From Bugula neritina (lineage: Eukaryota > Bryozoa > Gymnolaemata > Cheilostomatida > Bugulidae), in the NCBI GenBank assembly GCA_964035545.1, contig OZ037770.1, positions 6,250,229 through 6,314,228 on the forward strand: a stretch of DNA of 64,000 bases, written 5' to 3'. The notes beneath the pieces are model-generated. The model searched no databases. It was not told where the DNA came from and saw only the letters and a list, made by a program, of their open reading frames with translations. A program made the translations under genes and the position numbers. Shown piece by piece: positions 1 to 64,000 of the stretch; positions within the stretch are counted from its first letter, which is position 1, and each line of letters opens with the position of its first letter.

Positions 1-3000
1 ATTTGAAGTCTCTAGTGCAGATAGAACTCGAGATATTGATATTCAAAAGCCTTGGCGTTTTTAAAACAATCAATTTACGTTTTTGAGAAATTCGCTTTTA
101 AAGTAAGGAGGTCTGGAATAATTTATGGATTATTTGTTTACATTTGTCAAGCCTTAACAACGGGCCTTTTTATTCTAGCAAACTGGACAAATTTGGTATC
201 AAAACATTTGTTCAAGTATGGGCTTTCAGCTCAACCAGTTTTTACGTTTCCCAAACAAAAAATTAGGTCAAAGATGGCCGCCAAACTTGTTGTAACTTTA
301 TTTTCCCCGAATAGCTATTAAATTGTGATAACAGTTGAAAATTTTGCTACTTTCAGCACATATAAGGACCTTTAAGCACTTTTTTGCACCGACATTCATT
401 TGAACCAACTATGCTAACTAGGTGTCGTATGAAACAAAATGGCAGCCATTTCCTGTTTTACGTTTGCTATTTCCCTCATTATTAATATCTCATGTAACAT
501 GTCCAACTGTAGCTATTGAGCCATGCCATTCGATAGTATCAATTGTTTCATGCGTAAAAATCATATGAGAGAATCATTCAACTATTATGATATTATACAA
601 AATTTATTCAGTCATACAGTTACAATGTAGAGTGATCAAAAGTTACACATAGGGAATCAGTTGAGATATTGAGTATCCATACAAGAAAATAAAGTATAAT
701 TTATTTTTAATCTTCAAATCAATTATTATAAACAGATAAAAGTGTAGAAATTCAGCATAAATGAAACTTAAATTAATTCATATAGCAGAAAGACTGCTTA
801 GGCCTCAGGTGATTCTTATGGTCTCTGAATCTTTGTCCTTGTTCTTCATAGCGTGAGTTTACAGAGTATAAGCACATAACCAAGAGTTTAATTGCTGCTA
901 CAAACGATATTCCAGTAGTCAAAGTTAATAGATGCTGCTACTATAAATCTACCCTGTTCATCTATAGCCACTTAGACCTGCAATTATAATATTAAACTTA
1001 TTTTTAGATAATAAAAGAGAACAACAGTGCATTAGAAATTAAATCTGGCTATAAAATGTAATTGTTTTAACACCATTTAACTACTATATTACAGCAGCTA
1101 ATAATTATTGAGCAATTTCTCAACATTTAAGTTTATAGCGAGTTTGAAGGCACATTTGCAAACTAGTTATTTATAAAATTTTTGAGCATAATGAAATACT
1201 AGACACCTTTTTTCGAGTAAAGTTAGCAGAAGCTATAAGCTTGCAAGCGGTAGCTCTCCAAATGCAGGGAGTCCGGATCACAAGTGTAAGAATGATAGGT
1301 TATATGCAGCATGCTCTTGAGCTGTATAGGCGACATACCAAACAGCACCTCATCGACAAGTTCCATCATGTTGCCCTCACATCTTCACTTTCCTAAAATG
1401 AAAATAATGTTATATTCTTGAATAATAATCATGATGTAGTAATAATAATATTTTCTTTTCCTATTGCCATCAAAAATTAAGTCATTTGAATATTTAGCAT
1501 GTTTGAATCTGCAGTACTAAAGCAATGAGCTTGTATTTGAAAAATAAAACAACTAACTAATCAATATACTATTTAACATTCAATTCAAAGTGAGTAGACA
1601 GAGCTAGCCAAGTAGCAACAAAACCTACTAAATATAGCTACTGCAAAACCAATTTCAATTCAATTATTTACTTAAATATAAATAAATATAATAAATAAAT
1701 CAGCATAAGTAGTTGTAGTACTCCAATTCTATTTTGAAACTGGAAAGTCTTGCATGATAAAAGTGATGTATTCTAATAGTCATAGATAACTATAAGATTT
1801 AAACTAAGGGTAGCTGTAAGTGTTAGGCTGACAGTGACTAACAACAAGTGACTTGACTTTGACATCATTATTATTGTTTCACTCTTAAGGATCTTAATCA
1901 CTGTTATTATGAATATTATTATTATACTTGAACTTATTCAAATTGAATCACATTCGATATTTCAGTATGAGTATAGATTATGTTAAATATTCATATTCAA
2001 TATAAAAGTGGCGCTCCGCTGACTGTGGACCACTTAACATGCCCAGACTTAAAATTTCTATAAATAATCAATATGAAAATGAACATTTAATACTATGAAC
2101 TTCAAGTTAATGATAATAATAATATAATATTCAATAAGATTATCACAAGAACTAACTGAAAGAATTACTAATTGTATTAGTGTAATACTGAACCCTATTT
2201 AATAGTATTATCAATGTAAGTATGAGCATTTAATTTTGAATAAAAATAAAACACTCAATACTAAAAATTTCTAGTTAAAAATATCATTTTTTTAGCACCA
2301 GCTGTTAAAAATGAAAGTCAAGAAAGCATTTGACCTACATAGGCTAGAGTAAATCACTAAATCAAAATGAAAATGTAATACTATTATTATTTATTAATAC
2401 AAATAACGTAATAAGTATATAACTCGGATTGATTGATATTTTAATCATGATTATTAATATTATTATTAAATTCAAAAACTACAGCATTAGAAGTAGAAGT
2501 ATAACTTTAACTATAAGTATAAGTTAATAACTACTAGTAAATTATATAATTATTTAGTAGCGTAAATGAGCTATTTTCAGTATAATTACCTGCTTTGTAG
2601 TGATTTAATCATAAAGTCCAAAGATAAAGATCAATATTAAACTACAGCTAAGGAAATTAGTTGCGTTAAAAGCTAACTTAATCTTTGCAGCCAGCGCCAA
2701 AAATAGCTAATACTAAACTTAGTTTCAGAAGTAGGCTTCCTATCATGCGAGGAGAATGCAAGAGCTACCTTTATTAAACAAAGAATTATTTGTAGGATTC
2801 CGCGCTATGAAATGTTTTAATTTCATTTTCGTAATAGTAATGATAACTCCGAGTCAACTTGACTACGATCCGCCATTTCGAAGAAATATTTAATGCATAG
2901 TTACCAACTTTAGAGTTGATTTTGAGGCTGAAGGAATTAGCAATTGCTTGCGAAAATATGATATTTGAAATCCTTGAGTTTTTCTGTATAAGAAAATTTT

Positions 3001-3140
3001 AAAATTTGAAAACTGGCAAAAAATTTCAATTTTTGGTTTTTCAAAATTTAACCTTCATTTACTACACTTCATGAATGCCGCCAAGTTTCCGGTTTTGTCG
3101 CGAGGGGTCACATATGCTCACTGAATGGTGTTTATTAAAC
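1..3140. other. AT-rich stretch without a supportable gene
   Basis: I find no exon with convincing protein similarity here. The longest open frame (52-321, +) has no recognisable domain and lies in sequence of ordinary intergenic composition. On the minus strand there is a short open frame (1369 down to 1223, 48 codons) and a well-formed start context at 2876 followed by 17 codons and a stop. Either could belong to a minus-strand gene, but I could not link them by splice phase. Much of 1400-2600 is simple AT-rich sequence. Confidence 0.5.
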
Positions 3141-3143
3141 TTT

Positions 3144-3216
3144 TGCTCCAACTGGGATTTGAACCCAAGACCTCCAGCTTGCAAGCAGGCACACTAATCA
3201 TTACACCATGGGGCAC
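3144..3216 (-). repeat. tRNA-like sequence, probably tRNA pseudogene or SINE head
   Basis: On the minus strand this 73-nt block has a Pol III A box (TGGTGTAATGATTAG) and B box (GGTTCAAATCC) at tRNA spacing. The T arm pairs (TTGGG with CCCAG) and a terminal stem nearly pairs (TGCCCCA with TGGAGCA, one mismatch). The D stem and anticodon stem do not pair well, so it is more likely a tRNA-derived repeat or pseudogene than a functional tRNA. A tRNA covariance-model score would decide. Confidence 0.55.
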
Positions 3217-3459
3217 TGGGTAAACTCAACACTACAGTGTTGATGTATCCTAACATATGTTGCCTTGCTAAAAACCATATTTTTGAGGTTATCTATAGTA
3301 GTTATAAGTCATAATCTGTAAATGACATAATTTGATGGCATGTCACAGCATATTATTATGCTTTAAAAAATTATGGTAATTATTGAAACAGTCTTTTAAT
3401 AGTAAAACTAGCTATTGCATGCTTCATAGCTTTATGCCTTGATTGCTTTAACTATCTGT

Positions 3460-4833
3460 TGCCCAACCAAATTGGTTTTTATAAAATATTTGGTTGAATA
3501 CACAAGCAATGTGTACAATATATTATATTATTATGATGCAGTAGACTAGATATATCACACACTTTATATTACAGTCTATGTCAGCTGACTCAGTTAGAGA
3601 CACTAGACATAGGATATAATCCCCTCAACACAGTACCAGAAGTTGTGTCATCACTCACATCACTCAAAGAGTTGCATATGTGGAACTGTGAATTATCTAC
3701 TCTACCTGAGAGGTTTGTGTGTCACAGGTTTTGTATTGTTTCTAGCATTCAATAATTTACATCTTCAAAATAACTTGGTTACAACAAAACTCTTTAAGCT
3801 GATTGTTCTGTATTCAGTTCCTTTTTTTCTGGGTGGCTTTTATAGTGTATGTGAAAGTTTAATGGTTTATTGAAAAATGATTGGAGTTCTAAATTATATT
3901 TAGTAGTTTTGTAAGTGTACTAGTGTCATGGTATGCTTTCCTTGTTTCAAAAACTCAGACATTCTTATATTTATATGCTTAAAAAGTAATATTAAAGTAT
4001 ATTATATTATATATTGCTGCGGTTAAAAATATAAAGTAAATTTTTCAAAGCCATGTAATAGTTTGTTATATCCTTGAGTAACACAGCTGTAAGCTATGGT
4101 ATTATATAGCATTCTATAGTAAACAGTTTTGTATTTAATAATGAAACGACCTCTTGTGGTGTCTTGTAACAGTAAGTGGATTACTTGAATTTTTTACCTG
4201 GTTTGAATACACAAAAAATGTATACAGTGTATATATTATCCTGATACAGTGGATTGCATATATCACACACTTTATATTACAGTCTGTGTCAGCTGACTCA
4301 GTTAGAGAAACTAGTCATAGGATGGAATCCTCTCAAAACTGTACCAGAAGTTTTGTCATCACTCACATCACTTAGAGAGTTGAATATGGGGAGCTGTGAA
4401 TTATCTACTCTGCCTGAGAGGTTTGTGTTTCTCAGACTTTGTATTGTTTAAAAATTCAGTAATTCACATATTTATGTGCATGCTAAATAATTTCAAATAG
4501 TACCCCATTATATATTACTAGGTTAAAATATAAAGGTATATAATCTGAAGTTTTTTTGAAGTTACATGTGTATTATAATCTCTCACATCTTGAAAATAAC
4601 ATAGTTTTAGAATTTGTCATAAAATATATATGAAAACCTTCATAATTTATAATAAAGCAGCCATTTATAGTGTATTAGTATTTATTTACTGTTGAATCCT
4701 CATTAGCTCTCTTGATTTATTAGCTCTGCATTTGAAATTTGCATTGCTGCCTAAACTTTATTCCTTGTTTGAATGCACAAGCAGCATATATATACAGTAT
4801 ATATTATTATAATACAGTAGACTACATTGTGCT
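3460..4833 (+). repeat. Tandem duplication of an LRR exon with flanking intron
   Basis: About 260 bp around 3460-3720 recurs at 4170-4440 with high identity, covering the intron 3' part and an LRR exon. The exon is exactly 138 bp in both copies and symmetric (same entry and exit phase), encoding 46 residues, i.e. two 23-residue LRRs. A third copy of only the intron part is visible at about 4770-4833, without the exon. This is a direct view of LRR array growth by exon duplication. Confidence 0.85.
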
Positions 4834-7800
4834 AGTATTCACTACAAGTCAATGCAAAGGTTTGACAACACTGATTCTCTTTATTGATGACATGAAACAA
4901 GTACCCTGTTGAATAAAACATAAATTTTAATACTCAGGGTCACATGATCTATGATAAACTATAATATAAAAAAGTTGCAGTAACAGAAAGCAGGCACACA
5001 GAGTAATAATATTGTTTTTATGTATTATGTAATGACTATAATAATATTTACTTACAAATTTATTACCCTCTATTATAGTGTTACTAGCATGTAAATTATA
5101 TTATTTAAACCTGCAGGTACAAAAAAGACATATATAAATGAATTATATAATGTAGTCATATTATTACATCAACACTGTATATAAGATAAAATGACAAAAT
5201 CAATTATACCCATCATATTATATGTGGTACAAAACATGGTAACATACAGTTATGTTGAGATATGTCAGACTTTGCCTTTCATTACTAATGGCTAAAGAGT
5301 TGTGGGCTAAGGAACTTGTTGACTATCTGCTGTGTACACTCCTACTGACTGGCTTAGGTTAACAATATATTTTGTGATCAGTTACAGTATATTTGTCAAC
5401 TAATCCAAAGGTCAATTAACCAGTGTATAATGATACATAAATATATCACACAATTAATATGACAGTACCCTCACCTATTGCCTTTATGACTTGCTTGGGT
5501 AGTGGGTGGCTGCCAGAGGCCTACCTTAAATAAACTTTTCTACATAACTCTATCCTGAGGGTCTTCTTCATTGAAAAAACAGAATTGGTTATCTTTCCTG
5601 ATTGCGTCCTGCTGACTATGCTATGAGCATCTCGATTTCTCTTTACTCTAACTCTCATCACATGTACTCTTCTCAGGTCATCTCTCTTCTATATATATAT
5701 GTGTAAATACTGCCTAATTCTCTCGCTGGTTTTGCCATCTTTAAGACTGGTTCTCGCCTACGCTATGCTAAATCTTTCAGCAAGGTAATCGGTCAATGGC
5801 CATGTTTACACTCTATACAGTAGAACTAGTCATATTACTGTCTTGTGTATATATAAGCATCTTTACTTTCTTTCAAACTTAATTGTCAGCTCTCTTCATT
5901 TCTCCTTTATTGTCACATATTACCCCAGTCAGTTCTCTCCATTTATCCTAGGTGTTGCCAATGCGCACCTGTACCTCTACATTCTGCTTCCTGGTGAATT
6001 GTATTCTCCAGGTATTTGAATGTGGTATTTTGAATCAAAGTTGAATGTTCAAGTCTATCATATTCCATTATTTTGATATCATCGCTGCTTTTTCTGGTGA
6101 TAGGTACACAGTTTTATACCTGCTGACTTTTAGGCCGGCATCCTCTAATATCCTTTTCCAGTCTTCCAACACTTATTCTGCGATTTCTCTTCTCCCATCA
6201 CACAACACCAATTTACATACAGTATATATAATATGATGATTGTGGCTTATATCTGCTTGTTTTCTGTAGCTACCATAAGGCTGATTGCTAGATAATTGAA
6301 AGTGTTTCATATGAGCTTACTATAGTCACTATCACACAATACTATTTTGCTTAATTATTGTATACCAACTACCTCTAGTTTATGCTGGTAATAGAAATAT
6401 AATATTTTATTAGGATGCAGAGTCTACAGGAGCTACAGACACTAGACATAAATGGAAATAACTTCTCCAGATTACCATCTTCAGTGTGCAGATTGAGTAA
6501 TCTGCACACACTGGATATATCCAACAACAAATTCATGACAGCCTTGAACCCTGAGATACTACAGCTAACACGTCTTCACAGACTGAATACAGATAGTTGC
6601 AATGCTCTTACATCTCCTCCACTAGAAGTTCGTTGGAGAGGATTAGATGCTGTGCGACAATACTACACAGATTTGGCTAAGGGCACTGGTAGAAACTTGC
6701 CATTTGCTACAATAGCAGTGTTAGGGAACACCATGGCAGGTAAAACCAGTCTGATCAGAACATTACAGAGCACTGACAGGAAGAGAGTTCTGACTAAGAG
6801 AAGTTCGAATGCAGAGTATGATGAGACTACAAAGGTGTTTAATGTGGAAGAGGTGGAGGTGGATGGTACAACTCTTTGTCTCATAGATATGGGAGGCCAG
6901 GAGGTCTACCATATTACATACCATTTGACACTGAGACAAAATTGTGTACCGGTAATTGTAGTCAACATGGAGCAGTATGATCAGATTTCGAAAGCGTCTA
7001 CAGACAGAGAGGCTGTGAGAGAGTTGGCCTTTGACTTCGTCTCTCACCTCTATCTCGCTCATCCATCTCTTGGCCCACCTAAACTTGTCTTCACACACAA
7101 AGATAAGTTTCAAAATGAGAAGTGTCAACAAATAAAAGACGACTTTCTTAGAGTATCTGATGAACTGTGCAAAGAAATTCTTGATGAAGAGAAAGGCTCA
7201 GATGGGGAATTTGTGAAAATTCAGCATTTCAATTCATCGAATGGAAAGGTTTTTGCCAGTGAAGATATATATCAGATCGGAAAGGAAGACGACTATGCTG
7301 AGTACGACTTGATAAAGAGCTCCCTTCTAGAGAGCAGTCAGCATTTTGTTAAGCCTTTGCCTTTGATATGGGAAAAAGTGAATGAAAAAGTTTTGTCTTT
7401 ACCTGGAGCATTTTGCTCCTTTTGGTTTATTCTGCTTGTGTTAAAAAAAGACAGCTTTGAACTGAAGCCAAGCCAGCTAGATACTATTCTCACATACATG
7501 CATGACTGCGGCAAAGTATTGTGGTACAAGAAAATTGATGCACTCAGGCCATACATCTTTCACAAGATTTCTGAAGTAACCAAACTGTTGTGTGTTTTGT
7601 ATCACCATGACCCAAAAATTTGGCAGAGTCGGGTTGATCAGTTCAAATCATATCATTCCATAGAAGGAGTCAGGATTGAAAAGCAAGACTTTGAAAAATC
7701 TGTCAATTGCTTCAAGACTAGTGGCATGATGATGCAACCTCTTCTAACATATTTGATTGCGGACGAAACTTCCTTCAATAGTTCTGGTGATGTTGAAATT

Positions 7801-10800
7801 GCTGTTTCATTGCTCAGAACATTTCGTTTGCTGTATGGTCCTTTGGAAAATGATGCTAAGGTATCATACTACATTGTTCCACAGTTTGCCAAGGAGCTAT
7901 ATTGTACTCCCTACACATCATCGAAAGACCTGTTACTTGTTGCTGAGACACAGTTTAATGGTCTGGCATTACCACAGCATGTCTACCACCAAATGACTGT
8001 GGGTTTGCTAGAACTGTTTCCAGAAGAGTTTGCTGTGAGAAGGGTAAAGAATAATGGCGTTAATGTTTACCAAGATCAAATATACACACAGCTGATACAT
8101 GACTGCAAAGCAAGAAGAGTCTTACTCTATGTGTCATCTGATGCTGCTCACATTTCCAGGATGTGGGAGAAACTCATTTCAACCAACAACAACATCCTCA
8201 GACATGTGATGGAAACTTGGACTGCTAGTCGACCAGTCACTGCCTGCTTCTGTGCTCACTGCGTCACGCTTGGGGTTTCTTGCCCTGAAAAAATAATTCG
8301 TCCTAATTGGTGTTTTCGCTCCTTAAGCAACCCATCACCAGATGTAAAGAAGTGTAGTGGATCTTCAACAACATTGTGTAACAATGAGGAAGTGCCCAGT
8401 GCTTTAATCTACCCATGTATGTTAATTCAGAAATATTTTTACTCATACTTTTTTTTCATAAAACATCAATGCAGTTTTAAATGTTGAAAGTATACAAGGC
8501 CAATTAGAGAAGTTAGTTTAAATTATGCACTCCTAATTCGAGTTCATCAAAACTATACTAAACAACAAACATTGCCTAATAACGTTTACAAATATTTTAA
8601 CAGTTTAAACTATTCATTTAAAACCTGGATTTCTAAAATATATATATATGTCATATCCTTTAGTTGAGTCAATATTAAGATTTGGTAGTAAAACCTATCT
8701 AGTTATAGTTAAAGTGAAGGTTGTGAGGTAATTTATCTAATCAGTTTTATTCAGGTGAGGCGTTGTCAGAAACAGAAATTCAGAAGTTGGAGACGCTGTT
8801 GGTAAAGCTCAAACTACGCAGAATAGAGCAGAAACACTTTACTGGTAAACTTCTACAGTAGTTAATTCTTAGCTTCTTTTTTCTGGATAGAGTTTTGTTT
8901 GAGAAAAAAACAAATGACTTGAAGAAACTGTTTATTAAATTCAAACGACTGCATGAATAGTATAGAAAGTTTGATCATGTAAACTTCTTCGACGAGCTTT
9001 GCAAAGCCATTTCTGACAAAATCTAATGTTTATTTGTATGCAATGAACAAATTTCTTGTGTTTGTCAAATATTGACAATAAAATCTTGTGACTGCAGAGG
9101 TTGATGATCTAAGTGATCTCTCTGATGACGATGAAGTTTTACAGACTGGTGAAGAGAAGGACAAGGATATGAAGTTGATAAAACTCAAGTTAAAGCCAAC
9201 CAGCAACCTAAAGATTAAACAACTCTTTCCAAATACTGTCAAGGTTGTTATATCAGTTAATAACCGTTTTAGCCATGATGGTTTGGCCACTCAATACACT
9301 ATAGTGGTATAATTATTCCTTTATTCCCACAGCTTGATAATAAGAATACCTGAATGTAGAATACGTGCTTTCTTTACAAAGTATAAGTTTTATTGTAATA
9401 TAATTTGATAATTTTGTGCTTTGGAGAAATTGGCTCATAACATTTATTTAGTGAAATTTCATGTCACCACTGTACATGGTATTCTAAACATTCTTGCCTC
9501 CAGGTGTTCAATATGACCAGAAACAGAGGAAAAGCTCTGATCATAAACAACAAGAATTTTGTTGAAAGACCAGACTTATGCAGGGAAGGTTCAGATGCTG
9601 ATGTTGAGAACATGTCTGTCATGTTGAAATCTCTCAAGTTTGATGTTGAGACACACACAGACCTAAAGGCAGAGGTATAATATTTTAGAATGACAGCAAT
9701 AGTAGTGAACTATATACATGGTAGCATGCTATTTCTTTAAAGAAGTAAAAATGCTTTTTGTGTGAAACTGTATTCAAACTTTTAGGGTCAAGCTTTTTCT
9801 TCAGTATTTGCTTAACTTACACACTGTCCTAATATTACTTAAGGTTTGCTAAAATGGGTGCACATTTTGGCATACTTGCTTGTGAGTCAATATTTATAGT
9901 TATCAATAGTCATACTAATAGAAGTGAATGCTCTCATTTACCTGTATGGTTATTATTACTTACACAGCTCAACTTGGCTGACGTATTAGCTTTTCAACTG
10001 AAAATACCTATTACTATTGAAACAAGATTTAGCAACCTCCTAATATTGTCAAGTTGCAGTTATGCTATAAATGGCTGATGGGCCAGGATTATATAAAAAA
10101 AATGCAGCACTTCTTAGAGATATAATAACATTTTATAAAATAAATGTAGGAAATGCTGTCTGCTGTGAAGTCCGAGATAAAAAATGAAAGAAACAACGGC
10201 TTGGGCTGTCACATGCTGGTAGTCATGAGTCACGGTGAAGAAGATAACTGCATCTATGGAACTGACCTTGAGAAGGTCAATCTTACAGACTTGTATGATT
10301 TACTCGCTCCTCTAAGTCTAAAGCGTAAACCTACAGTTGTCATCCTAGAAGCTTGCAGTGGAGGTAATTACAGCGTTTTATAGAAAATGTTCATTTTTAG
10401 TTGAGTTGTGGAAGTAAGACAAAGATCCTTGAAAAGCGCTCTCTGTACTGATTGAATTCCTTTTTTGCTCAAGATGCAAGCCTAAAAAAATTTTTGTTGC
10501 AGCAAACATTGAGGTGAATCCAGACAGATCTGGTCTTGCAGCAGCTCAAGAAGAAGAAACTGAATCTGTCTCTTCTACACATTCTGAATCTGATGATGAT
10601 ATTGTATATCCTGAAACACCCAGTGTAATAAGACCCATCAGACCTGTCTTACCACCAGCACCTAGAATAGAAGAGCGGTGGACCAGACTGGATGTTGATA
10701 ATCTTCTTGTTCTAAAGAGTAGCGTCTGCTGTACGTATACTAAATAGTGATTAGCTAGTTTTACATGTGCACAGTTGCAGTTATTTAGAAAATTGTCTCT

Positions 10801-11499
10801 CCTTAATCCAATCTTGTAAACTTGTCTTTAAAAAGTATATCAAACAAAGACTTTTAAAATATACTGAGCTTGCTTTCATTACACCATAATTTTGGCTGCA
10901 TTTAATTTTATTGTAGCATCAAAGAGACATCCTGAATATGGATCTCCTATGATTAGAGCTCTCGTATCTTCAATCTACAAACATGCCTGTCACCGTGATC
11001 TCTACACCATCTTCATGCAGGTAAGTCTAGAATGATAATTTTGCTGATTTCTGGTTTCATACAAAAATATTTCTTTTATTTCAGCTGTTTATTATTCATA
11101 TTTTTTGATTGACATTTTTCTATCAGCCTGTTGTGAAGGTTTACAGACTGTCTTAGTCTCACTGCAATGATATACCTTATATTTTTAACTGTAGCAGACA
11201 ACTCTCAAGATTTTGCTGCTTAGATTTGATACAAATAAGACGGTATATTCCAGCAGCTTAGAGTTGTAAATATTTATCTCATCTGGAAGTATATTCGTAC
11301 ACAATCTTACTAGTCATTACTTGCTCTACAGGTACAGACTAAACTAGTGAAGAAACTATATGCAGATGAAGATTCAGAGAGAAGCAGAAATTTGGTTGTA
11401 ATCTGGAAGACTCTTCCTCCCCGTAAAAGACTTTACCTGTTTCCTGGCTTTGATGGGTTTGGTGAAGAGGAAAAACCCAGTAGAGAGGATCATTCCTAA
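3575..11499 (+). CDS. LRR-Roc-COR-caspase fusion protein (5' end not found)
   Basis: Ten coding exons join in phase: 3575-3712, 4283-4420, 6414-8416, 8755-8844, 9098-9243, 9504-9674, 10150-10363, 10503-10730, 10917-11020 and 11332-11499 (TAA), giving about 1,130 codons. The first two exons each encode two LRRs, and LRRs continue into exon 3. A Roc GTPase follows: P-loop GNTMAGKTS at 6724, DMGGQE at 6886 and G4 motif THKD at 7093. Next is a COR domain of the MFHAS1-like type, ending near 8416. An acidic linker (exon 9098) leads to a caspase p20: RGKALIINN near 9524, catalytic His in MSHGEE at 10231 and catalytic Cys in EACSGG at 10354. A long inter-subunit exon then precedes a p10 (GSPMIRALV, DLYTIFMQ). 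Likely cytosolic. The prodomain position is occupied by ROCO; no CARD or DED is seen. Upstream LRR exons and the start codon are missing. Splitting into two genes is unlikely, because every junction keeps phase and no stop or new start intervenes. Confidence 0.88.
5537..6215 (-). mobile_element. Decayed LINE reverse-transcriptase fragment
   Basis: Read on the minus strand, roughly 6215 to 5880 gives broken frames resembling the post-catalytic part of a non-LTR reverse transcriptase (fragments such as LEDWKRILEDAGLKVS and VICDNKGEMKR). Weaker carboxy-terminal-like text follows to about 5540. Several stops and frame breaks show it is dead. It lies in the large intron before the Roc exon. The clade cannot be fixed by eye. 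Confidence 0.6.
8661..8696 (+). repeat. 36-bp dispersed repeat, copy A (near-identical copy at 45631-45666)
   Basis: This intronic 36-bp block matches 45631-45666 at 35 of 36 positions, on the same strand. It begins TAGTTG and ends AAAACCT. In both genes the block lies just upstream of an exon. Its origin is unknown; it may be the edge of a transposable element. Confidence 0.8.
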
Positions 11500-11979
11500 G
11501 ATTTATCACATAATCTAACTCATAGGATTTGCCCTCTTTGGGTATCCAGCATGATCTGCTGAATTGAACAAACAATTAGTTTAAGTTAATGGATCACGAA
11601 TAGTCATTCTATTAGTTTAATTGACAAAGGATTTTCACTCTTATACATACTTCTCTATAATTATATGTTTATGTTAATCTGACAGTTGGTAAGGCTGTCT
11701 ATCTGGTGGATTCTTTATCTACTATTTATATATCTTATAATGTTGTGAACTAGTATATCATACTGATTTATATATTGGCTGATTTATTGTTGAGTGTGCT
11801 TCAATTACTTTGTACTGGATGTTTTTTCACTGCTTCTCTTATGCCCTATGAAGCTTTGACAATGCTTAGCTTTGCACTTACTTTATTCAATTAAAATTTA
11901 TAATAATAATGTTTACATGCATTATTATTAGATAATTATTTTGCTGACTTTTTATTCAAGTTTTATATCATATTTCTTC

Positions 11980-11985
11980 AATAAA
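11980..11985 (+). terminator. Candidate polyadenylation signal of the ROCO-caspase gene
   Basis: Canonical AATAAA about 480 nt after the TAA stop at 11497-11499. The motif is frequent in AT-rich DNA, so position is the main support. Confidence 0.45.
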
Positions 11986-13210
11986 TTTCATTGAACTACA
12001 CATTTTGAAAGTCAATTTTTGTATGAGTTTAAGTAGTTTCACTCAAAGGAAATGAAAGTTTTGTCTAGGTTTTGGTGTTAAAACTAGAATCTGGTAGTAA
12101 ATGTGACACGATGATGGAAGATTTTTCAGCTGTAAAACATACTTTTAAGTTGTACCTAAAAACAAACAGAGTTAATCTGAAAAGAATTAATCTCACATAG
12201 TAAACTGTATTTTATGTAACCTAGATTAAACTATTTGGTAATACTTTATTTGAATTAGCCCTTGAGTCAAAATAACATAATTAGCAAATACATTCAACAT
12301 TTCCAACACATAAAAATACCCCAAATAGTAGAGGAATATAAACCTTGATCCTTGCAATTGTTTTATCTCAATTTGTTGGTGCATGAGTACTAAATAAAGA
12401 GAAAACTATTCAACTGCCACTCCTCAAGCGTGTAGCCTCCTAGCTAATTGTCACTAGCTCTCATCCCAATACATTACTAGTCGTAGCCTGTAGTGTAAAA
12501 GATACTGGCTCAGCTGATTAGCTATTGCAGTTATCAATATTGCAACAGTCGATCTGCTGCAAGCATATGCATTGTGCTATAATTTGTAATCAGGTAGAAG
12601 AAAGATGGAGTTGTCTTCTCTCGACATTGAGTTGTCCTTTCGATATACACGATGGGGGGAGGAGGGCACAACGCTTACAATATCATACCCACAGTGTTAT
12701 AAACCATAGCTTTAACATGTCTACCTCTTGTAGATGCAATTTTATAAACGCATGTTTGCTTTTATTTGAAATCAACTCTTACACTTTTTAGATAGGTTCA
12801 TTAGAGTTTTTGACATTTAATATTTTGAATTCCTGCATATGTTTGATTAAGAATGATATTTATGTACTTGTGCTAAACTTTATAATTTATCCATCGGAAT
12901 TATTGGCTTACAAAATGTATAACTTTGCTAACATCAGATGCAATGGTAGGCCACAAGCTGAAGAGTTGAATTGTAACCTTCATACTGGCTTCTTGTTATA
13001 TGAATGCTCAGCGCAAACATGAAACTTATTTCTTGCTGGCTGCTAGAAGACTGAAGAGCTCATGAATACTGGTATATGACATTACTATGTTGTCACAGCT
13101 GAAGAAGTGGGAAATTGTATCAACTTATTTATTAACCAATCAAGTTCATAACGCAGCTATGTCATTGAACTGATAGAAGGAATGAAAGTGAGGGTATATT
13201 TCAAATTAGT

Positions 13211-13216
13211 TTTATT
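13211..13216 (-). terminator. Candidate polyadenylation signal of the CARF-like gene
   Basis: AATAAA on the minus strand, about 255 nt beyond the predicted TGA at 13472-13474. Plausible by position only. Confidence 0.4.
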
Positions 13217-13471
13217 AAAATAGGATACAAAAAACAAGGAAGAATTAATGCAACGGATATACATACTTTTAACTATCAGGTGAAAGTCAACTAGTTTTAA
13301 AACTATCAGATAGTTTTACAAAAAAAACTTCTAACTACAAACTAAGAGCTAATGCTGTAGTGGACGGTGTAAAGGTGATGTCAACAATACTTGGTGTCTG
13401 TCATATGATGTATATATGTTACAAGAGTGTCAAACTGTGTGTTATATAACATTTTATATTATGTAACTCCA

Positions 13472-16400
13472 TCAGTCACCTTCCAGAGATACTTCTACAA
13501 CAGAGTATGAGTATATATTACAGTGTGAGATGTACTTTACAATATGATATGTATATTATATAGATAGTGTATACTTAGTATCATATATACTGTATACTTA
13601 GTATCATATATACTATATACTTAGTATTATATATACTGTATACTTAGTATTATATATACTGTATACTTAGTATCATATATACTGTATACTTAGTATCATA
13701 TATATACTGTATACTTAGTATCATATATATACTGTATACTTAGTATCATATATACTGTATACTTAGTATCATATATACTGTATACTTAGTATCATATATA
13801 CTATATACATAGTATCATATATACTGTATACTTAGTATCATATATACTGTATACTTAGTATCATATATACTGTATACTTAGTGTCATATATACTGTATAC
13901 ACAGTAACATATATACTATATACATAGTATCATATATACTGTATACATAGCATTACATCAGAGGCTGATATATATCTTACCATACCTGAAACTTGAGGCG
14001 GATAATGTAGTCCAAGGTCTAATTGAACACCTTCAGTAGGAAGGGCAGGCTCATGAACCTCCTCCATTTTACTAAATTCAGCTGGAGAGATGTGGGCTAC
14101 GCTGCCATCTAAAGTATTAATACATAAATATTTCCTAGTTCATGATCTACTAATAAGAGTTGTGTCCCTTCAGCAGTTACATACGTCAACCTCAATATCA
14201 GGGAGCAGTCTCACTAAAAGCCTGGCCTCACCATTGTGAGAATCACATGAAATCGTCTACTTGACACAAAAACATCCGTACGAGAAAATCTGAGGGAATT
14301 CAAACGAAATCGTCCTCGTTGGCTGTACACACCGATGACTATGGACAAAAAATCACAATAGAGGATAAGTACCACTTGATTGTTCAATAGAATTTTAGCA
14401 ACAATAATTATTTCATTTCTACAACTTTTCTCTATTTGGTAATTTCCTGCTGTTTTTACCTTGCGCAAAACTCATTCACGGACTATTTATTATGTGTTTT
14501 GTCTGACGAGAGTGCGGCTCGTCATAACGAGAGGATAACTCACAAAAAACGTCACCTGATTTCGTTTGATTCTCCGTTCGCAAGGCCAGGCTTTAAAACT
14601 TTTACAGTTTTACTGCAATGTGAAATTGCAACTACACTATAGACTTGTTCTTTTAGTGAATAACGGGATTTATATCCTAGCTGCCACTTTGGCATTGCTC
14701 AGTAGCCAAAACCACAAATATATGCTTTGAGGTTTATTTTTCGAATGTTATCCTGAACCAGTAGTTTTTTGAAATGCTAATTTAAGCTTGGCATCAGCAA
14801 TATGTCTATCACCAAATTGAAAAGGTGTATAGCATTGTTGCATATTGCATGTAAAGCAGTCAAACTGTAAATTTCAGTTGAAGCATGTACCTGCTAATGG
14901 GGCACAACTCTTGATTGTAAATTGACATCGCAAACATACATTGTAGGAAAGGAGTATATCATATATAAATACTTTCTTGACTGTTAAATGGATAAGTTGA
15001 TGAATGTGTTATATATATATTCAAATAACTGATAGAGTTGTGAAGATATAAACAGTAGGAAGAAGAAGTAAAATTAGACCAGCAGGTAATGTAATGCAGT
15101 AAACCAAAAAATAATTCTGAACATATTCTCTAAGATAATTACCAGATACTTGTTGGGAGGTTTCCTCCACATCCCCGCCTTCTGACTTCTCAATTGCAAC
15201 CTCAACTACAGTGTCCTGTATGCTGTTGTGTAACATATTAGAGTTGAGTCTGGCTAACAGAGCTGCTGTCTCGGGAGTAAGAGCTGAGCTGGTGTGGATG
15301 CTGCCATCTGACAGCTGTGTCTTCACCCTTGAGATCATGTGACCTGGGAGAGAAATCATGCGACCTGGTAGAGAGAGATCATGTGACTTCATAGAGAGCA
15401 ATCATGTGATCTGGGAAAGAGAGATCATGTGACTGATTGATACTAACCTGACTCTTGACCTTCATGAGCGAGTGTAACTGTCACAGTCTCTAGATGGGGG
15501 CCTATATGTGACGCCCAGTCTTCAGTCCATACTCGATCCTGCTCTAATGCTAAAGTATCCACACTGCCCTACGAAGTAATTTATATACATAGTTACTATG
15601 TGTGCACATAAAAATAACTTCAAAAAACAGACATGCTTTTTAGTGCTAATTTGCCAGCAAGTGCAGATTGCTGAAGTCACATGCTGTCTAAAACAGTAGC
15701 GCTGACACGGCACCACCAGCCAACCACGAGAAATCTTCTAACCTAATTACCAATCGCAGTAGGTTTATCATTTAAGTTCCAATCGCAGAAAAAAAAATAA
15801 TGACGGCACAAGGTGAACATAGTCTCATAGCTGTCAATGCGACATGCATGAAATAGTATAAAGGCGTAGCCAATCATGAGAAATCATATTATCTACTTGC
15901 CCATCACAGAAACTGTTACAATTTCACAAACAACACCACATGTATAGCAGTACCTCTTTGAGAGGCAGCACGCCACTATCAATATCACGGAGAGCTGTGT
16001 GGATGTGATTCTTCAGATCGCTGACAGTCGGGAAGAAACTCAAGTCATGTCTCACTGGAGGCTCCTCATTACTGAACAAATCTTTCTCCACGTATTTCCT
16101 GTATGAGAATATCAGGTGGTGTGAGTGTGGCTCAGTAGCTTTGATATTTTGATCTTATAGATGGTAGGCTATACAAGTGTTAAATAGCCTCTCGCTCTTT
16201 AACACTTTTAAAATACTCTAACGTCATCAGACAACTGAACGGTAAGGCAGTTTCAAAATGAAACACAACAAACATGTTTAAAACAATTGTGACAAAAACC
16301 AACAACACTCAAGTTTTTATAATACAAAATGTCCGGCAAATTATTCTACTAGAAGTATTTATGAGACAATGTTGTAGCCCTAATACTGATAGAAAGCGTT

Positions 16401-19400
16401 CATAAAGTTTACGGAGAACTTGATGGCAATATGTCATGCTGAAGTATCAGTAGTTATATTTTATCAGGTTTAGAGTCACATGACTATTCTAAGCAGTTTG
16501 AGCCGCAGTGCTGACAGTCAATCACGTAGGACAAAAACTGATACAGACTTATTTTATTGACAGACATGATTCTGTCTTGAGAACTGTTTGCTCACCTCAG
16601 CATCTTCCTAACAGTAGTCACATGGTGTATGCCAGAGGAGACAATGTCTCTAATCTTATTGGCTACAGGAGGAGCGAGTCTGGTATTTCCTCTTTCTAAA
16701 ATACAAAAGAGGAATATGAGAATATATTAGGAAACCACACCATAGGTTTACCCTCCAAGTTGCGTCTAGAGAAAGCAGCAATAAAGAGACAGCATTTCTC
16801 TACAAACTCTGAACAGTGGGAGTAGGAAGTTCTGCACCAACCTCAGCCCCACCCACATCTGATCAGTTGATGGAAACTGTTCTAAGAGGACTGCTGGAAC
16901 AGCAGAAACTTCATATTTATTACAGAACCTAATCTTATCAAACAAACACAGCCTTGAAAACTACTTAACATTACTCTCACTGTAACAATAACAATAACTG
17001 ATTCTTCAGGCATTGTATTTCCATTGCTTCAAATGGATTTGCATAGATTTGTACACATAGGTTTGTGGTTGTGATTTGCATTCATTCATGGTTGTGTTTT
17101 CATTAGATGCAAATCTTCCCATATAATGTGAAGCAATGGAAATGCAGTAACTAGCAGAGGAGAGAGTTTGACTTGGGTACATAAAGATATGTTACAGTTG
17201 AACTCACCTGGTGGAGACACATTGTACGTCCTGGTGATGAGAGGTCGCTTAGTTAAGGTGGAATCTGCAGTGTGATACTCGTGTGCCGCAGTAGTTGGTA
17301 GCTGCAGATAATGCCTGCAGTACAAATATGCTTCAGATACGTTCTAGACACACCATAGTATACAGGCAATAGTTAACTGTATACAGCACACAGATATAAT
17401 ATAAAACTGAAACTATAAACTATTCCTGAAAATGTTAAATGGAGTGCAATAGTATAATGTAAAAGATGCACCGAGCCATCGCAGTGCCAGAAAGGTAGGA
17501 ACGTACCGCTCCTCCCCGCCTTCACTGAACCCCTGTTCCCTCAGAACCTGGAACGCTCTGTCCATCAGCTGTTTGAGCACCTTTCTGTTAACATCTGTTG
17601 GAACTGAGCAGTTTGGGAATTTGCGTACTTTCTTCACATAAATACGAGCTGGACAGGCGTGTTTGTAGTCTGTAATCAGTATTATATTATTATGATTGGT
17701 TAATATTTTATATACCCAACTGTATATGTAATCTAGTATGTTTAAAATAAACCTAATGGGGGTTCGATATTAGTTTAACGCACACACAAAGCAATTCTTA
17801 GCTTATAACACTTGATGGTACCCATTTGAATGTTAAAAACTGTCTTATATTTTCAATAGCAGATAAAGATAGACAGAAAAAGTTATCATTTTTGTAACAC
17901 AAATACAGCTAAAAGCTCGTTCTAATTTCTATCACGTAAGGGTAACTGTAGGGTGCAATTATTCAGAACTTAAAACATTTAAAGCGATAAAATAGCTACT
18001 TACCCTAATCCATATTGAATTCAAAATCAGTAATTATTTTTCAAAGTGAAAATTGAAAACATGAAACTAAATGTCAGTTTGAGTGACAAACAAAATCAAA
18101 GAATATTACTTTGTATATATTTTTTTAAAATTAAAATTGAATATTTTTGGAAACACCTGATTAAACTTGAGAGCGTGCAACTTTTATTAGAGTAGCTTTC
18201 AGCTTCTCAATTCGAAAAGAATGCTAATACCTTTGCAGTCATTGCAAGGTGGATGGCATATCAAACCGTATCATCCTACTCGGCTGGTGTCACATGCACC
18301 TACGTGCCATACTTTAAGCCTCTACTGCTTAAAAAAACTCACAGAAATTTATAGTCACTATCCCTGTGTGAAACCCCTGGTGGAAAGGATTTTTGGTAGA
18401 GCGGGCTAAGGACTTATTCGAATGAGGCACAGGAGCAATAATGACTGGATGCTCTTCCTAACATCACCTTTGTCGGGGTTCGAACCCATGACTCCGTGCT
18501 TACTAGGCAAATGCTCTAATCCCTAGACCACGGCTGCTCTAAGCCTCTACTGTTTACCACAATGAAAATTAGGCTTGCTGAAGGCTACTCAAGTGAAGAG
18601 AGTTTGTTAATTTATTGAACTGGAGCATCCAAAAGTGCTCAAACTAGATGCGAAAAATCTCATAATGGAAACGGAATAGAAACTGGTTAACATATGCAAC
18701 TTTAGAAAAAGAGCTAAATAAAAAAATAAAACTGTTATTTTACCGCATAGACTTCGATTAACAAGATGATATACAGCTGATTAAAAAGCAGTGAGCTATG
18801 AAGTAAGTTTCATGAAGATTATTAGACACCAGTTGAGATAAACACTAACCCTCTCCTGTTCCTTCTCCTGTACCATCAGCCTTAGAACCTTTCCTCCTTG
18901 GTCCATATTGGCACTCCATCACAGTGGCCCGACTTCCTATATGTAGAAGTTTCGAGAAAAATTGAGTTGAGTAGATAAGTATTAAAGCTCAAGTCAACAT
19001 GCCAACAATACGTAAAAAGTCTCACCGCAGTTAATGAAAGGCACGCCGTCAAACGGCACATATTGGGACTTCCACATCATACGGGCGGTGGGCCGGTTAC
19101 CGGCTGGGCTTTGCCGTGTGCCCCAAAAACTGTGAGTTTGCTGCTTATGCAGAGTTAGTATAACATCCAGTTCCTGCTCTGTGTGCACCCAGCCCCGGTA
19201 GTAGTGACCAACTTTCTGCAAGATTATAACAGCTGCATGTTACAACATAAGTGCTCATCCCATGAATATTTCACATATACTGAAACCATTTACACATTGA
19301 TACAGGCACTTGCTATGAAAATCTGAATTAAAATTAGATTAAAAAATTGGATTGAAGTCCAATAGCATAACTATAATGCAGGGAGTAGATACATTGATTA

Positions 19401-20447
19401 TATTCTAAATATCAACACTTGAATGTCAGGCTGTAAATTAATCGAATAGGCTCTGACATCATAACGGTTTATACTAGCCTCACAATCCTGAATCAGTGTT
19501 GCCCAGCGAGGGGCGTCTGCTAGCGTAGCCTTAGCTTGGGTGGTATTGACCAAGGTGAACTGGGTTTGACTTGATGATGCCCCGACATTAGTAATATGCT
19601 GGTTTGGATCCCCAACTATGACAACCGAGTTGGCAGTGATGTTCAAGTTACTTGGCACAATCTGCCACACCTTGTCACCTGTAAAAACTTTGAATGTTTA
19701 ATTTGAGAGCTACTGCTGCCACTTGACAGGGATAAGTCTTCAATTTGCGCATCAACATTCCTTACCTTGGCTGCTATTCAACTCGGAGATCTCCACAAGC
19801 TCCACCCCTTCCTGGCCTGAGCCGTTGGTTGCGAGAATAACATTACCTCTCTCTACGTTAAAAATAAAATAATATTAAGTGAGTCGGTTATTGATCTGAC
19901 CATTGGGAATGCATAGACTGAAACTGCCACCTTGACTCACTAATGGGAAAATGATTCTTAATTAAACAGGAACTAGTTGATGAAAACTAAAATTTATCAA
20001 TCTTTGAAACAGCTGAATAATTTTAAATAATCGAAAGAAAGTCCACTTATAAAGTAGTATAAAAAACCTGTTTGCCACCATATATCATCCTTTTATAGTT
20101 TTAGATTGTGTCAGTTGTCGAACTAAAACGAAGCTTCCTCTTTAAAAAAGAAAAGTTAGGCTATAGTTTCATGAAACAAGGTGTAATGGTTTACATAATA
20201 TTATTAGTTGATTTACTTTCATATAGAAAACATGAGAGTAGAAGTAATGAATTGTACATCAACTACCTATGTTTATTGGTTGTGGTGTACTAGTGTCAGT
20301 GTTTATTGTGTTGTCAGCGTAAATTACTATTTGCTCATTACACTCTTGTTCCTCAGTATAATGGGTCTGATCTTCTATAATCAAATGAGTACTCGAGTCC
20401 AAAACTTTCCCTTCAGAGTCGCCATCTTGGTTCAGACCAGCATTCAT
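13472..20447 (-). CDS. CARF: Calcium-responsive transcription factor (CARF)-like protein
   Basis: Thirteen minus-strand exons, in transcript order: 20447-20267 (ATG), 19846-19766, 19678-19479, 19215-19026, 18936-18850, 17669-17507, 17314-17208, 16695-16596, 16098-15954, 15568-15448, 15343-15143, 14108-13986 and 13494-13472 (TGA). Together they make 573 codons, with all junctions in phase. The block encoded by 19215-15954 is the conserved CARF core: KQQTHSFWGTRQSP, ARMMWKSQYVPFDGVPF, VMECQYGPRRKG, YKHACPARIYVKKV and DLSFFPTVSDLKNHIH are very close to what I know of animal CARF. CARF is a nuclear DNA-binding factor first described on a calcium-responsive promoter element. The start is the first ATG after an in-frame TAA. 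The last exon codes only seven residues and is inferred from phase and acceptor. The intron after exon 3 appears to use a GC donor. The N- and C-terminal exons are less conserved and less certain than the core. Confidence 0.88.
13556..13950 (+). repeat. Minisatellite, about 23-bp unit
   Basis: About 17 tandem copies of a unit containing TATACTTAGTATCATATA, with occasional single-base or 2-bp variants. It lies in the last intron of the CARF-like gene. Confidence 0.95.
14217..14595. mobile_element. MITE or foldback element with long degenerate terminal inverted repeats
   Basis: The ends AAAAGCCTGGCC (14217) and GGCCAGGCTTT (to 14594) are inverted copies. Similarity continues inward for roughly 45 bp, including GAAATC blocks on both sides. 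No coding capacity, about 380 bp. It lies in a CARF intron. A target-site duplication is not certain (TA or TAAA-like). Confidence 0.6.
15330..15436 (-). repeat. Short tandem repeat carrying duplicated 3' splice sites of a CARF exon
   Basis: Four to five copies of a 21-24-bp unit based on ATCATGTGACCTGG overlap the 5' edge of the CARF exon 15143-15343. On the minus strand two copies carry good acceptors, CCCAG before 15343 and CCAG before 15364, exactly 21 bp apart and both in frame. Alternative use would add seven residues. Confidence 0.75.
18331..18539 (-). mobile_element. tRNA-derived SINE with target-site duplication
   Basis: On the minus strand the head has A box TGGTCTAGGGATTAG (18530-18516) and B box GGTTCGAACCC (18486-18476). 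A body containing GGAAGAGCATCCAGTC follows, and the far end is T-rich. It is bounded by near-identical direct repeats based on TAAGCCTCTACTG (18315-18330 and 18540-18556). Body and tail resemble known invertebrate tRNA-SINEs; the family is not determined. It lies in a CARF intron. Confidence 0.8.
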
Positions 20448-21615
20448 AGTATTTTAGTCTAAAAGTTATTTATATGTATCAAGAGTATTACTAATAAATA
20501 TAAGGAATGATAGAACCACAGCTATAAATAAAGTAAATCACACTGACTATAGAATAGACATTTGATCTAAAATCATGAAAACGAAGCCTAATTATAAGCA
20601 TAATTAAAATAAAACAAGTTTAAGTTGCAATTTATAATATTAGTCAAATTGAAAAAAAAACTAGACAAGTATAGTATAATCTATTTTGGCTAAACAAAAT
20701 ATCTACTATAAATTATCATATTAAATAGTGTAACTAGTGTTATTTTTATAATAATAAACATAACCACAAGGTTCTAGTACTACTACTACTAATAATAATA
20801 AGCTATCGAGTTCAACATTACTATTACTAGACAGTAGACTAGTATAACTACTAACTAATAATAGTACTACTACTAGTACTAGTAACACTAGCTACAAATA
20901 TTCTTATTAATATTAGCATTACATTTATTCATAGTATTACTATAACTATTACTGTATTAGTAGACATTAGACATTAGTATTAGTATTAGTATCATTATTT
21001 ATTAATATTAGTATAAGATTAAGTGTTACCATTAATATTACTAATAGTATTAGTATTACTATTAGAGTATTAGAATTAGTAATACTAATACTAATAGTAA
21101 TAGTAATAGTAATACTAATACTAATAGTAATATAAATATCAATAGTTTAAAATTAAATATATTATCAATGTAGGTTACCGTTTAAAGAGTAAAAAATGCC
21201 AAATTCCCGGCATCTCTGTCTCCATTTAATCTAAACAAGCAATTACTGGGTATACACGTATCTAATAGCAACTTACGCGGTACTATCGTTTAAATTGGTA
21301 GAAAATATGATAACGAGACAGAAACCTCGACTGCAGTGTTTTAACCTCGTTTCAATATGGCTGACCCTTTATACGTCGTGAGTGATTCGATTTTGAATAC
21401 ATGAACTTGTTCATCAAGGCTTAGTTCGGCTTCAATTCGGTTTCAACTTCAAAACTTGTTGGTAAAGGTTTCAATTCGTAGCGAGTCCATACACACTCTC
21501 GAGAAGGGTCCTTCCCTAAAATGTTTTAAGGTACGGTCATAACACCCCCAATAATAACTAATCATTAACAGATTCTCATAAACTACGCAAGTTTACGAGA
21601 GGCATAGTTCCTACC
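20448..21615. promoter_or_regulatory. Divergent intergenic region between CARF-like and RPGR-like genes
   Basis: About 1.2 kb separates the two start codons, which face away from each other. The left part is simple TAGTAT/TACTAT-type sequence (about 20750-21150). The right part is unique and less AT-rich. On the minus strand a TATAAAG lies at about 21371-21377, in a position suitable for CARF. No core element for the plus-strand gene is obvious. Function is inferred from layout only. Confidence 0.45.
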
Positions 21616-24600
21616 ATGGCGACCGAGCAAGATGACCGCGACATTCCAGGTCTGTCATTATGATTATTTTCAGTCTGAAACTTTCATGTGTGAACCTTTG
21701 CATTAAAAACTGTTTAGGCATTATTTTATGACATTAGCTTTATTAGCTGGTTTAAAACAATTTTCGTTTCATATTGATGACCGTTATATTTAATCATAAT
21801 GATAATCAGTATCAACTATCACATTGACATTCACATTGATGATTGATGATTCAACTTCAGATTAATGATTGATTATCATATTGATATTGATATTGTTACA
21901 GTTATGATGAAGTAATTATGGTTTACTTTTAAAAATATGTTGGTAATAAATTTAGTTCATCATAATGATTTTTATTATCATGATGATTATCATTATCATT
22001 TTGATTATTTTAATGATACTGTTAGTGTTACTGTTAGTGTTACTTCTAGTTTGAGCTTTACTATCACTATTACTATTAGTATTAGTATCACTATTAGTTT
22101 TACTATTAAGTATTAGTATTACTTTTACTTTTTATTTGTCTCTACTCTCTAATCATGTAAACAGTGATGACATTCTCAGTTTGAAATTTGTCTTTGACTT
22201 CAAGTTTGACTTGTATTCTGAGTTTTTTTCGTTTCGTCTTAATAATGAATATAACAATATAACTAACAGTAACTCATTTCGTTTAATGGTTAGTCATGAT
22301 GATTATGATAATAATAAGTGGTTGAAATTTAGCTTGCATTTGAGGTATCGGTATCACTATGGCTATGTGAGTTACTGTGTCTGTAAGTCGATGTGCGGTG
22401 TAGCTCCAACTCTATTTGTATTACTGTAGGTGTAGGTATTAGTATAACTATAGTTATAGTCATTTTGATTATTTTTTATTTTCAATGTAAATTTTGTGAA
22501 AAATTAAGTAAAAACCTAATTTTGAGATGTTTTTACGAATACCAAAAACACTTGATGACTTTATATCCTTGTCAAATTTGAAAAATGCATGTTCTTAAGC
22601 ATGGTGAATGAGAAGCACTAATGACAGTGATTGGTCTAATTAGCGTTAGTGTTAATTACGTAATAAACATAATTAGCATTGTGTGATAATCACTATCACT
22701 ATGATTATCATGTTCACGTAGAAATGCATTGCTATTGGATAGTTTGTAATGCTATTATAATTATATTGCTGAGTTAAACATATACTTTAGTTTAGTTTTT
22801 ATGATTAGCAAACCTTCATTGTGATTATACATAATATTTGACAGTATTCTGGTTTTGGTTCATTTGTTTTTTCTAGTTCATTTGTTGCTAGAATCAATGA
22901 TATTTTAACTAAGTTCTAGTTGAATTTTTAGATCTGGTATATTCATGTTTTTACTATCTCTAAGTTAATGCGGGAAAGAAATAAGATGTACTGAATCTTT
23001 ATCAAAATCTTTTGCACTCATCGTTCTTATAAACTTTTTTCAGTCTATTCTTTTTTGAAATTTGATGTTTTTCGTTCAACATAATACATTTTATGTGAGC
23101 CGAAAAATATCGGATTTTTTGACTGTGCTTTGAACAGTTGCTGGAAAGAAACATGAAACCTAGTAGCTTGCGAGTTTGCAAGTTTTGAAATCTTATGAAA
23201 TATGATTAAATAATATTTAGTATATAAATTGTTTGCTTGAATCTCCGATTCTACTAAAGCTTTTCCTGATTTTATTATTCATCTGCCAGTTTGTATTTTA
23301 AGTTTTACTTTAAAGTCAAGAGTTGTCTATTTTGTATCTTCTTGTGTCGTGTTTGTATTGCACTTGTTACTGTATTGTAGGTAGTTGGGAATTAACTGTT
23401 CAATACCTGTAGTATTATAGTAACTAAGTACAGTGTTATATTCAAACAATATGTTGATTTATTGATTATCTATACACCCACAATAATACTAACTCAAATA
23501 CTAGTAACTAGTAATCATGTCTTTTATCTATGACTATTATCATTTACTGCTACAAATTTCACAAATTATATAGTTTTTATTTTGGAATTGGCTAAAAGAT
23601 TGAATGAAAAAATTGAGTTTGTAAAAGTATGTTAAATATAGTATATTTCTATTATAAGTAATTTTATATATGTAATAAAATTTTAGCTTAGTTTGATACT
23701 TTAATTCTTTGAAAAAAGAATTTAATACCAGTTAGTAATTAGCTGGGAAATATTTTAAAGTTATAAAACAAATTGAAATTAAATTTTGTTTTTATCATAT
23801 TTATGTTGATTTTGTCCGTGATTTAATGTGCTGTCATCTGGTGGTTGTACTTATTTATCAAGTTCTTCCGCTGCTAAAATTAGTGTATCCATATAATTAT
23901 TATGTACTAGTACTCTAAGTATAAACAACAGTCATAAAGTGGTTCAAGTTTTTTTTATTTCATATTAAGCAGATTAATATTCATCAGTTTGCGCATTGTT
24001 GGTAAAAAAATCTGTCTTTAATTTGATAACTTAAACACATGTCATTCATTCAGTGCGATGCAATAAGCTAGAAATTAGTTGCAGTTTTTATGAAGGCTAT
24101 GTGTCATTATATTATTTTGATTGATGTGTCTAATTCAGTGCAATTTCATCAAAGTAAGTTAGTTTATGTATAAAGTTATCTCCACCTAACAAAAGATGAA
24201 TAGGGTGAGTTTCCTAACGCAACTTTACACTATAATTTCAGAATCTGGTGGAGTGTTCACATTTGGTAAAAGCAAGTTTGCTGAAAACTTACCTAATAAA
24301 TTCTGGATCTGGAATGATGAAGTTACACAGGTGGCCTGTGGGGACCAACATACTGTACTCTATGCTGGTAAGTATGTATACTGTATATATAACTCCATCT
24401 GTATACAACACTCCCAAGGTTTTCTCTCTCGTCAACACACAGCAGTCATGTAATCATGTATTTGTTCACTTTTCCTATTATAAGCAATCATCTCGAATAA
24501 GCAATGTGTTTAGTATAAATATATATTTTTCTGTTCTGTCACTTATATGCTGCATATAGGCCTGTGTTCGAGTATAGAGGTGTTTTGTAGAGTCGGGCAG

Positions 24601-27600
24601 GGTATTTGTATTTGGAGATAGCTCATATGGTCAGCTTGGTTTAGGAAACACAAAAGCACAGACTAAACCAACTTGTGTCAAAAGTGAGATTTTATTGTTA
24701 TGAAAATTTATTCTTTTGATGTGTTATATCTATATTCATTACCCTGCCAAGTGTAATGTTATACTATAGTTTGCTATTAGATGGTATTATTTTGAGCATT
24801 TTATTTGTTCCAGGATTGGTTACTGTTACCAAATTACTTAGAAAATTTCTTCTTCTATTTTACTTTGAAATAATGAAGCCATTTTAAATTTTTAAATCAA
24901 AACCTGCCTTATCCTTCGATAGGTTTGCTGCAGCCTATTGATACGAAAGTGTATACAGGTAGTATACAGGTGTATATGGGTAGTATACAGGTGTATATAG
25001 GTGGTATACAGGTGTATATAGGTAGTATACAGGTGTATATAGGTAGTATACAGGTGTATATAAGTATTATACAAGTGTATATAAGTAGTATACAGGTATA
25101 TATAGGTAGTATACAGGTGTATATAGGTAGTATACAAGTGTATATAGGTAGTATACAGCTGTATATAGGTAGTATACAGGTGTATATATAGGTAGTATAC
25201 AGGTGTATACAGGTAATATACAGGTATATATAGGTAGTATACAGGTGTATATGTTTGCAGGTCTGAAGGGGGAGCAGGTCAGTGTGATAGGATGTGGCTC
25301 TGATCACACTCTAGTAGGCACATCCAGTGGCGTCCTCTTCACCTTTGGTAAGAATAACTACCATCAGTGTGGCTTAGACGCAGAGGGCAGCGTAGAGACC
25401 CCGACTGAAGTCTTACTTAAAAAGCCGATTGTCTTCACTCAGCTATGTGGAGGCAGCAGTCACTCTGTTGGATTAGATAGTCAGTATCATACCTTTCAGT
25501 CAGTAGTACTTTGACAGTGTTAGTTAGTCAGTAGTACTTTGACAGTGTTAGTCAGTCAGTAGTACTTTGACAGTGTTAGTTAGTTAGTAGTACTTTGACA
25601 GTATCATACCTTTCAGTCAGTAGTGTTTTGACAGTGTTAGTCAGTCAGTAGTACTTTGACAGTGTTAGTCAGTCAGTAGTACTTTGACAGTATCATACTT
25701 TTCAGTTATTATTATTTCTGAAAAATATGCTATTTTAATAGAATTACAACTAAAGGTGTTCTTTTCATAAATAACTAAATAAATTTAAGTGCCTAGCCGT
25801 CATTTATAAATTAATTTGGAAAATGGAGGCTTGGCTTAAATTAGCAATTTATTGTTTTATTTAGTTTGTCTCAAATTAATCAAATCATTACTCAAAGTGA
25901 ATTGAATTGTTTTTTTGTATTACATTTTCACTTATTTTGATTTGTGTTGCTAGTAGTTCAACCTATTAGTGTTCGTAACTATAACTAGTAGCCACAGGAC
26001 CATTTTCTCACTCTGGCATTAACTATCAATTCCTTATAGAAAATGGTTTGGTATATGTTTGGGGAGACAACTCTGAAGGTCAACTAGGACTAGGCGATGG
26101 GGTCTCTGAAGCTGAACTTCCTGAACAACTCAGACTAGACGAGAAGGCGGTTCATATTTCCTGTGGTTACTATCACACCGCAGTCGTCACAGGTTAGATG
26201 TCAATCAGTTCTAGTCACTTTTCTGGTCGTCATTGACTTCTTAATACTTAATTGTAGTGAAGTGTAAGAGTAATAGAATCATATGTTATATGTAAATCTA
26301 TTATATTACAGTAATATGTGAAACTAATGTATATAAGTAATATATATAATTAATACATGATGGTAATATATTAAAGTAGTATATGAAAAGTAATCTATAA
26401 AAAGCAATATAATATAAAAGTAATATTGTGATAGATTCTCATCCTCTACTGTTCTCAAGTAACTGCGTGTGTCAGTATTATAATTACTGTTGCGTATATT
26501 TTGAATGCTGTAATTGTAGCTAAGTTGCACTAGCTTTCTAATGTCTTATTATTGCGATTAAGCTTTCAGTATAATGTAATTTTCATTAAATACGCATTTC
26601 CAGAGTTATTTTCCCTTTTTGCTATTTCATCGTTTTGCATTAATACTGATACTGGAAATTTGTGTAGCTTTTATGAATGCCTTCAATAGGTTGTTATTAT
26701 AGCTAAATTCTTGGCCTATTGAATTATTCATTCTCCTTTGTCTATTTTTCTTTTGTTACTGTCAAGCTTAACTTTCTTTTGTCTGTTGGAACATTCTAGA
26801 TGTGAATTCTTGTGTATAAAAGCAGGCGAGTTTCCAGTGTAGATTCAGACTACTACTGGAGCTCGCTGGTAGTAGGACCACATAAGCTGTATCTGATACA
26901 ATAAAGGTTATCCTCATTTGTACTCAAATACTTGGCTTATTCTTTCTAGAGCATGTAGGCACTAGTTGCATTCAGAACCCACAAGTTTACTACAATATAT
27001 TAAAGTTATGATTTCAAATTCTGGGCACTATTTTGTAAGTGATTGTGTGTCCTAATTAACTTCTTAAGAAGAAGTCGGATAGTAATATGATGTAAAGTAA
27101 GTTACACATAAAACTAATGTATAAAAGTTATATCTTTAAAGGCGGTAAGCTTCCAGGTTATTTATTACATTTGAGCAAAAGTTTGCATGCTTTTCAACTG
27201 TTTTATCAGCATTTTATCCAATTTCTTATACGAAAACACTACAAAAATGTAAGTAAAAGTGGTCATATTAGGTGTCTTGGACTTGCCCAGACTTGCCCGC
27301 GAGCGTGCCCTCCGTGTCCTATTCTGACGTGGGGATGGCAAAATAGCCCTATTGTAGCGTGAGTTTATATCGCGTAAAGTTATTAAGAAGCGGGTTTGTC
27401 ACAGATTCTCGTTATTCGTAGTTCAAATCACATGAATGTTACTCTTCGGGCGGCTACTAATAACTAACGTTAGCTACGCAACATCAAGAAAGGTAACTAA
27501 TTTGACTGTTTTCAAATGGACTATTCCATTTCGCTAGTTTGTAACTTGCTGTAAATCACAAAATAATTATTTTCCCTATTTTAATTTCAATTATCATGTC

Positions 27601-30600
27601 GACCACACTACCAGAAAATTACTCTTAAATATGCAGTAAATGATGATTTTCAACCGTTTTGTGATGAATTATAGGTTAGTAGTTGTCTACGTAAAACCAA
27701 GTTTTAAAATTTGTAACTGAATCAGTGAAACTGAATCACAGTATCAGTATGACTATGAGTATCACTAGTCTATCACTATGTCTATGACTCTCACTCTAAC
27801 TCTAAGTCTATGACTGTCGCCTATTGGTGAACTATTATTAATAATATTCAATGGTTATATTTATTAATACTATTATCAGTCATAATGATAATCATATGAC
27901 AGTATCAGTTACGGAGCAGAATCAGTTTCGAAACTAATACTTATAATATTAGTTATAACTATAAGTATAAGTTATACCAATAGCTATATTTATATTAATA
28001 TAAATATTTATATTCATAGTAATACTAATAACAAATGTAAAATTATTATGTTAATAGTTATACTTGTAAGTTATAATATAAAACAAACGACACAAGTATT
28101 AATTTGAACTGCTGGTCTTAAAATAAAAAGTAAAATAAATAATAATATAAATAATGAAATATAAATTATAATAATTTAATTATACTAATACTAATAGCAA
28201 TACTTATACAGTAATATAATTATAATAAATTTATAAAACTTAAACAACTTTAAATTTAAGGAACAACTTTAAATACAAACAAAGATAATATTAAATAATT
28301 ATAATCATAATAATCATAACAATAAATATAATTATGATTCCAATAATTATCAATATATTATATAATATTTAAATTATTTTAATTTATAATTATAATCATA
28401 AATTTTATAGCTATAGTGAATAAATTCAATTTGACATAACTATAATATTATACAGCAGTCAGCCTATCTTTAATGCTGATTGAAATTCAGATTGTTATGA
28501 CTATATCATTATTCACTAACTCTAAGAGTAAGTGGCTACAATTATTAGTATCAATGTTGTGTTAGAGTACTATACCCATTGGAATTTTGATATATCCATT
28601 ATATTTACAACTCTGCCTGTTACAGCTATTAATAAATTGAACCAAAATACCAACAGTGCCTAATCATCGCCTTATTTATAAAATAATCACAATCATAATG
28701 CTCAAGTTAATAGATTGGAAATTATTGAAAATTATGTTGATGCCAATATAAATATGACATTGTATGCATCCAAGTAGTGATGTTGTAATATATCTTGGAA
28801 GATAATTACATTATAATAAGAGTTAAATTCCTCTAAGTAACTTTTTTGCAATTATTCCTTAGAATAACTATAACTTATACTCCTAACATTTAATAGCGCA
28901 TTAATTTTAGATTGAGCTACTAATTGTATTTATTGCATGTGAAAGTTAGTTATTCTCCGCCAGCTGCATGAATGTGACTGGTAAATTTTGTAACCTTTGG
29001 CAGTAATAACTTTGTAGCATAAATTAGACACATTTTTATGAAAATACATAATTTTAATGCTATAGCTGCTAGTAATTCTAATGGGTGTAATAATATTACT
29101 TTCACCAGCATTAATTTTTACTTTGTTCATGCTTCATAAAGCATTTTCTAAATTCTTTTTTGAATAAATATACATATAATGTGCTGAATAGATTACATAT
29201 GTTGGGGTTCTTCCTATACTGCAGCTCAGCCTACACTCCCCGCCACAAATGTTCCTAAACTACTAGCTTCATCAGGATACAGATTGATGGAGCTGTATTG
29301 ATAAAAACTTCTCTTTTTAGCAGTAGAGGCATCATGAAAAAAAAGGCAAGTATTTACTCAATAAGAATTCGGTTTTTTACTTCTACAAATTTGATAGCCT
29401 ACACGATTCTATTTAAATGGAAACTGGTCTGACATTATGTGTCTGCAATTTATTAGTTATAATATAGTAAATACTATGCAGGCCTATAGATCAAATGGCT
29501 CAAAAAAAATTAAATAAAACATTACACAATGCTGTATTTATTAGCAATGTAATACTTAGCAACTAATTTCACATTATTATTGTTTGCAAAGTTTCATACA
29601 TCTACATATGTTTGTTCAATTCAGTGTTCTGAAGTAGAAGGTTCCAACAGCAGGGAAAAGCCTTGAACAAGATATTATGTTCTACATCTCCAACTCATTT
29701 TAACTTTGCTGGTCAGTTCATTGTGTATCTGGAGCATAGTTTTGTATTTTCAAGTAGTCCATCAGATACCTTTGTAGATAGTAAAGATTAAAATGCTTGT
29801 GCAATGATGTCCATAATGTTGAACCGATTTATTGAAACTAAAACTGTTCTTAATTATAACAAAACTTGACAATCTTTACATAAAGAATAATGTCCTATAA
29901 TCTATCTTCATTGTAAACAAAATTAGAAAGTTCCACACCAGCAAATTGTTTATCATCATCTGTAGGTGGAAGACGCGTGCACTCAGTTATAAAGGCAAGC
30001 TGACAGTGGTTTTCTTTGCCTTCTATGAAGATTTGGAAAGAGCCAGAAAATTAATACTCTATAACTGCAAAACCATGTTGCAGTGTCTTGTTTTATTGAT
30101 TGAATCATCTAAAAGAAAAATTGTTGTATCATTATAATTTTACTGTTAATGAATTAGCAAATCTACTTATCTTGGTAAATATATTCAAGAACAAATACTA
30201 TAGTGTAACTCAGTTTTGGTTGTGTATGCTCCTTAAGCAAATTTACAGCAGATATCAAACTATATATTAGAGACTGATATAGGAATTAAATTTAAGCTAA
30301 CCATGATGATGTAAATAGCTGTTGTATGTGACTTCGAGAACTCTGCTGGCCATGTCAGTTCAAATACACCAGGGTGATCTGTTACGAATTTCATGTCATT
30401 ATTGAAATTCAGCTTTTTCAAGTGCCTCTTCACAACTCTGGCAGCATTCTGACTGCTCCTTAGCTTTCTGCGCCTGAAATTTCTTCTACTTGCACCATTC
30501 TTCTATTGGTGGAATGTTAGCCTATAACAAACAGGTGTACCAAAGCTAAAAAAATATCTAATTCACTGCACTAGGATATTATTCAACTCATTTAAATTTA

Positions 30601-33600
30601 ATATATAGCAGTAAAACAATCACATAATTGTTTTTATTTTATCAGCTTTACTTTACAAAGCTGAACCATATAATTTAGTAACTTGTCACCATAATAAACT
30701 TTGTACAACATACAAATTGAAAACCTGATGTGATTGCTTTTTTAATAGAATATACATCAAAAACATGTTACTTTGATAAGCGTGTTTATAATAAAAGTAT
30801 TAAACCAGTTTGAAAAAATTATTTTGTTATATAAGGGATCACAAAACTACATCATTTTAGACCTGTAGCTCAATGTTCCTCAAGCAACGGGCTGCTATGA
30901 CTAATTAATTTTCTATCATTGCATTTGATTGTTCTACTCATAGTGTATTGGCGAATTAAAATTATTGGTAATTTAATGTATATTTTAGCTACCTCTGTAC
31001 AATCAATGTCATAGTAATATCAATTAGGTTTTAAATTTCACTGAGTTTATAGTAAATTACTGCAACCGTTACATAACATTTGGCTAGTTCTCTAGTTCAT
31101 TAAATAACCATACGAACTTAAATTTACAACATGACAAAACACACAAGGCAAAATTAAAATAAGCATATTATGAACCAATGTAAACGATAAGCGATAATGC
31201 TGTTATAAAACATAAATTATCAAATTGAAATAGTTATTATTACTATTAGTATTAGTATTACTATCATTATAACAACTATAACTATTATTAGTATTACTAT
31301 TACTATTAGTATTAGCAAATTAGTAGTAAAAAATGAGTAGAGCTCAACATATACAATCTAGCTTACTATAAAAGTAGAAGTAGAACTTTTAAAACTATCA
31401 TCTGCATCATTATCAGAACTATGAGTAATACTAGTAGTTGTACTAATAGTAATACTAATTATTAATACTAATAGTATCACTATGAGTATGAGACTTGGGC
31501 TGGCATTGATCATCACTATCAGTATCAGCATCGTCATAGTCAAAAGTTACGAGAATTAGAAGCCATATTCATAGTGATAGTAATAGTCAATCATTGATTG
31601 AGTTACTGTCATAGTGATACTCATAATTAATTTATACGATACTCATACTCATAGTGATAGTGATACTTCACCGTGAATTTAATAATAATTTTAATTTAAT
31701 ATAAATATTATTATTATCATTGTTGCTAATATTATGTCTTACTCTTAGTCTAACAGCAGCTCTATGAAGAAGTTAAGCATAACTGATAACAAAACAAATT
31801 TAAAAAATAATACTGCAACAATCAATATAATGTATATCAATATGCTAGCAACCTAATTTTCAGCTCACTTCATTTAACTTTCCGTGCAGTATTGTGAATT
31901 GTGATGAAATAAATTTATTAATGGTGACCTTGACATCTTCGTCCAAATGCCTTTCACGTCAAGCCCCGAACCAATTTGTAAAAATTTTGGATTTTTTACT
32001 TTTGATTATTTTTTACGAAAAGAGCTTCAAAATAAATTTAAAAAAAAGTGGGCTGTTGTCGACATGAAAAGAAATATATGAGCTAATTTTCTAAATTCAG
32101 GAAGTTACCAGAGGGTCACAATATTTTTTTAAAAAAATCTTTATTTTCACGACAAGCTCTATTTATTGATATAGAAAAAAAGAAGACAAATCTTTTTTCA
32201 GATTTTTCATGTGCCACGGTCACGTCAATATCAGTGCTATTAACACATATATTTTAATTCATTTTTTCTGGTATATTGAGTTGAGATTTTTTGTATATAT
32301 TTTGTGAATGCTACTAAAAAAGCATGATCTTTTAATTAACAGTAATTGATTTTATCAAAATAACCTGGATGCTTACGATGTTTAAATGATTCTTAAAATT
32401 ATTATATGAAAAATAATATATTTATATAAAAACTTATATTTGAAAATAGTATATGAAAGCTAATACATAAAATAATATATACATATTGTACAGGAGCTGT
32501 TTCTTGGAACGCCAGTTGAGGCTAAATGGGTAGATGGCAATAGCTATGAGGCAGTGGTGATAGGTTTTCCACCAAACACAGAAAGAGTACGTGTGAAGTT
32601 TATTAATGATGGCATAAAATATTCAGCTCTGCCCCAGCATGTAACAACTTGCAGCAATAAAGGTACGATTATAAATATGATCATGATATTTATTATAATT
32701 ACAGTTTTCTTGAAACAAGTGGGTTGTTTTATCTGAATTGTTTTTCAATTCAATTTAAAGATAATGGAGTTTACAGTAAAATATTAATAAATAGCACTTT
32801 AAAATATTTTTTTTTGAGATATTAGGTATGACAACAGTCAATAAGGATTATACTTTTCGCAAAGGGCTTTACTATCAAAGCTAAAAAAATTCATTCGAAG
32901 TAGAAAAAAACATCTCTTTAATTTTCAACAGAATGTAATCTATTTAGTTCACAAATTATAGCTTGTTGCTAAAGTATTTCATAAACATTGCAGAGTCTCA
33001 GGGTTTCAAAGCTGGTTCCAGTTCTTCTTCCTCCATTGTTGGAAGAATGCCCGTTGCTGATGAAGAAATGCTACAACATAGAATGCAACTACCTGGTAAA
33101 TCTAAATTTTATTTATTGCATACAGCTATTAACTTTACCAAGGCTGCTTACAATGTGTTGGAATGCCGTATAGTATATGCACGCTGATAGAAATTGTGTC
33201 TCATGGAAGTAAAGATTTAATAATGCAGGTAATCCAAGGTAGTCTATTTTGTTCACAAGTTATAGCTTGTTGCTAAAGTATTTCATAAACATTGCAGAGT
33301 CTCAGGGTCTCAAAGCTGGTTCCAGTTCTTCTTCCTCCATTGTTGATAGAGAAATGCCAGGAATTGAGTCTGAGGGTGATTTTAATGAATCAGATGTTGA
33401 TTATAACCCAGCTGAAGAATTGTCATCAGAAAGTGATGATACAATCGACGAGGAATCAAGTAAGAAAAATCATTTTTTTAGATCTTACTGGTTTTGAAAA
33501 TATTTACTTCTTACAAGAAGGCAATAGTTGTCTATTTTCATTTTACTTTTAAATTTTATAATTAGTTCCAAATAAAATAACCTTTGAATAAAAGTGCAGT

Positions 33601-36600
33601 GGCAAGAGCTAGCTGTTACGTTTTTTATGACAATGGTGTATGCTTTTTTAATTGTTTACTGTTTTCAATACTTAAATTCAGCATAAAAATGTTGTGGCTA
33701 GCAGTTAATTTGCAGTGCTTATATTAGCCTGGTAAAACTTTCAAATAATAAACAGTTATTTCTACTTAACATAAATTGAGAAAATTGCCTAAAACTTGAT
33801 TTTGATAAGTGCTTTCCTCATTATTGGAAATAATTTTGTAGAAGAGTCATCTGGTTTGCAAGCACGGTCCACAGTGTCTGATGCAGATCATAGTAGGTTT
33901 AATAATTTGCATATTCCAAATTTGATGTCTTTCTGTGCAATTATGATGTTCAGCTTTTTTTGTTATACGCAACGCATTTTCAAATTAAACAATTGTCAAT
34001 TAATAAATTGATAGTTTTGGTGCACCTAGGGAGATATTGTTTTATTGGTGATAAAAATGATATTTTATTGTTGGAACATCTCAGTTATACATTTTGACTA
34101 AAAGAACTGAGCAAAAATGTAGCAAAGTACAAGAATTACTAAATTTAATAAAATTCTATTGAAATTATAATTAATAGTGCTTGATATACATGCTGGCTGC
34201 TGCAATTCACTTAATTTTTTTTTTTTTCAGTGCACACCCTAAAGACACGACTTCAAAATGGTAAGTCAGCATAAACCTATCGAAAATATTTACGGGGTGG
34301 GGATTGTAGTATAATTTGATGTCATCTAATTATGCAGATTATAGTGCCATAGATCATTAAAATGGGTTATGCCGGTTGACGTAACCTAAGTTTTAAAATT
34401 TCCCATACTTATTACTGTTCTTAACAACATAAATAACTGTGATCACGTTTTAAAATATCTGTTTTATGTAAAGTTTTGTGGCATCGTAGCATCTCAAGCT
34501 GTTGCAATGCAGAGTTACCGATGTAGTAATAATGACTTTACATAATAGTTAGTCAAATTTTGCAATAACATATTATTTTTTTTGTCATTTATAGTCGAAG
34601 TTCATTTGTACATAAAGGAGGGAAGAACAAAAGATTGCTCCAAGATTGATTATTGCTACTTTTGTAAGAAACCCATCAAGTCCAAGATATTTCGCCATTA
34701 CAAATCTATCCATTCAACTGAAGAGATGGTGAAGCAATGCCAAAGTAGTAATGACAAAAAAGAGATTAACTGAGAGTTGGAGAGGGTAAAGAACTTAGGA
34801 AATTTTGAACACAATGCAAAGGTGGGCTCATAATGTTTCACAAGTCTTCTAGATGTAGCAACTTGCAGTTATACAATTATCATAGCCACTTAAAAATGTT
34901 TTCTTGAATTTTTATTTAGGTACTAAATGATGGTCAAGGAGAGTTGGTGGTGATTCAACGCCCTTTAAAAGCTACACCAGCAGACAAGTATTTACCGTGC
35001 ACCTTTTGCTATAACTTTTATGCCAAAAAATCATTGGCTCGGCACATTGAGCGATGCACGTTCAACAAAGAAAAGGCATCAGGTAAAGCTGCAGCCAAAA
35101 CTGGCAGGGCACTGTTGTATAGCCATCTTACTACAACTACTGAGGGCGAACAAAGTTGGGCAGAGCTCGTGAGTGGGCTAAGCGAAACACACGCGAATCC
35201 AGGTAAACATTACTTACTTAATTATTAGAAATGTTTTTAAAACTGATCGTTTATTATTAGTATGTCAGACTAAAGTTGTTTTCACATTTTCAGAATTTTT
35301 CGAGTAGTAAATTAAATCTGGGAATTTTGGAAGCAAAGGTGTAATTGCCTTTTCAATTTGTTTTAAACCTTAGAAGCTAAAGAGATCGGTTTGCGCAAGT
35401 TCTTGAATTTTGTCATTGTATTAAAGCTTTGTGAGTAGGTAGCGATTAGTAGAAACTAAATGTTGAATTTCTTTTATGAATAAATGGATGCAAATATATA
35501 TAGCTCCAAATGTTTGAAATACAGCCCCTAATACTGCTAGAGTTTATTTATTGTGCAAAACTGACAATAATTGTACTATCTGGCGTCCAATCAAACTGGT
35601 GCTTCAACTTTATTTATTAATTCAAACAATCGCTGCACACACTGTGCTGCTCACACTGTGCTGCTCACACTGTGACAATTTTTTTCATTTATTGTAGGAT
35701 TGTACAAAATTATAAAAACTGATCCTCTCATGTGAGAGCTAGGAAAGGCTTGCTAATAAGAATGAGCGACAAGACATTGAGACGCCCCGGTACAGCAGAA
35801 CTCAACCTTGTCAGAGGGAAGCTTAGATTCGTGGCAAGATTATTTATCAAAGTGCAAAATCGCTGCAGAGTTAATACAGTATCAGAAATGTTAGATTGTA
35901 AGCATTTTGATCATCTACTTTGTGCCGCTAGGGAAATGTCAATGGACAATACCCAAATTGGGTTAACAATTTGAAGCAGCTCAACATCATAAAACGATCA
36001 TTTGCTATGAAAGCAAAGGATTCACAAATGAAAGAAGACTGTGATGACTTTATGTGGCACATGAAGCAAAAGTGCGCTAATTATGTGGCAGAAATTGCGT
36101 CAAAGAGGCACAAATTGAAAACATTGAATAAGCCTCAAGAACTTCCTCTAGACAGAGACTTGGACACTCTAACAAACTATTTAAAAAAGAAGTTACTGGG
36201 TTTTCAGAGCCTCGCACCATCTGAAATAGCAAAGCTCTGCCTCACATATCTATTTTGTTTAACAAAAGAAGACCTATGGAAGTCGCAGAGCTGACAACAA
36301 GAAACTTTTTAGAAGAGCTAAAAAAACCCAAGAGGACCATCAGCAAATTCTTGCATCATTGGATGCAACCGAAAAAATCAATGCTGCAAGGTTAGTTTCT
36401 ATTTACTTATTCTGTCAAAGCTATCATACAAATTTGTTGACTGATTTTAAATTTTTGTTAGCAATTCAATATCTGCTAACTGAAAACTTCAATTTTAGAA
36501 TTGTAATTGTTTTAGAATGAAAGCAATAGAGGTTAGAGCGAAGTCAACAGGGCCTCTATGGAAAGTATTTATTTTGATCTCTGAGTTCCTGATTAGTCCA

Positions 36601-39600
36601 CTTAAGCAACTATCTAGCTTAAACCGTCAATTTCTGTTTGAAAGGTAATACAATTGAAAATTATCAGCCACTTTTATATATTAAAATAAAAAGAATTTCA
36701 AATGTATCGACCTAAATGAACATTTTTGTTATAAATTTTTTTGCATTCTGTAAATGCAACAGAAGAAACGTAAGTTTATTGCTTCTAAAGTACTATATAA
36801 TTTTTTGGCTTGTTAATAAGTTATAAATCCTCAAATACACGGTGTCCACACCTTACATGATGTACCTATTTTAACATGCTATTCATTAAAAATTGTTGTG
36901 CTCATTTTATAACTTTCATAAAAAAAGTTATTTTATAGTTGTAGCCAATACTCAACTCGGCCCCCTTCTGGTACAGCATTAATAAAGGAAGTTGGGGGCA
37001 GCGCCCATACCTTTTGCATGCGCAAAAATTTAGAAAGTTCTTGGCAACAATGTGTCAGGTTGGTTATTTAGTTTCGTTTTCATTTAAATTTTTTACATTA
37101 GCAAAAACCACAAACAGATTAGCACGTTAAAGTAACAAATTATATAATACAGTCATAGCAATTTATTGTAAAGTAAATTTTTATGAGCTTGCAGCTAATT
37201 CTTATGCATCTAATTTTCTAATATACTTTGGAAATTGAACCTTTGTTGTATTGCAGCTTAATAGCCAAATATTTTAATTTCAGACCAAAAATCTTGACAA
37301 AAATGAATTAGAGATGATGGCTGATCATCTGGGCCACTCAGTGAACATACACACTTCTGTCTATAGGCTCCAATCTAATTTAATTGAATGAACAAAAGTG
37401 GCCAAAATTCTAATGGCTATTAAAAATGGAGGCATTGTGAAGACTGCGGAAGCAAGGCAGCTAGACGAAATAGAAGTTCCTGTCAATGGTAAACTAACAT
37501 ATCCTCAACATTGCAGCTACAATGCATATACTTATGATTTTAGAATTTGCTAAATGAAAAACTCAAGTGCATTTGCAAAGATTACTTTTGTGCATTATTA
37601 CCATGCGTGCATTATTTATCTAAAAATCTAGATTTTAAAAGTATTTTGAGATGCTAATTATATATAATAGTCCCCATAAACTATCAAGAGTGTTTTAAAT
37701 ATTATAGAATTGATAGAAGAGCAGCCATCTGCAGACGTGAGACTTGCCAGAAATGACGAAACAGACTGTCATATTGCAGAAGGTAAGCTTGTGCAAGTTA
37801 GTGTTGTAAGTTAAAAAGATTTTGATAACCAGACTTACAAGACAACTGCGATCATTTGCAAAAGTATACTTATCACGTCAAAAATAGGCTGGCTAATTGT
37901 AAATGTAGTTTCTTACTTATAATTTGAAAACTTTTTTAGATACATCAATACCAGATACTGAAGCAATGGCAAAGTCTAAAAGAGGTAAATATCGTTTAAT
38001 GACGGAGTTTCAAAGCCCATAAATTTAACAGGCTGCATACATAATATTGTTGTGATTTTGCGGGTTATGAGGAATAGACTAAGTAGTCTGCATGCCAATT
38101 ATTATGATGAAATAAAGAATCTTGTTAAACTGTAATTAATAGTCTTTATTGGTTCCTTCATGTATCAGCTCCAGTGTAGTACTGATTTAGATTCGAAAAA
38201 CTCGCACTTACATATGGTGGAATTCACGCCACTAATGGGGGTCCGAAACTCATACGAAGCTCGGAGTTCCACCAACCGACATCGAGGGGAACCTGTCCGA
38301 TCTCAGACAGGATCCCATCCGATTGAGCAAATCTATTACAATATGTAGTTGTGGTTGTATGATGCCTAAACCACTAACAGTGGTTTTGAGAACTTTTACT
38401 AGTAAAACAATCCATACAATAGTGTTTCATCAATAACATGTTGATGAACTTTTCAGTGAAACCATACTGGAGTGAAGCAGAAAAGCGGTTGTTTGAAAGC
38501 ATTCACACAGACCACAGTAAAAACTTGACTAAAGAGCAGTTTTCTCAGCTGAGAAGCATGTTCAAAGACAGGAGCGATGCTGTAATCAGAGCCAAGGCCA
38601 GCCACCTGAAAAAAACGCTGTCTCAGGAAAGTCGAAAATAGCTTGAACTTAAACCTCATTACACAACTAACTTAACTTGACTCCAATGTTACTGCGTGGA
38701 TTTACAGCTTTCTTACAAACAGAGTAGTAGGTAAATGGCATAACATCAAATCCTTTATAGGTATTATTTGGTTAAAATGAGGCTGTGGACTATATCTCAA
38801 AGACTAATGGTATTTTTACTAGGCTTTTATTGAGACAATTTTTTCTAACTTGCTACTTTTTTGTTGCAATCTTTTAGGTAAAACTTAATTGAGGTGTTCC
38901 AACAATAAAATACCATTTTTACTATAAATAAAACAATATCTCCTTAGATGCACTTGAACTGTCAATTTATCAATTGATAATTTTTTAATTTGAAACCGTG
39001 CTGCATATAACAAAAAAGGTCGTAAAGCTGAAAGTCATAATTGCACAGAAAGACATCAAATTAAGTATATGCAAATTAATAAACCTACTATGATCCGCAT
39101 CAGACACTGTGGACTGTGCTTGCTCATATGAGGCACTCATAGTATACATCAACTCATATGGGGCAGATATAGTATACACAGGCTTATGAGGAGGGCATAC
39201 AGCATATATGAGCTCATAAGGTGCACATATAGCATATATACAAGCTCATAAGGGGAAAATATAACATAGTATCTAGGCTCATAGCGGGCATATAAATAGT
39301 ATATGAGCTCACAGATGGCACATAAAATATATATAAGTTTATAGGGGGCAGATATAGAATATATAAGTTCATACACAGGATAGTTAAGGGCAACCTTTTA
39401 GCTGCAACTACCTTGCTGAGGTTCGCATTGTAATCATATAAGAATTCAGTACCAGTAAAATAAAATCTCACCTAATTGTGCTAGAGTCAAAATTTAAAAA
39501 CTATACTGTAGATCTTCTTTTTCTCCAGGGTAAGTTTTTTGGAAATTTCAATTTTCATTTTTTTTGCAAAGTTATAGACAAAAAACTGCCCAATTTTGGC

Positions 39601-40170
39601 CAATTTTGCCTGAAAAGCTGACTTTTCAGTACCAGTAAAATATCTCAGCAGCAAAGTATGATATCTGAATAAAAATTGCACTGCTGGAATCCTGAGATAT
39701 TTCTCCAGGGTAAGTTTTTTTCTTTTTCCAATAACTCTTCTAGATTGCCCACAAATTGGTGATTTATACATTGAAAATGCCATATTTTTTCATAGTAAAT
39801 TAGCAGCGCGCAGTGCTTCACGCTTCAATGAGCACGTAGGGATGAGAAGATATTGGCGCGTACATGCTAATTATAGGCTTGCTAGCCGACAGGCTACAAT
39901 GAATAGCTTGCGTGGTACTTTGTTTATGTAGCGCCTATAATGGAATGTTGATAGATAACACAGCCCTAATGAAGGTTGCTGCTTATTGGTTGTAGTTTGA
40001 TCTTAGGCTAAACAATTGCAAGTAGGCAACACGCATGCCACCCGCAGAGTAGTATTATTCAAGAACCTAAACTACATTTTGAGAGAAATTTATGATATTC
40101 TTAGTGAGGATGCCCTTAACTATCCTGTGTAGGGGGTAGATATAATATATATAGGCTTATGCGGGGGCAG

Positions 40171-40218
<48 letters not shown>

Positions 40219-41283
40219 TTCATAGGGGGGCACATAAAATATATATAAGTTCATAGGGGGCAGATATAAAATATATAAGTTTATAGGGGCAGATATAATA
40301 TATATAAGCTCATAGGGGGCAGATATATAATATATAAGCTCATAGGGGGCTGATATAGAATATATAATTTCATAGGGAGCAGATATATAATATAAAAGCT
40401 CATAATGGCAGATATAATATATATAAGCTCATAGGGGCAGATATAAAATTTATAAGCTCATAGGGGGCAGATATAGAATATATAATTTCATAGGGAGCAG
40501 ATATAGAATATATAAGCTCATAGGGGCAGATATAATATATATAAGCTCATAGGGGGCAGATATAGAATATATAAGCTCATAGGGGGCAGATATAATATAT
40601 ATAAACTCATAGGGGCAGATATAAAATATATAATTTCATAGGGGGCAGATATAGAATATATAAGCTCATAGGGGGCAGATATAGAATATATAATTTCATA
40701 GGGGGCAGATATAGAATATATAAGCTCATAGGGGGCAGATATAGAATATATAAGTTCACAGATGGAACATAAAATCTATATATAAGTTCATAAGGGGCAG
40801 ATATAAAATACATAAGCTCATAGGGGCAGATATAGAATACATAAGCTCATAGGGGCAGATATAATATATATAAGCTCACAACAACTCAAATATAATTTTT
40901 AGCGAAGATGCAGGCCAGAATTCTATACAAGTTCTACCTCAAGCTCTGGCACAATTATAGCAACTGAAATGATATTATTATCACTGTAATTAAATGTTTT
41001 CAACAGTGAAAAAAACTTTACATTAGTTTTGGGGAAGATAACTCCCTAATTTGATTATTTATAATACCATAGGGGGCTTTTTGTATATATTTACAGAGCC
41101 CCCTCTGGTATTGGAAAATATCAAATTGTCCTTCTGTGAGCCTATTTTTAAAATAGTGTCTATATTCCATAACAGACTGTTCTTAGTAATTTAAAACCCT
41201 CAAACATGGTGCCCCCTATGGGCATAGAGCCCCCTATGGATGTTATACATACCAAATTGACCACCTATGAACCCACATATGAA

Positions 41284-41365
<82 letters not shown>

Positions 41366-42555
41366 CGTATATATACGTATATATGTAAATATATATGTGT
41401 GTATATGTGTGTATATGTATGTATATGTATGTATATGTATATAAAAACTTATATTTAAAAATAGTATATGAAAACTAATACATATAATAATATATACAAG
41501 TAGTGATGAGGAATATATTGCCTGCAATGTGAATATATGTATCTTAGCAGTGAACTTTTGCTGCACGCATATGAGTTGACAGGATTTTATTCTGCTAGAA
41601 ACACAAGGGGCAGCATTTCTTTGTTCGTCAGCGAATTGTTTTTATGCAAAGTTGAGGCTCTCATGTCAACACATTCATAGCATAGTTACTAAAGCATCAC
41701 ATGGTACTAGAATATAGCAACCTCTGTGTAGTCTCAAGGGTGAACCAATCATGTTGCTAAGCAACGTGTAAACACCTTAATCACTTTCAACTTCCATTAT
41801 TTAACAATAAGTTATTAGTTTTGGGTGATAAGAGGTGCCCAACAAACTTTAATAACGCAAAGAAGCTGAATCATTTACATTGAACTTTAAATCTTTTTTA
41901 AATAAATGGAATATATACTTATCAGGTTGTGAAACCTTATTCTAGCAGGTGAAGTGTATTTTTAAAGTTCAATCAACCTGTGTTTGTAATTTAATTTCTT
42001 TTATAGCAAACTTGACTCTGTGATTTCAATTGATTTATGATGAATTGAAAAGTCGGTATGGCAACTGTTCTTAAATATCCAACTCCAATCTCCCAGGGAT
42101 AACTCACAAGATGGTTACACAGTTATCTTGCATTTCATTTTACTTTGGAATATTGAAAAATTATATGTCAACTCTGACAAGTATTGAACTTCGACGTCAG
42201 ATATGCGATTCAATCACCTCTTTAGTTAACTTTGATTTATGTGATTGTAGCCCTGCTCTTGCTTTCTGCCTGCTATCACAACATCTGTGTACTTAGAGCA
42301 CCTTGAGCTGATAACATCTGACAGGTTGCTATTGGAGTCCCTGGCACACCCTAGCAGGTGGCTGTCAGGTGTCTGGCCTGTATATGCAAGTGCTTTCTGT
42401 TACAGTTAGTGGAGCTCTGTATACATTTGGAGAGGAGGAAGGCAAGAAGCTAGGTCATGGGGAGGGAGTCATGGCCTCAGAACCTCTACAAGTTGACATT
42501 CCAGAAAAGGTGGTTTGGTTGTCATGCGGGGGCAGACACACTTTCGCAGTCACAG
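21616..42555 (+). CDS. RPGR: RPGR-like RCC1 beta-propeller protein, propeller exons
   Basis: Six exons join in phase: 21616-21649 (ATG), 24242-24367, 24591-24683, 25261-25479, 26040-26192 and 42406-42555. The product opens with a short leader, then [14 protein letters not shown], the signature start of the RPGR propeller, followed by RCC1 blades ([55 protein letters not shown]). In known animals RPGR sits at the ciliary transition zone and its propeller binds partners such as RPGRIP1. Only five blades are intact; a seven-bladed propeller is expected. A sixth survives as debris after 42600. Intron 5 is 16.2 kb and carries a nested broken gene. How the gene ends is unclear: its last exon leaves phase 1, which matches the proline-rich/SAM exons downstream, so a chimera is possible. 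Confidence 0.85.
21650..24241 (+). other. First intron of the RPGR-like gene
   Basis: No gene supported. 21950-22120 is simple sequence of TTACTATTAG-like units. The open frames at 22136-22581 run through low-complexity AT-rich text without recognisable domains. Confidence 0.6.
24952..25257 (+). repeat. Minisatellite, about 21-bp unit
   Basis: About fourteen copies of a unit containing AGGTAGTATACAGGTGTAT, ending directly at the acceptor of the RPGR exon at 25261. All the open frames across it are repeat artefacts. Confidence 0.95.
25484..25705 (+). repeat. Minisatellite, about 28-bp unit
   Basis: About seven copies of a unit containing AGTAGTACTTTGACAGTG, beginning at the donor of RPGR exon 4. 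The repeats copy GTCAGT, which is also the donor sequence used at 25480. Confidence 0.9.
26193..32425 (+). other. Left part of the 16-kb RPGR intron 5
   Basis: Mostly AT-rich simple sequence (26280-26430, 27720-28420, 31220-31700). Two weak open stretches deserve mention. On the plus strand 29946-30137 follows an acceptor-like site and encodes a basic peptide. On the minus strand about 30530-30390 encodes a Lys/Glu/Cys-rich peptide ([15 protein letters not shown]) after one in-frame TAG. Neither is assigned to a family; both may be transposon remains. Confidence 0.4.
26690..26990 (+). mobile_element. Possible solo LTR
   Basis: A TATAAAAG at 26815 is followed 85 nt later by AATAAA at 26900 and then by unique, less AT-rich sequence ending near ACCCACA. 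This order (promoter, then poly-A signal within 90 nt) is typical of LTR U3-R-U5. Exact ends and a target duplication could not be found. Confidence 0.3.
32944..33350 (+). repeat. Tandem duplication of an intron-exon boundary
   Basis: About 105 bp at 32944-33050 recur at 33243-33350 with few changes. They include the polypyrimidine tract, acceptor and start of an exon encoding a serine run ([11 protein letters not shown]). The duplication created two consecutive, phase-compatible exons in the nested gene. Confidence 0.9.
33858..34093 (+). repeat. Inverted repeat, left copy
   Basis: About 235 bp starting in the exon encoding STVSDADHS and running into the intron. It is repeated in reverse complement at 38880-39123 with high identity (by eye in the high 80s percent). 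Confidence 0.85.
38880..39123 (-). repeat. Inverted repeat, right copy
   Basis: Reverse-complement partner of 33858-34093. It carries a second, isolated copy of the STVSDADHS exon on the minus strand and ends where the 39.1-kb minisatellite begins. The two copies bracket the recombinase-like part of the nested gene. Confidence 0.85.
39124..39373 (+). repeat. Minisatellite, about 28-30-bp unit, left part
   Basis: Diverged units containing AGCTCATA followed by a GGGGCA block and ATATAG. This is the same family as the array at 40130-40880, from which it is separated by an inserted MITE. Confidence 0.85.
39374..40129. mobile_element. MITE, 756 bp, with 22-bp terminal inverted repeats and TA duplication
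   Basis: The ends CACAGGATAGTTAAGGGCA (39374) and TGCCCTTAACTATCCTGTG (to 40129) are exact inverse complements. TA flanks both sides (39372-39373 and 40130-40131), as expected for a Tc1/mariner-type target. Inside, two direct copies of a roughly 110-bp block run from TCAGTACCAGTAAAAT to CTCCAGGGTAAGTTTTTT (starts near 39446 and 39627). No transposase frame is present. It inserted into the minisatellite and split it. Confidence 0.85.
40130..40880 (+). repeat. Minisatellite, about 30-bp unit, main array
   Basis: About 24 copies of a unit containing AAGCTCATAGGGGGCAGATA, with a (TA)n run at 40170-40215. Open frames across it on the minus strand are repeat artefacts. Confidence 0.95.
41286..41505 (+). 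repeat. (TA)n microsatellite followed by the right copy of a direct repeat
   Basis: A (TA)n run (41286-41360) passes into TATG-rich repeats. Then about 65 bp at 41438-41505 match 32425-32490 on the same strand with only a few differences. The two direct copies enclose the whole nested-gene segment of intron 5. Confidence 0.8.
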
Positions 42556-42608
42556 GTAAATGATTTAAAGATTTTTGTCTAATAAAGACAAATCAGCTTC
42601 TGTTTTAG

Positions 42609-42980
42609 CAGCTAGTGTTTGTAGTTGTGTTCTCTCAGTTACTGGGCACACAGCTTCTCTTCATAATCTAATGTTTTAAAAAAAAGTTATGCAGTTAAAG
42701 CATATGTTCTACTTTTCTAAATATTTTACTCGGCACTAACACAATCGACACACCTAAACCTACTCAAAGATATAAGAATAAAACGTTCGTCGTGTGGGGA
42801 AAACTTCACGGCTGTAATATCAGATACGCATCATGCTAGTTATATTTGTATTCTTTTGGTAAGTGCTTCATAGTTGAACTCGCCGATAACTTTGACAGAA
42901 AGATTAAAAGTATTTCCTGTTGTAGAAAAGGGGCAGCTATACACGTTTAGAAATGCCACCCTCTCTATGCATGTGGAGAC
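42609..42980 (+). pseudogene. Debris of further RCC1 blade(s) of the RPGR-like gene
   Basis: After an acceptor-like TTTTAG at 42608 the frame is open for only about 23 codons. About 42750-42825 encodes DIRIKRSSCGENFTAVIS, clearly the end of an RCC1 blade, followed by a possible donor near 42860. A fragment GQLYTF appears near 42930 in a frame that soon closes. The frames do not connect, so this looks like a decayed exon pair rather than functional coding sequence. Confidence 0.6.
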
Positions 42981-43364
42981 AAAGATACGGATTAGGCTAA
43001 ACTCTTAGCTGCTTGTTTTCTTCTACTTTCATACCTTTACAGTGCTTGTAGGGAAAAAGGAATAATGAGAGAATAACTCCAAATGTTGGCTCATAAATGT
43101 ATGACTCATTCTTAGCATAGCCTAATGCTCTCTATAATATTATTGTATGTATGGGGTGGGTGTAATATGCCTTCAACTCATTTACACATGAGACTATATT
43201 AGACAGAGGCTGTTGTGTAAGATAACTCCAACCCGCACTTTCTATGTTGTGTTTATAGAGCGTTGTCATGGAAACACAAAACATTTTATCGTCTTCTATT
43301 TGGTTTGTTGCCTATTATTAGAGTTAAATTGATGAGGTGTTTATTTTGCTGTGTTTGATTGAAG

Positions 43365-46300
43365 CAGAAGGCCAAAGGGGCTCCTCCATTCCACGTACGT
43401 ACAGTGGAGACCTTGCTATGGCAAAAAGAAACATGAAAATCCGGCTTTATCCACCCTTCCTCCGCCCCCTGTTTATCCGGCCAAAGATGATAAAGTCTCC
43501 CAAGTCTCTAACAACTCAACTGGCAGTAGAAATGGTGAGTCATTGTGTAGTCTGCATCCCGCCACTTGCTTGTAACAAACCAAATGTTGGAGTTTTCTTC
43601 TTGTTAAGTAGCAGTTAGTTGGTATAAAGCATTTTAACTGTTATGTCGGTTAACTCTCTAGTTTTATTATAAGCTGAAATTGAGTCTTGAATTAAATGTT
43701 TTTTCATGTAAATTTTAATCTATTAGTTATTCTTGTCAGGTGAATTTTTACCAAACTTATTGGTTTTCTTCACTGTGTGTGTTTCCACCCTGTAGACTTC
43801 CCATGAACTGTCAAATATATGTTAGAATTTATAAATTGTGTCAAATGTTGATAACTTTCTAATCTTGAGAGTTAGCCTCACTTGTGACAGTGTTAGTTTG
43901 CCTTCCCACTACTAACTGATGTGTTTACATTAGGCCCGTATCACGCTCAAATCACCTCAACCAATGAGCACTCTGAAAGCCACCAATTCTTTCCCAGAAC
44001 TCCCCTCCCTTTTTCCGAGCAGACAAATATCCCGCCGCTAGTCATGAATTTGTAATAACCGTAGAAAGTGGGACTCTGCAAAGATCCAAGCTACCTCCCC
44101 CTCCTCCTCTCCGCTCATTTAGCCATGAGTCCGGGGTTATTCTAACTATGCAAGGTATATTTTCACTCGACTCCCTGTGTGTTTGTGTATAACACTTTTG
44201 TCAAACCTTTTCCTCTTTTTTGCTTCTAAACTGTTCCTGCAATATATTGAGGTTTATATACTGAAACTTGATGTGAAAGTTTAGCTGATACTATAAAATA
44301 TGTTGAAACTAAATAAATTTTTGTAAGTTATTTTAGATGCATTTTTTTCATATCACTGGTGAAAAGTTTTCACCAACTATAAACCAAAAAGTTGAAATTT
44401 CTGTGTCTTAGATCTTTTAAATTTGCTGGGATTTTGACTTACCTTTTTTCCTAAGAGTACTACGTCTATATCCTTTATAAACTATTTAGTACAATGTGCT
44501 GTGTGAGTAAGTTGTTATAATAATGAGTCATACATAGTAACGAGTTATTTATTCTGATAACATATTATGTTTTATTAGAAACAATTCAGTCTGCTGCAAC
44601 TAGAGCCTCAACGAACCAATCAAATGCTAGCAATAAACCAGCCAATCAGACGTCGGCTAACACATCCTCATTTAGTGATGCATTGAAAAGAGCTGTGGCT
44701 GAAAAAGAAGATAAATCCGCAAACAATGTAAGTATGTTTATACTTCAACAGTTTTATTTATAACAGCTTTGAGTATTATTTCAGGGGTTCTGTATATAGG
44801 TTTTATCATACATACATGTATTTCAGTAGCCTTCCACTAGTAGCTAGTTAGATATATGAGCATATGAAGCAGAGAGAATTTATGTTTTAATTTTTTTGTA
44901 AATAATTTAATTGGTCTTTGGTTGGTACAGTTTAACTTAAAAGTATGGCTTATAAATATTAAAATATCCATAAATATATGTCAACATATCAGAACAATAA
45001 AATATTAAAATGGTTTGTTTTCACCTCACAATAAAGATGGGAAGTAGGTTACAGTAATGGCATTATTAATAAAAACTAATGCCATCTCTGGGAAGTAGTA
45101 TTATACTGATTGTACTTAAATTTTATTTAATGCAGTACGACAATAAACTAATATTGTGGCCATTAATTACCATTTACTTCAACAGTAAACTCAAATTGAT
45201 TATATAGCATTGCTATTGCTATGGCAACTATTTTATTGTATTCTACTTACTTTGCCTGTTAAGCCTAGGGCCACACTGTGCGTATTTTCGCATGCGAAAA
45301 TTGAAATCACAAGTAGCAAAGGTGTCCACTGTAGCGTCAGTGATAAATAAAGCGTTCATTTTCAAATCGCACTCGCTTTCAATAAAACGCAATTTACTGG
45401 AATGTAGCACTAAAATAAAAAAATTGGGCTTGCTGAATAACTACCAGCTAATCAAGTGACAACGACAAAGATGATTCGCAGTTGCATTCAGAATGCTGAG
45501 CGACAAGTGCGAATGTTTTCTCAACGCGTACAGTGGACACCTTTGCTACTTGTGATTTCAATGTTCGCATGCAAAAATACGCACTGTGGCCCTAGGCTAA
45601 AGCTAGAGCCCCACAGTGTGGCCCTAGGCTTAGTTGTGTCAATATTAAGATTTGGTAGTAAAACCTGGGTGAGGAAAGGTTCAGCTGCTACCACTACTGC
45701 ACCAACCACTTCAGTTACATCTGGTAGGAGTTGAATGTGTTGCCACAATTCTGGTCAGACATTCTCACGTTTAAACAATCTGAAATATTTTAGAATAAAA
45801 AATTACAATAGAAAATATTTTCTGAAAAGATAACTTTTGCAATCTGTTCAACTTGTTTACTTTTATAGTCAAGCATTCTCATGTTTTTGATAAATATTGA
45901 ATTGAACAACTTGTATATATAATTGTGTCTAGTAAAACTGGCACATGTAGGTAATAATTACACAAATGGCAAAGTTGGTGAAAATTGCACATTTCTAATA
46001 TTAGGGTTTAGGGTAGGGTTGAGGGTATGAGTTTGAGGTCATAGAACAAGTTAACATCAGTGTGCCATTTGTTCCTGCTTTCCCATTTGTGCCCTTATTA
46101 CCAGTGCCATTATTATCTGTGCCCTTTTTGCCAGCGCCATTTTTATCTAAAATTTTTTTTGATATAGCTCCATTCCTGTGTTTTGTAAAGCACCTGCTTT
46201 TACATGTCACAAATGTCAAACTAGAATGTCAGGTGCTGTCATGGTGAGTGAATATCTTGATTTTTATGTTGACAGCTCCTAGTGTGGAGGACCAGCTGAG

Positions 46301-49300
46301 ACTAGCTGTAGCCAGAAGACAAACTCTTCTAGAGAGATAAGAACCCAGCTCTGAGAGTGAGAAGAGCAGCTCAGTGACTCCGGGTGAGTGACTAGTACTG
46401 TTACTCTGGTTGAGTGATTAGTACGGTGACTAGGTGTGAGTGACTAGTACTGTGACTCTGGTTGAGTGATTAGTACGGTGACTATGAGTGAGTCACTAAT
46501 ACTGTAACTACAAATGAGTGACTAATACTGTAACTACAAGTGAGTGACCAATACTGTAAGTACAAATGAATGACTAATACTGTAAGTACAAGTGAGTGAC
46601 TGTTACTACATCATCATCATCATTAGCTGTCCTTCGTGTCCGAAGATGACTTCCGGTGAATCATGGTCCTCCATTTACATCTGTTTTGCTGAGAGATTGC
46701 CAGCTGCCAATAGGGATCCTCAGGTCTTTTAGATTGCGTTTAACGGTATCTTTGAATCTCAGTTGCGGCCTGCCAACACCACGGGTGCCTTCTTTCAGTT
46801 GTGAATAGAGAATTTGTTTAGGTATTCTAGAATTATCCATTTGATGCACATGACCAGCCCATCTCAGGTTTTTTTGAATGAGTAGTTCATACATGCTGGG
46901 TAGATTTGCCTGTGCTAGAGTCTCCTCATTCGAGATGAAATCCCACCACTTCACGTTCAAGATCTGGCGTAGATGTCTCATCATATAGGTGTTGAATTTG
47001 TGAGCGACTATCCTGTATACAGGCCAGGCCTCCGCTCCATAGAGCAGAGAGGACAGGACAATGGCTCTGTACACTGTACACTTGGTCTTGAATGACAGAT
47101 CCTTATTGTACCACACTTTGGTCTTTAGTCTGCCGAATGAGATTGAAGCATTGGACATCCTTGTATAAATCTCTTCATCCATCTTGTTGTTGCACATCAC
47201 TGTAGACCCAAGATATTTAAACTTATTGACGTTGGCAAGGTCTACATTATCTATGCAGATACTGTCACCACCGTCATGGGCTCCAGGTGCCGGTTGGTAG
47301 AGCGTTTCCGTTTTCTTGATATTGATCTTCAGACCAAAAGCTTTGGACGCTCTGGCGAGTCTGTCGACTAATTCCTGTGCATCGCCATGGCTGTGTGCAA
47401 TGAAGGCAGTGTCGTCAGCAAACATGAGTTCTCTAACCAATACTTTCTGTATTCTTGTTGTTGACTTGTATTGGTTCACATTGAACAGATCAGCTCCAGG
47501 TCTACTTTGAATCCAGACGCCTTTATCACAGTTTTCAAATGCGTGCTGTAGAACAGCTGATAAGAAAATAGAGATTAGCGTTGGAGCCAACACACATCTT
47601 TGTTTCACACCATTGTTGACCTGGAACGACTCAGATAGCTCCTCCTTCAGCTTGACTGAGGCCTTCATGCCAGTATGGAGAGCGCTGATAAGATTGGTGA
47701 AGTGACTGGGAAAACCGAGTTTCTGTAAGATCTTCCACGGGGTCGCCTGATCAACAGTATCGAACGCTTTAGTGAAGTCAATGAAGACTATGTACAGGGG
47801 CATATTTTGCTCGATGCATTTTTCCTGTATCTGCTTCAGTGCAAATATCATGTCCGCTGTTCCCCTTCCACGACAGAATCCACACTGAGTCTCGGGTAGG
47901 AAGTTTTCTGCATATGATGTCAGTCTATTTAGAAGGACACGAGCAAAATCTTTGCCGGGAATTGAGAGCAGGGAGAGACCTCTGTAGTTACCGCACAGCT
48001 TCCGATCACCCTTTTTGTAGATGGTTATAAGTTGGGCATCTTTCCAATCTTGAGGGACTACAGCAGTTTTCCATGCCTCCTTTATTATCTCATGGAGAGT
48101 ACTTATTAGTTTGGGCCCTCCCCTTTTGATAACCTCAGAGTGAATACCATCAGAGCCAGGTGATTTCCCTTCACTTAGCATCGAAGTTGCCTTGATGATC
48201 TTTTCAATATCTGGGCATTCGTTCATCCAGTTCTGAATGGGAGCTTGTCTCAGGTTCTCAATGATGTTGTCATCAATATCTGGAGTCTCGTTTAGTAGCT
48301 TGCTAAAATGCTCTGACCATCTCGCTAGAAGATCTTGTTTTTCTGTCAGGAGTGTTGAGCTGTCACTGGCCAGGAGCTGGTCAGGATGACTCACTCTTGG
48401 ACCCCAAACAGTTTTCGTGCTTTGGTAAAAGCCTTTCATGTCGTTAGTGTCAGCAAACCGTTGCAGTTCAGCAGCTTTTGCCAACCACCAGTCGTTCTTG
48501 AGCTCCCTGCATCTTCCTGTGAGTTTTCTGCCAGCCATTCTAAGCTTTGACTTGTTCGAGCGAGTATTCCTGGTTAATATGTCTGCTCTGGCCTTGTTTC
48601 TCTTCTGGATGAGTTCTTGAAGCTCATCATTATTCTCGTCAAACCAGTCCTCATGCTTCCTGCTGACAGTGCCGAGGTGCACTTTTGACTCTGCATAAAC
48701 TATCTCTTTGAATGCTCTCCACTTATTCTCTACGCCCTCTGGAGCAGAGTTCAGTTTCCCAGCAAGGGACTTTTCCAGTTCTTCTCTTACTTCCTCATTC
48801 TTAAGTCGAGAAACGTCCAGCTTCTGGCAAGGTGTTCTCCCTTTCTTCATTTTTCTCCTCACTCTGAGCTTAGCTTTTGACCTTATCATGATGTGGTCAG
48901 TACTGCAATTCGCCCCTCTCATCGCCCTTGTGTCCAGAATGTCTGGTAGATCACGTTGTCGTGTGATAACAAAGTCGATGAGATGCCAGTTCTTGCTTCT
49001 CGGGTGCATCCAAGAAAACTTGTGAGCTGGTCTTTGCTTGAAGAAAGTGTTGGTAATTCACAGTTGATGTTCACTACAGACTGAGATCAGAAGTTCACCA
49101 TTGGAGTTCAGGTTTCCGCAGCCATACTTGCCTATCACAACGGGCCAGGTTGAGTGATCTTGTCCAACCCTAGTATTGAAGTCCCCCATGAGTAAGATCT
49201 TATCAGCTGCTGGGACTGATCTTAGAGCCTGATTCAGTTGGTCATAGAATCTGTTGATGTTTTCTTGGCTGTTTGTCATCGTGGGAGCATAGACAGCTAT

Positions 49301-51639
49301 CACAGTGCACCATCGCTCATCAGACAGAGGAACCCTGAGTGACATCAGTCTGTCACTTACTGTAACTACAAGTGAGTGACTAATACTGTAAGTACAAGTG
49401 AGTGATTAATACTGTAACTACAAGTGAGTGACTAATACTGTAAGTACAAGTGAGTGACTAATACTGTAGCTACAAGTGGATGACTGATACTGTAACTACA
49501 AGTGGCTAGATAGCTCTGTGTGAGTCACCATGCACTATGATAAAGACAGTGAAGGTGACATTTGCTTGCTCTTGTAGAGCTGATAACTTCTCCCACCATC
49601 AACTCTGCTGGGAAATCAGACAACAAAAACTTTAAAGAACTTGCTGAGCAGAAAAGACTTGAGTTCTTAAAGAAGAAGTCAGATTCCAGGTAAGTCACAC
49701 GCTTCAAGAGCAGTCACACAGTATGACACATTATAGTCACACAGTGTGACACATTATAGGCACACAGTATGACACATTATAGTCACACAGTATGACACAT
49801 CATAGTCATACGTTGCTGCTATTTTAAAGCATCAGATTATTTGATTCCAAAATATTTGCTGCTTTTAATTTATTTTAAACAACGGAAATACTATTTTTAC
49901 AGAGAAAAATTACTTCCTCCACCTCCTGTGATTAGCCAATCAGAAAGCTTGAAAACAAATGAAAGTTTGGAAGCAAGAGACGAAGAAGATAATAGCATGA
50001 GTGAACTGCAAAAAATAATGAGTAGATTGTCGGTGGCTAAGGGTGAAGAGCCAAACAACAACGTTAAGAAGGTAAGGCTAAGAAGTATTTCCTGTTTGCC
50101 AGCTTCGCCTGAATGCTACATTTGCAATCTCCGTGAATTATGCTTGTAACAGTTGCCTTCTGCTAGTCTAAGCTTCCAAGTAATTCAACATTTTTGGAGT
50201 TGTCATCACCTTTAGGGCAATGCTTTGACTGTTTTGCCAGAAGCCTCCTCCATTAGTTACAAAGAAGCCAAGTAAAGTGCAGCAACCATAATCCACCCAG
50301 GATCACCTCTCCCCTGTTGAGGAGTTCTCTCCCCCTCCCCCACCGCATGACTTTAGTTCCACAGCTAATGACATTCTTATACCACCTCCAACCTTTGAGA
50401 TACCTCCACAGATAGCAGCCCTGTCTCCTCCCATAGCCTCAGTATCATCTAATAGTAAGAACGAGGAGTCACACAGCTACCCTTCCCAGCACGGCCTGCA
50501 TACTACCCATCAAACCATGTAAGTAGCTGATGGAATACTGGATTAACACCTATCAGTTTGCTCCACACTGCAAATGCCTTTTCAGTGTAGATTATAACTC
50601 AATAATTGTTTGATAAACACTGGTGTAAATAGAGTCCTTTGGTTTTGAAAAAAGTTATTTAGTTAACGGTTTTTTTTAAGTATTTCTAATGGGTTTCAGG
50701 CAATGACAGGAGTAGCCTTGCTGTTAGATTACTCACAATTTAAAAGAAGAATTAATGTTGGAATACTTAATAAAAGATAAATTATGTACTATATGTATAC
50801 CTTGTAATACTGACATGCTAACATATACACGTGTGTCGTATGCACTGGAAGCAAATGAGTCCTAATGACTCTGTTTTTTTTGTCAGGATGTGGACAATCA
50901 CAGTGTGACATCAAGCGTAGGAAGTGACACAATTTCCTCCGTGTCACAAGCTGGCAACCGACTGTATGTCGCTACCTCCGGATACAGCTCAGACCCATCT
51001 CGCTCTAATAAAATCTCCATATCAGGTGAGTGCCTGCAAGTTTATGTCAGGGTTTCAGGTGGGCACCTGTTTTTTCCTGTTAGGGTGTCAGGTGAGCACC
51101 TGTTTTTTTCTGTCAGGGTGTCAGGTGAGCACCTGCAAGTTCCTGTTAGGGTGTCAAGGAACTGGATTGGTAAAACCGTCTCCTGTTCAAGTTTCGATAC
51201 AGTTTTCAATGCACCATTTTTACCACAAGATACTTTATGACTGTGTCATTTTTCAATGTCTGTTGAACTCTTTTGAAAGAAGCATAAAATTCAAACAAGG
51301 CTGTAAAAGGAAGGTATATTGGCGTATCACATGATATAGTATGTTATACATACATACTTGAAATTAGTGTACCAGATATACCCATTCTGTCCTATAGTAC
51401 TGATTGTGTATGCTGCATGTAAGAATGTTGAGTTATGGAGTACAGGAGAAGTGGGAGTGTGGCTGGATGCTATTGGACTCGGAGAATACAAAGCAGTGTT
51501 TGCTGAAAACTGCATAGAAGGGGAAACATTGATTAGCTTTAGTAAAGCAGATGTGAAAGAACTGGGGGTAGAGAAAGTAGGGCACCGGGTTAAACTCGAT
51601 AAGAAAATTGGAAAACTGATTGCTGAAAGCAATGCCTAA
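43365..51639 (+). CDS. Proline-rich protein with SHANK-like C-terminal SAM domain (two in-frame TAA)
   Basis: Candidate exons: about 43365-43534, 43998-44154, 44579-44727, one ending at 45723, 46276-46383, 49578-49689, 49903-50071, 50241-50518, 50887-51025 and 51398-51639 (TAA). The last encodes a SAM domain (EVGVWLDAIGLGEYKAVF, ELGVEKVGHRV), closest in my reading to the SAM of SHANK scaffolds. The preceding exons are Ser/Pro-rich with short helices (FSDALKRAVAEKE, DQLRLAVARRQTLLER), in the manner of SHANK tails. SHANK ankyrin, SH3 and PDZ domains are absent; RCC1 exons lie immediately upstream in compatible phase. Problems: in-frame TAA at 46338 and 50289, a phase mismatch between 50518 and 50887, and an uncertain frame for the first exon. 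It may be a chimeric RCC1-SAM gene, a pseudogene, or a gene with missing exons. The SAM exon itself is intact. Confidence 0.6.
45259..45632. mobile_element. MITE with about 80-bp terminal inverted repeats
   Basis: 45259-45340 and 45518-45600 are inverted copies (ends TTAAGCCTAGGGCCACA and GTGGCCCTAGGCTAA) with only scattered differences. A second, shorter copy of the right end (to 45632) follows. Flanking TAA/TTA is compatible with a 3-bp target of PIF/Harbinger type. Non-coding. It sits directly before a predicted exon. Confidence 0.75.
45631..45666 (+). repeat. 36-bp dispersed repeat, copy B
   Basis: Matches 8661-8696 at 35 of 36 bases and abuts the right end of the MITE. The predicted exon ending at 45723 begins in or after it, so its acceptor is uncertain. 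Confidence 0.8.
46385..49505 (+). repeat. Minisatellite of GAGTGACTAATACTGTAACT-type units, split by a LINE
   Basis: Units of about 24-27 bp occupy 46385-46608 and resume at 49353-49505. The intervening LINE interrupts one array. It lies in an intron of the SAM gene. Confidence 0.85.
46609..49352 (-). mobile_element. 5'-truncated non-LTR retrotransposon (endonuclease-RT LINE)
   Basis: Minus-strand frame from 49345 down to 46661, interrupted only by one TGA at 49058-49060. The upstream part is the C-terminal half of an apurinic-type endonuclease (GDFNTRVG). The rest is a full reverse transcriptase: FIDFTKAFDTV, the NGVKQRCVLAP motif where Gly is usual at the Arg, catalytic LMFADDTAF and KYLGSTV. 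It ends with a conserved tail (RWAGHV, GRPQLRFKDTVKR). The 3' end is a short (ATG)n tail (46609-46623 on the plus strand). The first part of the endonuclease and the 5' UTR are missing. The protein style fits RTE/CR1-type LINEs; the clade is not fixed. The near-intact frame suggests recent insertion. Confidence 0.92.
49690..49812 (+). repeat. Short tandem repeat at a donor site
   Basis: About four copies of a 26-bp unit containing CACAGTATGACACATTATAG, starting right after the donor of the exon ending at 49689. Confidence 0.85.
51024..51160 (+). repeat. Minisatellite built from a 5' splice site
   Basis: The exon end and donor TCAGGTGAG at 51022-51030 are repeated three more times downstream as TCAGGTGGGCACCTG or TCAGGTGAGCACCTG, spaced about 33-36 bp. 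The intron therefore starts with a series of potential donor sites. Confidence 0.8.
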
Positions 51640-52592
51640 AGAGATTAAAACCCATAATAATTTTGAAGAAATAATATATTGAACTTTTATTCCTTTTTAA
51701 CAATAATAATTTTAGCATGCAACTCCACTGCTTATATTTTTATATTTAATGTGGAGTATTAGCATTATTCCATTTTATATACGATATTCTCTATGTATTG
51801 TAATTAGTCTATTTTGCCGGCTTTCCCAATATGATCTTATTCTAGTAATAGGGTGCAGATAGACGAGACTGCTTACTATAATATTATTATGCACTAGACC
51901 ACAGCTTATGGTACTTTGTTAAAGCTTCTCTAGAACTGCAGCATAATTTATGTTACCTAACAGAACTGAGCTGGACTAAGCTGAGAATGGAATACATTTT
52001 TGTTTGCATCAAGTTATGTTTAAATATTGATGAGGTATTTTCTACTGATTATAAGCACTATTTTCATGTTGAAACTTTCTACTATAGAATGAAATATAGT
52101 TTCATTTCTTCCATTAAGTATATAAATAAAACTTGCTTATACTTATGGTATTAATTATATTTGTTTGCAAATTAGTGAAACATTGATCAACCTTCTGCCT
52201 AAGTTTAGCTGTTTTTAATTTTTTTGATAATTTTTAAAAGCTATAGAAGACTACATATGATAGTAAAATGATATATCAGCATAGAGCTATTTAAGTGGGA
52301 TTATTGTATTTCTATTGAGTTGTTCTTATTATTGTTGCAACAGAACATGTTTTATTGAGGGTGACCAGGTTATTTTAATCAATGTACTGTGGTTAATTTG
52401 AAACACAATGCTTATAATAATTATCAGTGAGAATTAATTTGATGGTTTTTATGACAATAATAGGAACATTCTGTTCAACAATTGAATATGTAAAGCAAAA
52501 GTTTAATATTTGTGTGTCTTTCAAAACGCAGAACCTGAAAATGTCCAACAATCAAATATTAACCAAAACTTAATATTTGTGTGATATTCAGA
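51640..52592 (+). other. 3' region of the SAM gene and intergenic DNA
   Basis: AT-rich, no gene. An AATAAA at 52125-52130 is a candidate poly-A signal about 490 nt after the SAM-gene stop. The next gene starts at 52593. Confidence 0.5.
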
Positions 52593-59187
<6,595 letters not shown>

Positions 59188-60345
59188 GTAAGTTTATGTA
59201 AGAGATACACACCATTCTAGTTAGTTTGGAGAGCAGGTGGCTGTCTGAAATCTAATTTACTCAGGCTTCTCTATTCAGCACTGTCCTAAGCATCCTCTGT
59301 GTTATTCTCTCAACAACTGGTTTCTGATCTTGAAACCCATCACTAAGAACATGTGCTGTAGTTTTCTTTGTTCACCTAGAATTTCTTTACACCTTTGGTG
59401 TTATCAAAATCTTCTCATTGTATAAGAATTAAATCAATTACTCCATGATCTCAGATGCTAAGTTTTGTAAGGGACTTCTCATCGTTTTTGCTAAAAGGTC
59501 TTAGCCGGTACCAAATCTCTACTTTTACTCAATTTAGAATCTTCTCTTCATCATCATTATTTCTATACCTGCTGACTATCTTCTGAAGTTTTTCCGTCTA
59601 CTTACTCTATTTGAATTACTTGTTGATGTCATTTGTTCTGAGGCTAAGATTTTTGTTGAAAACCCTATCAACAGTAAACATATTTGTTGTTTCTCTCTTT
59701 CCTTTCTAACCTTGTTAGGCAGCATAAGCAGTCACCATGATGTATGTTTCTCGTTGCTTTACCAACACCACTGCCATGACTCTAACAAAAGGCTCTCTCA
59801 GTTGCTATCTATTTTGCCACTCAGCACAAACCCATATCACAACTTCATTGTTTGGTCTTCCATTTCCACCGTATTATAACTTGCAACTATTTACAAAAAT
59901 CCTTGTTATTCATCCAGTTAGTTTTTATCCAGTTTACTTTGTTACCTGTAAGCATAGAGTGGTAATATATCTCTCTCTTTTATCATATATTCTGTTATTT
60001 CAGTGCTTTTTCCTGTTAAGGTCTCTAAGAAGCTAGTTCCAAATGGTTTTTTCTCAATGTCTTTCTTTCAACATTGTCCAAAAATGGAAGCAGCTGTGCA
60101 TCATCTCAATTTTTGTCTCTTTTCTGATTATCTTTGGCATAACTGTTGTGTGACATGTTTTATCAAGAACTGGGCATTCTTTCTGCTGTCCACCATGTGT
60201 GTTTATGTAGACTTGGGAACAGCAATCTACTTTTTTGATTGCTGAGCCATCATGTTACATCATAATATTTGATCACATGCTTGACAGGTTTTGAGCAGTA
60301 TCAGAAGCATATGACAGCTATAATGTACAATTACATATTCAGCAG
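59188..60345. other. Pyrimidine-rich decayed repeat, no gene
   Basis: Text rich in CTT/TCT on the plus strand, resembling an old antisense retroelement by composition. I could not recover motifs. The open frames at 59737-60245 have no recognisable domain. The remaining exons of the F5/8C-like gene are not found here. Confidence 0.35.
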
Positions 60346-60349
60346 CTTT

Positions 60350-61045
60350 CTATAGATCGATCTCAGCTCAAACTCAGGAAGATCGATCCATGGAAAGACG
60401 TCAAAGTTTGATCTCCATCAATCTAAGCTGGTCGGTCTGTTAAGCTCAAATTCAGATTGATCTCAAGGCAATAAGACCATGGAAAGAGAAAAAGATCGAT
60501 CCGAGAAGTAGAAAAAGACTGTTCGCTAATTACAAAGCAAATTACTTAATAATTACAATAGCCACATTTTCAAAAGCCAAAACTTTGACTTTCAGTACTA
60601 AGAAAACTCAATTATATAAAATTATCGATGGTAAAAAGTGCAAAAAATAGGAGCATTTAAATTGAATTTAAATGACTAGTAAAACTTACTTTCATTAGTT
60701 ATTTTTGAGTAAATTAAAGCCTAACAATATCCTGTAAAATTATGGATAATCTGCAAGGCAGCTAATAATTTTATATAAGCTGACAAGCCAAAAGATTAAA
60801 ATTTAATATCTTAAATTTGCCAAATTATTACACACTGAAAGCTTTGCTTTGCTGCTGGTGTTAAATTTTGGACTATGAAAATCTTGTTTTTCAACTGCAG
60901 TAGTTTTGTTCACTCAGATGGGTAAACAAATTATACTATTAGAGTACCCTCCACTTAAGAGGAGGCAGCTCAGCAAGATTGATCTAACACTTTCATGGAA
61001 AAACGGTCGATCTGAGATCGATCCATGGAAAGCCCGTGATCATAT
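60350..61045. repeat. GATCGATC-rich segment, possible inverted-repeat element
   Basis: AGATCGATCTCAG (about 60356) is matched in inverse orientation by CTGAGATCGATCC (about 61012). GATCGATCCATGGAAAG occurs directly at about 60383 and 61015. Further degenerate copies lie at 60410-60500. The middle is plain AT-rich DNA. This looks like a non-autonomous element or two repeat copies; the ends are not defined. Confidence 0.5.
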
Positions 61046-61280
61046 TGTAGAGATTTTGTATTATCATTATTATTATCAAAAGGACAACTCCTTGTTGCTT
61101 ATTCCCTATATGCATCATGGCACAATGTCTACAATTGCAGCAGATCAACTATCGTAATAGCTGACAACCGTCATGCGTAGCGTCTTTTCTACACTCGGCT
61201 GGACAGTAGTTACTAGCTACTAATGTACGCTGTGAACCAAGGCAAGACTAATTAATTAGAGATAATAGCTAGCTAGCTAG

Positions 61281-61895
61281 GATTTGTCGGGATGCCGACG
61301 ACATTTTTGATGCGTTGAGAGCCCAGTTTGGGCTTACCACTCGGGATGCTTGTGTGCAGCTCCAAGGGGTTAGGAAAAATCCTAAGACTACCTTAAAAGA
61401 GCAAGCGATCGTAGTTGAGCGGCTAGCACAAGTTGCCTATAGCGACTTGACTGCGAATGGTCGACAGAGTTCGGCACTAGATGCTTTCCTCCAGTCTATC
61501 AACAACCTAAGCTGAAGCAACATTTGCTGGTAGCCGAGGTTGAGACTATGGAGCGAGCTCTCAGGCTTGGAAATGCTTATTTCCAAGCCGACAGTACGTG
61601 TCGGCCTAAGATGACAGTACAGGCAGTTAAAGCCGACCACGACGTGTTGACGTCAGCGTCATTGGCCAAGTCAGCTATACATGTTGCCACGGCGGCAGCC
61701 GACAAGCCTACTAGCTTGACCACAAGCTTGGTTCATGAGCTGTTAGCTGAGATCAGGCATCTACGCCAACAGTCGACAGTTGAGCGACCCACCAGGTTGC
61801 CGACAGCTGTCGTCAGCAGGCGAGTCCCCGTATGTTGGGGCTGTGGTACGGAGGCACTTCGTACGAAGCTGCCCCCAGAGTAGAGGGAGGCTGTT
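61281..61895 (+). pseudogene. gypsy-like gag, frameshifted
   Basis: About 61281-61515 encodes a capsid-like segment (DALRAQFGLTTRDA, KEQAIVVERLAQVAY). A frame change near 61515 continues it to about 61880. At 61831-61880 a retroviral-type CCHC zinc knuckle is present, but its last His and Cys lie in a different frame from its first two Cys, so the knuckle is broken by one shift. No functional Gag can be made. Confidence 0.65.
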
Positions 61896-62325
61896 AAACG
61901 ACGACGGCTCACGGTAGATTTCGCCAACCGTGGGCCTCGGTTTAACTTTCTGAGACCAAAGCCAAGGCACAAACCCAACCAGGTAAGGAAGCCGTCTTCG
62001 CCGGAGTGGCAAGCCCAAAAATAGTTAGCCGACCGCAAAGGCCCGCCTAAACCTCCGGTCTGGGCACTAAGAAACCGCTTTAAAGGTTTGCCTAATGAGG
62101 GTATACGACGAGTGAGAGCAAGACCGGGATTTCCCTCGATTGCCCACACGAGCGCAAGACCTAGCTGTCACTCGGCCGCCCCTGTGTGAGCAAGACCGAG
62201 ACGTCACCCGCTTGCCAACTGAACGTCGGCAACCTCCTTGCAACCGGAAAGCGCAGGCGCATCCCCAACTCCATGCACACGAGGTGTCACCTCCAGAGAT
62301 GAGCCGCTCAGTAAGCACCCAGCCA

Positions 62326-62715
62326 TATAGAAGCGGTTATTTCTTTTCTTGTAAACTTGCCGGGAAAGCTGCCACCTTTCTATTAAATACTGGGTGTACC
62401 ACAAATCTTCTGAGCTGGTGTCTGTTTGACACACTCAGTGCTAGGAACCGAGCAAACTTGGAGCCATATGAGGGGGAACACGGCACGTTGGCGGAATGGT
62501 CGTGTATTCCTTTTTATGGCGTGATAGAGTTGACTGGTAGCGTCCGTGATCAAGTGATTAACGGGACCTTCATCATCAGTCAACTCAAGGAGGATGCCAT
62601 TTTGGGCATGTTATTTCTGAAGCGACACAGGTGCAACATTGACTTTAAAAAGTCGGCGACGGTGATGGCTGGGCGCGAGCTGGCTCGTATAAAGTGGGAG
62701 ACTGGGTTTAGCTGA
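62326..62715 (+). pseudogene. gypsy-like aspartic protease with changed active site
   Basis: A retropepsin-like domain: ATFLLNTGCTTNLLS carries NTG where the catalytic Asp-Thr/Ser-Gly is normal, and AILGMLFLKRH is the matching ILG motif. The change of the catalytic Asp should abolish proteolysis. The frame ends at 62715 with no reverse transcriptase behind it. Confidence 0.75.
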
Positions 62716-63186
62716 TCAGTCATTGCCGGCGGTACGGACAGGCAGCTAAATTGCAGCCGAAGTTCAGGAGTCCTTATTGCACGACTTAGGTGATGCAAGA
62801 TCACACGTATAAGGTGAAACGTTCTGGCCAAGTGTCAATCCAGAACAAGGCACGTTTGACGCCGTAGTGGGTGAGCCCTGATGCAGCAGGACAGGCTCCT
62901 CCACTCCTAGAGCATGCGCCGTCTGCCCATGAGAAGACGAAGCATGGCGTACAGGAAGTTAGAGGAGGTGCTGCCAGATCAGGAGGGTGCGGCTGACGCG
63001 CCGACCGACTTGCCCAAGCCGCCCCACCCCGGAAGAAGGCTGTGGACACACCGGAAGACCGGTCTGGGCCGGCCACACCATCTGTGGAGCCGGCGGACAC
63101 ACCTGTAGCCACTGATGAGATGAAAATTTCTCAAAATCATGAGGAAGGGGCTGCTAGGAGGGAATCACCCATATTGGTGGACCCTC

Positions 63187-63378
63187 CGCACTAGAGGCAC
63201 CATCCGTAGTGGTAGAGCCATCAGTGGCAGCAGCCCCCCCCCAGTACAGTTGGAACGTAGTCAACATACCAGGACCCCGCCATCTTATCTACTAGACTTT
63301 TTTTGTGACTTGGTTTACATGTTTAGCATATTATCACCTGTCAGCCAGTGCAAAAGTAGTATGGGGGCAATAATTTAG
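63187..63378 (+). pseudogene. gypsy-like pol C-terminal fragment
   Basis: The frame with RTPPSYLLDFFCD resembles the C-terminal tail of Ty3/gypsy polyproteins, just before the G-rich stretch (63360-63367) that would precede a 3' LTR. The proline-rich text at 62990-63240 would then be the end of integrase plus a linker. Confidence 0.5.
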
Positions 63379-64000
63379 AGTTGTACTCCCTTAGTGACAT
63401 ATATATTAGGTCAGCTGGGGATCAGCAGAGCCGAAGTCAGCCACCGGGAGAGGGTTATTGCGTCATCTCTCTTTCTCTCACTGCGTAGAAAACCCGTTCC
63501 AATTGTAACTGTGAAAGCGTGAACACACACTTGTGACAGCTGACAACTACGGAGCCCTAAGTGGACAGTAGAGTTAGTATAGCGACTATCTTATGGGAAG
63601 TCTAATTGTGCAAATTCTTCTATTATAGTAGAATTTAGACTAGTAGCCAATTGCGGTCTTGCTCTGTCATAGGGATAGAGCTGGAGCTCTTAATGGCAGG
63701 TGATTTCACTGGCGACTTGGAGTTGAGTAATCACCCAAATGATTTATGAAAATCAGGAGATTGATTGGTTGCTCAACACTTGAACTATTCTTTATGCTGC
63801 CGCATCGGTTTAGGACTTGGGCCTGCTACCTAGTTTCACAGAAGCTTTTTGTAGGGAGTGTACCTTTCAATAGGTGTGGAGGATGTAGAGATTTTGTATA
63901 ATTATTAATATTGAAAGAACAACTCCTCATTGCTTATTCCCTATATGCATCATGGCACGATGTCTACAATTTCAGCAGGTCAGCTATTGTAATAGCTGAC

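Follow-up and report, generated by a model that had tools for sequence, protein, structure and literature searches.

In a window of 64,000 nucleotides (the whole stretch of DNA analysed here) from the genome of Bugula neritina, we found what is very likely a single gene for an LRR-Roc-COR protein with a C-terminal caspase, as the first-pass annotation had proposed; splice phases are consistent, and Pfam matches, a predicted structure and PDB matches support both folds. The gene is one of about 100 paralogues, and it probably represents a bryozoan class of LRR-Roc-COR proteins with a metazoan-type caspase that act as one-molecule receptors combining sensor, switch and protease.

Structure of the window gene

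LRR, Roc, COR, linker and caspase are encoded in this order by exons between positions 3575 and 11499 of the forward strand (which carries all features described below), with consistent phases. All exon borders are GT/AG, and the joined exons form a single open frame up to the TAA at 11497-11499. When re-derived, the junctions 8416/8755, 8844/9098 and 9243/9504 were the same as those annotated earlier, with compatible phases (phases 3' of the COR exon refer to the window copy). The ten exons and the frame of the first-pass annotation were likewise recovered, but the gene is longer, with two further exons 5' of the window, i.e., an LRR exon at window positions -295 to -158 and a putative first exon with an ATG at -1112 and a donor at -885, which shows 25% identity (E 2e-4) with the N-terminus of a Watersipora protein. 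The first junction upstream of the window is in phase by arithmetic, and the gene appears to start approx. 1.1 kb 5' of the window and to comprise 12 coding exons for approx. 1,254 amino acids. Within the window, two LRR exons of 138 bp and symmetric phase (3575..3712, with 86.7% protein identity to the LRR exon at -295 to -158, and 4283..4420) are followed by a single exon (6414..8416) encoding the last LRRs, the Roc GTPase and COR. Searches with Rfam and ARAGORN gave no match anywhere in the window.

Pfam identified LRRs, Roc (PF08477, 8.4e-7, above the cut-off) and Peptidase_C14 (7.8e-31) in the window protein, and neither a kinase domain nor NACHT or NB-ARC. The Roc domain keeps the G1, G3 and G4 motifs of ROCO proteins, i.e., the P-loop GNTMAGKT (6724..6747; Lys invariant in A2), DMGGQ (6886..6900; D158 and G160 invariant in A2) and THKD (7093..7104; T and H nearly invariant and D invariant in A2). 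A Pfam COR match was not reached in the window protein; Pfam COR-A and COR-B gave weak matches in some Watersipora proteins. The AlphaFold model of exon 6414-8416 (pLDDT 87) matches LRRK1, LRRK2 and the C. tepidum Roco in the PDB across both Roc and COR, and the isolated COR structure 3dpt is also among its matches; by predicted fold, COR is thus located directly 3' of Roc, as in ROCO proteins.

The caspase part consists of p20 and p10 and has both catalytic residues, His and Cys, as in metazoan caspases (C14A), and its best sequence match is the ancestral effector caspase 6pdq (8.4e-20). The first p20 exon (9504..9674, assigned by Pfam) carries an S1-pocket Arg (codon 9582-9584), whose counterpart in the alignment with 6pdq is the R of RNGTD, and the second (10150..10363) carries the catalytic His (10231-10233) and Cys (10354-10356), which had been described as in place and were found to be so. 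The p20-p10 linker and the start of p10 lie at 10503..10730 (Pfam span); the equivalent region of a Watersipora model (859-924) is disordered. The p10 core follows at 10917..11020, with a motif, placed by eye, that contains what we take, by caspase-3 numbering, to be the second S1 Arg (codon 10925-10927), and the last exon (11332..11499) holds the end of p10 and the TAA stop. The window copy has the S1 Arg pair expected for Asp at P1 (CREGSDAD and SKRH, the second Arg by eye). In the window part of the protein Pfam found no CARD or DED prodomain, consistent with the departure from CARD- or DED-led caspases that had been pointed out.

Linker exons and products of the gene

Between COR and p20 lie two linker exons. 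E4 (8755..8844; phase 1-1 in the window) was read in the window copy and in all 20 paralogues, 13 copies being detected by BLAST and 8 by acceptor and motif, while E5 (9098..9243), with its acidic DLSDLSDDDE motif, was present in 20 of 21 copies; a similar stretch, DSDLSDVEQEG, occurs in Watersipora protein P0018. Donor and phase of the COR exon were kept in 21 of 21 copies read. We estimated dN/dS as a tree-free mean over all pairs, with L014 excluded and without a significance test or an intron or wrong-frame control; values were 0.48 for E4 (the 13 BLAST-found copies), 0.36 for E5 (19 copies), and 0.59 for the LRRs as compared to 0.24 for Roc and 0.20 for COR. The p20-p10 linker (0.58) and the last exon (0.71) showed weak constraint. 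Stop counts for E3 are based on extrapolated exon ends.

In a second bryozoan, Watersipora subatra, single predicted proteins are colinear over 1,059 alignment columns, linker included, and some are listed as numbered isoforms. One Watersipora model, with low-confidence linkers, matches LRRK1 as well as procaspase-1, caspase-9 and CED-3. Our protein searches required shared 5-residue words and scored at most 8,000 candidates, so that distant relatives elsewhere can escape them; Watersipora provided the only named relatives spanning most of the query. Other named matches (plants, Branchiostoma) covered LRRs only, bacterial LRR-Roc proteins matched up to half of the query, and the caspase region alone was matched by a Gadus CARD-Death-caspase protein (2e-9) and a Halocaridina ankyrin-caspase protein (5.5e-4).

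PF00656 was found in 17 of 32 named Watersipora relatives, the remaining 15 being without caspase. Eleven caspase-less models were inspected by eye; nine clearly continue into or past the linker exons, one (P0091) is doubtful and one (P0070) does not. These models suggest that ROCO-only products may therefore exist. In addition, a Met ahead of p20 is widely kept (VFNM or VFSM; YKM and YQM in Watersipora) and could be a translation start. Models that end in or after the linker exons and the conserved internal Met are both consistent with one gene giving rise to a full-length receptor and to short products (a ROCO protein that includes some of the linker, and a caspase initiated at the internal Met), the balance of which would serve regulation. 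However, the shortened models may represent annotation errors or broken copies, and we consider this arrangement rather unlikely as compared to a receptor that works as one molecule.

Catalytic residues and pairing across the genome

The catalytic His and Cys are both kept in 10 of 19 Bugula copies checked, including the window copy, while Ser replaces the catalytic Cys in eight and the catalytic His is lost in one (L018). The motif around Cys in the window copy is EACSG, as compared to the usual QACxG; this Glu, two residues before Cys, is found in 17 of the 19 copies (window included) and the usual Gln in two. Such replacements would fit a mostly non-proteolytic scaffold family, in which the caspase fold would mediate dimerisation or bind substrates and active copies would be in the minority or evolutionary leftovers, and in a bacterial system approx. 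70% of caspase domains at the effector position are inactive, as reported by Kaur 2020 (PMC7159879). The presence of both residues in 10 copies, the constraint on the p20 exons (dN/dS 0.29 and 0.35) and the conservation of QACSG or QACGG in ten Watersipora proteins whose caspase is complete argue against a scaffold family, which we regard as unlikely.

The genome contains 109 Roc loci. Among the caspase matches listed (the best 150 of 159 and the best 150 of 176), at least 99 of these loci have a same-strand match no more than 6 kb downstream, with none upstream and none on the opposite strand over that distance; within 20 kb, the corresponding numbers were at least 104 downstream, 13 upstream and 0 on the opposite strand. 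By this downstream same-strand excess, the pairing of Roc and caspase is more than chance. Five of the 37 loci left unpaired in a first pass were inspected, and a caspase was present in all five. No p10 exons were seen in the stretch of L016, and the COR exon is disrupted in L014 and L021. Trees were inferred under LG+G4 from 22 and 21 rows picked from the copies in hand (long branches: L031, L032 and P0065); for AU tests, L033 was selected after the trees had been seen.

It is highly improbable that adjacent ROCO and caspase genes, co-duplicated as a unit, were wrongly joined by eye and by gene prediction, as the widely conserved Met at the start of p20 and the Watersipora models that stop after COR or in the linker might suggest, given the in-phase donor at the end of COR in every copy read, linker exons kept at dN/dS <0.5, Watersipora single proteins (some as numbered isoforms) that are colinear through the linker, and the lack, among matches listed, of any upstream or opposite-strand caspase within 6 kb of the 109 loci.

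Known systems and a proposed mechanism

Our literature searches showed no animal LRR-ROCO-caspase protein. As far as these searches go, the earlier remark that no described ROCO-caspase class was known stands for animals, but bacterial LRR-ROCO proteins with caspase effectors have been published; Kaur et al. (2021) report that LRR-AP-GTPase(Roc)-COR conflict proteins of bacteria carry at least 24 C-terminal effectors, the caspase superfamily among them (PMC8195603). These proteins share with the Bugula family the LRR-Roc-COR-effector order and the occurrence of several paralogues per genome, but their effector differs between paralogues, whereas Bugula has a metazoan-type caspase within 20 kb at no fewer than 104 of 109 loci and an intron-rich gene. 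Brown algal ROCO receptors have likewise expanded as an LRR-ROC-COR family in which the LRRs are encoded by separate exons, but the term "caspase" is absent from the main text of that study (PMC11378527). The animal LRR-ROCO protein MFHAS1/MASL1 has the same LRR-Roc-COR order (PMC3995007). In NCBI records, many of the Watersipora relatives are named "MFHAS1 homolog". To our knowledge, MFHAS1/MASL1 has no caspase part. LRRK1, LRRK2 and DAPK1 carry a kinase rather than a protease, whereas Pfam found no kinase domain in the window protein. Metazoan caspases (caspase-3/6/7, caspase-9, CED-3) share p20 and p10, His and Cys, and the S1 Arg pair with the window copy, but have CARD, DED or a short peptide N-terminally and QACxG, in place of LRR-Roc-COR and EACSG.

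Overall, these data point to a likely bryozoan repertoire of one-molecule sensor-switch-protease receptors. The LRRs would serve both to keep the protein in an inactive state and to recognise a ligand, whose binding would alter the nucleotide state of Roc. This change would rearrange Roc-COR and the oligomer, bringing two caspase domains together. The caspase might then cleave itself in the disordered linkers (at the acidic LSD motif before p20 and in the p20-p10 linker), and the freed caspase would start a cell death or defence response, with Ser-for-Cys copies possibly acting as decoys or dampers. As CtRoco is monomeric in its GTP state (PMC11052575), the effect of GTP on dimerisation may be opposite to that proposed in the first-pass annotation.

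The protein may act in immunity or cell death. Animal NLRs and inflammasomes combine an LRR sensor, a nucleotide switch and a caspase output; they use NACHT, whereas the Bugula protein has a Roc-COR GTPase and a caspase in the same chain, so that on paper an adaptor is unneeded. Genome-wide, NLR parts amounted to one partial NACHT match, no NB-ARC, 4 CARD and 11 Death matches. The host had been taken for an early-branching animal; Bugula neritina is instead a bryozoan and hence a bilaterian, and its genome has Antp-like (Hox-like) homeodomains with 92% and 86% identity. Tentatively, NLR inflammasomes might have been replaced in bryozoans by a hundred-gene single-chain LRR-GTPase-caspase repertoire, in which the sensor is diversified through its LRR exons, paralogues swap caspase cassettes and catalytically dead members serve as dampers. 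Such a repertoire might function in infection, in the control of symbionts, in colony allorecognition or in the degeneration of zooids.

Animal caspases are normally assembled via separate sensors and adaptors. If our reading is true, sensor, GTP switch and caspase are joined in one chain, and the link between the nucleotide state of Roc-COR and an enzyme output would be measurable by a simple protease assay; for LRRK2, this link has been called unresolved (PMC11052575). An animal whose genome shows almost no NACHT or NB-ARC matches may then run cell death or immunity via ROCO receptors, through a sensor-switch-caspase arrangement described so far from bacteria.

Extent of the gene and its genomic setting

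The first-pass annotation had described a predicted LRR-Roc-COR-caspase gene as ten exons spanning positions 3575 to 11499 (forward strand). These exons are retained here, but the gene extends further, as two more exons lie upstream of the window. One is a further LRR exon (-295 to -158); the other, in front of it, has an ATG at -1112 and a donor at -885 and resembles a Watersipora protein at its N-terminal end (25% identity, E 2e-4). Exons were joined by script from the LRR exon at -295 to -158 onward, while the phase of the ATG exon was fitted by arithmetic on exon borders; by the same arithmetic, the whole gene is predicted to have 12 coding exons, giving a product of 1,254 residues. As an acceptor-like AG precedes the ATG exon, a non-coding first exon may be present. 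The three LRR exons that precede the ROCO exon are 138 bp each with symmetric phase, and gain or skipping of such an exon would leave the reading frame intact.

The window very probably represents bases 6250229-6314228 of chromosome 6. The Bugula neritina assembly searched comprises 215.85 Mb in 295 contigs; a passage of the genome note gives 216.00 Mb and 320 scaffolds in all (PMC11480708). Hox-like homeodomains in this genome (92% and 86%) are consistent with a bilaterian. A kinase search, in which 128 out of 1,226 candidates were scored, gave 21 strong matches, 20 of them on small contigs (C29 to C284; e.g., C188:3952-4716, C173:255-1004 and C64:2494-3273). Each of these 20 contains in-frame TAA and/or TAG codons but no in-frame TGA, a pattern typical of ciliate-type codes, and they probably belong to a ciliate associate remaining in the assembly.

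Linkage of ROCO and caspase exons

With regard to whether the ROCO and caspase parts form one gene or two, we compared the window copy with 20 paralogue stretches of 9.9 kb. The ROCO exon (6414..8416) ends after COR with an identical donor and phase in all 21 copies. Linker exon E4 (8755..8844) was found in 21/21 copies (13 by BLAST and 8 by acceptor and motif) and linker exon E5 (9098..9243) in 20/21, and the order E5, then the p20 exons E6 (9504..9674) and E7 (10150..10363), holds for 18 of the 20 paralogues. Within their 9.9-kb stretches, no caspase was found at locus L028 and no p10 exons at L016; at L023, the caspase is located past the stretch. The ROCO exon is disrupted in at least two paralogues (L014 and L021). 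Pairwise dN/dS was 0.25 (ROCO exon), 0.48 (E4), 0.36 (E5), 0.29 and 0.35 (p20 exons E6 and E7), 0.58 (E8, 10503..10730, with the p20-p10 linker and the start of p10), 0.21 (E9, 10917..11020) and 0.71 (E10, 11332..11499), the last two encoding p10; the linker exons thus evolve like coding sequence. Of the 19 Bugula copies having the first p20 exon, 18 share a Met just ahead of p20 (9513-9515; VFNMTRNRG), the exception being L025, which reads shifted here. The Watersipora relatives examined have it as well, and this Met is a possible internal start.

A genome search with the Roc part yielded 110 matches, corresponding to 109 loci as two matches are halves of L014; most loci sit in open frames of approx. 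650 to 750 aa, and the last two matches were weak (34% and 27% identity). One locus, L036 (C1:33885817-33886224), lies in a 2,363-aa open frame as compared to the usual ~690, as if most LRR exons had merged into one. Using the best 150 of 159 and the best 150 of 176 caspase matches, a same-strand downstream caspase was present among the matches listed for at least 99, 101 and 104 of the 109 loci within 6, 10 and 20 kb, respectively. Same-strand upstream caspases among these matches (0, 2 and 13 loci) are neighbours in clusters, and none of the loci had a listed opposite-strand caspase at any of these distances. L033, one of the five loci without a listed caspase at 20 kb, bears a caspase too. 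Stand-alone caspases also exist, as 34 caspase places among the matches listed lack a ROCO in the 20 kb preceding them, e.g., C4:5000994-5001812, with the entire domain in one exon, and clusters at C9:9.32-9.41 Mb and C2:30.51-30.55 Mb.

In another bryozoan, Watersipora subatra, ROCO-caspases occur as single predicted proteins; the alignment of one of these, P0018, to the window protein spans 1,059 columns at 29% identity and includes the linker. Among 32 named Watersipora matches, the caspase domain PF00656 is present in 17 and absent in 15. Eleven caspase-less proteins were inspected by eye; nine clearly extend from COR into the linker and then end (P0087 reaches p20), the run into the linker is doubtful for P0091, and P0070 does not enter it. 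The caspase-less proteins may be short isoforms, but they may also come from broken copies or from gene models that were cut short.

Divergence among copies

The second p20 exon is present in 19 copies, with the catalytic Cys in 11 and Ser in eight (L012, L013, L014, L015, L020, L021, L022 and L026), the remainder of the caspase domain being conserved in the latter. As L018 keeps the Cys and has lost the His, 10/19 copies, including the window copy, look catalytically complete. Within the ROCO exon, dN/dS was 0.59 for LRRs, 0.24 for Roc and 0.20 for COR, which points to a faster-changing putative sensor on a constrained switch.

The Roc-COR tree (22 rows) showed a fully supported split with Bugula and Watersipora sequences on either side. 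Two subfamilies would by this predate the split of Bugula and Watersipora, but the only Watersipora sequence on the window's side is P0065, a long branch that the caspase tree (21 rows) places without support. L033 groups with the window's group in Roc-COR (AU test, P = 7e-51 against the alternative) and with the other subfamily in the caspase (P = 0.002 against the window group), the group tested having been named after the tree was seen; this discordance suggests exchange of a caspase cassette. dS is uneven along the gene (COR, 0.83 and 0.60; LRR and Roc, 0.31 to 0.41; E6 to E10, 0.17 to 0.36), which fits gene conversion over several parts, with the caspase not singled out.

Proposed mechanism and relation to known systems

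The predicted model of Watersipora protein P0063 shows two folded parts, Roc-COR and caspase, with low-confidence stretches from COR to p20 and from p20 to p10; as its pTM is 0.56 and its pLDDT 70, the arrangement of these parts is unreliable. Structural matches of the model include LRRK1 as well as procaspase-1, caspase-9 and CED-3. We propose that a ligand would bind the LRRs and change the nucleotide state, in either direction, upon which Roc-COR would rearrange, bringing two caspase domains together for self-cleavage within the linkers. Passages of earlier papers describe GTP-bound C. tepidum Roco as an active monomer (PMC11052575) and complex formation of human MASL1 (MFHAS1) as modulated by GTP (PMC3995007).

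Bacterial LRR-AP-GTPase-COR proteins carry at least 24 effectors, one of them a caspase, according to Kaur et al. 2021 (PMC8195603), and in brown algae an expansion of LRR-ROC-COR families is reported, their LRRs being encoded exon by exon (PMC11378527). Public databases already contain single ROCO-caspase proteins, labelled, for example, "MFHAS1 homolog". No animal ROCO-caspase was recognisable by title or abstract start among the literature matches listed, in a search with subscription journals mostly outside it, and neither "caspase" nor "ROCO" occurs in the main text of the Flustra genome paper, searched by term (PMC13326412). The ROCO-caspase class appears undescribed, though caspase-bearing bacterial LRR-AP-GTPase-COR proteins are known. 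Domain searches of the Bugula genome, which intron-split or divergent domains may escape, found one partial NACHT, no NB-ARC, four CARD and 11 Death matches; from these counts, ROCO-caspases could take the place of NLRs in this organism.
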